The notes below the pieces were generated by a model, which was not told the origin of the DNA, searched no databases, and saw nothing but the letters and a program-made list of their open reading frames with translations. From Verrucomicrobiota bacterium (lineage in GTDB: Bacteria > Verrucomicrobiota > Verrucomicrobiia > Verrucomicrobiales > Akkermansiaceae): a stretch of 64,000 nt of DNA. The stretch covers positions 1-64,000 of the forward strand of contig RDYP01000011.1 of the NCBI GenBank assembly GCA_004293445.1, read 5' to 3'. Numbering within the stretch: position 1 is the stretch's first letter; each line of letters opens with the position of its first letter. Shown here piece by piece: positions 1 through 64,000 of this stretch. The position numbers and the translations under genes are program-made.

Positions 1-163
1 GGTCGTTGAACCACGAGCTTCCTACAGCTCCTGGCCCCTTGCCAATCACGCCGATTGCGCTAGCCGCTTGAATCCGCGCACCATAATGAGGGGACCCTGT
101 CGCGATTTTCTTCTTCCCGTCTCGGGCTTGCGTGGGTTGGGGAGCGGTGCATTTTCGTCGCCG

Positions 164-634
164 ATGAAGCCGCAACTTGGACAACTGGCCCCGACTTTCA
201 CTGCCGCAGTCACGGGAAATCCCTACGCCGCGGGCGCGACCCTCTCGCTGTCAGACCTCCGGGGCGAGAGGGTGGTCCTCGTCTTTTATCCAAAGGACGA
301 CACCCCCGGTTGCACCAATCAGGCCTGCGCGCTGCGCGACCACTGGGCAGAGCTTCAGGGCAAGGCACGGATTTTTGGGGTGAGCGTGGACCCCCTGAAA
401 AGCCATGACCGTTTCATCGCCAAATACGGACTGCCCTACCCGCTGATCGCGGACGAAGACGGGGCGATCGTTGCGGCCTATGGCGTGTGGGTTGAGAAGT
501 CGATGTATGGGAAAAAATACATGGGCACCGAGCGAAGTAGCTTCGTGATCGGTGCTGATGGCAGGATCGAGGCGGTGCTGGAGAAGGTCGCGCCGGACGC
601 GCACTTGGCCCGCTTGATCGAGGTCCTGGGCTGA
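164..634 (+). CDS. bcp: Thioredoxin-dependent thiol peroxidase (peroxiredoxin, Bcp/PrxQ type)
   Basis: FYPKDDTPGCTNQACALRD motif and AhpC/TSA fold sequence; ATG at 164 fits the family N-terminus better than the 68 start of the ORF track. Confidence 0.9.
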   Translation: MKPQLGQLAPTFTAAVTGNPYAAGATLSLSDLRGERVVLVFYPKDDTPGCTNQACALRDHWAELQGKARIFGVSVDPLKSHDRFIAKYGLPYPLIADEDGAIVAAYGVWVEKSMYGKKYMGTERSSFVIGADGRIEAVLEKVAPDAHLARLIEVLG

Positions 635-701
635 GCCCGTGGCCCGCCGGAACGAATCTATTGAGCTTTGCCCGTCGTCGGGCCTAAGTTCCGCCCGCCG
701 C

Positions 702-1136
702 ATGTCCAAGCCCTCATCCAAGCCTCCCGCCCATCCCGGCGCCGCCGTGCTGGTGATTGCCGGAATGTCGCTGACACTCGCCGCGGCACTGCAGCTCATG
801 GGGCTCTCGGGTAGGCTCGATGCCCTTTTTGCGGCTTGGTTTGCAGGAATGGGGATTGGTGGCGAATTCCACGACGCACCTGCATCGCTGGTCTGGTGCT
901 GGACCGTTCCCTTGGTCTTCGGCCTGTCGGCTGCCATGCTCGGTTCCCGGCGAAACTGGCGTCGCGCGGTGCTTTGGACGACCACACTGATCCTGACTTT
1001 GGCGTGGATTCCGATATTCGCACTCGCGGGTTTTCGTGCGCCCGCTGCGATGCCTCTACTTGCGCTCGCTTGGTGTGGCCTGTGGACGATGATTTACGCG
1101 GCGCGTCACCAAGAGCCGGACGAAGGGGAGAACTGA
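702..1136 (+). CDS. Hypothetical small membrane protein
   Basis: ORF 639..1136 with several hydrophobic segments; internal ATG at 702 preferred. Confidence 0.5.
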   Translation: MSKPSSKPPAHPGAAVLVIAGMSLTLAAALQLMGLSGRLDALFAAWFAGMGIGGEFHDAPASLVWCWTVPLVFGLSAAMLGSRRNWRRAVLWTTTLILTLAWIPIFALAGFRAPAAMPLLALAWCGLWTMIYAARHQEPDEGEN

Positions 1137-1143
1137 TTTTACC

Positions 1144-1743
1144 ATGGCACGCATTGATTATCCCGAAGCCGTCGGCGCTCTGGTCGAGGAACTCCGCCGA
1201 CTGCCTGGTGTCGGCCCACGCAGTGCGGAGCGCATCGCAATCTGGCTTTTGCAGAGTCCGAAGGCCGATCCCGTGGGGCTTGCGTCGATTCTCGCTCGAG
1301 CCAAGGCGGAAGTGGTGAGCTGTCCAAACTGTGGTTTTTTTGCGACCGCCGACCGCTGCGCGATCTGCTCCGACTCAGCCCGCGAGCCGATCATTTGCGT
1401 GGTGGAACAGGCCACAGATGTCCTCCCCTTGGAGCGATCCGGGGTTTTCAAGGGGCGCTATCACTGCCTCGGTGGCAAGCTTTCGCCGCTGGACAATGTG
1501 ACACCGGAAGATCTGCGGATCGGTTCGCTGCTTCGGCGGATCGATGCGGAAGAGGTGCCTGAGGTGATTCTCGCGCCTGGCTCCGATGTCGAGGGCGAGG
1601 CAACCGCGAATTACCTCGCGAGCTTGCTTCGTGGAAAATGCCACATCACCCGCATTGCCCAAGGCCTGCCGGCCGGCGGCGGGCTGGAGCATGCCGACGC
1701 CCTGACCCTCGCCCGGGCGCTCGAGGGTCGTCGCGGGCTCTAG
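1144..1743 (+). CDS. recR: Recombination mediator RecR
   Basis: LRRLPGVGPRSAERIA helix-hairpin-helix, C4 zinc finger (CPNCGFFATADRCAIC), Toprim segment. Confidence 0.95.
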   Translation: MARIDYPEAVGALVEELRRLPGVGPRSAERIAIWLLQSPKADPVGLASILARAKAEVVSCPNCGFFATADRCAICSDSAREPIICVVEQATDVLPLERSGVFKGRYHCLGGKLSPLDNVTPEDLRIGSLLRRIDAEEVPEVILAPGSDVEGEATANYLASLLRGKCHITRIAQGLPAGGGLEHADALTLARALEGRRGL

Positions 1744-1746
1744 GTC

Positions 1747-2631
1747 GTGACTCGAAAATCAAAAAACACACTCTTTCCTGCAATGCCACCTCCACCCCGC
1801 AAACGTCCGCATTTCCAAAGCAAGAAGGCTTGGCAGCGGCCCGGTCCGCCGCCGCCGAGAAAGCGAGCGGGCGAGCAGGGCTGGGACCCGGTGGCAGGTT
1901 GGTATGACAAATTGGTTGGCGACAAAGGTTCGGACTATCATCGCAATGTCATCCTGCCCGCCGCCCTGCGATTGCTGGCCGTGGAGCCGGGTGAAAGGCT
2001 GCTCGACCTCTGCTGTGGCCAGGGGGTTTTGATTCCGCTCTTGCTCGAAGCCAAGGCCGCTGCAGTGACGGGGGTCGATGCCAGTCCCCAGTTGATCGCT
2101 TCGGCGGGTGCCCGGTTTGAGAAAGATCGCCGCGTTCGTTTGATCGTCGCCGATGCCTGTGCTCCCGGTTCCTGGGCCGACGGATCGCACGATGCTGCCG
2201 CCTGCATCATGGCGGTCCACGACGTGCCGGATCTTTCGGCGATGGCGCGTCAAGCGGCTGCCGCGCTCAGGCCCGGCGGGAGATTTGTGGCCATCTTCAT
2301 GCACCCCTGCTTCCGGATCCCACAGCAGGCCCACTGGGGCTGGGACGAGGGCCGCAAGCTCCAGTTCCGCCGTGTCGATCGCTACGGTGTCCCGCAGGAA
2401 ATTCCCATCGTCACCCATCCGGGCCAAGGGGGGGGCTTGACGACGACTTTCTACCACCGACCGATCGGCGAAGTACTTGCTGCTTTCGGCAAGGCCGGGT
2501 TGGCATTGGTCGACTGCGAAGAACTTTTCAGCCATCGTCGTTCCCAGCCCGGTCCGCGGGCCAAGGGCGAGAATCGTGCGGTTCAGGAGTTCCCGGTCTT
2601 CATGGCCATCTCCTGCGTCAAGCTGCCGTGA
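1747..2631 (+). CDS. Class I SAM-dependent methyltransferase
   Basis: LLDLCCGQGVLIPLLLEAKAAAVTGVDAS motif I and downstream methyltransferase motifs. Confidence 0.8.
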   Translation: MTRKSKNTLFPAMPPPPRKRPHFQSKKAWQRPGPPPPRKRAGEQGWDPVAGWYDKLVGDKGSDYHRNVILPAALRLLAVEPGERLLDLCCGQGVLIPLLLEAKAAAVTGVDASPQLIASAGARFEKDRRVRLIVADACAPGSWADGSHDAAACIMAVHDVPDLSAMARQAAAALRPGGRFVAIFMHPCFRIPQQAHWGWDEGRKLQFRRVDRYGVPQEIPIVTHPGQGGGLTTTFYHRPIGEVLAAFGKAGLALVDCEELFSHRRSQPGPRAKGENRAVQEFPVFMAISCVKLP

Positions 2632-2677
2632 AATTCCCCTTTCCCCCGGGGGGCTGGCGTCCTAGCTTCCCGCCGAA

Positions 2678-3691
2678 ATGAGCGGCTGCCACGGTCCCCA
2701 GATGAAGATGGATCCCGGTTTGCACCAGGATAAGAAGCCTTCGTGGATCAAGGTCCGCTTGCCCAATAATCCGGTATTCTGGTCGACCAAGTCCCTGATC
2801 ACCGACCTCAAGCTGGTGACGGTTTGTGAGGAGGCCCAGTGCCCGAACCGTTGGGAATGCTGGGGTCAGGGCACCGCGACCTTCATGATCGCCGGCGAGA
2901 AATGTACCCGCGCCTGTGGTTTCTGTGCGGTGAAGACCGCCAAGCCCGACGCGCTGGAGGCCGACGAGCCGGTCCGGGTAGCAGAGGCGACGCGCCGGAT
3001 GAAATTGCGGCATGTGGTGATCACCGCGGTGGCGCGCGATGATCTCCGCGACGGCGGTGCGGAGCATTTTCAGCAAACCATCGAGGCCGTCCGTGCGGTG
3101 AATCCGGGCATCGTGATCGAGGTGCTGGTGCCCGATTTCAACGATCGCGACTGGGCCCTTCAAATGGTCATGGACGCCCGTCCGCACATTTTTAATCACA
3201 ACCTCGAGACCGTGGAGCGGCTCACTCCGCTGGTTCGTTCCCGTGCGAAGTATCATCGCAGTCTTGCGGTGTTGAAGAAAGCCAAGGCAATGGTCGGCGG
3301 CAAGGTCGCGACCAAGAGCGGCATCATGCTGGGACTGGGCGAGCAGCGGGACGAAATCCTGCGGGCGATGGATGATCTGCTGGAAGCGGATGTCACGGTG
3401 CTGACCATGGGTCAGTATCTGCGGCCGACTCCGCGCCACCTGCCGGTGGTCGATTACATCGAGCCTGCGGTCTTCGACGAGTTGAAGCAAATCGCCCTCG
3501 ACAAGGGGTTTCGTCACGTCGCCAGCGGTCCCTTGGTGCGGAGTTCGTATCACGCTGCGGATTTTCGGCCCGAGCTCGACATCATGGATGAGATCGAGAA
3601 GGCGGCCTCGGTGCGCGGTCTCGACCTTCAGCCGGAGGATCTACCGATCCCTGCCGCAACTCCGGCGCTGGTCAGGGCTTCGGTGAGCTGA
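2678..3691 (+). CDS. lipA: Lipoyl synthase
   Basis: CxxxxCPNxxxC (CEEAQCPNRWEC) and radical-SAM CTRACGFC motifs. Confidence 0.95.
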   Translation: MSGCHGPQMKMDPGLHQDKKPSWIKVRLPNNPVFWSTKSLITDLKLVTVCEEAQCPNRWECWGQGTATFMIAGEKCTRACGFCAVKTAKPDALEADEPVRVAEATRRMKLRHVVITAVARDDLRDGGAEHFQQTIEAVRAVNPGIVIEVLVPDFNDRDWALQMVMDARPHIFNHNLETVERLTPLVRSRAKYHRSLAVLKKAKAMVGGKVATKSGIMLGLGEQRDEILRAMDDLLEADVTVLTMGQYLRPTPRHLPVVDYIEPAVFDELKQIALDKGFRHVASGPLVRSSYHAADFRPELDIMDEIEKAASVRGLDLQPEDLPIPAATPALVRASVS

Positions 3692-3743
3692 GTTTGCTGG
3701 AGCGGTGGCGTTGTGAGGACCAGGCGACGGTGATTCGGCGCGT

Positions 3744-5171
3744 CTAGCTGATGAGTGGGAGGACGAGGCGGGCGGTGGTTCCGCCGAGATCGCGTGCTTC
3801 CAATGAGACCCTGCCACCGTGAAGTTCGGCAGCCTCCTTGACCAGCGTGAGGCCGAGGCCGGTGCCCTTGCGACCGTGGGCGTGGTGCTTGAGGGAGTAA
3901 AAGCGGTCGAAGACCTTATCGCGGGCGTAGTCGGGGATGCCGGGGCCGCGGTCGGAGATGGAAACGGAGCCATCTGCCAGAAGAACGATTTCGACCCTTG
4001 ATCCTGCCGGGGAGAAATCGATGGCGTTTTCGAGTAGATTCGTGACGGCGGAGCGCAGGATGAAGGCATCGCCGAGGATGGCGACGGATGTTTCCGGCAG
4101 CGAGCTGACGAGGGTGACCTCCGCGAGTTCCGCAGGCGGGCGGGCTTGGTCGATGGCGCGCGCGACGATGGGGACGAGATCAACGCGGTCGCTGGTGCCG
4201 AGGCTGCTGCGTCCTTCGAGGGCGGAGAGTTCGAGCAGGCGGTTGAGCAGTCGTTCGGCGCGACCGGATTCGGCGCGGATATTGCCGAGGAAGCGGCGGC
4301 GGTCGGCGGCGGGCATTTCCTCGTCCAGCAGTTCCGCCGCGCCGCGGATGGCGGCGAGAGGGCTTTTCATTTCGTGGGTAAGCGTCTGGACGTAGCGCTC
4401 GGCATAGCGTCGGCCCTCGAGAGCCTCGCGCATGGACTCGAGAGCCCGGGCGAGGGTGTTGACTTCCTTGCCGGCGCCGAGTTTCGGCAGAGCAGGGCGT
4501 TTTCCGGATTCGATCTCGCGGGCGTATTCGGTGAGGCGCCCGACGGGGCGGTATTGCCAGATAAAGACGGCCGCGACGAGGAAGAGGATGCCGGCACCGA
4601 CGAGGCCGGTTCCCCAGTAGATGGCACGTCGGCGGGCTCGGACGATGGGCAGGACGTCGGATTGTGGCTTGTAGACGGTGAGTACGCCGAGGGGTTTTTC
4701 GGGGGTCCCCACGAGGGCACCGACGTAGAGGACGGAGGATTGCGGGTTGTCACTGGCGTCTCGACTACTACGTGCGCCGTATTTTCCTTGAAGGGTGTGG
4801 AAGACGTCGCGCTTCGAGGAAAGGTCTGCGCCTTCGAGCTGGCCTGCGGAATCGAAGAGGACGATGCCTTGGGCGTCGGTCAGGTAGGCTCCGATGCCAA
4901 GGTCTCGTTTGATATGGCCATGGATGTTGGCTTCGAATCGGCGCTTGGAGGCGGCTGCAAAGCTGTGGGCAAAGTCCTGCTTGTCGAAACGGCCGGCTTC
5001 CAAGTCGGCTGCTACGATGGCTGCGAGCAACTGGGCGGTATCGACCATGGACTCCTCGGTTGCTTGATAGGTCTGTGGTTCGACGACGGAGAGCTGTTGC
5101 CGGACGAGCAGGTAAATTCCCGCCCCGATGATGAGGGCGATGAAAAAGAGGGTGACGCGGGTGAGGCGCAT
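3744..5171 (-). CDS. creC: Sensor histidine kinase, CreC-like
   Basis: Translation from MRLTRVTLFF: TM, HAMP-like region, LTHEMKSPLAAIRG H-box, N/G boxes; next to creB; the 709-aa ORF call is N-terminally over-extended. Confidence 0.85.
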   Translation of the reverse strand: MRLTRVTLFFIALIIGAGIYLLVRQQLSVVEPQTYQATEESMVDTAQLLAAIVAADLEAGRFDKQDFAHSFAAASKRRFEANIHGHIKRDLGIGAYLTDAQGIVLFDSAGQLEGADLSSKRDVFHTLQGKYGARSSRDASDNPQSSVLYVGALVGTPEKPLGVLTVYKPQSDVLPIVRARRRAIYWGTGLVGAGILFLVAAVFIWQYRPVGRLTEYAREIESGKRPALPKLGAGKEVNTLARALESMREALEGRRYAERYVQTLTHEMKSPLAAIRGAAELLDEEMPAADRRRFLGNIRAESGRAERLLNRLLELSALEGRSSLGTSDRVDLVPIVARAIDQARPPAELAEVTLVSSLPETSVAILGDAFILRSAVTNLLENAIDFSPAGSRVEIVLLADGSVSISDRGPGIPDYARDKVFDRFYSLKHHAHGRKGTGLGLTLVKEAAELHGGRVSLEARDLGGTTARLVLPLIS

Positions 5172-5239
5172 GGGGGAGAGACTCAAGACACAAGACCTGA
5201 GCTGGGAGAGAGTTGAGGGCGCCGGTGGCGGGTGGCGGC

Positions 5240-5953
<714 letters not shown>

Positions 5954-6027
5954 GGCGGGTTTGGAGAGGAGGGTGTGGGGTGAGTGTGAAAAATCGATGA
6001 ATCCGCTATTCGTCGTGACGGCGATGT

Positions 6028-8259
6028 TCAGGTGAAGCTCCAGGCGTCCATGTCGAAGACCACGGTGACGTCGTCCGGGAGAGTGGTCTTTTGCAGGACC
6101 TGTTGGACGTGTCGGCTGAGGGGGCGGGCGTTTTTGCAGCGAAGCATGAGCTGGAAGCGGAACTGGCCGTGGGAGCGGACTAGTGGGCTTGGCATGGGTT
6201 CGCCGAGAATGACGCCGGCCGGGCAGTTTTCGCCGAGTCGGCGGAAGAGAGTTTGCAGGGTGAACTCGGCGCGGCGCTCGTGGGTAGAGCGGCTGGTGAG
6301 AACGGCGCAGTGGGCGAAGGGCGGGTAGCTGAACTGGCGGCGGAATTCGAGCTCCTGCTCGGCAAAGCCGTCGAAGTCGTGGTGGCGCGCGAACTGGATG
6401 CTCGGCGAGTGGGGGGTGAAGGTCTGCACGATGACTTCGCCTTCGAGTTCGCCACGTCCGGCGCGTCCGGCGACTTGGGTGAGGAGTTGGAAAGTGCGTT
6501 CGCCCGCACGGAAGTCGGGGACGTGGAGGCCGATGTCGGCGTTGAGGATCCCGACGAGGGTGACGTTGGGGAAATGGAGGCCCTTGGCGATCATTTGGGT
6601 GCCGATCAGCACATCGATCTTGCGGGCCTGGAAGGCATTGAGGAGGTCGCGCAGGGCGTTTTTTTTCCGCATGGCATCGGCATCGATGCGGGCGATGCGG
6701 GCCTCGGGCAGGACCTTCGCGAGAACTTCTTCGACCTTCTGGGTGCCGAATCCTTGGAGGGCGATGGCGGGGTCACGGCACTCGGGGCATTTCCTCGGAA
6801 CCACGGCCTGGTGGCCACAGACGTGGCAGCACAGCCGCTCGTCCTCGCGGTGGTAGGTGAGGGCGACGGCGCAGTGGGGACACATGCAGACGTGGCCGCA
6901 GGAAGGGCACTGGAGGGATCGTGCGAAGCCGCGACGGTTGAGGAAGAGAATGGATTGCTCGTTTTTTGCGAGGCGTTGTTCGAGGGCGCTGCGGAGGCGC
7001 TCGGACAGGATGGCCATGCCGCCCTTCTGTTTCTTCGACTCGAGCCGCATGTCGAGAATCCGGATGAGGGGCAGGGATTGGCCATCGGCGCGTTGCTGGA
7101 GGCGGACGAGCTGGTACTTGCCATCGAGAGTGTTTTGGAAGGACTCGAGCGAGGGAGTGGCCGAGCCGAGGACGATGCTACAGCCCTCGAGGTGGGCGCG
7201 TAGTACCGCGACGTCACGGCCGTGGTAGCGGGGGATTTGATCCTGCTTGTAGGAATTTTCGTGTTCCTCATCGACCAGGATGAGTCCGAGGTCGGGCAGT
7301 GGGGCGAAGACGGCGGAGCGGGCGCCGATGACGATGCGGGCGATGCCTTTGCGGATGCGGTGCCATTCGTCGAAGCGCTCGCCTTGGGACAGGTTGGAGT
7401 GGAGAACGGCAACCTGTTCCTGGATGGCGGCGAAGCGGGCGCGAAAGCGGCGTACGGTCTGGGGGGTGAGGGAAATTTCGGGGACGAGGACGAGAACGGT
7501 TTTGCCGAGGTCGAGCGTGGCGCGGGCGGCTTGGAGATAGACTTCGGTTTTGCCGGAGCCGGTGACGCCGTGGAGCAGGATGGGAGAGGGCGGAGTGGAG
7601 GGGGTGGAGGAAGAGAGGGACGTCAGGATGACTTCCAGTGCGGCGGCTTGTTCGGGGTTGAGGGGGAGCGGGGAGTCGGGAAGGATTTCCTCGATCCCGT
7701 CAGCTTCGGGATCGCGGCGGACTTCTTCTTCGACGAGGCGGATGAGTCCCTGTTTGGCGAGGGATTTTACGGAGGCGGAAGCACCGTCACCGAGCTCGGT
7801 GAGGGGCAGTTTGTTTTCCGGGGCGTGGCCGAGCAGGGCGAGGATGGCGGACTGCTTGGGTGCGCGCTTGTCGAGTCTGGCGAGGACTTCCTGCGGCGGT
7901 GGGCCTTCGAGGACGGCGAACTTGCGGACTTTGGCGGAATTGTCCTCCGTGCGGACGGCCTCCGGGAGCAGGGCGCGGATGACGCTTTCGATACTGCATC
8001 CGTAGTAGCTGGCGATCCAGCGGCCGGCTTCGAGCAGCTTGGGGGTGATCAGCGGTTCGGGATCGCTGAGCGAGTGGAGCGGGCGGAGGGCGAAGCCTAG
8101 GTCCTCGGTCGCGACGAGGTCGAGGACGGTGCCTTGGGAGAGTTTGTTGCGCAGGGGGATGCGGACGCGGCAGCCGGGCACGACGGGCAGGCCATCGGGG
8201 ATGGCGTAGTCGAAGACGAGCTCGGAAGGGCCGTCGATGAGGACGCGGGCGGCGGGCAT
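6028..8259 (-). CDS. priA: Primosomal protein N' (replication restart helicase PriA)
   Basis: GVTGSGKTEVYL Walker A, DEEHENSYKQDQ, zinc-binding cysteines CPSCGHVCMCPHC. Confidence 0.95.
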   Translation of the reverse strand: MPAARVLIDGPSELVFDYAIPDGLPVVPGCRVRIPLRNKLSQGTVLDLVATEDLGFALRPLHSLSDPEPLITPKLLEAGRWIASYYGCSIESVIRALLPEAVRTEDNSAKVRKFAVLEGPPPQEVLARLDKRAPKQSAILALLGHAPENKLPLTELGDGASASVKSLAKQGLIRLVEEEVRRDPEADGIEEILPDSPLPLNPEQAAALEVILTSLSSSTPSTPPSPILLHGVTGSGKTEVYLQAARATLDLGKTVLVLVPEISLTPQTVRRFRARFAAIQEQVAVLHSNLSQGERFDEWHRIRKGIARIVIGARSAVFAPLPDLGLILVDEEHENSYKQDQIPRYHGRDVAVLRAHLEGCSIVLGSATPSLESFQNTLDGKYQLVRLQQRADGQSLPLIRILDMRLESKKQKGGMAILSERLRSALEQRLAKNEQSILFLNRRGFARSLQCPSCGHVCMCPHCAVALTYHREDERLCCHVCGHQAVVPRKCPECRDPAIALQGFGTQKVEEVLAKVLPEARIARIDADAMRKKNALRDLLNAFQARKIDVLIGTQMIAKGLHFPNVTLVGILNADIGLHVPDFRAGERTFQLLTQVAGRAGRGELEGEVIVQTFTPHSPSIQFARHHDFDGFAEQELEFRRQFSYPPFAHCAVLTSRSTHERRAEFTLQTLFRRLGENCPAGVILGEPMPSPLVRSHGQFRFQLMLRCKNARPLSRHVQQVLQKTTLPDDVTVVFDMDAWSFT

Positions 8260-8499
8260 GGGCCAAGAGTTCTACTCGGGCCGGGCGTGGATGGGAACCT
8301 CCAAGACGGGAAGCAATGGTTTGGAGGAGTGACGATCATAGCCGGACCAGGTTTAGGGAGGTCGGCTGATGCGAATTTCCTCGCAAGCGCCTTGTTCCGT
8401 GCCGGTCCGTGCCGGATCCTGCGATTTCACTACGATTGGAACTTTCACCGCTTTTTCCAGTCGCTGCTCCATATAGCCTCATCCATAAAGCCTTCTATC

Positions 8500-9576
8500 A
8501 TGATTTGGGCTTGGGTCATCTTTATTGGTTTTGTCTTTCTGATGTTGGCACTCGACCTGGGGGTGTTCCACCGGAAATCCCACGTTGTCGGCTTCAAGGA
8601 GTCCCTCACCTGGTCCGGGGTATGGATTAGCCTAGGTTTGGCATTCTCGATTCTCGTCTATTTTGCCTATGATCTGCACTGGTTCGGTCTCGGCAACTCG
8701 GTCGATGCCGTGGATCAGTTGGTCAACACCGGTAAGCTGGCGGCGACGAAATACCTGACTGCCTACGTGGTAGAGAAGTCGCTGAGCGTGGATAATATCT
8801 TCGTCATCGCGATGGTGTTCAGCTCGCTCGTAGTGCCGGCGCGTTATCAGCACCGTGTGCTGTTTTGGGGCATCATCGGCGCATTGCTGATGCGTGGCGC
8901 GATGATTGGGCTGGGGTCGGTGCTGGTGCAGAACTTCCATGCGATCCTCTATTTCTTCGGGGGCTTCCTGATCTTCACCGGGATAAAGATGCTTGTGATG
9001 GAGGAGAAAGAGGATCACCCAGAGAACAATCCGGTGGTGCGCTGGATCCGGAAAATTTTCCCGATCACCCGGGAGTTCCACGGGCAGCATTTCATGGTCC
9101 GGGCCGGCAGCGTGTGGTCTCGCGAGGCGGCGGAGCCGGGGGTGGAAGCGAAGCCGGATCCGGTGGTGGATTTGGCACCCGCGGGGAAATGGCTGCTGAC
9201 GCCGCTGGCGGTGGCCTTGATTCTGGTCGAAGCGACGGATTTGATTTTTGCGGTCGACTCGATCCCTGCCGTTTTCGCGATCACGGCGGATCCCTTCCTG
9301 GTTTTCACCAGCAACGTCTTTGCGATTCTCGGGCTGCGCTCGCTGTATTTTGCGCTGGCGGGGCTGATCGCCAAGTTCCGCTACCTCAAGCCTGCGCTGT
9401 CGCTGATCCTCATTCTGGTGGGGGTGAAAATGCTGGCCGCGAAGTGGCTCAAGCTGTGGCTGGGTGATTCCTTCAATCTCACTGTGCTGGCGGTGATCAT
9501 CGGGATTTTGGTTACGGGTGTGGTCACTTCGCTGATCGTAGGGGCGAAGGATGAGGATGGGGCGATCCCGTCTTGA
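8500..9576 (+). CDS. TerC/Alx family integral membrane protein
   Basis: SLSVDNIFVIAMVF and VEATDLIFAVDSIPAVFAIT signature repeats; ATG at 8500 chosen, upstream part of the 480-aa ORF is antisense to priA. Confidence 0.9.
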   Translation: MIWAWVIFIGFVFLMLALDLGVFHRKSHVVGFKESLTWSGVWISLGLAFSILVYFAYDLHWFGLGNSVDAVDQLVNTGKLAATKYLTAYVVEKSLSVDNIFVIAMVFSSLVVPARYQHRVLFWGIIGALLMRGAMIGLGSVLVQNFHAILYFFGGFLIFTGIKMLVMEEKEDHPENNPVVRWIRKIFPITREFHGQHFMVRAGSVWSREAAEPGVEAKPDPVVDLAPAGKWLLTPLAVALILVEATDLIFAVDSIPAVFAITADPFLVFTSNVFAILGLRSLYFALAGLIAKFRYLKPALSLILILVGVKMLAAKWLKLWLGDSFNLTVLAVIIGILVTGVVTSLIVGAKDEDGAIPS

Positions 9577-9612
9577 GCCCGGGCCGGGGGGGCGATGCCG
9601 TATCGATAAAAA

Positions 9613-9641
9613 AGGCGGCCGGAGGGGTGCTCCGGCCGCCT
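9613..9641 (-). terminator. Intrinsic terminator for the minus-strand gene 9675..12116 (possibly bidirectional with terC-like gene)
   Basis: 11-bp stem AGGCGGCCGGA / TCCGGCCGCCT with 7-nt loop, followed on the minus strand by a T-run (TTTTTTATCG). Confidence 0.75.
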
Positions 9642-9674
9642 GATAGCTGCGCGATGATGTGCGATCGGCGCGGC

Positions 9675-12116
9675 TCAGCGGTAGTCGAGCTGGGCGCTGG
9701 CGGTGGTGTCGCGGTCGCTGCGGAAGCGGATCCAGTAGGCGTTGAAGGCATCGAGGAAGCCGTGGTTGATGCTTTCTCCGGCTTGGAGCTTGAAGCTCTT
9801 GTAGGTGACCCAGCGGCCGTCGCCGGTGAGGTCGATCTCCGCGGTGATGGTGGCGGCGACGGAAGAGGATAGCGTGAGGGCTTTCTTGTCGTAACCGGTC
9901 ATCAGGTAGGGATCGGAGGGGGTGTTAGCGGCGACGGCGCTGTCTTTCCAAGGGCCGCCTTGGCCGCGGGGTTTGCCCATTTTCCAGGCGTCGTCGATGC
10001 TTCCGGCCCAGAGGGCGGCCTTGCCATCGGCAGAGCGGATCAGGTGGGTGTTTGCGGTGGGCGCATCCGCGGCGAGGCCGGTCATGATGAAGAGGCCGCG
10101 GTAGGAGCAGAAGTCGTGGATGCGGAAGTTGTGCGTGGTGATGGGGCGGACCTTGGCGAAGCCGCCGGCGTTTTCGGCGGGCAGTTCGTAGAAAGAGCCG
10201 TGGGCGTGGAAGAAGTCGCGCTCGGTCGCGACTTCGCGGGCGACGCGGCCGTCGCCGAGCGGACTGGCTTGATCGAGGGCGGGGTCGCCTTTCGGCAGGC
10301 GCCAGCGGTGGCCTTGGTCGTCGATGAAGAGCACGGAGGAGGCATCGACCCGCAGGATCCCAGCGGGGATGGCGGCGGACTTGAGGGTGTGCTCGAGGAG
10401 GTCCTTTTCGGCGGCAGGCTTGAGGCTGAGGTCGGCGTGGAGTTCGTAGGCTCCGACGGCTTTGCCCGTGGCATCGAGGGCGGCGACGGCGAGGGTCCGT
10501 TTGTTGTCGTCGCGGGGGCGGAGGATGCCGCCGCTGGCAGGCTTCGAGGTCGCTTGGGTGAGGCCGGTGAAGATGGCATCGGGGCTGTTGCTTCGGGTAT
10601 CGAGATCGGCGTATTGGAAGATCGCGCTGACGTTTTGTCCGTCTTTATCGGTGCGGATGCGGATCCACTCGGCCTGGGTGGTAGCGGGGAATTCCACCCA
10701 GAGGTGGCCTTTGGCGGGGACTTCGAACTGGTAGAGAGGGCTCCAGGTGCCGGTGCCTTTGGCGTCGATTTCGAAGTGGAAGGTCAGGGCTTGCTCACCG
10801 CCGTGGGCGAGGTGGACGCCGCGCTTGTCGTAGCCGGCGAAGAGGAAGGGATCGGAGGGGCTGTCGGCCTTGACCGATTCGCCGACCCAGACGGCACCGC
10901 GTCCGATGGGCGGGCCGAAGCTCGCGAGCTTGGCGGGATCGACGAACCAGAGGTTCGAGTGGGATTGGGGTGGGGCGATGTTGCCCTTGGCTTTGCGCTT
11001 GTTGAGGAACTCGCTTTTCGCGGTGTCGTCGCAGCCGAAGACGATGCGGTCGTTCCAGCGGGCGAAGTCGCCGATGACCTTGAGGTAGGTCGAGCGAGGA
11101 GAGATGCCGGCGCTGTTTTTGGCGGAGAAGGTTTTCGGGAAATTCCAGAAGGTGCCGTGCATGGTGGCGAGGAAGTTGTCGCCTTCGCCGATTTCGCGGA
11201 TGCGGGGCCACTCGGTGTTCCAGCCGTGGGCTCCGTCGTAGGTGTGGGTGGCTTTTGGCAGGCGGTAGGAGTGCCATTTGCCGCCATCGAGCAGCATCAA
11301 GATGAGCGAGCGGTGGTCCCAGCCCATGGACCAGAGGGGGTCGCTGTCCGGGTTCTGGCTGCCGTGGATGCCACCGGGACCGGTGACTTCGGTGAACTGG
11401 TTGCGGCGGACCACTTCGAAGCGTTCGGCCTTGCCGTCCCAGGAGCCGAGGACGCCGGATGGGGTGGCGGGGTTGACCTTGGCCGCTTGGCCGGCTTCGC
11501 CGTTGTTGGCATAGATGAGCCGGCCTTGGCCGGAGTAGAGCCCTTTCCCGTGGTAGCCGGGCAGGCCTGCGAAGCGTCGGCCATCGGCCTTGTCCTTGTG
11601 GCCCGAGTGTCCGATTTGAGCCTGGTTGTCGGCGAAGAGTTCGGTGGGTTGGAGGGTCTTGACGTCGACCTCGTAGATGCCCTCCTCCATGGTGGCGTAG
11701 TAGATTTTTCCGGCGGGGTCGCTGAGGTGGCGGGCATTGCCGGTGGGTCGGCCGGGCATGGTTTTGAGCGGAATGGTGCGGACCTTGCCCTGGGCGTCGA
11801 TGGCGTGAGGCCCGATGAAAAGCTGCTGGGATTCGTCATGGATCATCCGGTTGGCCGGGGTGCCGCCGATGGATTCGGGGCGGATGATGAGTTCGAGGTC
11901 GGGGGTGATTTCGTAGAGCTTATCGGACGAGCCGAGTGGCTGGTGGGGGGCGTAGGTGACGACCCAGAGGCGGTTTGCCCAAGGGACGACGGCTCCGGTG
12001 CCGCACTCGCCCTCGTTGTTGTAGTAGGCGAGGTGGGGGTAGATGCCGGAGAGTTGGATCGGCTCGGCCAGTACGGGGGTGGCGGCGAGGAGAGCAAAGG
12101 TCAAGTGACGGAGCAT
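9675..12116 (-). CDS. Large secreted hypothetical protein (predicted signal peptide)
   Basis: MLRHLTFALLAATPVLAEP signal-like N-terminus; 813 aa, no recognised domain. Confidence 0.7.
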   Translation of the reverse strand: MLRHLTFALLAATPVLAEPIQLSGIYPHLAYYNNEGECGTGAVVPWANRLWVVTYAPHQPLGSSDKLYEITPDLELIIRPESIGGTPANRMIHDESQQLFIGPHAIDAQGKVRTIPLKTMPGRPTGNARHLSDPAGKIYYATMEEGIYEVDVKTLQPTELFADNQAQIGHSGHKDKADGRRFAGLPGYHGKGLYSGQGRLIYANNGEAGQAAKVNPATPSGVLGSWDGKAERFEVVRRNQFTEVTGPGGIHGSQNPDSDPLWSMGWDHRSLILMLLDGGKWHSYRLPKATHTYDGAHGWNTEWPRIREIGEGDNFLATMHGTFWNFPKTFSAKNSAGISPRSTYLKVIGDFARWNDRIVFGCDDTAKSEFLNKRKAKGNIAPPQSHSNLWFVDPAKLASFGPPIGRGAVWVGESVKADSPSDPFLFAGYDKRGVHLAHGGEQALTFHFEIDAKGTGTWSPLYQFEVPAKGHLWVEFPATTQAEWIRIRTDKDGQNVSAIFQYADLDTRSNSPDAIFTGLTQATSKPASGGILRPRDDNKRTLAVAALDATGKAVGAYELHADLSLKPAAEKDLLEHTLKSAAIPAGILRVDASSVLFIDDQGHRWRLPKGDPALDQASPLGDGRVAREVATERDFFHAHGSFYELPAENAGGFAKVRPITTHNFRIHDFCSYRGLFIMTGLAADAPTANTHLIRSADGKAALWAGSIDDAWKMGKPRGQGGPWKDSAVAANTPSDPYLMTGYDKKALTLSSSVAATITAEIDLTGDGRWVTYKSFKLQAGESINHGFLDAFNAYWIRFRSDRDTTASAQLDYR

Positions 12117-12175
12117 ACGTTCAGGGTGTCGATGGGTTAGGAACTAACACGGGAATTTCCGAAAAAAGCGGGTCG

Positions 12176-12823
12176 ATGCTGGATGCGATGGATTTTTGTG
12201 GCAGGTGGCGTGGCGGGGGACACTTTGTCGGCGTGGATTTCGACCGGGAAGCGCCTGATGATTCGTCCGACGAGCTGTTGCGACGGGTGTTGGTTCGCGA
12301 GCCGGCATGGATGGAGGCTTTTGGCGAGCTGGTGCGGCGGAACGAGGGTTGGGTGCGTGGTTTTTTGCGGTCGAGGATCCGGGACTGGGCGGCTGCGGAT
12401 GATGTGGCGCAGGATGTCTTTGTCACGGCGTTCCGGCGAGTGAGGAGTTTTCGTGGGGAATCGGGGTTCGAGGGGTGGCTGCGAGGGATCGCGGTGAATC
12501 ATTTGCGCAATTTCGCCCGCAAGCGCCGGGACCTGTGCGTGGGAGGATCGGGCGAACTGCAGGAATTGATCGATCGAGAGGCCGGGGCCTTTGCTGGCTT
12601 TGGGGATGAGAGTGGGGCGCTCGATGCCCTGCGGCGCTGTTTGGAGAGAATCGATGGCCCCTCGCGGCAGTTGCTCGACGAGCGTTATGGCGAGGGGCGG
12701 AGCGTGCGGGAATTGGCGGAGCGAAGCGGGCGGGGGTATTCGGCGCTGACCATGCAGCTTCATCGGCTGCGGGAGCTCTTGGCGGATTGTGTTCAGAGGA
12801 AATTGGAGGTGGGTGAGTCATGA
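12176..12823 (+). CDS. RNA polymerase ECF-type sigma factor
   Basis: DDVAQDVFVTAFRRVRSFRGESGFEGWLRGIAVNHLRNFARK (sigma-70 region 2) and region 4 like SVRELAERSGRGYSALTMQLHRLRELL; exact start uncertain. Confidence 0.85.
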   Translation: MLDAMDFCGRWRGGGHFVGVDFDREAPDDSSDELLRRVLVREPAWMEAFGELVRRNEGWVRGFLRSRIRDWAAADDVAQDVFVTAFRRVRSFRGESGFEGWLRGIAVNHLRNFARKRRDLCVGGSGELQELIDREAGAFAGFGDESGALDALRRCLERIDGPSRQLLDERYGEGRSVRELAERSGRGYSALTMQLHRLRELLADCVQRKLEVGES

Positions 12824-14394
12824 ATCCGGGAGATGAGCTGGTAGCGCGTTTGTTGGCGGGGGGCTTGGCGAAGGGCGAGCGTGCGGAGTTGCTGCGTCTT
12901 CTGGAGGTGGATCCGGAACTTGGATCGAGGCTGGGTGGGCAGGCGTTGGTGGAGGGTTTGTTAGGGGTGCTGATGGAGGACGAATTGTCGGCAGCGCGGC
13001 GTTGTGGTCGATGGATGGAGGTTTTGCGGGAAGCGGATCGCGAGGATTTTGTAGCGGGGGTGGCGGGCCGGATTCGGCGTCGCGGGCGCTGGATTCAGGC
13101 CTTGGCTGCGGCGGTGGTGCTGCTGTTCGGAGTCGGAGTGTGGGCGATTTTTTCGGAGGAATCGGCGGTGGTCGCGCGCTTGGTGCGTCTGGAGAACTTG
13201 CGGTGGGCCAAGGGCACGAGTGGGGCCGAGGGGGAGGGGGTTCGGGCAGGAACGCGTTTGCGCTTCGATTCGGGCCTGGTGGAACTGGATGTGGAAGGGA
13301 AGGGGCGGATGATTGTGGAGGGTCCGGCGGATCTCGAATTGGCTGGGCCGCTGCGGACGGTGTTGCGCCGTGGTCGGATGATCATGCGGGTGACTCCGGC
13401 GGGTCATGGGTATCGGGTGGAGACACCGAAGGGGGTCGTGGTGGATTTGGGCACGGAGTTTGGCGTTGCGGTCGGGGAGGCTGAGGAGGTCGAGACACAC
13501 GTGATCGAGGGTGAGGTGGAGGCGATTCCGGAGGGCGGTCGAAAGGTGCTGTTGCGGAAGAACGACGCTTTGCGTTTCAGTGGTGGGGATGGAGAGCGTT
13601 TCGTGGCGGATGGTGGATCGTTCTACACTGCGCTGCCCCCCGCGCGGGTCGGTGCGCCGCGGATGCTTCATTGGCCGCTCGAGGGGGCTTCGGGCGGGCG
13701 GGATCAGGCGCGGGTGAGTGGTTTTGGCGCTGGGGATTTCGACATGGTTTTGGGAAGCGTGGAGGCTGGGTTTCCGCCGTCGCGAGTCGCTGGGGTTTTC
13801 GGTGGAGGCCTGTCGTTTGATGGGCGCGGTGGTTTTGCTGAGAGCGGGTTCCCGGGGATCGGCGGGCAGGAGCCGCGAACGGTGAGTTTCTGGGTGAAGG
13901 TGCCGCGGGATTTCAGTGTGGATGAGGGGTTCGGAATCGTCTCTTGGGGAGAATTCGGGCAGCGGAACTTTGGGGAAGTGTGGCAGATTTCGATCAATCC
14001 GGTGGAGCAGGAGGGGCCGATCGGGCGCCTCCGGGTCGGGGCGCACGGTGGGCAGGTGGTGGGGGTGAGCGACCTGCGCGACGGGCGCTGGCATCACGTG
14101 GCGGTGGTGCTTTACCAGGCGTCGCAGCCGGATATCGGCAAGCACGTGCTGCTCTACCTCGACGGGGAATTGGAGCCGATTTCGCGTCGCGCTCTGCAGC
14201 AAGTTAACACCCGGGTCGAAGGTGCGGCCCACGGGGTTTTGCTCGGGCGCGATATTGCCCGTTCGCCGGGCGCGACCTCATCGGGGAACGGCGGTTTTTT
14301 CCGGGGAGCGCTGGACGAGGTGTTCCTCTTCGCCGGGGCTTTGTCGCGCGACGAGATCCGTGCTTTGAGAGATCGGAACGAGCCACCGCGTTGA
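12820..14394 (+). CDS. FecR-like anti-sigma / LamG-concanavalin-like domain protein
   Basis: ATGA overlap with ECF sigma gene; TM segment, FecR-type GHGYRVETPKGVVVDLGTEFGVAV, C-terminal LamG-like region. Confidence 0.8.
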   Translation: MNPGDELVARLLAGGLAKGERAELLRLLEVDPELGSRLGGQALVEGLLGVLMEDELSAARRCGRWMEVLREADREDFVAGVAGRIRRRGRWIQALAAAVVLLFGVGVWAIFSEESAVVARLVRLENLRWAKGTSGAEGEGVRAGTRLRFDSGLVELDVEGKGRMIVEGPADLELAGPLRTVLRRGRMIMRVTPAGHGYRVETPKGVVVDLGTEFGVAVGEAEEVETHVIEGEVEAIPEGGRKVLLRKNDALRFSGGDGERFVADGGSFYTALPPARVGAPRMLHWPLEGASGGRDQARVSGFGAGDFDMVLGSVEAGFPPSRVAGVFGGGLSFDGRGGFAESGFPGIGGQEPRTVSFWVKVPRDFSVDEGFGIVSWGEFGQRNFGEVWQISINPVEQEGPIGRLRVGAHGGQVVGVSDLRDGRWHHVAVVLYQASQPDIGKHVLLYLDGELEPISRRALQQVNTRVEGAAHGVLLGRDIARSPGATSSGNGGFFRGALDEVFLFAGALSRDEIRALRDRNEPPR

Positions 14395-14403
14395 GCCTCG
14401 GCT

Positions 14404-15537
14404 TCAGCGGCGATTGCTCACGCGGTATTCCTTAGGCGTGACGCCGAGGCGTTGGCGGAAGAGGTTGACCAGGGCGCTGGCGGTGCGGAAACCCGAGCGT
14501 TCGGCGACTTCCTGGAGGGAAAGGTCCGAGGAGGCGAGGAGGCGCATCGCGAGGTCGAAATGGGCGCGCCAGATCTCCTCGTGGAGGGTGCGGCCGATCA
14601 GCATGTTGAAGCGGCCTTCGAGCGATCGTCGGGAGATCGAGGTTGCGGCGACCACATCGCGCGCCTTGATGGAGGTGTCGGCGTGTTCGCGGATGAAGCG
14701 GAGTGCGGCGACCACGTTGGGATCGCTGAAGGCAAAGACATCGGTCGAGCGACGTTCGACCACGTGGGCGGGCGGGATGCGGACGGGTTCGCGGGGTGGG
14801 GCTTCGCCTTCGATCAGGCGGTCGAGCAGGGCGGCGGCTTCGTAGCCGCGTCGCTCCATATCAACCTCCACGCTGGAGAGGGTAGGTGTGCAAAGTCCGC
14901 AGAGTTGGTTGTGATTGCCGGCGCCGATGATCGCGACTTCTTCGGGCACCTTGAAGTCGGCGTTCCAGCAGGCTTCCAGCACCAGGGCACCGATGCGATC
15001 GAGGGAGGCGAAGACGCCGAGGGGGCGGGGCAGGGCGGCGAGTCGTGCGATCAAATCGGCCTCGGAGTGGTTGGCGGGCAATTGGATGGTCGTGACCTTG
15101 GAACCGCTTCGTTCGATGCGTTTGCGGAAGCCGTTGCCGCGATCTTGGGAATAGCGGCTGCCGTCGCGGCGGCGGATGAAGGTGAAGTGCGTGAAGCCGC
15201 GATCGAGCAGATGTTCCGCGGCCATCCGGCCGATTTCCTCGTCTTCGCTGAGGACGCTGACGATTTCCGATTCGTTGAGCAGGCCTGCGACATTGACCAC
15301 GGGGATGCTGCGTGAGGCGGCGGCGTCGTGGAAACGTTGGTCGACGACGGTGCAGATGAGGCCGTCGCCTTGCCATCCGCCGACCAATTCGGCGAGTTCG
15401 CTGCGTTCGCGATCGAAATAAGCCACCCGCCAGTTCGGCTTTTGCTGCGCGTAACGGCTGATTCCATCGAGGATCTTGCTGCCGTAGCCACTGAGGGGAT
15501 CGACCATCAGGCCGACTTGGCGGAACTGGTTCTTCAC
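14404..15537 (-). CDS. XylR-type AraC family transcriptional regulator (LacI-like sensor domain plus AraC HTH)
   Basis: Substrate-binding-like N-terminus, C-terminal LQEVAERSGFRTASALVNLFRQRLGVTPKEYR. Confidence 0.85.
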   Translation of the reverse strand: MKNQFRQVGLMVDPLSGYGSKILDGISRYAQQKPNWRVAYFDRERSELAELVGGWQGDGLICTVVDQRFHDAAASRSIPVVNVAGLLNESEIVSVLSEDEEIGRMAAEHLLDRGFTHFTFIRRRDGSRYSQDRGNGFRKRIERSGSKVTTIQLPANHSEADLIARLAALPRPLGVFASLDRIGALVLEACWNADFKVPEEVAIIGAGNHNQLCGLCTPTLSSVEVDMERRGYEAAALLDRLIEGEAPPREPVRIPPAHVVERRSTDVFAFSDPNVVAALRFIREHADTSIKARDVVAATSISRRSLEGRFNMLIGRTLHEEIWRAHFDLAMRLLASSDLSLQEVAERSGFRTASALVNLFRQRLGVTPKEYRVSNRR

Positions 15538-15774
15538 GGGCAGTGAGGATCGCCATCTTCGCGGTCTTGTAAATGCGCAAGCGTTAAGTCCGCTGCGGAA
15601 TGGTGAAATGATGAAAGGCGGATTTGGTGCATCGCTGAAAAGGGATTACGGCAGCGCGCAAGAAAGCATTGCCGGATTCTCTCTCGCTGGCATGGTCGGC
15701 GGCGCAGCGCCTCTTCTGAATCCGCTTTTCCCAACCCATCCGACTGAGGTCTGCGTTCTAGCTTTTCCAAACCC

Positions 15775-17151
15775 ATGAAAATTCGAGGACTTCGCTGGTG
15801 GATCGTCGTGTTGGTGTTTCTCGCCGCCGTGCTGAATTACGTGGATCGGCAGACTTTGTCGGCCTTGGCGCCTACGATTCAGGCGGACTTGAAGATGGAC
15901 GATCGCGACTACGCGAACATCGTGAACATTTTCCTGGTGGCCTACACGATTGCCTACCTGATTTCCGGCAAGCTGGTGGACCGCTTGGGGACTCGGAAGG
16001 GGACTGCGGTCTTCGTGATTTGGTGGTCGCTGGCGAATATGGTCACCGCGTGGGCCCAGGGAATGCGTTCGATGGGGACCTGCCGTTTTCTGTTGGGTCT
16101 GGGCGAGGCGGGGATTTGGCCAGCGGCATCGAAGGCGGTGTCGGAGTGGTTCCCGGCGCGTGAGCGTGCCTTGGCGATCGGATTTTACACCATGGGGGCG
16201 ACGATTGGCGCGACGGTGGCGCCCTACATCGTGATTCGGCTGGCGGGTTTCGACTACGCTTCCCAGCTCCCTTTCATCGAGTCGGTGTTCCAGCATGGCA
16301 CAGGCTGGCGGATGGCCTTTTTGTTGACGGGAGCGGCGGGTTTTCTGTGGTTGGTGCCTTGGTTGATGTTCTACCGGAAGCCCCGTGAGAGCAAATTGTT
16401 GGGCGAGGCGGAGTTGGCGTTGATCGAGGACGGTGCGGGTCCGCCTGCTGAAAACGAGCCCGGCTGGAGCTGGCGTCAGGTGCTGACTTTCAAGCCGGTC
16501 TGGTTGCTGTTGATCGGGCGTTTGGTGACGGATCCGGTCTGGTATTTCTATCAGTTCTGGTTTGCGAAGTATCTCAATGCCGAGCGGGGGGTGGCGCAGG
16601 GTGATTTGACGATCACGTGGGTCATTTACGCGGCCGCCGGTGTGGGTTCCCTATTCGGTGGCTGGATTTCCGGGCATTTGGTGAAGAAGGGGAAGAGTCC
16701 GGTGAAGGCGCGGCTTTGGGTGATGCTGGGCAGCGCGTGCATGATGCCCTTGGCGCCTTTGATCGCGACCGCTGCGGATTTGCCGATGGCCCTGACTTTG
16801 ACCGTGTTCACCGTTTTTGCGGCTTTGGCCTGGTTGATCAATATCAGTGCGATCGTCGTCGATGTGGTGCCGAAGCACTCGGTGGGGACGGTCTTCAGCG
16901 TGGTTGCGGCTGGCAGCACGCTGGGGGGGATTGCGATGAACATGATTGTCGCGGCGATGGTGTCCGGGCCATCGCTTAAGCCGGCTGGTTTCCTCGACCA
17001 GGGTTTCAAGGCGCTCTTTGGTCCTCTGATTTCCGCAGTTGAGGGGAAGGGCTACGAGCCCTGGTTCCTCGCGATGGCTTTTCTTCATCCTCTCGCTCTT
17101 GCCTTGCTTTGGCTGGGCGGTATTCATCGTCCGCGCCAAGCGGCAGTCTGA
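15775..17151 (+). CDS. MFS transporter, hexuronate/anion-cation symporter (ACS) type
   Basis: NYVDRQTLSALAPTIQADL start, 12-TM pattern, LGLGEAGIWPAASKAVSEWFP motif. Confidence 0.85.
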   Translation: MKIRGLRWWIVVLVFLAAVLNYVDRQTLSALAPTIQADLKMDDRDYANIVNIFLVAYTIAYLISGKLVDRLGTRKGTAVFVIWWSLANMVTAWAQGMRSMGTCRFLLGLGEAGIWPAASKAVSEWFPARERALAIGFYTMGATIGATVAPYIVIRLAGFDYASQLPFIESVFQHGTGWRMAFLLTGAAGFLWLVPWLMFYRKPRESKLLGEAELALIEDGAGPPAENEPGWSWRQVLTFKPVWLLLIGRLVTDPVWYFYQFWFAKYLNAERGVAQGDLTITWVIYAAAGVGSLFGGWISGHLVKKGKSPVKARLWVMLGSACMMPLAPLIATAADLPMALTLTVFTVFAALAWLINISAIVVDVVPKHSVGTVFSVVAAGSTLGGIAMNMIVAAMVSGPSLKPAGFLDQGFKALFGPLISAVEGKGYEPWFLAMAFLHPLALALLWLGGIHRPRQAAV

Positions 17152-17160
17152 TTTCATCCC

Positions 17161-19440
17161 ATGTTGATCGAACCTCCATCCGACAAACGCGCGCTGCGCG
17201 CCGTGGAACTTGATGCCGGCCTCATCGTCGTCGGCGGCGGGCTTTCCGGTGTCTGTGCCGCCATCGCTGCTGCCCGCCACGGCTTGAAAGTGGTGCTGCT
17301 TCAAGATCGCCCGGTTTTGGGCGGGAATGCATCCAGTGAAGTCCGCCTCTGGGTTCTCGGGGCGACCTCGCATCTCGGAAATAACAACCGCTGGTCGCGT
17401 GAGGGCGGGATTATCAACGAAATCCTCGAAGAGAACCTTTATCGCAACCGGCAGGGCAACGCGATGATCTTTGACAGCATCCTGCTGGAGAAGTGCGTGG
17501 AGGAGAAGAACCTCACCCTGTTGCTGAACACCGCGGCTTATGAGGTTGAGAAGAGCGATCCTGATACCATTTCCGCGGTGCATGCGTTCTGCCCGCAGAA
17601 TTCGACCCGATACATCCTGCGCGCGCCGCGTTTCTGCGATGCTTCGGGCGACGGGTTGGTAGCCTTCATGGCGGGCGCTGCTTTCCGGATGGGGGCGGAG
17701 TCGAAGGAGGAATTTGGCGAGGGCTTCGCGCCCGATGCCCAGTATGGCCAGTTGTTGGGGCACTCGATGTACTTTTCAACGAAAGATGTGGGCGTGCCGG
17801 TCAAGTTCACCGCGCCGAGCTGGGCTCTCAAGGATATCACCAAGATCCCCCGCTATCGGCAGTTCAACACGAACATGCAGGGCTGCAATTTCTGGTGGAT
17901 CGAGTACGGCGGTCGCCTCGATACCGTCCATCAGACGGAGGAGATCAAGTGGGAGCTGTGGAAGGTGGTTTACGGCGTCTGGGATTACATCAAAAATTCC
18001 GGCAATTTCCCCGAAGCGGAAACGATGACCCTCGAATGGGTGGGGCATGTTCCCGGGAAGCGGGAGAGCCGGCGTTTCGAGGGTGACTACATCATCCGCC
18101 AGCAGGATTTGGTCGAGCAGCGCGTCTTCGATGATGTGGTGACTCATGGTGGCTGGGCGGTGGATCTTCATCCTGCAGACGGGATTTACTCCGAACTGAG
18201 TGGTTGCACCCAGTGGCACTCGAAGGGGGTCTATGGGATTCCATGGCGCTGCTTCTACAGTCGGAACATCAAGAATCTGCTGTTGGCGGGACGGATCATC
18301 AGCGCCAGTCACGTGGCCTTCGGTTCGACCCGAGTCATGGCGACCTGCGGCGCCGGTGGTCAGGCAGTGGGGCTGGCTGCCGCGCTGTGCGAGGAATTCG
18401 GTTGCTTGCCTGCCGACCTTGCGAGTGGCGATAAGCTGCGCGAGTTCCAGCTACGCTTGGAGCAAGATGGCCAGTATCTCCCCGGAAAGTCTCCTGCCGA
18501 TACTTCCGATCTTTCGGCGGAGGCAAGGGCCAGTGCCAGTTCCTGCCTGCGCCTGTCCGACTTGCCCGCGGGGGATGCCTGGGTGCGGCTGGACAGTGCC
18601 TGGGCCATGTTGGTGCCCTTGCAGGCGGGTGCTTGCCCGTCCTTCGGGGTGGAGATCTCTGCCGAGCGGGCGGGTAGCCTGCGGGTGGAATTGCGGCGTT
18701 CGGCGAACGCGAACAATTTCACGCCTGAAGTCGTCGTCGAGGCGATCGAATTGCCTTTCGGTGAGGGTCAATCAAAGCTGATCGCCCGCTTCGCGGCGGA
18801 GATCGATCGCGAAGGCTACCATTTCGTGAAATTCTGCGAGGAGCCTGCGGTGCAAGTCAGGCTCAGCGAGCGTCGGATCACCGGCGTGGTGGCTGTGACC
18901 AATGCCTTCAACAAGGCGGTCGCGACATCGAGCGTCCAGAGTCCGCCCGACGGGATCGGCATCGATTCCTTCGAGTTCTGGCTGCCCAAGCGGCGTCCCG
19001 AGGGTCGCAATCTGGCGATGTCCTTCGAGCCTGCGCTCGAGTTTTTCGATCCGGCGAACGTGCAGGGAGGATCGGCGCGTCCGATCGAGTCGCCGAATGC
19101 TTGGGTTGCCGATCCTGCTGACCCGGCTCCGGAGCTTCATCTCGACTGGGCTTCTCCGATGGCACTTGGTCGGGTGTTGCTGGAGTTCGACCCGGACTGG
19201 GATCATCCGATGGAGTCGGTCTTGATGACCCACCCGGAGGAAGTGGTCCCTTTCATGGTGAAGGACTTCGATCTCCTCGATGCTTCCGGGGTGTTGCTTC
19301 ACTCCGTCCGCAACCACCATGGTGCGCGTTACGAGTGGCGGCCCGAGTCGGCCTTGGAGACGCGCCGACTTACCCTTCGGGTTTTGTCGACGCATGGAGC
19401 TCCGGCTTCGGTATTCCGGTTCCGTTGCTATCCCGCTTGA
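17161..19440 (+). CDS. FAD-dependent oxidoreductase (PF12831-like)
   Basis: DAGLIVVGGGLSGVCAAIAAARHGLKVVLLQDRPVLGGNASSEVRLW FAD-binding motif. Confidence 0.85.
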   Translation: MLIEPPSDKRALRAVELDAGLIVVGGGLSGVCAAIAAARHGLKVVLLQDRPVLGGNASSEVRLWVLGATSHLGNNNRWSREGGIINEILEENLYRNRQGNAMIFDSILLEKCVEEKNLTLLLNTAAYEVEKSDPDTISAVHAFCPQNSTRYILRAPRFCDASGDGLVAFMAGAAFRMGAESKEEFGEGFAPDAQYGQLLGHSMYFSTKDVGVPVKFTAPSWALKDITKIPRYRQFNTNMQGCNFWWIEYGGRLDTVHQTEEIKWELWKVVYGVWDYIKNSGNFPEAETMTLEWVGHVPGKRESRRFEGDYIIRQQDLVEQRVFDDVVTHGGWAVDLHPADGIYSELSGCTQWHSKGVYGIPWRCFYSRNIKNLLLAGRIISASHVAFGSTRVMATCGAGGQAVGLAAALCEEFGCLPADLASGDKLREFQLRLEQDGQYLPGKSPADTSDLSAEARASASSCLRLSDLPAGDAWVRLDSAWAMLVPLQAGACPSFGVEISAERAGSLRVELRRSANANNFTPEVVVEAIELPFGEGQSKLIARFAAEIDREGYHFVKFCEEPAVQVRLSERRITGVVAVTNAFNKAVATSSVQSPPDGIGIDSFEFWLPKRRPEGRNLAMSFEPALEFFDPANVQGGSARPIESPNAWVADPADPAPELHLDWASPMALGRVLLEFDPDWDHPMESVLMTHPEEVVPFMVKDFDLLDASGVLLHSVRNHHGARYEWRPESALETRRLTLRVLSTHGAPASVFRFRCYPA

Positions 19441-19463
19441 GTGCGGGTCGTGTCGGTTTTCAG

Positions 19464-19493
19464 ACGGCTCTGGGGCGACCCGGGGCCGTTTTT
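19464..19493 (+). terminator. Intrinsic terminator after the MFS/FAD-oxidoreductase operon
   Basis: ACGGCTCTGGG-GCGA-CCCGGGGCCGT 11-bp stem (two GU pairs), GNRA-type tetraloop, followed by TTTTG. Confidence 0.75.
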
Positions 19494-19600
19494 GCATCTG
19501 TTGGATAATGTCTGGGCCGGGTTGGTCTTGGCATTCCGGCATCGTGTCCGGGATTTGAGGGTTGAGTCGGCGGGTCGAGTGGACCACAAAACGTGTGGAA

Positions 19601-20857
19601 ATGAAGATCGTCGTGGTGGGTAAAGGCGGGCGTGAACACGCGCTGGTGAGGGCTTTGGCGGAATCGCCCGGGAGTCCGGAGTTGTTCTGTTTTCCTGGCA
19701 GCGATGCGATTCTCGAATCCGCGCGGCCGGTACCGGCGGACGGTCTGGAGTCGCTGGTCGAGTGGATGGGCGCGAATGCGATCGATCTCTGTGTGGCGGG
19801 TGAGGAGAGCTATCTGGTCAAGGGCGAGGGTCTGGCAAACTTGTGTGAGAAGGCGGGAATTCCCTGCTGGGGGCCGCATCTCCAGTCGGCGCAGCTCGAG
19901 GCGAGCAAAGAGTTCGCGAAAAAGTTTTTGGAACGTCACGGGATCCCGACCGCGAAGGCGTGCGCCTGTGCGACGCTGGAAGAGGCGGTGGAGGCAATCG
20001 GGGGGCGCTATCCGACGGTGCTCAAGTTCGATGGTTTGGCGGCGGGCAAGGGAGTTGCCGTTTGCATGGTCGAGGAGGAAGCGGTGGAGTTCCTCGATGA
20101 GGTTTTCGTAAAGCAGCGCTTTGGTCCCGGGCGCGTGTTGGTGGAGGATTTTTTGACTGGCCCGGAGGTGTCGATTTTTGCCGCGATCGTCGACGACCAG
20201 TATCTCGTTTTCACTCCCGCGCGGGATTACAAGCGCTTGGGTGAGGGCGATGTGGGGCCGAATACGGGGGGCATGGGGGCGGTCGCGAGTCGCCGATTGG
20301 TCTCGGCCGAACTGCTCGCAGAGATCGAGCAAGACATCGTGCAGCCGACCGTAGCGGGCCTGATTCGCGATGGCTTGCCGTATCGTGGATTTTTGTATTT
20401 CGGGCTGATGCTGACGCCGGACGGGCCGCGGGTGATCGAGTATAACTGCCGTTTTGGCGATCCCGAGTGCCAGGCGGTGATGCCGTTGGTGAAGGGAGAT
20501 CTCGCTGGTTTTTGTTTGGCCGGTGCGAAGGGTGAGCTGAGACCGGATCTAATTTCTTTCGACGAGGGCTGGAGTGTTTGCGTGGTCTTGGCGTCCGCTG
20601 GATATCCTGAGAGCTCGCGCAATGGTGATGTGATCCGGGGTCTGGATCAGTTGGGTGAGGCTCGCGTGTATCACGCGGGGACGCGGCGGAATGCCGCCGG
20701 CGACTGGGAAACCCAGGGTGGTCGTGTTTTGGCAGTGGTCGCCGGGGCTTCGACCCGCCAGGCTGCGCTCGCAGCGGCGCACACGGCCGCTGACCGGCTA
20801 GCCTTCGATGGCATGCAGCGCCGCCGCGACATCGGAATTTGCAACTTTGAAGATTGA
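19601..20857 (+). CDS. purD: Phosphoribosylamine--glycine ligase
   Basis: MKIVVVGKGGREHALVRALAESP start, GPNTGGMGA motif, ATP-grasp fold. Confidence 0.95.
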   Translation: MKIVVVGKGGREHALVRALAESPGSPELFCFPGSDAILESARPVPADGLESLVEWMGANAIDLCVAGEESYLVKGEGLANLCEKAGIPCWGPHLQSAQLEASKEFAKKFLERHGIPTAKACACATLEEAVEAIGGRYPTVLKFDGLAAGKGVAVCMVEEEAVEFLDEVFVKQRFGPGRVLVEDFLTGPEVSIFAAIVDDQYLVFTPARDYKRLGEGDVGPNTGGMGAVASRRLVSAELLAEIEQDIVQPTVAGLIRDGLPYRGFLYFGLMLTPDGPRVIEYNCRFGDPECQAVMPLVKGDLAGFCLAGAKGELRPDLISFDEGWSVCVVLASAGYPESSRNGDVIRGLDQLGEARVYHAGTRRNAAGDWETQGGRVLAVVAGASTRQAALAAAHTAADRLAFDGMQRRRDIGICNFED

Positions 20858-21388
20858 ATGAGTCAGCATTTCGGACCTGAAGAGATTGAGCGTGGGATCG
20901 TCGCCTTGGCGGATGCCATCCGGGAGCGGAGCGCAGGCGCGCCGATCGCGCTGGTCGGCATTCGCAGTCGTGGCGACGAAGTGGCGCAGCGGGTCTGCAA
21001 CATCCTGGCCGAAGAGGATCGCGAATTGGCCATGGGGGTGCTCGATATCTCTCTTTACCGGGACGACTACGAGCACCTGCATGAGAATCCGAAGTTGCAG
21101 GAGAGCGACATCCCCTTCGCTGTCGACGGTGCGCATATCATTCTTGTCGACGATGTTCTATTTACCGGTCGGACCATCCGCGCCGCGCTCGATGCGCTGT
21201 CCGACTACGGGCGTCCGGCGAAGGTGGAGTTGGCGGTTTTGATCGACCGCGGTCATCGTGAAATGCCGATTCAGCCCGACTACGTCGGGATCGTTCTGGA
21301 GACTTCGCGGTTGGATCACGTTCATGTCTCGCTCGAAGCCAGCGACGGCGAGGATAAGGTCGAAGTTGTTTTGAAAAAACCCGCCTGA
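20858..21388 (+). CDS. pyrR: Bifunctional pyr operon regulator / uracil phosphoribosyltransferase
   Basis: ILVDDVLFTGRTIRAALDAL PRPP-binding motif; starts directly after purD stop. Confidence 0.9.
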   Translation: MSQHFGPEEIERGIVALADAIRERSAGAPIALVGIRSRGDEVAQRVCNILAEEDRELAMGVLDISLYRDDYEHLHENPKLQESDIPFAVDGAHIILVDDVLFTGRTIRAALDALSDYGRPAKVELAVLIDRGHREMPIQPDYVGIVLETSRLDHVHVSLEASDGEDKVEVVLKKPA

Positions 21389-21391
21389 ACC

Positions 21392-22093
21392 ATGCTTCCC
21401 CAACGCCGGAAATCCGCCGAGGAGATCGCCAAGTTGCGCGAGTCCATGGGCATTCCCGGTGTCGGATCTGCCGAGTCTGCGGGTGCTGCGGGGGAAGAGG
21501 TTGGTGCGCGAGCGCCGGCGTTGGATCTGGCATCGGCATCCGATAAAAAATCTCTGACTTCGACCGGGTCCGCCGAACCGAGGCCCGAGATTGTGGCTCG
21601 TCCGGTGCGGTCCCTTCGCAAGTCCGAGCAGCTTCCCGTTCGGCCGAGTTCGGTGGATTTACGGGACGATGCAAGCCTTCCGATCCGGCGGAAATCGGAG
21701 CGTGAACTGATGGAGCTGAGGCGGATCCAACCGCCGCAACCCGATCGTTCGCTCGCTCATTTGCGCATGATGGAGGTGCCGTGGCCGGTGATTCTGTTCG
21801 GCTACCTTCTTCCCTTGGTCGGAGCTTTTTTGGGAGCGTTTGCGGCCATTGCGCCGGGGATGATGGAATCGGATTTCCCCGCGCTTTGGATGGGAATCCT
21901 TTCCCGCAAGCCTTGGCTGGGTCTCGCGGGGATGGGGTCGCTCGGCATCTTCTGCGGGTCGGGATTTTTGCTTTCCGCTTGGTTCGCATGGAAGAAACCG
22001 CGCTCGCGCCACCATGCTGGTTTCATCAGTCTTCTTTGCCTACTTGTCCTCGTTTTCGGTATCCTCCAACTCATCGCCACCCATGCCCCGTAA
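21392..22093 (+). CDS. Hypothetical membrane protein
   Basis: Charged N-terminal region, C-terminal TM segments; lies between pyrR and pyrB. Confidence 0.6.
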   Translation: MLPQRRKSAEEIAKLRESMGIPGVGSAESAGAAGEEVGARAPALDLASASDKKSLTSTGSAEPRPEIVARPVRSLRKSEQLPVRPSSVDLRDDASLPIRRKSERELMELRRIQPPQPDRSLAHLRMMEVPWPVILFGYLLPLVGAFLGAFAAIAPGMMESDFPALWMGILSRKPWLGLAGMGSLGIFCGSGFLLSAWFAWKKPRSRHHAGFISLLCLLVLVFGILQLIATHAP

Positions 22094-23009
22094 GGACCTC
22101 CTCGACATCGCATCGCTCGACCGGGAAGAGATCGATCTCATTCTCGATCAGGCAGTTCCCTTCAAGGAACTCTTCACTCGATCGGTGAAAAAGGTTCCGG
22201 CGCTGAAGGGCAAGTCGGTGTTGATGCTTTTCTACGAGCCGAGCACCCGCACGCATTCGTCGTTCGAAGTCGCGGCCAAGCGATTGTCGGCGGACGTCAC
22301 CAACTTCGACGTTCCTCATTCGTCAGTGGTCAAGGGTGAGTCGGTAAGGGAAACGATCGAGACCCTGCAGGCGATGCGCACCGATTACATCGTGGTGCGT
22401 CATGGACGCAGCGGCTTGCCGGGGATGATCGCCGGGATGACCAAAGCGAGCGTGATCAACGCGGGCGACGGGGCCCATGCGCATCCCACCCAGGCATTGC
22501 TGGATGCCTTCACGCTGAAAGAGGTTTTTCCCGAGGGCTTGCCGGGCAAGCGGGTGCTCATCATTGGCGACATTCTTCATAGTCGGGTGGCGCGGTCGAC
22601 GAGCACGATTCTGAAGCGCTTGGGCGTTGAGGTTGCCTACCTGGGGCCGGGTTCCTTGGTGCCGAAGGTGGGGCCTGAGAACACCCTGCGCTTCACCGAC
22701 TACGATGAGGCGATGAAGTGGAAGCCGGATGTGGTTTATCTGCTACGGGTTCAGATGGAGCGTCAGGATGTTCAGTTTTTCCCAAGCCTGCGCGAGTATC
22801 ATCGGGTTTACGGGGTGACGGAGGAGAGGCTGCGGCGGATCGACGGCGAGGGCCTGTGGCTGATGCATCCTGGACCGGTCAACCGCGGGGTGGAGCTCTG
22901 CGATGGGGCGATGGATTACTCACGCAGCCTGATCAACCGTCAGGTGGAGAACGGGATCGCCGTGCGAATGGCCGTTCTCTACGGCTTGAAGCCCGGCGGG
23001 GACGCGTGA
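22083..23009 (+). CDS. pyrB: Aspartate carbamoyltransferase catalytic subunit
   Basis: YEPSTRTHSSFEVAAKRL and HPTQALLDAFTLKE motifs; start MPRKDLLDIASLD. Confidence 0.95.
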   Translation: MPRKDLLDIASLDREEIDLILDQAVPFKELFTRSVKKVPALKGKSVLMLFYEPSTRTHSSFEVAAKRLSADVTNFDVPHSSVVKGESVRETIETLQAMRTDYIVVRHGRSGLPGMIAGMTKASVINAGDGAHAHPTQALLDAFTLKEVFPEGLPGKRVLIIGDILHSRVARSTSTILKRLGVEVAYLGPGSLVPKVGPENTLRFTDYDEAMKWKPDVVYLLRVQMERQDVQFFPSLREYHRVYGVTEERLRRIDGEGLWLMHPGPVNRGVELCDGAMDYSRSLINRQVENGIAVRMAVLYGLKPGGDA

Positions 23010-23043
23010 AGTGCTTTCAAGCACGTCGCTGCAGCGGTGGGGT

Positions 23044-25242
23044 CTAACGGCCGCCGAGTTGCTTTTCTAGGTCGAGGTCCGGCGCCGCACCGCGTTCCAT
23101 GGCATCGCGGTAGCAGGCGAGGCCTTGCTTGAGCTTTCCTTGCTTGGCGTAGAGGTAGGCAAGGTTGAAGTGGGGAAGTGGGTTGGCGTCGTCGTAGGCG
23201 ATGGCGGACTTGAATTGTTTTTCGGCGTCCTCTTCCTGGCCGAGATCGAAGAACAGCTTGCCGAGGACCACGCGGCCGTCGGCATTGGTGGGAGCGAGGT
23301 CGACGCCGCGTTTGATGGATTCCAGGGCTTCGCCGAGATTGCCGGTTTGCATCAGCGAATAGCCGAGCATGCGGTGGGCGTATGGGTTGTTGGTATCGAT
23401 GACCGTCGCATTGCGGAAGACGGCGGCTGCGGCGTTGGGGTCTTGGAGGCGGAGGTGGACATTGCCGAGTCGGCACATCGTCGCGGTATCGCCGGGGTTT
23501 CGCTCCAGCACCAGCTCGAAGAGTTCCCGGCAGGACTGGAAGCGCTCGTTCACGTAAGCGCGCGTGGCGGCATCGGTGTAGGGAAGATTTTCGCGTTGGA
23601 GCGCGGCGACGGAGGCGTCGACTTGTTCGCGGGGGCGGCGGAAGGGGGAGACGAACTCATCGTCGACGCCTTGGTTCTTGATGAGGTTGGTTTCCTCCTG
23701 GCTGAGCGGTAGCTCGGAGCTTTTGAAGAGTTCGAGCGCTTCGCGGATGGTTTCGTCACGCGCGGCCTTGTCGCCCACGGCGTCGACGAGGAGTTCGCTA
23801 GCTTGGCGGCGTCGTTCCTGAACGCGCAGTTGTTTCTGGATGATGCCGCGGAGCATCTCGGCTTCGTCGGGATCGTTATTTTGGGCAGCAAGATTTTCGG
23901 CCTCGGTGCGGAGGCGTTGCTCCATGTCGGCCATTCGTTGGTCTTGGGCGGCTTTTTCGCGTTTGAAGTCGTTGATGTTGCCTTTGGCGATGGCGAGGTC
24001 GCGCATGGCTTCCAGCAGTTGGTCCTGGCTGGCGTTATGGTTTTGGTTGAGGCGTTCGACTTTCTCCGAGGCCTCGCGCAGTTGTTTGGCGAGGCCCATG
24101 TTTTGGTCGATGAGCTGCTGGATCTGGCCGCCTTCGTTGAGTTTGAGAAGGGCGGCCATCTGGTCCCGTTCGCGGAGTAGGCCGTCGCGTTCCTCTCGAA
24201 GTTCGTCGAAAGAGGCGCGCACCTCGTTGAGTTGGGTTTCCAGCGAGGTGATTTTCTGGTTGGCGCGGGTGAGTTCATCGCTCTTGCCGCGGAGGGCTTC
24301 TTGGAGTTGGCGGAGTTGTTTTTGTTGGCCGCGGATCACCTCGTTCTGCACCTGGCGCTCGTCTTCGAGATTCTTTTCGAGGTCGGCGGCTTGCTGTGCG
24401 AGGCGACTGCGTTCGGCCTGAAGGGCGTCGATTTGTTCACGGGCCTTGCGGGTTTCTTCGCGGCTTTGGCCGAGCGCCCGGCCCATGGCGGCTTTTTCTT
24501 GTTCGAGGGTCGCGAGTTGGCCGGCGAGCTTGTCCATTTCCTCGCGCATGGGTGCGGCGGCGAAGCGTTCGCGGAGTTGGGCGAGTTCGTCGTTCGCGCG
24601 TTTCAATTCGGCGCGGGCGAGATCGCGCTGTGCGGTGAGGTCGCCGACCCGTGAGGCGTTGCGATCGGCGAGGTTCGGATCGGGCCTGCGGGAGAGTGTT
24701 TTTTCGAGCTCTTGAATTTTGGATTCCAGCTCGACGACGCGTCGGCTTTCCAAGCTTTGGGTGGGCTTGGGACCGTTTGGAGGGGGATCGGGTTGTAGCC
24801 CGGGGGGGCGGGACATTTCGGGTTCCCCCACTTCGGCGCGGGCACCGCCTTCGAGCTCCGCGACGGCCTTCGCGGTGCGTTGGCTTTCCTCGTTGGCTTC
24901 CGGGCCGACGGAGGCGATGAGGTCGAGGGTTTTCTGTCGCCGACCACTGACCATTTCAGGTTTCCAGAGTGGGTAGTAGGTAGCCACGCTGTCGAAGAGC
25001 TGCCGGGCGCGGTTGAGCTTTTCGAGCGCCTCGGGGTATTTCTTTTCGGCCCTTAATTTTTCCGCGTCGCGCGAGAGGAGCCAGCCCTGGAAATAAACGT
25101 CCGAGGGGTCGAACTGTGCGGGCGCGGTCTTGCCGGGCGCAGCTGCGCCGGGCACTTGGGCGACGAGCGGGCCAAGGGCTGTGGCGAGGGCGCAAGCGAA
25201 GATGCCGGCACGACCGGTCGAATGGAGCAGGCACCGCCTCAT
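23044..25242 (-). CDS. Secreted coiled-coil / TPR-repeat protein
   Basis: N-terminal signal-like sequence, long Q/E/R/L coiled-coil, C-terminal TPR repeats. Confidence 0.8.
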   Translation of the reverse strand: MRRCLLHSTGRAGIFACALATALGPLVAQVPGAAAPGKTAPAQFDPSDVYFQGWLLSRDAEKLRAEKKYPEALEKLNRARQLFDSVATYYPLWKPEMVSGRRQKTLDLIASVGPEANEESQRTAKAVAELEGGARAEVGEPEMSRPPGLQPDPPPNGPKPTQSLESRRVVELESKIQELEKTLSRRPDPNLADRNASRVGDLTAQRDLARAELKRANDELAQLRERFAAAPMREEMDKLAGQLATLEQEKAAMGRALGQSREETRKAREQIDALQAERSRLAQQAADLEKNLEDERQVQNEVIRGQQKQLRQLQEALRGKSDELTRANQKITSLETQLNEVRASFDELREERDGLLRERDQMAALLKLNEGGQIQQLIDQNMGLAKQLREASEKVERLNQNHNASQDQLLEAMRDLAIAKGNINDFKREKAAQDQRMADMEQRLRTEAENLAAQNNDPDEAEMLRGIIQKQLRVQERRRQASELLVDAVGDKAARDETIREALELFKSSELPLSQEETNLIKNQGVDDEFVSPFRRPREQVDASVAALQRENLPYTDAATRAYVNERFQSCRELFELVLERNPGDTATMCRLGNVHLRLQDPNAAAAVFRNATVIDTNNPYAHRMLGYSLMQTGNLGEALESIKRGVDLAPTNADGRVVLGKLFFDLGQEEDAEKQFKSAIAYDDANPLPHFNLAYLYAKQGKLKQGLACYRDAMERGAAPDLDLEKQLGGR

Positions 25243-25392
25243 GGGGTGCGGAGGCTAGGAAAGGCGTGATGGGGCGGCAAGGGGAAATCCGGGTGCTGGT
25301 GTGGGCTGTACGAGGCTTTGTCGGTGGGCAGCGGAATGGTCGCGGAGGCGAGGCTTGCTCGGGGTTCGTCGACCTGCCATGACGACGGGCCG

Positions 25393-26949
25393 ATGATCGA
25401 AACGATCGACCTCATCTTGCCCTTGGAAGCCTCTGGGGAAGAAGCTGCGTGGAAGGAAGCCGCGGCGAAAAAGCTTGGCGTGGCGGTGTCGCGGCTGGGC
25501 GGGCTGCGTTTGTTGAAGCATTCGCTGGATGCACGTCAGCGGGCGGTGAAGGTCCAGCTGCGGCTGGAGGTGGCGGTCGACGAGCCTTTACCGGAGGAGG
25601 TGGCACCGGTGTGGTCCGCGCCGCGGCTGCCGACGAATGCCCGGACGGTGGTGATCGTCGGCTGCGGACCGGCGGGCATGTTTGCGGCCCTGCGTTGCTT
25701 GGAGCGGGGCTTGCGGCCGGTGGTGTTGGAGCGGGGCAAGGATGCGTCGTCGCGGCGTTTCGATCTTGCTCCGATTTTACGCCAAGGGACGGTGATCGAG
25801 GATTCGAACTACTGTTTCGGCGAGGGTGGTGCAGGAACCTTTTCGGACGGGAAGCTTTACACTCGCGCGACAAAGCGTGGCCCGGTGGCTCGGGTTTACG
25901 AAATCCTAGTCGCTCATGGAGCACCGCGGGCGATTCTGACCGATGCGCATCCTCACATCGGTTCAAATCTTTTGCCCAATGTGGTCAAGGCCATGCGGGC
26001 ATCGATTCTCGAGGGAGGAGGGGAGGTTCGATTTCAGACCAAGGTGGTCGATTTTCTGGTGTCGGGCGATCGTCTGCGCGGGGTAGTGACTGCGACCGGC
26101 GAGGAGATCGTGGGCGACGCGGTGGTCCTGGCGACGGGGCACAGCGCCCGTGACATTTATCGTTTGCTGGCGGCAAAGAGGATTCTGCTGGAGCGCAAGC
26201 CCTTCGCGGTCGGCGTGCGGATCGAGCATCCGCAGCCCTTCATCGATGCCGAGCAGTATCATCTGCGCAAGGACGAGCCGCGGCCCGATCTGCTGCCTGC
26301 GGCCCGCTACGCTGTGGCGACGAAGATCGATGACCGCGGCGTGCATTCATTCTGCATGTGTCCGGGGGGCTTCATCGTGCCGGCATCGACTGAAAACGAC
26401 GAAGTGGTGGTCAACGGCATGAGTCTGGCCCGCCGTGATTCGCCCTTCGCGAATTCCGGCTTGGTGGTCACGGTGGAGCCGGAGGACACGGACTCTTTCG
26501 CTGGGGAACATGGCGTGTTGTCGGGGATCGCCTATCAAAAGGCGCTCGAGGTTGCGGCCAAGGAAGCGGGTGGTGGGGGGCAGGTTGCGCCGGGTCAGCG
26601 GGTTGCGGATTTCCTGATGGGCCGGTTGTCGGCCGACTTGCCGAAGACCAGTTATTTTCCGGGCGGGAAGTCCGCGCCCTTGCATGAGATTTTACCGCAG
26701 GGCGTGGTGCGCCGGATGCAGTCCGGCTTGCGTTTGTTCGATCGCAAGATCCGCGGTTATGCCGGGCGTGAGGCTTTGTTGTTGGGCTTTGAAACCCGCA
26801 CCAGTTCGCCGGTTCGGGTGCCGCGTCGAGACGATAGCTTGGAGCATCCGGAATTGCGTGGGCTTTTCCCCTGTGGTGAGGGTGCGGGTTACGCGGGCGG
26901 TATTGTCAGCGCCGCGCTTGACGGGATGCGGGTCGCGGATGCGCTCTGA
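25393..26949 (+). CDS. NAD(P)/FAD-dependent oxidoreductase (COG2509-like)
   Basis: TVVIVGCGPAGMFAALRCLERGLRPVVLERG, CFGEGGAGTFSDGKL. Confidence 0.85.
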   Translation: MIETIDLILPLEASGEEAAWKEAAAKKLGVAVSRLGGLRLLKHSLDARQRAVKVQLRLEVAVDEPLPEEVAPVWSAPRLPTNARTVVIVGCGPAGMFAALRCLERGLRPVVLERGKDASSRRFDLAPILRQGTVIEDSNYCFGEGGAGTFSDGKLYTRATKRGPVARVYEILVAHGAPRAILTDAHPHIGSNLLPNVVKAMRASILEGGGEVRFQTKVVDFLVSGDRLRGVVTATGEEIVGDAVVLATGHSARDIYRLLAAKRILLERKPFAVGVRIEHPQPFIDAEQYHLRKDEPRPDLLPAARYAVATKIDDRGVHSFCMCPGGFIVPASTENDEVVVNGMSLARRDSPFANSGLVVTVEPEDTDSFAGEHGVLSGIAYQKALEVAAKEAGGGGQVAPGQRVADFLMGRLSADLPKTSYFPGGKSAPLHEILPQGVVRRMQSGLRLFDRKIRGYAGREALLLGFETRTSSPVRVPRRDDSLEHPELRGLFPCGEGAGYAGGIVSAALDGMRVADAL

Positions 26950-26952
26950 TTT

Positions 26953-27807
26953 TCAGGATCCGGCAAGGAGCAGCGCGCCATGGATCCCGGCTTGCTGGCC
27001 GAGAGCGGGCGGGGCGATGAAGTCGGGGGCATCGATGGCGGGAAAATAGCCGCCAGCGATTTGGCTCAGGTGTTGCGCGGTCATGGCGTGGAAGCCGTCG
27101 GCCTGCGAGACGCCGCCACCGATCAGGATGCGGGCCGGTGAGGCAACCGCGAGAAGGGCGAGGATGCCGTGGGCGAGGTACCAGGCTTCCAGCTCCCACG
27201 CCGGGTGTTCGGCGGGGAGTTCGGCGGCAGCGTGGCCCCATCGCGCCAAGATCGCGGGTCCGCTGGCCATGCCTTCGAGGCAGTCACGATGGAAGGGGCA
27301 GATGCCTCGGAAAGCGTCGCCCGGGGCGCGTGGGATTTTGAGGTGGCCGAATTCCGGATGGGTCGCGCCATGGAGTGGGCGGCCTTTGTTGAGGATCCCC
27401 GCGCCGATGCCGGTGCCGATGGTGATGTAGGCGAGGTTTTCAACGCCGAGTCCGGCGCCCAGGCGGGCTTCGGCGAGCGCCGCGGCATTGACGTCGGTGT
27501 CGATGCTCAGTCGTGCTCGGGGAAAGGCGGTGGCGAGTGCCTCGGTGAGCGAAAATCCAGACCAGCCGGGCTTGGGAGTGGCGAGTAATTGCCCGTATCC
27601 GGGGCGATCAGGGGAGATGCCGAGCGGGCCGAAAGAAGCGATGCCAATGGCCTCCGGGCAACCTTTTTCCGCCAGCCAAGCGACGGCCCGGGCGAGGGTC
27701 TCGTGGGGATCGGTGGTGGGGAATCGCCACTCGGCGGCCACGCGGCCATCGGGGTCGCCGTAAGCGACCACGGTCTTGGTGCCACCGAGTTCGATGCCTG
27801 CGATCAC
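26953..27807 (-). CDS. ROK-family sugar kinase (fructokinase-like)
   Basis: MIAGIELGGTKTVVAYGD and ITIGTGIGAGILNKGRPLHGATHPEFGHLK. Confidence 0.85.
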   Translation of the reverse strand: MIAGIELGGTKTVVAYGDPDGRVAAEWRFPTTDPHETLARAVAWLAEKGCPEAIGIASFGPLGISPDRPGYGQLLATPKPGWSGFSLTEALATAFPRARLSIDTDVNAAALAEARLGAGLGVENLAYITIGTGIGAGILNKGRPLHGATHPEFGHLKIPRAPGDAFRGICPFHRDCLEGMASGPAILARWGHAAAELPAEHPAWELEAWYLAHGILALLAVASPARILIGGGVSQADGFHAMTAQHLSQIAGGYFPAIDAPDFIAPPALGQQAGIHGALLLAGS

Positions 27808-27810
27808 GGT

Positions 27811-28440
27811 CTAACAGGCGGCAGCGGCATCGATCGCCTCGCGCGTCAGGCGGGTGATCTCGGCCCAGTTGCCGGAGTTGACCAGTTGCTTGTCGACCAT
27901 CCATGAGCCGCCGATGGCGGCCACGACCGGGACTTTCAGGTAGTCGGCCAGATTGCCGGAAGTGATGCCGCCGGTAGGGATGAATTTCACACCGGTATGA
28001 GCGTAGGGTCCGGAAAGGGCCTTGAGCATGGCGGTGCCTCCGGCGCTTTCCGCGGGGAAGAATTTCAGCAATTTGCAGCCGAGCGAGAGGGCTTGTTCGA
28101 CATCGCTTGGCGTCATCACCCCGGGGGAGAACTGCAAGCCGAGTTGGCGGGCGGTGGCGATGGTTCGCGGGTTAAGTCCCGGGGCGAGGCCGAAGACCGC
28201 TCCTGCGTCGTGGGCGCGCCGGACCTGCTCGTCTTCCAGAAGGGTGCCGGCACCGAGGAGGATTTCCGGGTAGCGGGCGGCGATCCTCCGGATCGATTCC
28301 TCCGCCGCTGCGGTGCGGAAGGTGATCTCCATGATGTCGAGGCCTCCGGCGAGGAGGGCCTCGGCGAGGGGCTCGGCGGAATCGGCGTGGTCGAGCACGA
28401 CCACGGGCACGATGCGTTTGGCAAGAATGCGATCGATCAT
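27811..28440 (-). CDS. eda: 2-dehydro-3-deoxyphosphogluconate aldolase / 4-hydroxy-2-oxoglutarate aldolase
   Basis: MIDRILAKRIVPVVVLDHADSAEPLAEALLAGGLDIMEITFRT; LLKFFPAESAGG. Confidence 0.9.
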   Translation of the reverse strand: MIDRILAKRIVPVVVLDHADSAEPLAEALLAGGLDIMEITFRTAAAEESIRRIAARYPEILLGAGTLLEDEQVRRAHDAGAVFGLAPGLNPRTIATARQLGLQFSPGVMTPSDVEQALSLGCKLLKFFPAESAGGTAMLKALSGPYAHTGVKFIPTGGITSGNLADYLKVPVVAAIGGSWMVDKQLVNSGNWAEITRLTREAIDAAAAC

Positions 28441-28453
28441 GATCGGAGCCAGA

Positions 28454-29224
28454 TCAGGGCTTGAGTTCGAGGACTTCGATTTTGCGGAACTCGAAGGGGT
28501 GGCTCTCCGATTGGAGGCTGATGTAGCCTTCTGCGAGCGAGTCGCTTCCTTGGGCATCGATCAGCGCCTTGCCTTCCGGTTCGCCGGGGCTGAGTTTCAG
28601 ATCGGTGTATTCGAAGACCACCTTGTCGTTGATGAGGTGCTTGACGAGTTTGTCGCCGTGGACTTCGGCTTCCGCCTTCACCCATTCGCCGGGCGCTTTG
28701 GTGGGCTCGCTAGCCGAGATGCAGTGGTTCATATTCACCTGGCCGGCCACGGAGACGAAGGTGCCCGGAGTGCAGAGGTTGCCGGTGGTTTTGACGCCGT
28801 TGCCGGAACCGAGGAGTTGGAATTCGAGGCTGGCGGGGAAGTCCTGATCCTTGCCCATGGTCTTGGGGTCCTGGCAGTGGAGCATGATGCCGGAATTCTG
28901 GAGTGCCCAGCCGGGGCCGCCTTTCACCTGCTCACCGGTCACGCGGTATTCGAGGCGAATCCGGTAGTGGGAGAACTTTGTTTTGTGGAAGAGGTGGCCG
29001 AAGGCATCGCCCCATTCGCTGTAGTTCGCGTAGCTGACTTTGATCGCTCCGTCTTCGACGATGAAGGTGTTCTTCGGATCTTCGCCGAGGGCCAAGCCGC
29101 GGATTTTCGGGGTCCAGCCGTCGAGGTCTTTGCCGTTGAAGAGAGAGATCCATTTTTCCTCCTCGGCATGGGTGCAGGAGAGGGTGAGGGCCGCGATGGC
29201 GGCGAGGCGCAGGGTGTGTTTCAT
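28454..29224 (-). CDS. DUF1080 (3-keto-disaccharide hydrolase-like) secreted protein
   Basis: WISLFNGKDLDGWTPK start motif, signal-like N-terminus. Confidence 0.85.
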   Translation of the reverse strand: MKHTLRLAAIAALTLSCTHAEEEKWISLFNGKDLDGWTPKIRGLALGEDPKNTFIVEDGAIKVSYANYSEWGDAFGHLFHKTKFSHYRIRLEYRVTGEQVKGGPGWALQNSGIMLHCQDPKTMGKDQDFPASLEFQLLGSGNGVKTTGNLCTPGTFVSVAGQVNMNHCISASEPTKAPGEWVKAEAEVHGDKLVKHLINDKVVFEYTDLKLSPGEPEGKALIDAQGSDSLAEGYISLQSESHPFEFRKIEVLELKP

Positions 29225-29255
29225 GGATGAAAAAAGGGGTTGGCGGATGGGGGAT

Positions 29256-30248
29256 TCAGGTTTCCTCGCGGAAGGGTTCGGCGCGGCCCTTCGTGATGCA
29301 GGAGTTCAGCCAGTGAATGAGCTGGTTGACTTCAGGACTTTCGCGGCGGAGGGCATCGAGGGCCTGCCAATCGATGTGCTGGCGGCTGTGAGGGGCGGCG
29401 ATGCGGTGGATGTCGAGTCGCTCCATGAGGGCCTCGGTTTCGCGCGGATGGGCGTTGAGGATGTGGGCGGCGCGTGGCAGGTCATCGATGGCCTGTGCGG
29501 TGAGGCCGAAGGACATGACGCCGACGCCGAAGGCGGCGTTGAGGCGGCGGAGGCCGTCGGCGAGGGCTTCGTCTTCGATGGGAGCGGCGTAGAGTAGTTC
29601 GCCACCTTGGGCCCACATCGATGAGGAGAGGGCTTGGAAGAAATCTTCGCGGAAGCTACCGAGGGTCGGCTGAATGCGCAGGCGTGCGGCGTGCAGACGG
29701 AAGGGAGGAAGGCCGAGTCGCTGTTTGAGAGCGAGCATGGTGGGATCAAGGGAGAGTTCCTCGTCAGGTGCGTCGCCGGTTTCCCAATCGACGAGAACGG
29801 CTTCGGGGAATTTCCAAAGATTCCCGAGGGGAGAGCCCTGTGCGAAGGCTTGGCGGAAGACGAAGGGGAAGCGTCCGTTGACGTCGAAGTAGCGCATGAC
29901 CACTGCGCGGAACTTGCTGAGGCGTTCCAGAGCGAGGTCGATCGCACCGTTGTCGCCACCGAAGTCATCCATCCGGCCGTGGCTGAGGGCGAGGAGCTCT
30001 TGAGCTCCGGTGAGGGCGGGCACGGGTGCGGTGCGGCGGTAGTAGCCCTGGCCTTTCTCCACCTTGGCGATCGGCGAGGCCGGGTCGCAGGACATGATGG
30101 AGAAATGGTAGCGGAGCGAGGCGTCGGAATAGGCTCCTTCCAATTGCAGGCGGGCGAGGCGAATGAGCTCGGTTCCTTTGATCGACTCGGAAGGATTGCT
30201 CGGAAGAAGCGGGGGGAGGATCTCCGTTAGCTGAGTGCGTAAGCTCAT
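29256..30248 (-). CDS. Conserved hypothetical protein with possible N-terminal winged helix
   Basis: Long ORF on the strand of its neighbour; no domain recognised with certainty. Confidence 0.55.
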   Translation of the reverse strand: MSLRTQLTEILPPLLPSNPSESIKGTELIRLARLQLEGAYSDASLRYHFSIMSCDPASPIAKVEKGQGYYRRTAPVPALTGAQELLALSHGRMDDFGGDNGAIDLALERLSKFRAVVMRYFDVNGRFPFVFRQAFAQGSPLGNLWKFPEAVLVDWETGDAPDEELSLDPTMLALKQRLGLPPFRLHAARLRIQPTLGSFREDFFQALSSSMWAQGGELLYAAPIEDEALADGLRRLNAAFGVGVMSFGLTAQAIDDLPRAAHILNAHPRETEALMERLDIHRIAAPHSRQHIDWQALDALRRESPEVNQLIHWLNSCITKGRAEPFREET

Positions 30249-30425
30249 GTGGATGGGGAAATTGCGCTGGAAGCGGGGGTGAGGGATTCCACTTCGTCGC
30301 GTGTCCCGGCATCAAGCTCCAATGGTGAGAATTTGAAAAATCCGGGTCATGCAAGGCGCTCTTTTTGTGAATCTTGCGCGCTCTTGCATCCTGGAGGGCC
30401 CTGAAGCAGGATATTCGCGTCCAAC

Positions 30426-31127
30426 ATGAGAGCTTTTTTCGTCTTTTGTCTTTTCGCCGTTCTTCCCTTGCATGCGGCCCAGCCGGATGCGGCCGCGATG
30501 ATCCGGGGCATTCGTTTGTCCGCCACGCTCCAGCAGTGCGATTTGAGCGGGGTGATTCGCAAGGATGGGCAGCCGCCGATGCCGCTGCAGTTCTTCGTCC
30601 GGGAGCAGAACATGCAGTTCCGTTTGGGGAGCGGAGAGCGTTTTCACGTCCGATTGGGCGATGAGAAATGCGAATTGCTGTCGCTCGATGATGCGGGGAA
30701 GACGGCGGTGTTTCCGGATTCCCGTTTGCGGAAGTCGGTCGGTGGCAGTGACTTGACCTACGAAGATCTGACCTTGCGATTTCTCTACTGGCCGGGTGCG
30801 CGCTTGGAGGGTGAGGAGAAGATCGATGGCGAGGACTGCTACCGGATTCGTTTGGACAATCCGGGGCGGGAGGGGGCCTTCGGGGTGGTTTACGTGTGGG
30901 TTCACAAAAAATACGGGGCCTTTTGGCGGATCAAAGCGCACGATCGCAAGGGCATGCCGATCAAACAGTTCCAAGTGAGCAAGGTGATGCAGTTGCCTGG
31001 CGGCAAGGGCTACACGATTCAGACGATGAGGATCAGTCGGCTGGATGATCAGGGCCGGGTGGAATCGATCACTTACCTGGAATTCGACAAACCGAAGATC
31101 GCGGGGCCGAAGGGGCCGCGGCGCTGA
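30426..31127 (+). CDS. Outer-membrane lipoprotein-sorting-like (LolA-fold) exported protein
   Basis: Signal-like N-terminus MRAFFVFCLFAVLPLHA; LTYEDLTLRFLYWPGARLEGEEKIDGEDCYRIRL. Confidence 0.7.
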   Translation: MRAFFVFCLFAVLPLHAAQPDAAAMIRGIRLSATLQQCDLSGVIRKDGQPPMPLQFFVREQNMQFRLGSGERFHVRLGDEKCELLSLDDAGKTAVFPDSRLRKSVGGSDLTYEDLTLRFLYWPGARLEGEEKIDGEDCYRIRLDNPGREGAFGVVYVWVHKKYGAFWRIKAHDRKGMPIKQFQVSKVMQLPGGKGYTIQTMRISRLDDQGRVESITYLEFDKPKIAGPKGPRR

Positions 31128-31147
31128 TGGCGCTGTGGTTTTTTTCG
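31118..31147 (+). terminator. Possible weak intrinsic terminator
   Basis: CGGCGC-TGATG-GCGCTG short stem followed by a run of seven T. Confidence 0.35.
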
Positions 31148-31157
31148 TGGGAGCCCT

Positions 31158-33200
31158 CTAAAAGGGTTCGTCGTCGGACCAAGGGCTATCGTTGCCGACC
31201 TTCCATTCTTCGATGAGTTCCGCGGGGAAGTCATCAAGGAAGCGCGAGGGGTGGCAGAGGATGTCGCCGGTGTAGGACTTCGGGTTCATCATCGGGTAGC
31301 TCAGGTAGAGCTCGTCCTTGGCGCGGGTGATGGCGACGTAGAAGAGTCGGCGTTCTTCCTCGATGAGGTCGGGGTCGTCGGCGTCGAGGATGCGGCCGTT
31401 TGGGAATTGTCCATCGACGAGCCAGATGAGGAAGACCGCCTTCCATTCGAGTCCTTTGGCCTGGTGAATGGAAGAGAGGGTCACTTTCTCATCGTCGCTT
31501 TCCGCTGTCTCGCCCGTGGGTTGGCCATCGGTGCCGCTCATCAGTGAGAGCTGCTCCAGGAATTCGAGGATGTCGTCGAAGTTCCCGGCGTATTGCGACA
31601 ATTGCTCGATATCGGCGCGGCGGGAGTCGGCATTGTCGAAACTTGCGGTGAGGTATTCGGCGTAGAGTCCCTCGAGGATTGAGAAGATCATCGCCGCGGG
31701 GCTGGCGAAGGTCGAGCCTGAGCTGAGTTCGTCGAGGGTATAGCAGAGTTGTTCCCAGTGTTTGGCGGACTTTTTGGGGACCTTGAAGCCGAGGAGAAGG
31801 TCCGACCACTTGGCGGGTGGGTTTGGGTTTTCGGCCTGTCCGCTGGCGAGCCATGCGCTCCAGAGTTTCGCAGCGGTGCCGGGGCCGCAGCCTGGGAGCA
31901 GGGAGACCATGCGGAGGAAGGAGACTTCGTCGCGGCGATTGACGACGAAGCGCATGAAGGCGGCGATGTCTTTGATATGGGCTTGCTCGAAAAAGCGCAG
32001 TCCGCTGGTGATGGCGAAAGGGATCCCGCGGCGGGTGAGTTCCATTTGGATCTCGAGGCTCTGGAAATGGGCGCGGTAGAGGACGGCCATTTCTTCGAGG
32101 GCGATGCCTTCATCCCGCAGTTCCAGCATGCGTTGGGCGACGAAGGCGGCTTGGGAGTTCGGGTCTTGGAGGGGGACGAGAGCGGGCTTGATCCCGAGCG
32201 GGGAGCGGGACGAGCGGAGATCCTTTTCGAATCGGCCCGAGTTGGCTCGGATGGCGGCGTTCGAGAGATCGAGGATTTCCGGGACGCTGCGGTAGTTGGT
32301 TTCGATCGTGTGAACGACGGCACCGGGGTAGCGGAGGGGGAAGCCGAGGATGAGTTTCATGTCGGCACCCCGCCAGGAGTAGATCGACTGGGCGTCGTCG
32401 CCGACGGCCATGAGGCTGTTGGTCTCGCCGGCAAGGAGATCGATCATGCGGCTTTGGACCTGGTTCGTGTCTTGGTATTCGTCGACGAGGATGTGTTTGA
32501 AGCGTTTTTGGTAGAGGGCGAGGATGTCGGGCCTGTCTTCGAAGAGTTGGACCGTGCGGGAGAGCAGGTCGTCGAAGTCCATCGAATTGGTCGCCTGTTT
32601 TTTGGCGATGTAGCCTTGGCGGACTTGTTCGATGGCCGCGATCCATTCGTAGAAGTGATCGTAGCGGGCGCCGATGATTTGCTCGATGGGTTCGCCGGTG
32701 TTTTCGACGAGGGAGAAGATCGAAGCGAGGACGTCGGGTTTCGGGAAGCGGCGTTGCTTGGTGTCGATGTCGCAGGTGCCGATGACCGCGTTGAGCATGG
32801 ATTTCTGGTCGTCGCGATCGAGGATCGAAAAGGATCGGGTGAAGCCGATTTCCTCGGCGTGGTGGCGGAGAATGCGGGAGCCGATGGAGTGGAAGGTGCC
32901 AGCCCAGAGGGGGGAAGTGTCATGCGGGGCGAGATCGCGGACGCGGTCGGTCATTTCGCGAGCCGCCTTGTTGGTGAACGTGAGGAGGAGGACTTGGCGG
33001 GCATCGATGCCGTGGTCGAGCAGCCAGGCGACTCGGTAGGTGAGGGTTCGCGTCTTGCCGGAGCCGGCACCGGCGATGACGAGCGCGCGTCCGGGAGGGG
33101 AGGAGACGGCGGCGTATTGCTCGGCATTGAGTTCGGCGCGGTAATCGATGCCGGATGCCGGGCCGGGGGTCCGGCGGTGTAGGGTGTATTCGCGCGCCAC
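31158..33200 (-). CDS. UvrD/PcrA/Rep-type superfamily 1 DNA helicase
   Basis: LNAEQYAAV, VIAGAGSGKTRTLTYRVAWLL, VDEYQDTNQVQ, VGDDAQSIYSWRGAD. Confidence 0.92.
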   Translation of the reverse strand: MAREYTLHRRTPGPASGIDYRAELNAEQYAAVSSPPGRALVIAGAGSGKTRTLTYRVAWLLDHGIDARQVLLLTFTNKAAREMTDRVRDLAPHDTSPLWAGTFHSIGSRILRHHAEEIGFTRSFSILDRDDQKSMLNAVIGTCDIDTKQRRFPKPDVLASIFSLVENTGEPIEQIIGARYDHFYEWIAAIEQVRQGYIAKKQATNSMDFDDLLSRTVQLFEDRPDILALYQKRFKHILVDEYQDTNQVQSRMIDLLAGETNSLMAVGDDAQSIYSWRGADMKLILGFPLRYPGAVVHTIETNYRSVPEILDLSNAAIRANSGRFEKDLRSSRSPLGIKPALVPLQDPNSQAAFVAQRMLELRDEGIALEEMAVLYRAHFQSLEIQMELTRRGIPFAITSGLRFFEQAHIKDIAAFMRFVVNRRDEVSFLRMVSLLPGCGPGTAAKLWSAWLASGQAENPNPPAKWSDLLLGFKVPKKSAKHWEQLCYTLDELSSGSTFASPAAMIFSILEGLYAEYLTASFDNADSRRADIEQLSQYAGNFDDILEFLEQLSLMSGTDGQPTGETAESDDEKVTLSSIHQAKGLEWKAVFLIWLVDGQFPNGRILDADDPDLIEEERRLFYVAITRAKDELYLSYPMMNPKSYTGDILCHPSRFLDDFPAELIEEWKVGNDSPWSDDEPF

Positions 33201-33293
33201 GCGGGAAGCTTCGGGGATTTTGGCTGGGGATCAAGTGTGGCTGCTCAGCTTGAGAAAGGATCGGCTTCGGATTTGACAGGGTCGGGCAGAGGC

Positions 33294-34109
33294 ATGAAGC
33301 TCTTTTTGAGACTCGGTCTCATCAAGGCGGCTTTCTTTGGTGGGTGCGGGGTGAATGGTTTGATGACCTCTTTTCGATACGTCCTGAACATCGGCACCTT
33401 GGCCACGTGGCTGATGGTGGCGGGGGCGAGTATTTTGGTGGCGGTGGTCGAGGTGGAAGAGCGTTTGCCCGTGTTGGAGGAGAATGGGCGGGATGAGGTG
33501 GAATTGTCGGTGGTTCCGCTTGCGATGGGTTCCGCTCCAGCGCGGTCGGGGGAGGATGCTGCCGACGAGCTTGCATCGGTGGACGTCGCGGAGAGCGTCG
33601 AGCTGCCCGAGACGCCTGCTTTACCCGAGATACCGGATTTGGCGGAGTGGGAGCCTTTGCCGGAAATCCCGCGCATGCCGGAGCGGCGTGAAGCACCGGA
33701 TAAAGAGCGGGCGGTGGCGGAGGATCGACCTCGGGTGGCGGCTGTCGCGCCCCAGGGGAACAGCTCGGGTCGGGACGCTGCCGCGGCGGGTGGTGTGGGA
33801 TCCGGGAGAGGTGAGGGTAGGGGTCGTGCTGATGGTGCAGGGTCGAGTGCGGTGGGTTCCGAGCGCTGGGTGGGCGGTCGGATGCCGAGGCCGAATTACC
33901 CGGCGGCGGCGCGTCGGAGCGGACAGGAGGGGCGGGTGGTGGTGCAGTTTTCGGTCGATGAGCGGGGCGACGTGGTGGACGCGAAAATCACCAGCTCTTG
34001 TCCGCATTCGACGCTCAACGAAGAAGCCTTGCGGACGGTGCGTCGCTGGAAATTTCGTCCCGGTCCGCGGGCGAGCGCTTCGCGTCCGATCATTTTCAAA
34101 CTGAAGTGA
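33294..34109 (+). CDS. TonB-family energy transducer
   Basis: One TM, Pro/Glu-rich spacer, C-terminal PNYPAAARRSGQEGRVVVQFSVDERGDV...ALRTVRRWKFRPG; start uncertain. Confidence 0.85.
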   Translation: MKLFLRLGLIKAAFFGGCGVNGLMTSFRYVLNIGTLATWLMVAGASILVAVVEVEERLPVLEENGRDEVELSVVPLAMGSAPARSGEDAADELASVDVAESVELPETPALPEIPDLAEWEPLPEIPRMPERREAPDKERAVAEDRPRVAAVAPQGNSSGRDAAAAGGVGSGRGEGRGRADGAGSSAVGSERWVGGRMPRPNYPAAARRSGQEGRVVVQFSVDERGDVVDAKITSSCPHSTLNEEALRTVRRWKFRPGPRASASRPIIFKLK

Positions 34110-34112
34110 GCC

Positions 34113-34778
34113 ATGCTTGTATCTAATATCGTGCTGAAAACTTTCGAGGAAGGCGGCTGGATCATGTGGCCGGTTGCTGCGACCTTCTTCATGGCGCTGT
34201 GTGTGCTGTTAGAGCGTGGTTTGTGGTGGATTTCGCTGAGGCGTTCGATGCGACCCGAATTGCGGGAACAGGCGCGTGAAGCGCTTGGAACAGGCGACTT
34301 CGCTCGGGTATGGGCTCTGGGCGAGAAGGAAGCGGATCCTTTTTTGCGGAATCTCAACGAGGGAATTTCGCATGCTCACACCTCGATGCTCGCGGCGATG
34401 CACTTGCACGCGACGTCGTGGGTTGAGAAAGCGGAGGCGCGGATGTGGGTTTTGGGGACCATCATCACGCTCGCTCCCTTGCTTGGCTTGCTGGGCACGG
34501 TGGTGGGCTTGATGGGTTCCTTCGCGTCCTTGGGCGACCAAGAGTTGGGTGTGATGAAGGTGACCGGGGGGATTTCCGAGGCCCTGATCGCCACGGCGGC
34601 GGGGCTGGCGATCGCGATCGGTTGCTTGTTGCCTTACAATTTTTTCCGCAAGCGGGTGTCGAGCTTTCGGATGGCTTTCGAGTCGTGGATCAACCATTCC
34701 GAATTGTTGGTCCAGTCGGCGAAGGCCCACGGGCACGACCTCGAGTCCTTCGCCACGGGGCGTCATTCCAAACCTTGA
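34113..34778 (+). CDS. MotA/TolQ/ExbB proton channel family protein
   Basis: TIITLAPLLGLLGTVVGLMGSF and GISEALIATAAGLAIAI. Confidence 0.9.
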   Translation: MLVSNIVLKTFEEGGWIMWPVAATFFMALCVLLERGLWWISLRRSMRPELREQAREALGTGDFARVWALGEKEADPFLRNLNEGISHAHTSMLAAMHLHATSWVEKAEARMWVLGTIITLAPLLGLLGTVVGLMGSFASLGDQELGVMKVTGGISEALIATAAGLAIAIGCLLPYNFFRKRVSSFRMAFESWINHSELLVQSAKAHGHDLESFATGRHSKP

Positions 34779-34784
34779 AGTGCG

Positions 34785-35207
34785 ATGCCGGTGAAGCTTC
34801 AGAGCGCGGAGTCCGCGCATGACGAGGAGGCGCGGATCGAGATCGTGCCCTTGATCGATATCATGTTTTTCCTGCTCGCCAGTTTCATGATGGTCAGCTT
34901 GAGCATGACCCAGCTTCATCGGGTGGATTTGAAGTTGCCTGTTTCATCGTCGGCGGTTGCGGAGAAACGGACGCCGCCGATCCACCTCGCGATTGATGCC
35001 CATGGTGTGGCGAGCTGGGACGCGGTGGTGGTCACCCCGCAGGAGATCACCCGTCGTTTGACGGACTTGAAGCCAAGCGAGGAGACGCGGGTGATGATCG
35101 CGGCCGATCAGGACTGTCGACACCAGTATGTGTTGGCGGTGCTGGATGCGGTGAAGGCGGCGAAGGTCGACAAAGTGAGTTTTGAAACCCTATCTCCGAA
35201 GCCGTGA
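34785..35207 (+). CDS. ExbD/TolR family biopolymer transport protein
   Basis: IEIVPLIDIMFFLLASFMM TM with conserved Asp. Confidence 0.9.
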   Translation: MPVKLQSAESAHDEEARIEIVPLIDIMFFLLASFMMVSLSMTQLHRVDLKLPVSSSAVAEKRTPPIHLAIDAHGVASWDAVVVTPQEITRRLTDLKPSEETRVMIAADQDCRHQYVLAVLDAVKAAKVDKVSFETLSPKP

Positions 35208-35668
35208 GTGCCGTTCGATTTCTGCCTTTTTTCAATGCGGCCGGCTGCTTGGTGTTGCTGGGTGTCGTGCTCTTCCAGTGGAGGGCGGGGCAGGAGGTTT
35301 CTCGCCGTCTGCACGAGAGCCGCAGTGTGGAAATCGTGGAGCGCAATGCACGGGCCGAGGCCGAGGAACTGGGGAAGCGCTTGCAGGCGGATGTGGACGG
35401 CTTGAAGGCATCGATCGACTCCATGCGTCACGCGGCGGAGCTTTCCGGGCGGGACTTGGCGGCGAAGGATGTGGAGTTGAAAACGATGGTCGCGGCGATG
35501 GAGCAGGCTCGGGAGCGGATTGCGGCTTGGGAAGCCGCGGTGCGGGATCGGGACGAGGCGATTGCGGCACGGGATCTTCGTTTGAAAGAGTTGGATGCGC
35601 TCTTGTCCGCGACTCGCAAGCGCTTGGACGAAGCCGTGGCGGAGTTGGGGAAGGCCGGGGCGCGTTAG
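35204..35668 (+). CDS. Hypothetical membrane-anchored coiled-coil protein
   Basis: GTG start overlapping exbD stop; N-terminal TM then long coiled-coil. Confidence 0.6.
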   Translation: MSAVRFLPFFNAAGCLVLLGVVLFQWRAGQEVSRRLHESRSVEIVERNARAEAEELGKRLQADVDGLKASIDSMRHAAELSGRDLAAKDVELKTMVAAMEQARERIAAWEAAVRDRDEAIAARDLRLKELDALLSATRKRLDEAVAELGKAGAR

Positions 35669-35735
35669 GCATTGCCCTGTTGGACGTGCTCGGTGGGGGT
35701 TGACGAGGCGGGCGGCGAGTGGCAGGTAAGCGGGC

Positions 35736-36278
35736 ATGTTTCCCGAAGACGAAAAGGAGCCGGTCTCTGCCGCCGATCCTGAGATTTCTGATGTTGCCGC
35801 CCCGGAGAGTGATCCTGTCACGGATTTGGAGGCGGATGTGGCGAAGTGGCGTGAGCTTGCGATTCGCACCGCGGCCGATCTTGATAATTTCCGCAAGCGA
35901 TCGGCACGCGACCGCGAGGATGCGATTCGTTACGCCAACCAAGGCCTGCTCGAGGATCTGCTGCCGGTGATCGATAACTTCGAGATGGGGATGCAGGCGG
36001 CGGCGCAGGACAAGAGTTCGATGATTTACATCGGAATGGACATGGTTCGGCGCCAGCTCAACGACTTCTTGGGGAGCCAGGGCGTGGTTGAGATTCCGGC
36101 GGAGGGAGAGATGTTCGATCCGAACCGTCATGAGGCGGTGTCGCAGGAAGCGGGCGAGGAAGAGGGGCGCGTGCTGCGTGTCCATCGCCGTGGTTTCATG
36201 CTGCGGGATCGTTTGTTACGCCCAGCCACGGTGGTGGTCGCGAAGGCCATGGTGGACAACGAGGAAGGAGAAGGGTGA
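35736..36278 (+). CDS. grpE: Nucleotide exchange factor GrpE
   Basis: [43 protein letters not shown]. Confidence 0.92.
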
Positions 36279-36280
36279 CC

Positions 36281-37411
36281 ATGGCCGGCAAACGCGATTA
36301 CTACGAAATCCTCGGTGTGTCTCGGGATGCGAGTCCGGAGGAGATCAAAAAGTCCTACCGCAAGCTCGCGGTGAAGTTCCATCCGGACAAGAATCCCGGC
36401 GACCACGAGTCCGAGGAGAAGTTCAAGGAACTGGGCGAGGCCTATGAAGCGCTGAGCGATGCGGACAAGCGTGCCGCCTACGATCGATACGGTCACCAAG
36501 CCTTCAGTGGAGGCGGTGGTGGTGGAGGCGGCTTCCACGATCCGATGGATCTGTTCTCACAGGTTTTCGGTGGCGCTTTCGGCGGTGGTTTCGAGGAATT
36601 TTTCGGCGGGGGTCGGCGTCAGCGTTCCGGCAAGCAGCGCGGCAGCGATCTGCGCTATGACCTCGAGATCAGTTTGGAGGAGGCAGCGCGGGGTTCTGAG
36701 AAAGAATTGGAAATCGAGCATTTCGGCCCCTGTGGCACCTGTCATTCGAGCGGGTCGAAAAGCGGAGGTGGCAGTCGCGCGTGCACGAGTTGCGGTGGGC
36801 GCGGTGTCGTCGCGCGTCAGGCGGGGATTTTCATTCAGCAAGCGACCTGTCCGGAGTGTCGGGGTGCGGGTGAGATGGTCAGCGATCCTTGCGGTAACTG
36901 CGGCGGGGATGGTCGGGTCCATAAGACCAGCAGGATCAAGATCCGCATCCCGGCGGGAGTTGAGGACGGCACTCGGCTGCGTTCGACCGGGAACGGTGAT
37001 GCCGGAGTCCGCGGGGGGGCGGCAGGCGACTTGTATGTCTTTTTGCACGTCAAGGAGCACGACGTCTTCGAGCGCGAAGGCAACGATCTGTTCTGCGAGG
37101 TGCCGATGCGCTTCAGTGTCGCCACACTCGGCGGCGAACTGGAGGTGCCGACTCTGGACGGGAAGGCATCGATCAAGATTCCTGCCGGCACTCAAGGCGG
37201 CACCTTGTTCCGTCTGCGGGAGCGTGGTGTGCCGACGCTCAATGGCGGGAAAAAGGGAGACCTCCATGTCCGGGTGCAGGTCGAGGTGCCGACGAAATTG
37301 AATGCAGAGCAGCAGGAAAAGCTGCGTGAATTCGCGGGTTCGATCGGGGATCACAATTCGCCGATGCAGGAGTCGTTTTTCCAGAAAGCGCGGCGCTTTT
37401 TTGATCTTTGA
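36281..37411 (+). CDS. dnaJ: Chaperone DnaJ
   Basis: [36 protein letters not shown]-domain, G/F region, four CxxC zinc repeats. Confidence 0.95.
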
Positions 37412-37423
37412 GAGGAGGGTTCC

Positions 37424-38173
37424 ATGGCGCGATTTTTCCTCAGTCCTGAAGCGTGGGGCGTCCGTCCAGCGTTGATCGGTGACGAGGCCAAGCACGCTGC
37501 GCAGGTGTTGCGCGTGCGTCGGGGGGATCGTGTCACGGTGTTCGATGGTCGCGGTCGTTCGGCCGCGGCCGAGGTGCTCGAGGTGGGCAAGGCGGAGCTT
37601 CTTTTGCAATTGGGCGATGCCGTGTCGCGCCCGCCTTTGCTACCGGAGATTCGCTTGGCTCAGGCGGTGCCGAAGGGAAAGACGATGGACCTCGTGGTTC
37701 AGAAGGCAGTGGAATTGGGCGTGGCCGCGATCCAGCCGCTGATCACCCGGCACACGGTCGTTCAGGTGGATGGGGATGATGCCGCGCGGAAGTCGCAGAA
37801 GTGGCAGCGCGTTGCCTTGGAGGCCTGCAAGCAGTGCGGGCAGGACCTTTTGCCGGAAGTGGCTTCGGTCCGGGACTTCGCGGAGTGGCTGCCGTCGGAG
37901 CAGGGTGAACTGCGGATCATCGCGTCGCTGTTCCCTGGCGCGCGGCCGCTGCGTGAGATCCTGCGTGGTGCATCGGTCCCGAGGACGGTGACATTCCTGG
38001 TGGGGCCGGAGGGAGATTTTTCGCAAGAGGAAGGGGCTGCCGCCGTGGCCGCCGGTTTCCAGCCGGCCAGCTTGGGAGAGATCGTGCTAAGGGCCGAGAC
38101 GGCGTCGTTCTTCGGTGTCTCGGCGATTCGTTATGAGTTCGCTGCTGCAACGCGGCAGCAAGAGGTTCCGTAA
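37424..38173 (+). CDS. rsmE: 16S rRNA m3U1498 methyltransferase
   Basis: HAAQVLRVRRGDRVTVFDG, FLVGPEGDFSQEE. Confidence 0.9.
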   Translation: MARFFLSPEAWGVRPALIGDEAKHAAQVLRVRRGDRVTVFDGRGRSAAAEVLEVGKAELLLQLGDAVSRPPLLPEIRLAQAVPKGKTMDLVVQKAVELGVAAIQPLITRHTVVQVDGDDAARKSQKWQRVALEACKQCGQDLLPEVASVRDFAEWLPSEQGELRIIASLFPGARPLREILRGASVPRTVTFLVGPEGDFSQEEGAAAVAAGFQPASLGEIVLRAETASFFGVSAIRYEFAAATRQQEVP

Positions 38174-38183
38174 GTCCTGTGGA

Positions 38184-39005
38184 TCAGGGTTTCTGGCATT
38201 TCGGGCACCAGTAGGTGGAGCGCTGTCCCATGACCGCATGGCGGATCGGGGTGCCGCAGACCCGACAGGGCTCGTTTTTCCGTTCATAGACGAAGAGTCG
38301 TTGGCGAAAGTAGCCGGGCTGGCCGTCGGAGTGGAGGAAGTCGCGCAGGGTGGTGCCGCCTTGGTTGATGGAATCAGAAAGGACCTCCCGGATGGCGATG
38401 ACGAGTTTTCCGAGGCGGGGTTTTGAGAGCGAGCGGGCTTCGGCGTCGGGGCGGATGCGGGCGCGAAAAAGGGCTTCGCTGGCGTAGATGTTGCCAACGC
38501 CAACGACGACTTTGGGGTCCATGATGACCAGCTTGATGGCAGCGGAACGTGAGCTGCAGGCTGCTGCGAGATGTTTTGGGGTGAAGTCTTTTTCGAGGGG
38601 TTCGGGGCCGAGTTGGGCGAGCAGCGGGTGGAGGAGGGGATCGCCCTGTGGGATGTGGATGAGGAGGCCGAAGCGGCGGGGGTCGTGATAGCGGAGTTGG
38701 CGCCCGGAATCGAGGGTGATGGCGATGTGATCGTGTTTCTTGAAATCGGCTGCCGGGTCGGCGATGCGCAGGCTGCCGGACATGCCGAGGTGGACGATGA
38801 GGCTGCCGGAGCGCTCGAGGTCGAGAATGAGGTATTTCGCGCGTCGTCGCACGGCGGTGAAGCGGTTGCCGGCAAGGTCGTCGAGCGAGTCCGGTACGGG
38901 CAGCCGCAGTCCCCGATGGCGGACGATCACCTCGAGGACGGTTTTGCCGATCAGGTGGGGCTCGACGCCGCGGCGTGTGGTCTCGACTTCGGGCAGTTCG
39001 GGCAT
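38184..39005 (-). CDS. mutM: Formamidopyrimidine-DNA glycosylase
   Basis: MPELPEVETTRRGVEPHLIG start, C-terminal zinc finger CRVCGTPIRHAVMGQRSTYWCPKC. Confidence 0.95.
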   Translation of the reverse strand: MPELPEVETTRRGVEPHLIGKTVLEVIVRHRGLRLPVPDSLDDLAGNRFTAVRRRAKYLILDLERSGSLIVHLGMSGSLRIADPAADFKKHDHIAITLDSGRQLRYHDPRRFGLLIHIPQGDPLLHPLLAQLGPEPLEKDFTPKHLAAACSSRSAAIKLVIMDPKVVVGVGNIYASEALFRARIRPDAEARSLSKPRLGKLVIAIREVLSDSINQGGTTLRDFLHSDGQPGYFRQRLFVYERKNEPCRVCGTPIRHAVMGQRSTYWCPKCQKP

Positions 39006-39072
39006 GGCGTTGCGGTGGGGGCTTGCGCTCTGCGCCAATTCGCGGGCGTGGAATGGCCTGTGGTGGCTGAAC

Positions 39073-40041
39073 TTAATCGCGGGTGTTGCTTGTGGTCATG
39101 CCCTCGAAGAGACGTGGCAGGTCGGGCAGATCCGAAGCGCTGCGCGCGGGTTGGCTCGCAAGGATGGTCGAATTCCGGACCAAAAAGGCACCGGGCATTT
39201 GCAGGCCATCGCCCGCGAGGTGGCCGACACCGCAGCCCTTGAAAACGGCGATGGCTCCGCGGAGCCAGACACGGGGTCCGAAGAGTTCGAGAAAGCCTCC
39301 CTTGCCGAGGCCGAAGGAGCGGTAAAGTTCACACATCGGGTCGGCGATGCGGGCGACTCCGCTGCGTTGTCCGAGGTAGTGGGTTTCCCGACCTTTTTGC
39401 AGCATGTGAACGAGGACCAGTCGCGCGTTGTGGAGATCGGCCTGTTTTTGTAGATCCTGAAGGTGGCGGAGAATTTGGCGGGTGAAGGTGCAACCGAAGT
39501 GGCGCAAGAAGACGAGCGCGAGAGCTTGCTCGGCGGAGGCTTCGGCGAGGGTTTCGCCCGACGAAAGCCGGTAACTTTCGCTGGCTTCGGCGATGGTGAG
39601 AGGGGCATCCCGTGTGGGGGGGCGTCCGACGTGGGCCTGGACCGTGGTCCAGAGGATGGAGGCGAGTGGGAACCACCAGATGAAATCATCGACGAAGGCG
39701 AGCCAGAGGGCCTTGGTGGGAAGTTCGTTGGTGAAGATCGAGGAGAGGAGGAGCACGATCACCAAACTGGCTTTTGCGAAGCCGAGGAGGACGACGGGCC
39801 AGTGGCGGATCGGATCCCGGGCCGAAATCATGAAACCGATCCCGAAAAGCGCGGAGAGCAGTCCGGCGGCGCGCCAAAGAACGGGGTGGTTCGGGCGATG
39901 GATGCCGATCCAGTCGAAGCAGGCGTGGGGCCAGGCGAAGGCGGCGATGGCAAAGAACAGATGGTAGGCTCCGGCGAGGAACAGGATGCGGGGCATCCAG
40001 GCGGGGACCTTGCAGGCCTGTCCTTGGCAGTCGAATGGCAT
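39073..40041 (-). CDS. Membrane domain fused to peroxiredoxin-like (AhpC/TSA_2) domain
   Basis: About four N-terminal TM segments, then LVFLRHFGCTFTRQILRHLQDL resembling the PRXL2/AhpC-TSA_2 motif. Confidence 0.65.
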   Translation of the reverse strand: MPFDCQGQACKVPAWMPRILFLAGAYHLFFAIAAFAWPHACFDWIGIHRPNHPVLWRAAGLLSALFGIGFMISARDPIRHWPVVLLGFAKASLVIVLLLSSIFTNELPTKALWLAFVDDFIWWFPLASILWTTVQAHVGRPPTRDAPLTIAEASESYRLSSGETLAEASAEQALALVFLRHFGCTFTRQILRHLQDLQKQADLHNARLVLVHMLQKGRETHYLGQRSGVARIADPMCELYRSFGLGKGGFLELFGPRVWLRGAIAVFKGCGVGHLAGDGLQMPGAFLVRNSTILASQPARSASDLPDLPRLFEGMTTSNTRD

Positions 40042-40160
40042 GGCGGAGCCTAGCGGTCATTCTTGATCCCGCAAGGGGGGATGATGCTGGGGTTTGGTCC
40101 CGGTGTGGATGAAGCGGGCCTCCCTTGACCGTCCGCGCCGCTTCGGTCCATGGTGTCGCC

Positions 40161-41129
40161 ATGCGCATTTTGACCGGTCTGCAACCCAGCGGAAAGCTCC
40201 ACGTCGGGAATTACTTCGGGGCGATGGAGCCTGCGGTGCGCCTGCAGGAGGAGGGTGAAGCATTTTATTTCATCGCGAACTACCATGCGATGACCACGGT
40301 GAAGAATCCGCTGGAACTGCGGGCTTTCACTCGAGAATTGGCGGTGGATTTCCTCGCCTGCGGGCTGGATCCGGAACGAGCGGTTTTTTTCCTGCAGAGC
40401 GCGGTGCCGGAGGTCAACGAGTTGGCTTGGATTCTCTCTACGGTTTGCCCGGTGAGTCAGTTGGAGAAGGCGCACTCGTACAAGGACAAGATCGCGCATG
40501 GGTTTTCGCCGAGTCACGGGCTCTTCGCCTATCCGGTGCTGATGGCGGCGGATATCCTGCTCTACGATTCCCGTCTGGTGCCGGTGGGCAAGGATCAGAA
40601 GCAGCACTTGGAGATCACGCGAGATTTGGCGGGAAAGATCAACGAGGCCTTCGGCGAAGGGACCTTGGTGGTGCCGGAACCGATGATTCGCGATGCCACC
40701 GCGGTGGTACCGGGTCTGGATGGTCAGAAGATGAGCAAGAGCTATGGCAATACCTTGCCTTTGTTTGCGACGCCGGATGAGGCGCGCAAGCTGATCATGA
40801 AGAAGCTGGTGACGGATGCGACGCCCTTGGAGGCGCCGAAGCCGCAGGAGAATTCCACCTTGTTGTCGCTGTATCGTTTGATGGCGGGCGAGGTCGAGGT
40901 GGCGGCGATGGAAGCGGATTACGAGCGGGGCGGGGTGGGTTATGGAGATTTCAAGAAGCGGCTTTTGGAGGCTTACTTGGGGTATTTCGAGCCGATGCGA
41001 TTGCGCCGTGACGAGTTGCTGGCGGATCCGGGGTATGTCGATGCGGTATTGGCCCGGGGTGCGGAGAAGGCACGTGCGGCCGCAGCGCCGGTGCTCGACC
41101 GCGTGCGCCGTGCGGTAGGGCTCGCCTAG
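40161..41129 (+). CDS. trpS: Tryptophan--tRNA ligase
   Basis: MRILTGLQPSGKLHVGNYFGAMEP (HIGH-like) and KMSKSYGN (KMSKS). Confidence 0.95.
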   Translation: MRILTGLQPSGKLHVGNYFGAMEPAVRLQEEGEAFYFIANYHAMTTVKNPLELRAFTRELAVDFLACGLDPERAVFFLQSAVPEVNELAWILSTVCPVSQLEKAHSYKDKIAHGFSPSHGLFAYPVLMAADILLYDSRLVPVGKDQKQHLEITRDLAGKINEAFGEGTLVVPEPMIRDATAVVPGLDGQKMSKSYGNTLPLFATPDEARKLIMKKLVTDATPLEAPKPQENSTLLSLYRLMAGEVEVAAMEADYERGGVGYGDFKKRLLEAYLGYFEPMRLRRDELLADPGYVDAVLARGAEKARAAAAPVLDRVRRAVGLA

Positions 41130-41393
41130 CGTGCCGGTGCATCGGGCGCCGAAATTTTTGTTTTGCCAAATGTCGGTGGAGGGGCAAAGTCCCTCCCGTC
41201 CGTTGGACGTTGACGGTCGCGAAGGTTGCGGCCGTCTCCGGGTCTGAAATTTCTGCCGCGACCGTTTGGGTATTTGGTGGGCTTTCGGATCACCGGTCAC
41301 GACGTCCCCCTCATTTTCCCGGGTTTGTCGTCATGGGTATGTCCTGTGACACGACACCACCTCTCTTTCTCCCTTTTTCTCTTCCGAGCGCGC

Positions 41394-42146
41394 ATGGCGG
41401 GTCACAACAAGTGGTCGAAGGTCAAGCACATCAAGGCACGGGTCGATGTGATCCGCGGTCGGGTGTTCAGCAAGTGCGCGCATGAGATCGCCCTGGCAGC
41501 TCGTGCCGGCGGTGGAGACATCGGGATGAATGCCCGCCTCCGCAGTGCGGTGGAGCATGCCAAGTCGGTATCGATGCCGAAGGAGAACATCGAGCGTGCG
41601 ATCAAAAAGGGGCTTGGTGAATTGGGGGGAGAGGCGATTCAGGAGGTCACATACGAAGGCTATGGTCCGGCGGGTGTCGCCTTTTTGATAGAAATGGCCA
41701 CGGACAACCTGAATCGAAGCGCTGCGGACACGCGGACGATTTTTTCCCGCAATGGCGGCAGCGTCGCGACCCCTGGCAGTGTGGCCTATCAATTTGATCG
41801 CAAGGGGGAAATCCGCATCGCTGCGGGTGGAGTCGAGGAAGATCGGGTGATGGAGGCTGCCATTCTTGCGGGTGCGGACGATGTTCAGGATGACGGGGAA
41901 GAGCGCTTGGTGTTCGCCCCGCCGACGGAACTGGCGGCGGTAGCGGGGGAGTTGCGGACCGGGGGATTTTCCGTTGTTTCCGAGAAGTTGGTTTTCGTTC
42001 CGCGGAATCCAGCGCTGGTATCGGACCCCGAATTGGCGCGGCAGGTAATGAAACTTTATGACCTGCTGGATGGCTACGACGACACCTTGAACGTTTTCAC
42101 CAATTTTGAAGTGGCCGACGAAGTTCTCGCGGCTCTGGACGACTGA
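41394..42146 (+). CDS. yebC: YebC/PmpR family transcriptional/translational regulator
   Basis: MAGHNKWSKVKHIKA start signature; DTRTIFSRNGGSVATPGSVAYQF. Confidence 0.93.
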   Translation: MAGHNKWSKVKHIKARVDVIRGRVFSKCAHEIALAARAGGGDIGMNARLRSAVEHAKSVSMPKENIERAIKKGLGELGGEAIQEVTYEGYGPAGVAFLIEMATDNLNRSAADTRTIFSRNGGSVATPGSVAYQFDRKGEIRIAAGGVEEDRVMEAAILAGADDVQDDGEERLVFAPPTELAAVAGELRTGGFSVVSEKLVFVPRNPALVSDPELARQVMKLYDLLDGYDDTLNVFTNFEVADEVLAALDD

Positions 42147-42149
42147 TCC

Positions 42150-42175
42150 GCCGGGTTTTTCCGGCATGCCTTTTT
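42150..42175 (+). terminator. Possible terminator/attenuator hairpin between yebC and rho
   Basis: GCCGG-GTTTTT-CCGGC stem followed by ATGCC and TTTTT. Confidence 0.4.
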
Positions 42176-42181
42176 CTCTGA

Positions 42182-44017
42182 ATGAGCGAACCCAACAACC
42201 AGGAAACCGCCGACCGCGAAGTGGCGGCTGACGCCTCCGCCGCCGCCAAGCCTTCCGCTCGCAAGGCGGCGAAAAAGGCTGCAAAGAAGGCCGCGGTCAA
42301 AAAGACCGCCGTCAAGAAGGTGGCCCGCAAGACTGCCAAGTCGGCCGCGTCCGATCCCTTGCCGGATCCTCCGGTGTCGATTCAGGCCGAGGCCGCCGGG
42401 CCCGCGCCGAAGGCGCGGAAGGTGGCGAGGAAAAAGGTCGCGGCGACCGAGCCTGCGGTGGCGGACTTGCCTGCAGTGGTCGAGGCGAGGTCGGCACCGG
42501 AGTCGTTCGTTTCGTCCGATTCTGCGGAGCAGCGTCCGATTTCCTTCGGCAGGGTTCCGGGTGGAGGTCCGGTCCAGTCCCGGGAGGATCGCGAGCCGCG
42601 GGAGGCTCAGCATCAGGGTGGGCATGGCCCGCAAGGTGAGGCTGTGACGGGCGAACGCAGCGACGCCAATCGGGAGCGTCGGAAGCGTCGTCGCAAGCGC
42701 CGCCGCGAGCGGGACCGCGAAGGTCGTGGTGGAGAGCCACAGGGCGAACGTCAGGGAAATCATTCGGAGCGCGGGTCGCAGGGTCGTTCGTTTTCCGACC
42801 GGCAGGAAAGACCGGACCGGCAGGACCGGCAGCCGAGGGATCGGCATTCTCGAGATCGTGCCCAAGAAGAGGGCTTCGAGCGGCCGGTTTCGTTCAGTGG
42901 TCCCCGGGTAGAGGTGAATGGGATGCTGGAACTGGCGCCGAAGGGTTTTGGATTCCTGCGGGTGCCGGGGAAGAATTTCGAGCAGGCTCGCGATGATGTT
43001 TTCGTTTCTCCGGAAATGGTTCGCCGTCACGGGCTCCGTCCCGGAGTTTGGATTCATGGCGTGGCGCAGGAGGGTTCTCGCGGTCAGCAATTGGTCGAGC
43101 TTTCGAGTATCAACGATTTGACGCCCGAGCAGGCGAAGAAGCTGCCGTCCTTCGATGAATTGAAAGCGGTCAATCCGTCCAAACGGATCAGTCTGGAGAC
43201 GGTGCCTGAGCGATTCACCACTCGGGTTTTGGATTTGATGGCTCCGGTCGGGCGCGGACAGCGGGGTTTGATTGTTTCGCCGCCGCGTTCGGGCAAGACG
43301 ACCTTGCTACTGCATATCGCCGAGGCGGTCCGCGAGTTGCATGACGAGTCCTTGCACTTGATGGTCTTGCTGGTGGATGAGCGCCCGGAGGAAGTGACCG
43401 AGTTCCGGCGCACCCTTCCCGGTGCGGAGATTTACGCCAGTTCGAACGACGAGGGTGCTCGGAGTCATTGCCGAATCGCGGAGCTTTGCATCGAGCGTGC
43501 CAAGCGTTTGGTGGAGTCGGGCAAGCATGTCTTTCTCCTGATGGACTCCATCACCCGTCTGGCTCGCGCCTACAACAGTGGTTCGGGTCCGCGCGATCGT
43601 GGTCGAGGCATCGGAACAGGCGGTGTGATGGTCGGCGCGCTTGAGGTGCCTCGCCGTCTTTTCGCCGCGGCCCGGAACACGCGTGAGGCGGGTTCGCTGA
43701 CGATTCTGGCGACGGCCTTGATCCAGACCAACAGTAGGGCGGACGAGGCGATCTATCAGGAGTTCAAGGGCACGGGGAACATGGAGTTAGTTCTCGATCG
43801 GAAGATTGCTGAAAATTACATCTATCCTGCGGTGGACATTTTCAAGTCGGGTACCCGGCGGGAGGAATTGCTGCTGCCCGAGCACATGCTGCACAAGATC
43901 CACCTGATCCGCCGCGGGCTTTCGGGGCATCGGCCAGTGGAAGCGATGGAGCGCCTGTTGTTTTTCCTCAAGCGTTTCCCGAACAACCCGCAGATGCTTT
44001 TGGAGATCAAGGGCTGA
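42182..44017 (+). CDS. rho: Transcription termination factor Rho with long basic/low-complexity N-terminal extension
   Basis: RGQRGLIVSPPRSGKTTLLLHIA Walker A, VLLVDERPEEVTEFRR, C-terminal Rho motifs; about 200-aa K/A- and R/E/D-rich N-terminus. Confidence 0.93.
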   Translation: MSEPNNQETADREVAADASAAAKPSARKAAKKAAKKAAVKKTAVKKVARKTAKSAASDPLPDPPVSIQAEAAGPAPKARKVARKKVAATEPAVADLPAVVEARSAPESFVSSDSAEQRPISFGRVPGGGPVQSREDREPREAQHQGGHGPQGEAVTGERSDANRERRKRRRKRRRERDREGRGGEPQGERQGNHSERGSQGRSFSDRQERPDRQDRQPRDRHSRDRAQEEGFERPVSFSGPRVEVNGMLELAPKGFGFLRVPGKNFEQARDDVFVSPEMVRRHGLRPGVWIHGVAQEGSRGQQLVELSSINDLTPEQAKKLPSFDELKAVNPSKRISLETVPERFTTRVLDLMAPVGRGQRGLIVSPPRSGKTTLLLHIAEAVRELHDESLHLMVLLVDERPEEVTEFRRTLPGAEIYASSNDEGARSHCRIAELCIERAKRLVESGKHVFLLMDSITRLARAYNSGSGPRDRGRGIGTGGVMVGALEVPRRLFAAARNTREAGSLTILATALIQTNSRADEAIYQEFKGTGNMELVLDRKIAENYIYPAVDIFKSGTRREELLLPEHMLHKIHLIRRGLSGHRPVEAMERLLFFLKRFPNNPQMLLEIKG

Positions 44018-44041
44018 GTCTTTCTCTCGTTCGGTCCGGCA

Positions 44042-44836
44042 TCATTTGCCGAGACCGGCCGGGAAGACGACGTTCAGGAGCAGGGTGAGGAAGAAGTTCA
44101 CAATGAGAATGGCGAGTGCGGAGTAGACCATGGCGCGAGTGGTCGCGAGGCCCACGCCGACCGCTCCGTTGCTGGCGCGCATGCCTTGGTGGCACGAGAT
44201 GCCAACGATGAGCAGGCCGAAGACGCCGCCCTTGATGAGGGCGATCGCGATGTCGGTGAGGTCGGTGTATTTCCCCATCTGGTCCATCCAGTAAGCGGCG
44301 TTCACATTGAAGGGGCCGGTGCCGACGAGAACGGATGCGAGGATGCCGAGGGCGGCGGATTCCCCGATGAGCAGGGGCATGGCGACCAGCATGGCGAGTA
44401 CCCGTGGGGTGACGAGGTAGTCGACCGGGTGGACGCCCATCGAGCGGAGGGCGTCGATTTGTTCGGTCACCTTCATGGTGCCGATTTCGGCAGCCATCGC
44501 GGCACCGACGCGGCCTGCGAGCATGAGGGCGGTGATCGAGGGACCGAGTTCGCGCAGCATGGCGACGCTGACGAGGGCGCCGGCTCCGGTTTCCATATTC
44601 AGGGTGCTGAACTGGAATAGCGACTGGGCGGCAAGAACGGCACCGGTGAAAGCGCCGGTGACCATGACGACGGGCTGGGAGCGATGCCCGATCTCGACAA
44701 TTTGTTCCAGGACCATGCGCCAGCGGATTTTGCCGCGGGTGATGGAGCTGCGGATCTGCTCGATGAGCAGGGCGACTTCTCCGAGATACCGGAAGAAGCC
44801 TGCGATCGTAACGCCGAGGAGTTTCGGAAAGTCCAC
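44042..44836 (-). CDS. MlaE/YrbE-type ABC transporter permease
   Basis: GAFTGAVLAAQSLFQF, AGRVGAAMAAEIGTMKVTEQIDALRSMGVHPVDYLVTPRVLA. Confidence 0.9.
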   Translation of the reverse strand: MDFPKLLGVTIAGFFRYLGEVALLIEQIRSSITRGKIRWRMVLEQIVEIGHRSQPVVMVTGAFTGAVLAAQSLFQFSTLNMETGAGALVSVAMLRELGPSITALMLAGRVGAAMAAEIGTMKVTEQIDALRSMGVHPVDYLVTPRVLAMLVAMPLLIGESAALGILASVLVGTGPFNVNAAYWMDQMGKYTDLTDIAIALIKGGVFGLLIVGISCHQGMRASNGAVGVGLATTRAMVYSALAILIVNFFLTLLLNVVFPAGLGK

Positions 44837-45114
44837 GTGCGAAGGCTAGGTGTCGCTGGGTTGCTTGGCCAGCGCGACGGTGTTTCTGTTAGCGCGCGGG
44901 GCCGTGGATTTCGAATTCGGTCAGGAATCCGTGGTGTGGGCTCCAGTCGTCGAGCCTGCTGTGGCGGTCGGTAAAGACCGGGGGCCGCTGAAGCTCTTCA
45001 GGGACCGGCAGCAGGGAGCGGCGGTGCTGGTGAGGAAAGGTGTCATGGTGTTTTGGCGCTGGTGAATGAACGGTCAGGCCGTGACGGCTGGAAGCGCGCA
45101 AGGCGCGGCATCGG

Positions 45115-47109
45115 TCAATCGGTGGTCGTCGGAGCGAAGACCAAAGCGGTGCGAGCTGGCGTGTAGATCGAGAGAGTGCCATCGGCTGCGACGGGGTATT
45201 CGATGGCGGGGTCGATGCGGGCGTGTCCGCCAAAGAGGGCGGCATCGGTATCGAGCACGAGCTGATAGCTGCCTCGGCCGCGGACGGGAAATTGGTAGTC
45301 CGGGATGGAGCGGTCGGTGGACAAGTTGAAGACGAGAACGACTTCGCCGCGTTGGGCGCAGAGCACTTGGTTGGCGGTATCGAGGTTCAGCAATTCGGCG
45401 GGCTCGTCGCCTGGTAGATTCTGTTCTTTGCCGAGGCTTAGCATGGCGCGGTCGAAGGCACCGAGCCATGGGTATTTCAGTGCGGGGTTGTCGGCCAGGG
45501 ACCATTGGCGGCGGCAATAGTGGTAGGACCAGTGGTTGCCCTCGCGGGGGAAGTCGAGCCATTCGGGATGGCCGAACTCGTTACCCATGAAATTCAGCCA
45601 GCCTTCGCCGCCGAGGCTGAAGGTGAGAAGGCGGATGATTTTGTGGAGGGCGATGCCGCGGTCGACGATCGGGTCGGGATCGTCCTTCCCCATGTGCCAG
45701 TACATTTTTTCGTCCATCAGCCAGAAGGCGAGGGTCTTGTCTCCGACGAGGGCCTGGTCGTGGCTCTCGGCGTAGGCGATGTTGGCCTCGCCACGGCGGC
45801 GGTTGCTCAGGGTGTTCCAGATTTGGCCGATGTCCCAGTCTTCGTCGCGGACGTGCTTGAGGAGCTTGATCCAGAAATCGGGGATGCCCATGGCGAGGCG
45901 CTGGGTGAAGCCGACGCCACCGTCCGCGATGGGGCGGCAGAGGCCGGGCATGCCGGACATGTCTTCGGCGATGAGGAGGGCACCGGGCTTGAGTTGGCGG
46001 GCGAGGGTGGTGGCGAGTTGGAGGTAGAGGATGGCGTCCTCATCGACGTCGGGGCCGAAGTATTTCGAGTAGTCGTCGAAGGACGCGCTGCCGCGGTGCC
46101 AGTAGAGCATGGAGGTCACGCCGTCGAAGCGGAAGCCGTCGAAGTGGAACTCCTCGATCCAGTGGCGGATGTTGGACAGCAGGAACTGGCGGACTTCGGG
46201 ACGACCGTAGTCGAAGCATTTGGAGTCCCATTGCGGATGGTCGCCGCGGGCGTCGGCGTGGAAGTAAAGATTGCCGGAGCCGTCGAGGTCGTTGAGGCCT
46301 TCGGCGATGTTCTTCACCGCATGGGAGTGAACGACGTCGAGGAGCACGGCGAGGCCGAGGCCGTGGGCGGTATCGACAAGGTATTTCAGGTCTTCCGGGC
46401 TGCCGAAGCGGGACGAAGGGGCAAAGAAGGAGGAGACGTGGTAGCCGAAGGAGCCGTAGTAGGGATGCTCTTGGACGGCCATCAATTGGACGACGTTGTA
46501 GCCGCCGGAAGCGATGCGGGGGAGGATGGTGTTGGCGAATTCGCGGTAGCTGTGGACGCGTCCTTCTTCGCCGGACATGCCGACGTGGGCTTCGTAGATG
46601 AAAGGGGTGTCGATGGAGGCGGGATCGAAGTCATGCCTCCAGTTGTAGCCTTCGGAAGGAGCCCAGACTTGGCCGGAGTAGTCGTGGCTTGCGGGGTCCT
46701 GAACGGCTCTTGGGATGCAGGCGGGGATGCGGTCGCGATGGGAGTCGTCGGCACCGTGGACATGGAGTTTCACCCGCTGGCCGTGGGCGAGGGTGTCGGG
46801 TGGCAGGCGCAATTGCCAGACGCCTCGTCCTGCGGGAGCGAGCGGGTGGCTGTCGCGGTTCCAGTGGTTGAAGTCTCCGATGAGAGAGACGGCCTTCGCT
46901 TTCGGCAGCCATTCGCGGATCATCCAGTAGCCATCGGGTTGGTGGTGGATGCCGGTGAGTTTGTGGCCGGAGGCGTAGGCGGCGAGGGACCCGTGGCGGG
47001 TTTCGATGTCCTTGCGGGTGGATTGGAAGCGCCGGATGCGGTGGGCGATGCTTTCGGCATGGGGTTCCAGCCAGGAGTCGTCGCGGACGAGTTGAGGGAT
47101 ATCGCTCAC
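45115..47109 (-). CDS. glgB: 1,4-alpha-glucan branching enzyme (GH13)
   Basis: Alpha-amylase family motifs DVVHSHAV, GFRFDGVTSMLY, AEDMSGMPG, NFMGNEFGHPEW. Confidence 0.9.
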   Translation of the reverse strand: MSDIPQLVRDDSWLEPHAESIAHRIRRFQSTRKDIETRHGSLAAYASGHKLTGIHHQPDGYWMIREWLPKAKAVSLIGDFNHWNRDSHPLAPAGRGVWQLRLPPDTLAHGQRVKLHVHGADDSHRDRIPACIPRAVQDPASHDYSGQVWAPSEGYNWRHDFDPASIDTPFIYEAHVGMSGEEGRVHSYREFANTILPRIASGGYNVVQLMAVQEHPYYGSFGYHVSSFFAPSSRFGSPEDLKYLVDTAHGLGLAVLLDVVHSHAVKNIAEGLNDLDGSGNLYFHADARGDHPQWDSKCFDYGRPEVRQFLLSNIRHWIEEFHFDGFRFDGVTSMLYWHRGSASFDDYSKYFGPDVDEDAILYLQLATTLARQLKPGALLIAEDMSGMPGLCRPIADGGVGFTQRLAMGIPDFWIKLLKHVRDEDWDIGQIWNTLSNRRRGEANIAYAESHDQALVGDKTLAFWLMDEKMYWHMGKDDPDPIVDRGIALHKIIRLLTFSLGGEGWLNFMGNEFGHPEWLDFPREGNHWSYHYCRRQWSLADNPALKYPWLGAFDRAMLSLGKEQNLPGDEPAELLNLDTANQVLCAQRGEVVLVFNLSTDRSIPDYQFPVRGRGSYQLVLDTDAALFGGHARIDPAIEYPVAADGTLSIYTPARTALVFAPTTTD

Positions 47110-47214
47110 TGCGCGAAGATGAGCGGGGATCGTGCCAGAGGGAAGGCGGGAGTGCGCGTCAGCGTGGGCTGCGTCGTCCTTTGAATCGCCGATCCTTGAA
47201 AGCTGGTGGCCAAC

Positions 47215-49362
47215 TCAGTCGGGGTCGGCCGTGATGGCATCGAGTCGGCGACGGTAGCTTTCGACCGCTTGGGTCCAGATCGCGTGCATCCCTTCCGCCG
47301 GGCGCAGCCAGACGGCGCGGTGGAGCATCAGCATGCCAGGGGCGAGGTAGAGGAGGTCGATCAGCTCGTTTTTCGACAAAGCTCCCGGGCCTTCGGTGAG
47401 GCAGCGTTCGACCAGTGCTTCGCTTTCCCGCGAAAGTTCGGCGGGTTCGAGCAGCGAGACATGGACGCCATTGACATAGGGATCGACGACAGCCGCGACG
47501 ATGCCGTGGCGACCGGTGGCGCTGGCGTCGAGGGCGGGGTCTACGGAGGCGTTGGCGGCATCCGCCAAGCGGAGCACCGCGGGTGGGTCGAGTTCTTCGG
47601 GGATGGACAGGATGTGATGCTTGGCGAGGGCTTTTCCGTAGCGGGCGCGGCTGGTCCATACCGAGACGGGAATGCAGAGGATGAGTCCGAGAAGGATCGG
47701 AGACATCCATCCGGTGAATACCGGGCCGATGTTGTAGGCGAGGATGCTCCACGAGATTCCGAGCAGGGTGGGAACGGCGTGGACTGCGGCGGCTTCGCCC
47801 CAAGTCGTGCCATCGGCTTCGCGGTTTTGGCTGCCCCAGCCGACCGCGCGTCCGAGGACGATGCCGAGGACCATGAAGGTGTGGGCGGCCATGATGCAGG
47901 GGGCGAGGAGCATGGAGACCAGGGTCTCGAGAATTGATCCGGCGATCAGCGGGCCGGCGCCTCCGAAGGCGCGGCGGGTGCGGCCGTGGAGGATGGCACC
48001 GGCCACCGCGAGGATTTTCGGTAGGAAAAGAAGGCTGAAGATCGCGGCGGTAAGGATGAGACTTTGGGTGACGCCATCGATGTGCAGCCAGCGAGAGATG
48101 GGTGTGGCATCGTAAGGGACGTCGCTGAGGCCACTGGCTTCGCGGTCCCAGGCGACCCAGGTGCCGAGGATGAGGAAGAGGAACCACAGCGGGCTACCGA
48201 GGTAGGCCATGATGCCCATGAAGAGGTGGATGCGGACCGTGGCTGGGAGCTTGCGTGCGAAGATCAGCCAGAGGTGCTGGAGATTGCCCTGGCACCAGCG
48301 GCGGTCGCGCTTGAGGTGGTCGATGAGTGTGGGCGGGGCTTCCTCGTAGGTGCCTTCGATGTCCCAGGCGAGCCAGACCTCCCAGCCCTCGGTGACCATG
48401 AGTGCGGCTTCGACGAAGTCATGGCTCAGGATACGGCCGCCGAAGGGTTCACGGCCGGGCAGTGCGGGGAGTTCGCAGAACTCGGAGAAAGGCTTCACCC
48501 GAATCATCGCGTTGTGACCCCAGTAGCTGCCTCCACCGAGTTGCCACCAATTGAGGCCGCGAATGAAGAGCGGGCCGTAGAGGCGCATGGCGAATTGTTG
48601 GAGACGGGTGAAAACGGAGGCACCGCGGATGAGTTTTGGCGGGGTTTGGAGGATGCCGAGGCGCGGATAAGCCTCCATGACACGGGCCATTTTTAGGATG
48701 TCTCCTCCGTCCATGAGGCTGTCGGCGTCGAGGACGAGCATGCCTTCGTAGCCCCCGCCCCAGGTGCGGACGAAATCGCCGATGTTGCCGGCTTTGCGGT
48801 TCTCGTTGGTTTTACGGCGTCGATAGTAGATGCGGCCGAAGCCGCCGAGTTTGCGGCAGAGGTTGGTCCAAGCGGTTTCCTCAAGAACCCAGAGGTCGAG
48901 GTCCCGGGTATCGCTGAGAATGAAGAAGTCGAAGGAAGCCAGCTGGCCGGTGGCTTCGATGGAGCGGTAGATGGCCTCGATGCGGGCGCAGAAGCGGTGG
49001 CTGTCCTCGTTGTACACGGGCATGACCACGGCGAAGCGGTGGTTGAGTGGGGTGTCGCCGGCTTCATCGGCGAGTCGGGTGATCCTCGCCGCGCGTTTCC
49101 TACCGAGGAGGATGTCCCAGGCACCGAAGAGCGCGTGAAAAGAGCCGAGGACGAGGAGACCGTTGAGGACGAAGAAGACGCCGAGGAGCAGGGCATGGGC
49201 GCGGTGCATGCCGAGCCGTGAGAAAAGATCGTGGAGCCAGAAGGTGGCGGCCAGATTGACCGTGAGCACGCTGCCGAAGAAGACGATCCGTCGGAGTTTC
49301 GCGCGGAAGGGGGTGGTGCGCGGTGTCGTCTCCCGGCGGGAGGAACTTGCGGATGCTTCCAT
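47215..49362 (-). CDS. opgH: Glucans biosynthesis glucosyltransferase H
   Basis: Start MEASASSSRRETT; VYNEDSHRFCARIEAIYRSIEATG, YYRRRKTNENRKAGNIGDF, LDADSLMDGGDI, YWGHNAMIRVKPF, RDRRWCQGNL. Confidence 0.9.
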   Translation of the reverse strand: MEASASSSRRETTPRTTPFRAKLRRIVFFGSVLTVNLAATFWLHDLFSRLGMHRAHALLLGVFFVLNGLLVLGSFHALFGAWDILLGRKRAARITRLADEAGDTPLNHRFAVVMPVYNEDSHRFCARIEAIYRSIEATGQLASFDFFILSDTRDLDLWVLEETAWTNLCRKLGGFGRIYYRRRKTNENRKAGNIGDFVRTWGGGYEGMLVLDADSLMDGGDILKMARVMEAYPRLGILQTPPKLIRGASVFTRLQQFAMRLYGPLFIRGLNWWQLGGGSYWGHNAMIRVKPFSEFCELPALPGREPFGGRILSHDFVEAALMVTEGWEVWLAWDIEGTYEEAPPTLIDHLKRDRRWCQGNLQHLWLIFARKLPATVRIHLFMGIMAYLGSPLWFLFLILGTWVAWDREASGLSDVPYDATPISRWLHIDGVTQSLILTAAIFSLLFLPKILAVAGAILHGRTRRAFGGAGPLIAGSILETLVSMLLAPCIMAAHTFMVLGIVLGRAVGWGSQNREADGTTWGEAAAVHAVPTLLGISWSILAYNIGPVFTGWMSPILLGLILCIPVSVWTSRARYGKALAKHHILSIPEELDPPAVLRLADAANASVDPALDASATGRHGIVAAVVDPYVNGVHVSLLEPAELSRESEALVERCLTEGPGALSKNELIDLLYLAPGMLMLHRAVWLRPAEGMHAIWTQAVESYRRRLDAITADPD

Positions 49363-49952
49363 TACTTGAAGAAAATGAACCAGACCGTGAAGCCGATGAG
49401 GCTGAGGAGGAAGGCGGCGAACATCCTGCGGACGATCGGGCGTCGGTCCATGGTGTCCCACCACTGGGCGGCGCCTTCGCCGATGACGTTGAGTTCGAGC
49501 GGCTTGGGGATCATGGTGAGCTCGGCGAAGCGCGGGCCGGCGGCGAGGTAGGACTTGCGCATCGACTCGGTGAAGGCCGGTGGCCAGGGCTGTGGCGTGA
49601 GGAAGACGCCTTGCCATTTTCCGGGCATGTCGGCGAGGAGCAGCGCAAGGCGTCCGCGGGCGGCGAGGCGTCGGTTTTCGAGAGGTTCGTCGAGGACTTC
49701 CTGCGTCCAGGTGGCGATTTCGCTAAGCGTTTCTTCCATCGCGAGAACGCGTGCGGGAACTCCGGGTTCCTTGCTGCCACGGGCGGAGGCTCTCCAAAGA
49801 ATGCCGCGCACGAGTTCGGCCACGAGCAGTCGGTTGCGCAGGCGCAGCGCTTGGAGGTAGGCCTCCACCGCGGCATAGGCTTCCTCCCACTCGGTCAGCT
49901 CGGTCTCGCTGAGTGGCCTCAGGGTTTCTAAGGGGTGATGCGGTAAGCCCAT
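49362..49952 (-). CDS. Hypothetical single-TM protein encoded between opgG and opgH
   Basis: 196-aa ORF; overlaps opgG 3' end, stop overlaps opgH start; C-terminal TM FAAFLLSLIGFTVWFIFF. Confidence 0.65.
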   Translation of the reverse strand: MGLPHHPLETLRPLSETELTEWEEAYAAVEAYLQALRLRNRLLVAELVRGILWRASARGSKEPGVPARVLAMEETLSEIATWTQEVLDEPLENRRLAARGRLALLLADMPGKWQGVFLTPQPWPPAFTESMRKSYLAAGPRFAELTMIPKPLELNVIGEGAAQWWDTMDRRPIVRRMFAAFLLSLIGFTVWFIFFK

Positions 49953-51484
49953 GTTTCGGTCAGGAAATCCTCGCCTTTTTTCAGGCAGCAGCGCAACTCC
50001 TGAGGCCCGGCATCGGCCAGCTTGCCGCCTTCGAGGGCTGGGGCGATTTGGAAGGCGACGCGCCAGCGTCCATCGGGCAGGGCTTGGACGGTGCGTCCTT
50101 GGATTTTGATCTTTGAGGAGGCATCGCCGAGGGCGCTGATCACGGCTTCGGGCGGCTCGCCCTGCCAGTTTTCGAGTCGGCCGCCCGCGAATTCCACGGT
50201 CATGGTCCGTTGCTCGGGTTGCCAGTCGTGGAGGCCGGTGCGTGTGGCGACGACGCGACCGCCTGCTTGGGAGGGGTCTTCCTCCATGGTCCAGTGCTGT
50301 TTGTAAGAAAGCTCGATCCGTTCGCCTGGCTGCGGTGTGTGGGACGGTTCCCAGAGGGCGACGGTATTGTCGGAAAGTTCGTTGGTGGTGGGAATTTCCA
50401 TCAGCACGACCTTGCCGCTGCCCCAGTTGCTAGTGGGTTCGATCCAAAGCGAAGGCCGAAGGTGGTAAGCAGCTTCGCCGTCCTCGTAAGCCGAGAAACG
50501 CCGATCGCGTTGTAGCAGGCCGAAGCCTGCGCAGCGGTCCATGGAAAAGGCGCTGAATTCGAGTCGTCCGCTGTCGTTGGTGATGGGCCGCCAAATCCGT
50601 TCGCCGCTGCCCATGCGGATGGCGAGGCCGTCGGAGTCGTGGACTTCGGGGCGAAAGTCATCGAATCGCCTGCGCGAGTTCTCACCGAACCAGAACATGC
50701 TGGACATGGGGGCAATGCCGAGACGGGTGACGGCGCGTCGTGCATAAAGGACGGCGTGTACGGTGACGGTGGTGTCGTCACCGGGCTGGATTTCGAAGCC
50801 GTAGGCTCCGGTGTAGGAGGGCCCGTCGAGAAGAGCGAAAAGCCGGGTGCTTGGATCACCAGGGCCGGGTTTGCTGAGCCAGAACTCGCGGAAGAGCGGG
50901 AACTCCTCCGCGATGCCATCGCTGCCGGTATCCACCGCGATGCCGCGTGAGGAAATCCCGTAGCGTTGGTTTTTGCCGAGTGCCCGCCAGTAGCTCGCGC
51001 CTTGGAAAACGACGAGTTCGTCGAAGCAATCCGCACGATTGAGAGGGGCGTGGAGGCGGAACCCGGCGAATCCTGCCTCCGGGGTAAGTTCGCCACGCTG
51101 TCCGACGAGGGGGCCGTATTGGAAGAAGGCCTCCGCAAGACGGATCTTTTGCTGATGGGTGCTGGTGTATTCGTTGATCGTGACCGGTTCGCGGAAAAGG
51201 TAGCCGGGATGGAAAAGCTGGGCGCGGAAGGGTAGGTTTTCGGAGCCCCACAGGGCGCGTTCGGGGACGAAGCGGATATCGCGATACTGGTCGTAGCTGA
51301 GGTTTTTCATCCAGCCGGGCAGCGCGTCCTTGTTCGGTGCGGCGTAGGGCTGGGCGGCTAGAGCGCGAGCCCGGGCATCGATGCCTTCGAAACTCACGCG
51401 TTCCCTCTCCCAGATTTGTCCGGAAGCCGGGGACGCCAGCATCAGGGTAGCGGCCAATGGGGCAATGCGATGAACCACAGCCAA
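49928..51484 (-). CDS. opgG: Glucan biosynthesis protein G (periplasmic)
   Basis: ALPGWMKNLSYDQYRDIRF, SSRGIAVDTGSDGIAEEFPLFREFWL, signal-like N-terminus. Confidence 0.9.
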   Translation of the reverse strand: MAVVHRIAPLAATLMLASPASGQIWERERVSFEGIDARARALAAQPYAAPNKDALPGWMKNLSYDQYRDIRFVPERALWGSENLPFRAQLFHPGYLFREPVTINEYTSTHQQKIRLAEAFFQYGPLVGQRGELTPEAGFAGFRLHAPLNRADCFDELVVFQGASYWRALGKNQRYGISSRGIAVDTGSDGIAEEFPLFREFWLSKPGPGDPSTRLFALLDGPSYTGAYGFEIQPGDDTTVTVHAVLYARRAVTRLGIAPMSSMFWFGENSRRRFDDFRPEVHDSDGLAIRMGSGERIWRPITNDSGRLEFSAFSMDRCAGFGLLQRDRRFSAYEDGEAAYHLRPSLWIEPTSNWGSGKVVLMEIPTTNELSDNTVALWEPSHTPQPGERIELSYKQHWTMEEDPSQAGGRVVATRTGLHDWQPEQRTMTVEFAGGRLENWQGEPPEAVISALGDASSKIKIQGRTVQALPDGRWRVAFQIAPALEGGKLADAGPQELRCCLKKGEDFLTETWAYRITP

Positions 51485-51604
51485 GCGCTTATCCGGTGGC
51501 GCGGCGCTGTCAATCCACCGTTGCGGCTTGGATTGAAAGATCGCGAAGAAATCTCCGTTTGATAAGGTTGCCTTCTCGCCATGAGCGGCAGGGAAAGAAA
51601 ATCA

Positions 51605-52747
51605 ATGCCTCGCCGTTTTCTAATCTCTCCGGACAAGTTCAAGGGCTCCCTGTCGGCGTTGGAGGCCAGTCTTGCGATTGCGGAAGGAATTCGGAGGGTG
51701 GAGTTTGATGCGGTTTGCGATCTTTGTCCGATCGCGGATGGGGGTGAGGGCTTCATGGAAGCCATGTCGACGGCTTTGCCGGGTCGTTGGGTTTTCTGCC
51801 GTGCGGAGGATGCCTTGGGGAGGTCGATCGACTCTCGTTATTTTTTGGCGGATACGTCCGAGGGGCGGGTGGCGATTCTGGAAATGGCGGAGACGGCGGG
51901 TCTGTGGCGATTGGCACCGCACGAGCGGGATCCGCGTCGTGCAAGCACGCGCGGGACGGGGATGCAGATCGCCCACGCGGTGGCAGGGCCGCCCTTGGAG
52001 GGTATCGTGCTCGGGATTGGTGGGAGTGCGACCAATGACGGGGGCTGCGGTTTGGCGGAAGCGCTTGGGGTGAGATTCTTGGACGAGACGGGGCAAAGCA
52101 TCGATCCCATTCCAGAGAACCTGCTTCGCTTGGCGAGGATTGATGAGTCGCAAAGGATCGCTTTGCCGGAGATCGCGGTCGCCTGTGATGTCGATAATCC
52201 TTTGTTGGGTACGCGGGGCGCAACGGCGGTTTATTCGGCGCAGAAGGGCGCGGCACCCGAGGATGTTCCCGGATTGGAGGCGGCCTTGGTCCGCGTGCTC
52301 GCGGTGAGTGGGGGAGGGGATTGTGCGGAGTATCCTGGAGCGGGTGCGGCCGGAGGGCTGGGCTTCGGTCTCGTGAGATTTGCCGGTGCGCGTTTGGTTC
52401 CTGGCTTCGATGTGCTTGCGACTCTGTTGGACCTCGATCGGCGCATCAGAGCGGCCGATGTGGTGATTACAGGCGAGGGCTCTCTGGATTCGCAGAGCTT
52501 GGCCGGCAAGGGGCCGGTTGCGCTTGCCCGGCGGGCGGCGGCGCTCGGAGTGCCGGTGCATGCGCTTTGCGGTCGATCCGATCCCGAGTTGGCGAACTCC
52601 GCTTTGTTTGCTTCGGTTCGCGCTCTGGCGGAACGAGGAGTTCCCAAGGAAGAACTACTGGGTCGTGCCGCACCTTTGCTCTCCGATTTGGCGGCTATGG
52701 TATTTGCAGTCGAGCCGATCCCGGCAGAGCGAGGTGGGAATGCGTGA
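51605..52747 (+). CDS. Glycerate kinase (GlxK/GarK type I)
   Basis: LISPDKFKGSLSALEASLAIAEGIRR, PIADGGEGFMEAM, GIGGSATNDGGCGLAEALG. Confidence 0.93.
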   Translation: MPRRFLISPDKFKGSLSALEASLAIAEGIRRVEFDAVCDLCPIADGGEGFMEAMSTALPGRWVFCRAEDALGRSIDSRYFLADTSEGRVAILEMAETAGLWRLAPHERDPRRASTRGTGMQIAHAVAGPPLEGIVLGIGGSATNDGGCGLAEALGVRFLDETGQSIDPIPENLLRLARIDESQRIALPEIAVACDVDNPLLGTRGATAVYSAQKGAAPEDVPGLEAALVRVLAVSGGGDCAEYPGAGAAGGLGFGLVRFAGARLVPGFDVLATLLDLDRRIRAADVVITGEGSLDSQSLAGKGPVALARRAAALGVPVHALCGRSDPELANSALFASVRALAERGVPKEELLGRAAPLLSDLAAMVFAVEPIPAERGGNA

Positions 52748-52809
52748 TTTTTCGGGAGAACAGCATGGCCTTCCCCGCCGATGGCGGAAGGGTGTCGATG
52801 CCGTCTTGC

Positions 52810-53796
52810 TCACCATTCGAGGAGTCGCTTGATCCAGACCGGCTGGGAATAGGCGGCTGCCATTTGGGTGCCGAAGTAGTAGCCGGTGATGTGGAAGAAG
52901 ACCGGTGCGGCGAAGAGCAGGGAATCGAGTCGATCCAGCACGCCACCGTGGCCTGGTATCCCTTGGCTCCAGTCTTTCGCGCCGAGAGAGCGTTTCACCG
53001 CTGACATGACCAGTCCGCCGAAAAAGCCGACGGCGACGAGCAGTGCGGACATGGCGGCGGCGGCAACGGGGCTGAAAGGCGTGGCCCACCAGAGCAGGGT
53101 GCCGATTAGGATCGCTGCGGTGCCTCCATAGAGCAGGCCTTCGCGTGTTTTCGAGGGGCTCACGCTTGGTGCGATCGGTGTTTTTCCGAAAAGCTTGCCG
53201 AAGAGATACTGCATCACGTCGCTGATCTGGGTCACGAACACGACGAAGAAGAGCAGTTTGGCATTTTGCCCTTCGTAGCCCGCTATCGGCAGATAAAGCA
53301 TCATGGGCAGGTGGCTGAGGAAATAGACGCAGATAAGGACGCCCCATTGAATGCGTGAGCTGCGTTCAAGGAATCGGTCGGTATCGCCGGATAAGGCGCT
53401 GCGAATGGGAATGAAGACGAAGGCGTAAACGGGAATCCAGATGAGGAACATGCCATACCAAGGGGCCCATGCGAAAAGGTAGTGGATGGGGACGAAGACA
53501 AAAAACACCCAGGCGAGAGTCCGGTGATCTCCACGTGGAGTGGGCGAAAGCGTGATGAATTCCCGGAGTGCGAGGAAGGAGAGTAGTAGATAAAAACCGA
53601 AGACTCCGTCGCGGCCCATGGAAATGGAGGAGGCGAACACAAGCGTCATCCACCACCAAGCGCGCACCCTTTGACGGAGGTTGCCCAAGACGGGCGTCTC
53701 ACCGTTCTTTTGGATCAGCATCCGGGTCGTGATGCTGGCAATGAGCAGCAGGGCGACGACGCCTCCGATGAGGTAAAGAAGTTCGGGGTCGTGCAT
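52810..53796 (-). CDS. CDP-diglyceride synthetase-like protein (YnbB/CdsA family)
   Basis: SPSKTREGLLYGG and RSLGAKDWSQGIPGHGGVLDRLDSLLFAAPVFF CdsA signature; N-terminal half resembles E. coli YnbB. Confidence 0.85.
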   Translation of the reverse strand: MHDPELLYLIGGVVALLLIASITTRMLIQKNGETPVLGNLRQRVRAWWWMTLVFASSISMGRDGVFGFYLLLSFLALREFITLSPTPRGDHRTLAWVFFVFVPIHYLFAWAPWYGMFLIWIPVYAFVFIPIRSALSGDTDRFLERSSRIQWGVLICVYFLSHLPMMLYLPIAGYEGQNAKLLFFVVFVTQISDVMQYLFGKLFGKTPIAPSVSPSKTREGLLYGGTAAILIGTLLWWATPFSPVAAAAMSALLVAVGFFGGLVMSAVKRSLGAKDWSQGIPGHGGVLDRLDSLLFAAPVFFHITGYYFGTQMAAAYSQPVWIKRLLEW

Positions 53797-53813
53797 CGTG
53801 GGATGGGGGTGGA

Positions 53814-54419
53814 TCAGTTCGCAGAAAGTTGCACGACCGCATCGCGGGCGCGTGCGAGGAAGTCGGTTTTGGGTTCGGTGGGATCGGGGCCGGAAATAGG
53901 GTGGCCGAAGGTCGCGCGGGCGATCAATGGCAGTGGCAGCAGTTCGCCTTTGGGTAAGATTCGACCGAGGTTTTCGAGGAAGACGGGAATGAGTTCGAGT
54001 TCGGTACGCTTGCTCGCCAAATGATAGATGCCCGATTTGAAGGGGCCGATGCCACCGTCTTTGCTGCGGGTTCCTTCGGGAAAAAGAATGAGGTCCGCGC
54101 CGTTGTCGATCGCCGCCAGCATTTTCTCCAGTGGGTCTTCATCGCGCATGTTGGCAAGGTGGCGCGGGATGAGGATGGCATTGAAGGCTCGGGTCGCCAG
54201 CCATCTGCGCAGCCGCCCTTTCTGCCAGTATTCGGCGGCGGCGACTGGTCGGGTCGCGTGACGGCGAAGTGTCGGGATCGCGGACCACAGCACGAGGGCA
54301 TCGAGGTGCGACGAGTGATTGGCGAGATAGATGCGTCGCTTATGGATTTCTCCCAGCTCGGGCGCGGTCCTGACGCCGGTGGTCAGTCGAACGAGAAAAG
54401 CGAGGATGCGGCGAATCAT
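53814..54419 (-). CDS. 1-acyl-sn-glycerol-3-phosphate acyltransferase-like (PlsC domain)
   Basis: YLANHSSHLDALVLW (NHxxxxD-like) and LFPEGTRSKDG. Confidence 0.85.
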   Translation of the reverse strand: MIRRILAFLVRLTTGVRTAPELGEIHKRRIYLANHSSHLDALVLWSAIPTLRRHATRPVAAAEYWQKGRLRRWLATRAFNAILIPRHLANMRDEDPLEKMLAAIDNGADLILFPEGTRSKDGGIGPFKSGIYHLASKRTELELIPVFLENLGRILPKGELLPLPLIARATFGHPISGPDPTEPKTDFLARARDAVVQLSAN

Positions 54420-55129
54420 GGCCCGGTTTTTCGCAGCTTCTTGGCGAGTCGGAGGATGCGGCGCACAAGGGTGATGCAGGTTCCCACGGCGATGAGAATC
54501 ACCGCGAGTTGCAGGATTTGCTTGTCGCCCTGCCACAGGCTTTCGGCCGCGGTCAGGAGGACTGCGATCGTGAGGCAGGCCATCCGTTGTTGTTTGGCGA
54601 AGGGACCGCAGAAATCTTGCTCGCCGGTCAGGGTGGCTCCGATTGAGCGGACATAGGCGGTCATGATGGCCGCCCATCCCGCTAAGGCTCCGACCCAGGG
54701 AAGACCGGCCGCCCATCCCGCGGAAACGAGGAGGATCGGATCGGCGATGCGGTCAGGAATTTCGTTCCAGAGTTCCCCGGTCGGGCTTTTTTTGCCGCCC
54801 TCGATGGCGACCATGCCGTCCATCAGATTGCAGATCAGGCGAAGTTGGATGAAGACCGCCCCGACTATCCACGCTGCGGGCCATGGATGGACGCAGTTGC
54901 CTGCAGCGATGATCGAGCCGCTACCAAAGAGGGCCGCCCCGATGCTCGCGGCAGAAATGGCGTTGGGTGAGATCCCGGATTTCGCCAGAACACCAGCTAG
55001 GCTCCGGGCCCATCCGGTCGAGCGCACGCTCAAGGGCCGTCGTGAAGAGAGATCGTTCACGAAACCGTCGCTAGCCGGTTTCTCCTTGAAACGCCAGCCC
55101 GTGAGCGATTTTTGCGGGGGTGAACGCAC
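54416..55129 (-). CDS. CDP-alcohol phosphatidyltransferase-like protein (YnbA-like motif variant)
   Basis: NLMDGMVAIEGGKKSPTGELWNEIPDRIAD variant CDP-OH-P motif, multiple TM; ATGA overlap with PlsC-like gene; start uncertain. Confidence 0.75.
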   Translation of the reverse strand: MRSPPQKSLTGWRFKEKPASDGFVNDLSSRRPLSVRSTGWARSLAGVLAKSGISPNAISAASIGAALFGSGSIIAAGNCVHPWPAAWIVGAVFIQLRLICNLMDGMVAIEGGKKSPTGELWNEIPDRIADPILLVSAGWAAGLPWVGALAGWAAIMTAYVRSIGATLTGEQDFCGPFAKQQRMACLTIAVLLTAAESLWQGDKQILQLAVILIAVGTCITLVRRILRLAKKLRKTGP

Positions 55130-55324
55130 TCGGATCGGTCATGGAACGGGGGAACACCTTGTGAAATGAATGGGAGCGGCGAAGTGATGAGTACGCGCAT
55201 GACTGGGGTGATTGTGGATAAGGATAAAAACGTTTTATGCTAAAGTGATGGGGTAATCCCTTATTTGAATCTATCGTTTAGGCTTCCACTCGACACAACA
55301 CTGTGAACGATTCTTTTTGTCCTT

Positions 55325-58138
55325 ATGTCCAACCAGAATCCCGAACAAAAAGCCCGCGATCAGATCGACGCGCAGCTTCGTGAATCAGGCTGGATCGTTC
55401 AGGATAAACACGGGATCAATTTCAACGCGGGAAACGGCCAAGCCATCCGCGAATACACCACTGATTCCGGTCCGGCCGATTACGTTCTCTTCGTCGATGG
55501 CCGGCCGGTGGGTGTCGTTGAAGCGAAAAAAGAAACCCTCGGCCAGAACATCACCACCGTCGAGGACCAGACCGCCGACTACGCCGCTTCCAAGCTCAAA
55601 TGGATCCAAGCCACCGGCCTTCCCCTCCCGTTCCTCTACGAGGCCACCGGCGTCATCACCCGCTTCACCGACCAGCGCGACCCGAAGCCCCGCTCGCGGG
55701 AGGTCTTCGCCTTCCACCGCCCGGAAACCCTCCGCGAATGGCTCGCCCGGGAAAAATCCCTCCGCGCCCGCCTGCTCGATCTCCCGGCGCTCGACCCCAC
55801 CGGCTTGCGCGACTGCCAGATCGGCGCCATCACCAATCTCGACTCGTCCTTCAAGAAGGCCAAACCTCGCGCCCTCGTCCAGATGGCCACTGGCTCGGGG
55901 AAAACCTTCACTGCCATCACCTCGATCTACCGCCTGCTCAAGCACGCCCGTGTGAAACGCATCCTCTTCCTCGTCGATACCCGCAACCTTGGCGAGCAGG
56001 CCGAACAGGAGTTCCTCGCCTTTACGCCCACCGACGACAACCGCTCGTTCACCTCCATCCACGCCACCCAGCGGCTTTCGTCCTCCCACGTCCCGGCCGA
56101 TGCCCAAGTCTGCATTTCCACCATCCAGCGGATGTATTCCATCCTCCAGGGCCGCGAAATGACCGAGGGCGAGGACGACATCAACCCCGCCGAGTCCGCC
56201 AGCGGCCGCAAGGAACCCTTGCCGGTGTCCTACAACGAAAAAGTCCCGCCCGAGTTCTTCGACGTCATCGTCATCGATGAATGCCACCGCTCGATCTACA
56301 ACCTCTGGCGGCAGGTGCTCGATTACTTCGACGCCTTCCTCGTCGGCCTCACCGCCACGCCCGACGGCCGCACCTACGGCTTCTTCAAACAAAACCTCGT
56401 CTCCGAATACACCCACGAGGAAGCCGTCGCCGATGGCGTGAACGTCCAGGGCGAAATCTACACCATCGAGACCGCCGTGACCCAGGGCGGCGGCAAGGTG
56501 CTCAAGGGCCTGGTCGAAAAACGGGAAAAGCTCACCCGCGCCAAGCGCTGGGAACAACAGGACGAGGATCAGGATTACTCGGCGAAGAAACTCGATACCG
56601 AGATCGTCAATCCCTCCCAAATCCGCACCGTCATCCGCACCTTCAAGGAGAAGCTCCCCGAGATCTTCCCCGATCGCGGGGATGCCGACGGCACTTTCCA
56701 GGTTCCCAAGACCCTCATCTTCGCCAAGACCGACTCCCACGCCGACGACATCATCCAGATCGTCCGCGAGGAGTTCGACGAAGGAAACCGCTTCTGCAAA
56801 AAGGTCACCTTCAAGAGCGACGAGGACCGCACCGACAAGGACGGCAACGTGATCCCCGGCGAGGACCCCAAGACCATCCTCGCCGATTTCCGCAACGACT
56901 ACTACCCGCGCATCGCCGTGACCGTGGACATGATCGCCACCGGCACCGATGTGAAGGCGCTCGAATGCCTGCTCTTCATGCGCGACGTGAAGTCGAAGAG
57001 CTACTTCGAGCAGATGAAGGGCCGCGGCACCCGCACGCTCGACCACGACTCGCTGAAAAAAGTCTCCTCCGCCGCCAAGACCGCGAAGTCCCGCTACGTG
57101 CTTGTCGATGCCATCGGCGTCACCAAGTCGCTCAAGACCGCCAGCCGCCCGCCCATCACCAAGCCGAACGTCACTTTCAAGGACCTCGCCATGGAGGTCG
57201 TCATGGGTTCCAGCGATCCGGACACCGTCTCGTCCCTCGCCGGACGCCTCGCCCGCATCGACCGGAATTTCACCCCGGCCCAGAAGCAGGAGTTCGAGAA
57301 GAAAACCGGCGGCATCTCGCTTTCCACCCTCACCAAGAACCTCTTCGCCGCCATCGATGGCGAGACCATCGAGCAGCGCGCGCTCGAAATCACCGGCCAG
57401 CCGCCCGGCAGCGAGCCCGGCGACTTCGCCCGGGACAAGGCCCAGAAGGAACTCGTCGCCGCCGCCATCCAGCCGCTCACCGGCGCGCTCGTCACCCACA
57501 TCGTCGAGACCTGCAAAATGAACCTGCAAACCATCGACCACCACACCATCGACGTCCTCCTCGGCGCGGGCTGGGACACCTCCGCCGCCGACGCGCCGAA
57601 AAACCAGCAGGACTTCGAAAGCTGGCTGCGCGACCACAAGGATCAGATCGTCGCCCTCACCATCTTCTACGACCAGCCCCAGCGCCGCCAGGAGCTCACC
57701 TTTTCCCAGATCAAGGAAGTGCTCGACCTGCTCAAGGCCAACGCCCCGCACCTCGCCCCGCTCAACGTCTGGAACGCCTACGCCCGCCTCGACGGCCTGC
57801 CCACCAACGCCACGCCGATCAGCGAACTCACCGCCCTCGTCGCCCTGATCCGCCGCGCCTGCGGCATCGATGGGAAATTGACCCCCTTCGCCGACACCGT
57901 CCGCCGCAACTACCGCGACTGGATCCTCAAAAAGAACGCCGGCCAGCCCTTCACCGAAGCCCAGGCCGCTTGGCTCCAGCTCATCCGCGACCACGTCATG
58001 ACCTCCTTCCACCTCGAACGAGACGACCTCGATTACGCCCCCTTCGACGCCCAAGGCGGCCTCGGCAAAATGCACCAGCTCTTCGGCGAGCAAATGGACG
58101 CCCTCATCGATGAACTCAACCGGGAGCTGGTGGCGTAA
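55325..58138 (+). CDS. hsdR: Type I restriction endonuclease subunit R (EcoEI/HsdR type)
   Basis: YVLFVDGRPVGVVEAKKE nuclease motif, MATGSGKTFTAIT Walker A, DECHRSIYNLW DEAD motif, type I R C-terminal region. Confidence 0.95.
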   Translation: MSNQNPEQKARDQIDAQLRESGWIVQDKHGINFNAGNGQAIREYTTDSGPADYVLFVDGRPVGVVEAKKETLGQNITTVEDQTADYAASKLKWIQATGLPLPFLYEATGVITRFTDQRDPKPRSREVFAFHRPETLREWLAREKSLRARLLDLPALDPTGLRDCQIGAITNLDSSFKKAKPRALVQMATGSGKTFTAITSIYRLLKHARVKRILFLVDTRNLGEQAEQEFLAFTPTDDNRSFTSIHATQRLSSSHVPADAQVCISTIQRMYSILQGREMTEGEDDINPAESASGRKEPLPVSYNEKVPPEFFDVIVIDECHRSIYNLWRQVLDYFDAFLVGLTATPDGRTYGFFKQNLVSEYTHEEAVADGVNVQGEIYTIETAVTQGGGKVLKGLVEKREKLTRAKRWEQQDEDQDYSAKKLDTEIVNPSQIRTVIRTFKEKLPEIFPDRGDADGTFQVPKTLIFAKTDSHADDIIQIVREEFDEGNRFCKKVTFKSDEDRTDKDGNVIPGEDPKTILADFRNDYYPRIAVTVDMIATGTDVKALECLLFMRDVKSKSYFEQMKGRGTRTLDHDSLKKVSSAAKTAKSRYVLVDAIGVTKSLKTASRPPITKPNVTFKDLAMEVVMGSSDPDTVSSLAGRLARIDRNFTPAQKQEFEKKTGGISLSTLTKNLFAAIDGETIEQRALEITGQPPGSEPGDFARDKAQKELVAAAIQPLTGALVTHIVETCKMNLQTIDHHTIDVLLGAGWDTSAADAPKNQQDFESWLRDHKDQIVALTIFYDQPQRRQELTFSQIKEVLDLLKANAPHLAPLNVWNAYARLDGLPTNATPISELTALVALIRRACGIDGKLTPFADTVRRNYRDWILKKNAGQPFTEAQAAWLQLIRDHVMTSFHLERDDLDYAPFDAQGGLGKMHQLFGEQMDALIDELNRELVA
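57998..58138 (+). repeat. Direct repeat copy 1 (3' end of hsdR)
   Basis: 141 bp, matches 59015..59155 with about 11 mismatches by eye. Confidence 0.95.
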
Positions 58139-58157
58139 GGCTTCGGTCCCCTTTTTG

Positions 58158-58315
58158 TCGTGCACGAAACGGCTTTTCATGCGCAACAAGCCCCTTTGTC
58201 CGACACAGATGTACCACAAGGCCGATTGTCGTGCAGAAAGCGCCCCGGCATGCAGCACAACCCACTCCAGGCTTGAATCATTCGTGCAATCGTGCAATCG
58301 TGCAGCACGAAACGG
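58158..58315. promoter_or_regulatory. Cluster of TCGTGCA repeats/inverted repeats upstream of vapB-like gene (putative operator)
   Basis: TCGTGCACGA palindrome at 58158; TCGTGCA at 58229, 58282, 58290, 58298; TCGTGC-A-GCACGA inverted repeat 58298-58310. Confidence 0.5.
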
Positions 58316-58323
58316 AAGTAGCC

Positions 58324-58596
58324 ATGAACGTGACCCTCAAACTCCCCGACGAAGTTGTCCGCGAAGCCAGGATACGTGCCGTGCACGACTCAAAATCCCT
58401 CTCCGCCTGGATGGCGGACCTGGTGCGCCGTGAACTCGCTTCGGAGCCACTGGGCGAAGCCAAGGTGCCCCAAACCTGGGTCGAAGTACTTACCGTTCAA
58501 GGGATGCCCGATTCCTTCTACGAAAAGGATTTCCCCCTGCCCGACCGCAAGACCACGAAACACCGTGAGTTCTCATTCGAACCCGACCAGGACTGA
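58324..58596 (+). CDS. VapB-like antitoxin (ribbon-helix-helix type)
   Basis: MNVTLKLPDEVVREARIRAVHDSKSLSAWMADLVRREL; stop overlaps start of PIN-domain gene. Confidence 0.8.
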   Translation: MNVTLKLPDEVVREARIRAVHDSKSLSAWMADLVRRELASEPLGEAKVPQTWVEVLTVQGMPDSFYEKDFPLPDRKTTKHREFSFEPDQD

Positions 58597-59018
58597 TGCC
58601 TTATCTTCTCGATACCGTCACCCTCTCGGCATTTCGGCGCCCGGACAAAGCAGGCCCGAATCTCATCCGCTGGCAGGCGGCACAGCGGGGAACGATCGGT
58701 TGCGTCAGCGTCGTAACCCTCAATGAACTCCGTTACGGAATGCGAAAAGTGGAGGAACGCGATCCGGTTTTTGCGGCGCATCTCGCCACTTGGTATTCCC
58801 AGATCGTGTCACACCCGGATCAATTCCGCATCCTGAGCGTGGACCGCGCCATCGCCGAACTCGCCGCCGACTTCCGCGCCGATCACAACACTCCGTTCGA
58901 GGATTCCCTCATCGCCGCCACCGCCAAAGTCCACAAGCTCACCCTCGCCACCCGCAACACCGCCGACTTCGAAGGCTGCGGCATCGACATCCTCAACCCG
59001 TGGGAATTCGACTCATGA
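58596..59018 (+). CDS. PIN-domain toxin (VapC-like)
   Basis: MPYLLDTVTLSAFRRPDK, TLNELRYGMRK, TPFEDSLIAATAKVHKLTLATRNTADF. Confidence 0.88.
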   Translation: MPYLLDTVTLSAFRRPDKAGPNLIRWQAAQRGTIGCVSVVTLNELRYGMRKVEERDPVFAAHLATWYSQIVSHPDQFRILSVDRAIAELAADFRADHNTPFEDSLIAATAKVHKLTLATRNTADFEGCGIDILNPWEFDS

Positions 59019-59155
59019 CCTCTTTCCACCTCGAACACAACGACCTCGACACCGCCCCCTTCGACGCCCAAGGCGGCCTCGGCAAAATGCACCAGCTCTT
59101 CGGCGACCAAATGGACGCGCTCATCGATGAACTCAACCGGGAGCTGGTGGCATGA
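59015..59155 (+). CDS. 46-aa mini-ORF duplicating the HsdR C-terminus
   Basis: MTSFHLEHNDLDTAPFDAQGGLGKMHQLFGDQMDALIDELNRELVA; 42/46 identical to the HsdR C-terminus; ATGA overlaps with vapC-like stop and hsdS start. Confidence 0.75.
   Translation: MTSFHLEHNDLDTAPFDAQGGLGKMHQLFGDQMDALIDELNRELVA
59015..59155 (+). repeat. Direct repeat copy 2 of hsdR 3' end
   Basis: See 57998..58138. Confidence 0.95.
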
Positions 59156-60639
59156 GTGAGGACAGTCTTCCAGGCGGCTGGGTCAAATGCCCTACTTCTG
59201 AAGTGGCAACACTCATACGCGGAGTCAGTTACTCCAAAGAGGATGCCCGAAAGACCGAAGCGCCCGGGTTTCTGCCCATCCTAAGGGCAAACAATATCGA
59301 TGGCGTGATCAACTTCGATGATCTCACGTTCGTTAGGTCAAATTTGATCTCAAGCGATCAACGACTCCGATCTGGTGACATTCTGTTCGCCATGTCGAGC
59401 GGCAGCAGGAATCTCGTCGGAAAGTCGGCGCGCATTACTCGGGATCTGGAAGCCGGATTTGGTGCTTTCTGTGGGGTTCTTCGTCCATCGCCGGAGACTT
59501 CCAACCAGTTCTTGGCATGGGCGTATCAGACGCGCGAGTTCCGTCACGCCATCAGTGAGGTGGCAAAAGGAAGCAATATCAACAATCTCAAGCGCGAGCA
59601 CCTTCTCGACTACGAAGTCCCCCTCCCACCCCTCGCCGAGCAGAAGCGGATTGTGGCGAAGATCGAGGAACTCTTCTCCGAACTCGACGCCGGGGAGGAG
59701 AGTCTGCGGCGGGCGCGGCGGCAACTCGGCGTCTATCGCCAGTCCCTCCTCAAACAAGCCTTCGAGGGCAAGCTCACCGCCCCCTGGCGCGCCCAACACC
59801 CCGACCTCCTCGAATCCCCCGACCAACTCCTCGCCCGCATCCAAGCCGAACGCCAAGCCCGCTACCAGCAACAGCTCAAGGAGTGGGAGAAGGCGGTGAA
59901 GGAATGGGAAAAAGCAGGTGAGTCTTACCCAAAACCCGCCAAACCTCGCTTCACCGGACAGCTCGAACCTATTTCCCAAAAGGAGCTGCAGGACTTTGCA
60001 GAACTTCCCAGCGGATGGACTTACTTCCGTCTCGGAAATGCCATCGCCTCAATCGATGCGGGCAAGAGCTTCAGCTGCGACGAGCGTCCTCCAAGTTCCA
60101 AAGAAATCGGTGTCGCTAAAGTCAGCGCGGTGACGTGGGGCGAATACGACGAAGGAGAGAGCAAAACGTGCTTGGATTCGTCGAAGGTGAATCCCGCCTA
60201 CTTCATTCGCCAAGGCGACTTCTTGCTCAGCAGGGCCAACACGATTGAATTGGTGGGCGCCGTCGTTTTGGTCAAGCGAGCCGAGCGGAAGATCATGCTC
60301 AGCGACAAGACGCTGCGGATTCACTTTGGCGGAATCGACGAATCATACGTGCTTCAGTATCTCCGGTCCCACGTTGGCCGTCGCGAGATCATGACCCGTT
60401 CGAGTGGCAACCAGATGTCCATGCGCAACATCGGACAGGATCGCATTGCCTCCATTGTTACCCCAGCCTGCTCCCTCCCCGAGCAACAGGAGATCGTCCG
60501 CCTGCTCGACGCTCAATTCGAGGTGATCGAGCAGAACGAGCGGGAGATCGACGCCGCCTTGAAGCGCAGCGAGGCCCTGCGCCAGTCCATCCTGAAAAAA
60601 GCCTTCACCGGCCAACTCGTTCCCCCTGCCTGCCGGTAG
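59152..60639 (+). CDS. hsdS: Type I restriction-modification specificity subunit S (C-terminal tail truncated by in-frame TAG)
   Basis: Two target-recognition domains; PLPPLAEQKRIVAKIEELFSELDAGEESL and SLPEQQEIVRLLDAQFEVIEQ conserved regions. Confidence 0.93.
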   Translation: MSEDSLPGGWVKCPTSEVATLIRGVSYSKEDARKTEAPGFLPILRANNIDGVINFDDLTFVRSNLISSDQRLRSGDILFAMSSGSRNLVGKSARITRDLEAGFGAFCGVLRPSPETSNQFLAWAYQTREFRHAISEVAKGSNINNLKREHLLDYEVPLPPLAEQKRIVAKIEELFSELDAGEESLRRARRQLGVYRQSLLKQAFEGKLTAPWRAQHPDLLESPDQLLARIQAERQARYQQQLKEWEKAVKEWEKAGESYPKPAKPRFTGQLEPISQKELQDFAELPSGWTYFRLGNAIASIDAGKSFSCDERPPSSKEIGVAKVSAVTWGEYDEGESKTCLDSSKVNPAYFIRQGDFLLSRANTIELVGAVVLVKRAERKIMLSDKTLRIHFGGIDESYVLQYLRSHVGRREIMTRSSGNQMSMRNIGQDRIASIVTPACSLPEQQEIVRLLDAQFEVIEQNEREIDAALKRSEALRQSILKKAFTGQLVPPACR

Positions 60640-60644
60640 GCAGG
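60625..60644. repeat. Near-perfect palindrome containing the hsdS TAG stop
   Basis: CCTGCCTGCC|GGTAGGCAGG, one mismatch from perfect symmetry. Confidence 0.85.
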
Positions 60645-61026
60645 CAAGACCCCGGAAGAGTTTCCGCAGCCGCGCCCCGGCAAGTGGTGGGTTTATGTCC
60701 TGAAGTGCAGTGACGGTTCATTCTACAAGGGCTTCACGGAGAATCTTCCTGAGCGTTGGCAGCGTCATCTCTCAGGGACCGCTGCAAAGTGGACGAAGCT
60801 GCATCCGCCGATCGAACTTCTTTATTGGGAAGAACACTGGTCGGAAGCAAGTGCAGTCGAAAGAGAGCGCTACCTGAAATCCGGCTCGGGGCGTGAGTGG
60901 TTCCAACGCGAAATCGTCGAAAATTCTCACGAATACGAACCCGCCTCCGCCCTGCTGGAACGGATCCGGGCTGGGAGATCGGCAACTCCATCAAAAACAA
61001 GCCGCCGCACCAAAGCCGGGAAATGA
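60640..61026 (+). pseudogene. GIY-YIG nuclease-like domain followed by displaced HsdS C-terminal tail; no start codon between the TAG and the domain
   Basis: Hand translation in hsdS frame: AGKTPEEFPQPRPGKWWVYVLKCSDGSFYKGFTENLPERWQRHLSGTAAKWTKLHPPIELLYWEEHWSEASAVERERYLKSGSGREWFQREIVENSHEYEPASALLERIRAGRSATPSKTSRRTKAGK*. Confidence 0.8.
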
Positions 61027-61092
61027 CCACGGAATGAAAGAGAATGAGTAATTCCAGAAAAAACACCATCATCCCATCCGTGCCATCCGTGG
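61027..61092. repeat. 66-bp intergenic element bounded by inverted CCACGGA(A)TG / CATCCGTGG, with tandem CCATCCGTG
   Basis: ccacggaatg at 61027 versus catccgtgg at 61084; tandem ccatccgtg at 61074 and 61083. Confidence 0.5.
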
Positions 61093-61103
61093 TTTAAACA
61101 TCC

Positions 61104-61865
61104 ATGATCCACCCCGTCGAAATCATCGCCATCCACGACCGCACGGCGGAAGGCAACGGCGTGAGCCGCCCGTTCCGCTGCGAGGGTGAGGATGCTTGCG
61201 ATTACTTCGTGAAGCTCAAGAACGCGGGTTACGAGTGCCTGGTGAAGGAGTGGGTGGCGGGCCGACTGGCTCAGGAAATGGGCCTTCCCGTGGCCGACGT
61301 AAGACAGGTGCGGATCCCGCCGGAGCTGATCGCCGGGAATGCGGAGTATGAAACCGACCTGGGCCATGGCATCGCCTTCGGGTCGCTGAAGGTGGAGGCG
61401 GCGGAACGATTGTCGCTGGAGTTCATCCGCCGTGATGAGGGCGGTCTTCTATCGCGCATCCTGCTTTTCGACTGGTGGGTGCGCAATGCCGACCGCGCGC
61501 TTACCGAGATCGGTGGAAATCCGAACCTCCTGTGGGAGATTTCCGCGCGGCGCGTGGTCATGATCGACCACGACAATGCGTTCGATCCCTCGTTCTCTTC
61601 CGTTGCCTTCGGGGACTTCCATGCCTTGCGCGCCCACCGTGGCTGCTGGGAACCGTCCCGCCGTGTGGAACTGGAAGCCTGGCTTGCCGGCGGGCTTTCC
61701 CGTTTGGACGCGATTTGGGCCGAACTCCCTGAAGAATGGCTGGTGGATTCGCACGGCGACTCCCGCTGCAGGCTCGACAAGACCGGCTTGAATGCCGTGC
61801 TATCCTCCTTCCAGAGCAATCCCGACTTCTGGGAAGGGCTTCTGAACCCCACCTCACCGCCATGA
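61104..61865 (+). CDS. HipA-like kinase (HipA_2 type)
   Basis: FVKLKN, LLFDWWVRNADRALTEIGGNPNLLW catalytic loop-like motif, VVMIDHDNAF metal-binding-like motif. Confidence 0.75.
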   Translation: MIHPVEIIAIHDRTAEGNGVSRPFRCEGEDACDYFVKLKNAGYECLVKEWVAGRLAQEMGLPVADVRQVRIPPELIAGNAEYETDLGHGIAFGSLKVEAAERLSLEFIRRDEGGLLSRILLFDWWVRNADRALTEIGGNPNLLWEISARRVVMIDHDNAFDPSFSSVAFGDFHALRAHRGCWEPSRRVELEAWLAGGLSRLDAIWAELPEEWLVDSHGDSRCRLDKTGLNAVLSSFQSNPDFWEGLLNPTSPP

Positions 61866-62743
61866 AACGCACCTACGACTTTGCGACGATCGGCTTCCGC
61901 CCGCATACGGAGACGGAGGAGTTCGTGACGATTGGCGTGGTGGCGCTCGATGTGCAGGCCCGCCATTTCGGGTTCACCTTGCTGGATGCCCGGCGCACGG
62001 GCCGGGTGCATCCCATGTTCCCGACGGCCAAGGCGCTTTACAGGGAAGCCCGCAAGCTGGTGGAAGCGGAGCTAACCGCCATCCAAAAAGCGGTGAACGG
62101 CGACGGCGCGGGCGCGGATGTGCCGGTTTTCCCTGCCATGCGCGACGACAAGGGCGGGCTTTTCGCCGCCATTACCACCCCTCGCGAAGGAGTGATCTGT
62201 TACCCGGTGAAGGGCCGCCGCATGGCTGAAAGCATGGATGAGGTTCTGGAAACCCTGCGTCTCCGCTTCATCGACCGCCACCTGCTGCCACCCGCACAGG
62301 CTGCGGAACAGGAAATGACCAAGCATCTCGCCAAAGTCCTGCGGCAAGCCCGCTTGATTCCAGCCTACAAACGCAATGTTACTCTGGGCACCGAGGAATT
62401 CATGGTTCCCTTCGCCTTCGCCCACATGACCGGCGATCACCGCGCCGACCGCGCCTTGCGCCCGCTGAATTTCGACCTCGCCACGCCCACTGAGATCTAC
62501 AACCACGGCGATGAGTGGATCAACCGACTCAAGCGTCTGGAGCGGCAAGGTTATCGCCCGGATCGCATCCTTTTCGCACTTCGCGCACCCGCAGACGGTG
62601 AAACCCTGCGCCTCAAAGCGTTTCAGGAAATCCGTGGCGAATTGACAGGTCAAGGCTACGAGGCTCCGGCCGAGGACGAGGTGGGACGCATTGTTGATTT
62701 CGCGCGAATCGACGAACCGGCGGATCTCAAACTGGCGCAGTAG
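61862..62743 (+). CDS. DUF3037-like protein
   Basis: YDFATIGFRPHTETEEFVTIGVVALDVQARHFGFTLLD N-terminus; ATGA overlap with HipA-like gene. Confidence 0.65.
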   Translation: MKRTYDFATIGFRPHTETEEFVTIGVVALDVQARHFGFTLLDARRTGRVHPMFPTAKALYREARKLVEAELTAIQKAVNGDGAGADVPVFPAMRDDKGGLFAAITTPREGVICYPVKGRRMAESMDEVLETLRLRFIDRHLLPPAQAAEQEMTKHLAKVLRQARLIPAYKRNVTLGTEEFMVPFAFAHMTGDHRADRALRPLNFDLATPTEIYNHGDEWINRLKRLERQGYRPDRILFALRAPADGETLRLKAFQEIRGELTGQGYEAPAEDEVGRIVDFARIDEPADLKLAQ

Positions 62744-62746
62744 TAC

Positions 62747-62983
62747 GTGAAAGCGATTTCTAATCCCGAGGATCATGCACAAGCGTTGGAACGCTTGGAA
62801 GAACTGATGATCGCGGATCCCACCATCGGGTCCGGCGACGATCAGGAGTTGGAAGAGCTGGCGCTGAAGATCGAAAGTTATGAAAGGGAGCACATCAGAA
62901 TCCCCAAGCCCACCGCTGAGGAAATGCGCCTCTTTCGGAGCGAACAAGCCCCACACCAAAAACACTCCTCTGAGCCTACCTGA
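62747..62983 (+). CDS. Small protein resembling the N-terminal region of HigA-family (COG5499) antitoxins, lacking HTH
   Basis: ISNPEDHAQALERLEELMIADPTIGSGDDQELEELALKIESYEREHIRIPKPTAEE; GTG start 3 nt after the DUF3037-like stop. Confidence 0.55.
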   Translation: MKAISNPEDHAQALERLEELMIADPTIGSGDDQELEELALKIESYEREHIRIPKPTAEEMRLFRSEQAPHQKHSSEPT

Positions 62984-62985
62984 AT

Positions 62986-63013
62986 AGCCGACGCGGAGCG
63001 TTGGCGTTCGGCT
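62986..63013. repeat. Intergenic hairpin upstream of hsdM
   Basis: AGCCGACGC-ggagcgttg-GCGTTCGGCT, 9-10 bp arms with one bulge. Confidence 0.45.
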
Positions 63014-63067
63014 CATCGGAGTGTGCCCGATCCAAACCTCTCATTCCCTTCCCGTCAATCTTCCCGC

Positions 63068-64000
63068 ATGACCACCGACACCATCATCTCCAAAGTCTGG
63101 AGCTTCTGCACCACCCTGCGCGACGACGGCGTGGGCTACGGGGACTACCTGGAGCAGCTCACCTACCTGATCTTCCTCAAGATGGCCGATGAATACGGTC
63201 GCCCGCCCTACAACCGGGACGTCGGCGTGCCGGAGCAATACAACTGGGCCGCGCTGAAGAAACTCAAGGGCGCGGAGCTGGAGGGCCACTACATCGAAAC
63301 CTTGCGTGAACTCGGCGCCGAGAAGGGCATGCTCGGGCAGATCTTCACCAAGGCCCAGAACAAGATCCAGGACCCCGCCAAGCTCGCCCGGCTCATTGCC
63401 ATGGTGGATGAAACCCAGTGGACCACGCTCGACGCCGACGTGAAGGGCGACATCTACGAGGGCATCCTGGAACGCAACGCCGAGGACACCAAATCCGGCG
63501 CTGGCCAGTATTTCACGCCGCGTGCGCTGATCGCCGCGATGGTCGAATGCGTCGCGCCCGAGCCGGGCAAGACCATCGCCGACCCCGCCTGCGGCACCGG
63601 CGGTTTCTTCCTCTCCGCCTACGACTATCTGGTGAAGCATCACCCGCTCGACCGGGGTCAGAAGACCTTTCTCAAGAGCAAGACCTTCCACGGCAACGAG
63701 ATCGTCCCCGGCACCCGCCGTCTGTGCCTGATGAATCTTTTCCTCCACAACATCGGCGAGATCGACGGCGAAAGCCTGATTTCCCCAACCGATGCCTTGG
63801 TGATGCAGCCGTTCCAGACCGTGGACTACGTGTTGGCCAATCCGCCCTTCGGCAAGAAGAGCAGCATGACTTTTACCAACGAGGAGGGCGAGCAGGAGAA
63901 GGACGAACTGACCTACAACCGCCAGGACTTCTGGGCCACCACCTCGAACAAGCAGCTCAACTTCCTCCAGCACATCCGCTCCATGCTCAAGACCACCGGC
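63068..64000 (+). CDS. hsdM: Type I restriction-modification methyltransferase subunit M (incomplete at window end)
   Basis: GAGQYFTPRALIAAMV, IADPACGTGGFFLSAYDYL, DYVLANPPFGKKSS (NPPF). Confidence 0.95.
   Translation, partial: MTTDTIISKVWSFCTTLRDDGVGYGDYLEQLTYLIFLKMADEYGRPPYNRDVGVPEQYNWAALKKLKGAELEGHYIETLRELGAEKGMLGQIFTKAQNKIQDPAKLARLIAMVDETQWTTLDADVKGDIYEGILERNAEDTKSGAGQYFTPRALIAAMVECVAPEPGKTIADPACGTGGFFLSAYDYLVKHHPLDRGQKTFLKSKTFHGNEIVPGTRRLCLMNLFLHNIGEIDGESLISPTDALVMQPFQTVDYVLANPPFGKKSSMTFTNEEGEQEKDELTYNRQDFWATTSNKQLNFLQHIRSMLKTTG

Follow-up and report, generated by a model that had tools for sequence, protein, structure and literature searches.

An open reading frame that continues past the stop codon of a type I restriction specificity gene, and that encodes a second domain, raises the question of how that domain came to be there and what has become of it. 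The window, i.e. the whole 64,000-nucleotide stretch of DNA analysed here, contains a type I operon with hsdR upstream of hsdS and hsdM downstream. The hsdS gene (59152..60639, + strand) was called as an ORF encoding a specificity subunit of 495 aa, with a match to PF01420 (E value 6e-14), and is truncated by a TAG at 60637-60639. The same frame is then open from 60640 to a TGA at 61024-61026. The initial annotation had placed the HsdS stop at this TAG, with an open frame and an in-frame GIY-YIG domain behind it, and had found no ATG, GTG or TTG in frame ahead of that domain. Reading of the ORF and of the window sequence agreed on the stop, on the open frame and on the absence of these three start codons between the TAG and the domain, and PF01541 matched residues 15-83 of the downstream frame (E value 8e-15; 55.4 bits against a cut-off of 22.6). 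Of 65 long open frames in the window, with all six reading frames counted, 16 terminate in TAG, and nothing thus suggests recoding. Several HsdS relatives stop naturally right after the LVP/EL position, near the TAG of the window, and the truncated HsdS is therefore probably still functional.

The GIY-YIG domain (60682..60888, + strand) retains the invariant Y, Y, R, H, E and K residues; Y19, Y29, R39, H43 and E76 are invariant over 20 alignment rows, including that of the window. AlphaFold2 returned pLDDT values above 90 across most of the domain, the closest PDB folds to the prediction were 1zg2, 1ywl and Slx1, and the closest sequence profile was that of the UPF0213/YhbQ type (E value 1e-18). 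A GIY-YIG fold is thus predicted with high confidence, and the domain is a putative nuclease. Only one other GIY-YIG domain was found in the genome, in a 540-aa frame that appears, from its length, to be UvrC-like. Since this is the only other occurrence, and since related copies recur in restriction-modification genes (see below), the sequence comparisons indicate that the insert is not a product of chance.

To locate the ends of the insert, the two hsdS flanks were joined and used as a query across the phylum. Relatives with an uninterrupted HsdS tail were found in genomes G125 and G216 (73% identity), G182 and G290; Gemmobacter, Vibrio and plasmid-borne HsdS homologues likewise have an uninterrupted tail. 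Such a tail reads QDPTD↓EPASALLERIR (the arrow marks the insertion point), and in G216, which belongs to the same family as the window organism, the tail is TGQLVPQDPTDEPASALLERIRKER. This was the comparison that the initial annotation had named as able to refute it, and its two proposals, that the domain is inserted in frame in the HsdS tail and that the segment downstream is a genuine HsdS tail, were upheld by relatives that read straight through. The original C-terminal tail, EPASALLERIRAGR...AGK and a stop, accordingly lies at 60936..61026 (+ strand), as identified by the homologous tails.

It is apparent from the DNA that the site was interrupted in two places. G216 reads CTCGTCCCC, CAAGACCCC, ACCGAC and GAACCCGCC, whereas the window reads CTCGTTCCC, then CCTGCCTGCCGGTAGGCAGG, then CAAGACCCCGGAAGA, then the piece GTTTCC...GAATA, and then CGAACCCGCC. 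On this comparison, the hsdS tail holds two separate insertions, namely a 20-nt palindrome that carries the TAG and a 276-nt nuclease piece. Joining the window around the 276-nt piece gives ..EDEPAS.., which matches QDPEDEPAS of the Vibrio homologue, and the nuclease insertion most likely comprises 60660..60935 (+ strand; 276 nt, 92 codons), in frame, at GA↓CGAACCC. These boundaries rest on empty sites in homologues, on the fusion described below and on the terminal inverted repeats (TIRs) of the family, because the copy's own ends are worn: the left end shows ~6 of 12 TIR matches and the right TIR is absent. The hsdS stretch between the insertions, CAAGACCCCGGAAGA (60645..60659, + strand), formerly encoded QDP-E-D, as judged from G216, G290 and the Vibrio sequence QDPEDEPAS, and now has one extra base. 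That base would bring the palindrome event to 21 nt, and with an event of that size the full stop-bridged frame would read LVP-PACR(Q/stop)AGK-TPEEFPQPRPGKWWVYV.

The imperfect palindrome (60625..60644, unstranded; half-sites CCTGCCTGCC and GGTAGGCAGG) has the in-frame TAG inside it, lies between the host CCC and CAAGACCCC, and is missing from the empty-site relatives. It folds as a hairpin at the hsdS stop. The notion that palindrome and nuclease arrived as one inserted unit was set aside, as the nine original hsdS bases of CAAGACCCC separate them. A resident REP family was also rejected: REP elements and Rickettsia palindromic elements occur in many genomic copies, and this palindrome is single-copy in its own genome with up to 2 mismatches allowed, although Y1 transposase-like genes are nonetheless present. 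The same palindrome was found upstream of GIY-YIG genes at three other loci (L072, L074 and L190), where the canonical form has CAG at the position of the stop (PACRQAG); in the window it has TAG.

The last observation bears on whether the stop is real. If TAG stood in place of CAG through an error of sequencing or assembly or through strain variation, the actual gene would be an open HsdS-nuclease-tail fusion, LVPPACRQAGKTPEEF. The CAG of the canonical palindrome at those three loci and the 21-nt, in-frame total of the palindrome-associated insertion both point that way. However, TAG-type palindromes (CTGCCTGCCGGTAGGCA) also occur in genomes G392 and G393, so that the variant is natural, and an erroneous or strain-specific TAG appears quite unlikely.

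The bare palindrome, CCTGCCTGCC-GGCAGGCAGG, corresponds to both ends of a nuclease element fused to each other, and it was seen at other sites as well. At ~549 in L195 (G399:C65) a bare palindrome is in frame within an HsdM-like frame (NGNLPAGRQAAGKAK), and the same contig also bears an HsdR that carries the nuclease element. At ~410 in L189 (G392:C128) one is in frame in an apparent RluA-type pseudouridine synthase, and the short form is thus not confined to defence genes.

Relatives of the window nuclease were sought with sequence profiles, both in one genome per species and in 1,178 genomes from four phyla. Scanning of genome contigs with the single window protein returned no close relatives, whereas the profile scan did find them. 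The scores show a clear gap: few exceed 100 bits, all of them in or adjoining defence genes, and the next-best matches (at most 83 bits, in the Bacteroidota search) are ordinary proteins of ~100 aa. No relatives were found in viral contigs; phage and plasmid matches were below 60% identity, and the annotated ones were mostly named as ordinary GIY-YIG proteins. The resulting clade has 21 members, including the window, recurs in distant phyla, and lies entirely in genes for HsdR, HsdM, HsdS, HmaA or HmaB, all of them for restriction or allied anti-phage defence, or immediately ahead of hsdS. This distribution is to be read with the fact that the seeds of the search came from restriction-modification genes too, so that further members of the same clade were the likelier to be found.

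Within HsdR, copies are in frame at three sites (L036, L076, L077, L080 and L183 at site A; L082, L083 and L086 at another; L073 at the third). Others are in frame in HsdM (L078, L184), in HmaA (L075, L079) and in HmaB (L192, and L193 with an internal TAA), or are in the HsdS tail (L191, L194 and the window) or directly upstream of hsdS (L072, L074, L190). The host proteins that were scanned were confirmed by Pfam and PADLOC, L193 being assigned solely by reading and by HmaB likeness. Frames are open in both cultured and uncultured bacteria, the former including the type strain Tangfeifania diversioriginum DSM 27063 (L077, in HsdR). The most informative copy is L191 (also L178; genome G1255), whose HsdS frame is open over 624 aa and holds the nuclease at precisely the window position, ...KLVPQDPND↓LPAPQPGKYFIYV...RTRQAG↓EPASVLLERIKSEK, in which the tail resumes at EPAS. 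The overall interpretation of the initial annotation thus stood as to an in-frame insertion, but it had missed both this open fusion and the location of the TAG within a second, palindromic insertion.

In L194 the ATG of the GIY-YIG frame overlaps the TAA of hsdS, and in L072, L074 and L190 too this frame has a possible start codon, which adjoins hsdS or lies within it. By analogy with L194, the downstream frame of the window might be a separate small gene that is re-initiated at the hsdS stop. The want of an in-frame ATG, GTG or TTG ahead of the domain and the palindrome hairpin at that stop make such a gene highly improbable here.

Complete copies are bounded by 9-nt TIRs, CCTGCCTGC...GCAGGCAGG; they start with CCTGCCTGCG and finish with GCAGGCAGG. 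Most copies with intact ends are inserted at GA/CA↓CG, in the form GA↓CGG, CA↓CGG or GA↓CGA, usually between an Asp or His codon and the codon that follows. Inverted-repeat ends were detected within 200 nt in 16 of the 21 clade members and in 3 of 98 controls, which were ordinary relatives (Fisher p 6e-13). When the flanks of L078 (HsdM), L083 (HsdR) and L075 (HmaA) were joined, each matched uninterrupted genes over the whole query as a single piece. The five HsdR site A copies (of 21) are without the family TIRs. Upstream of their GIY-YIG domain is a different palindrome, CCTGTCTGCGTGC...GCACAGGCAG, with a few host codons ahead of the nuclease, an order like that in the window.

The window copy shares the target, being 276 nt in frame between ..GAAGA and CGAACCC in a defence gene, but 9-nt TIRs are not present at its own ends; the one intact copy of the TIR sequence is that in the separate palindrome, which lies 15 nt upstream. 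The wear of the TIRs, beside a preserved frame and preserved catalytic residues, gives the nuclease insertion the look of an old one; the TAG and palindrome alone look late. A recent insertion now decaying, one of the three options offered by the initial annotation, is for the same reasons a poor fit. Plain decay, in which the insertion left a functionless pseudogene tail of no significance for any family and the open frames elsewhere are unrelated, would account for the TAG, the lack of a start codon and the worn ends. It is nevertheless very unlikely given that the catalytic residues, the 92-codon frame and the downstream tail are all intact, and that the wider family has open, in-frame copies in other bacteria. 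The option of a mobile nuclease is the best supported of the three, by the TIR-bounded, in-frame copies in other restriction-modification genes.

In a tree built on 79 columns, the 21 clade members form one side of a branch that separates them from 68 ordinary GIY-YIG proteins, with a support (88/89) that is not overwhelming; the split requires 1 change, where shuffling gives 19.1. Together with L072, L073, L074 and L190, the window makes up one group (95/95). The three HsdS-tail copies do not form one group, and that site was therefore hit at least twice. The tree of 21 implies 7 changes of host gene, and 11 changes if gene and site are taken together, which suggests that the nuclease moved between defence genes. 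Part of the dispersal, at HsdR sites A and B, could have been vertical or by transfer of whole operons. Between copies with unsaturated dS, dN/dS was 0.14-0.25, and for those in HsdR it was 0.14-0.24.

Such purifying selection, together with the long maintenance in frame, the restriction of the clade to defence genes and the repeated use of the HsdS-tail site, would also be expected of a domesticated fusion, in which the GIY-YIG domain is kept because it aids defence, for instance by acting as a further nuclease attached to the type I or Hma complex; the window would then represent low-level readthrough, or an off state set by the TAG. Against this, an active selfish nuclease would show purifying selection too, the insertions occur at varied places in R, M, S, HmaA and HmaB and share no architecture, the TIRs and target pattern are typical of an element, and the window domain sits behind a stop and has no start codon. 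Domestication is thus considered unlikely.

The nuclease piece of the window is probably a copy of a small mobile GIY-YIG element that passes from one defence gene to another and leaves their reading frames intact. Such an element would encode the nuclease alone, bounded by 9-nt TIRs in complete copies. Inserted in frame into a restriction-modification gene, it would leave the host protein to be made as a fusion, with the nuclease co-translated. Presumably, alleles of these frequently transferred genes that are still empty are cleaved or nicked by the nuclease, and the element would be copied in during repair, in the manner of a homing endonuclease. The window copy may have landed in the hsdS tail at QDP-ED↓EPAS, giving an HsdS-nuclease-tail fusion like L191, and then have lost its TIR ends but neither its frame nor its catalytic residues. 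A bare palindrome (two fused TIRs; 20 nt, or 21 with the extra base) would later have landed 15 nt upstream, and with TAG here in place of its CAG-type codon (PACRQAG), HsdS would end shortly ahead of the nuclease, which would be silent or made solely by rare readthrough. The broader proposal, which posits a class of minimal mobile elements without splicing that consist of a GIY-YIG gene between 9-nt inverted repeats, are inserted in frame at GA/CA↓CG, are specialised on restriction-modification and Hma genes and travel as fusions within their host proteins, with the bare 20-nt palindromes of many genomes as their non-autonomous remnants, is favoured slightly on balance.

GIY-YIG homing endonucleases are intron-borne or free-standing, as exemplified by I-TevI of phage T4 and the Seg proteins. 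Like them, the window family consists of a single nuclease gene at a specific target in a host gene, in distant hosts. In contrast to them, it would be translated within the host protein without intron or intein removal, has short TIRs, and comprises the catalytic domain only, with no separate DNA-binding tail. An intron-borne endonuclease of group I or II was rejected, as no Rfam intron was found in 60400-61100, where there was only a chance-level snoRNA match. Inteins with homing endonucleases are also in-frame insertions whose host protein is still made. Here, however, the whole insert is a GIY-YIG domain and a few codons; no Hint splicing domain was detected by Pfam in the 92-codon window insert or in nine host fusions, and an intein was rejected on these grounds. 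As there is no splicing domain, the insert should stay in the protein.

The small nucleases of the UPF0213/YhbQ type (PF01541; solved structures 1ywl and 1zg2) have the catalytic domain, size and fold in common with the window clade, but are free-standing proteins of ~90-100 aa; the clade is separate from them on the tree, and its members are in frame within defence genes or adjoin them, TIRs being present in most. Rickettsia palindromic elements and in-gene REP repeats are short palindromes in frame within genes, and GTAG REPs often contribute a TAG stop through their ends (PMC3733652). They are without a nuclease, whereas the palindrome described here is single-copy and represents the fused ends of a nuclease element. 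No description of the family was found in the open-access literature on GIY-YIG domains with HsdS or restriction-modification genes, on palindromes or on in-frame insertion. If the proposal is correct, defence genes have selfish passengers specialised on them, whose mode of entry is in-frame insertion into the protein and not an intron, an intein or a gene disruption. It would also explain odd nuclease domains of HsdR, HsdM and HsdS, provide a possible source for a palindrome that recurs inside coding sequences, and offer a testable case of a nuclease fusion that affects, or arms, a restriction complex.

Other genes are also found within this operon. The 3′ end of hsdR is present twice, as a 144-nt direct repeat (57996-58139 and 59013-59156; 92% identical). 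The two copies bracket a PIN-domain toxin-like gene and a small partner gene upstream of it (58231-59015), an arrangement which suggests that the pair was inserted behind hsdR with duplication. Between hsdS and hsdM, a HipA-like kinase gene (HipA_2) and a DUF3037 gene occupy 61104-62743.
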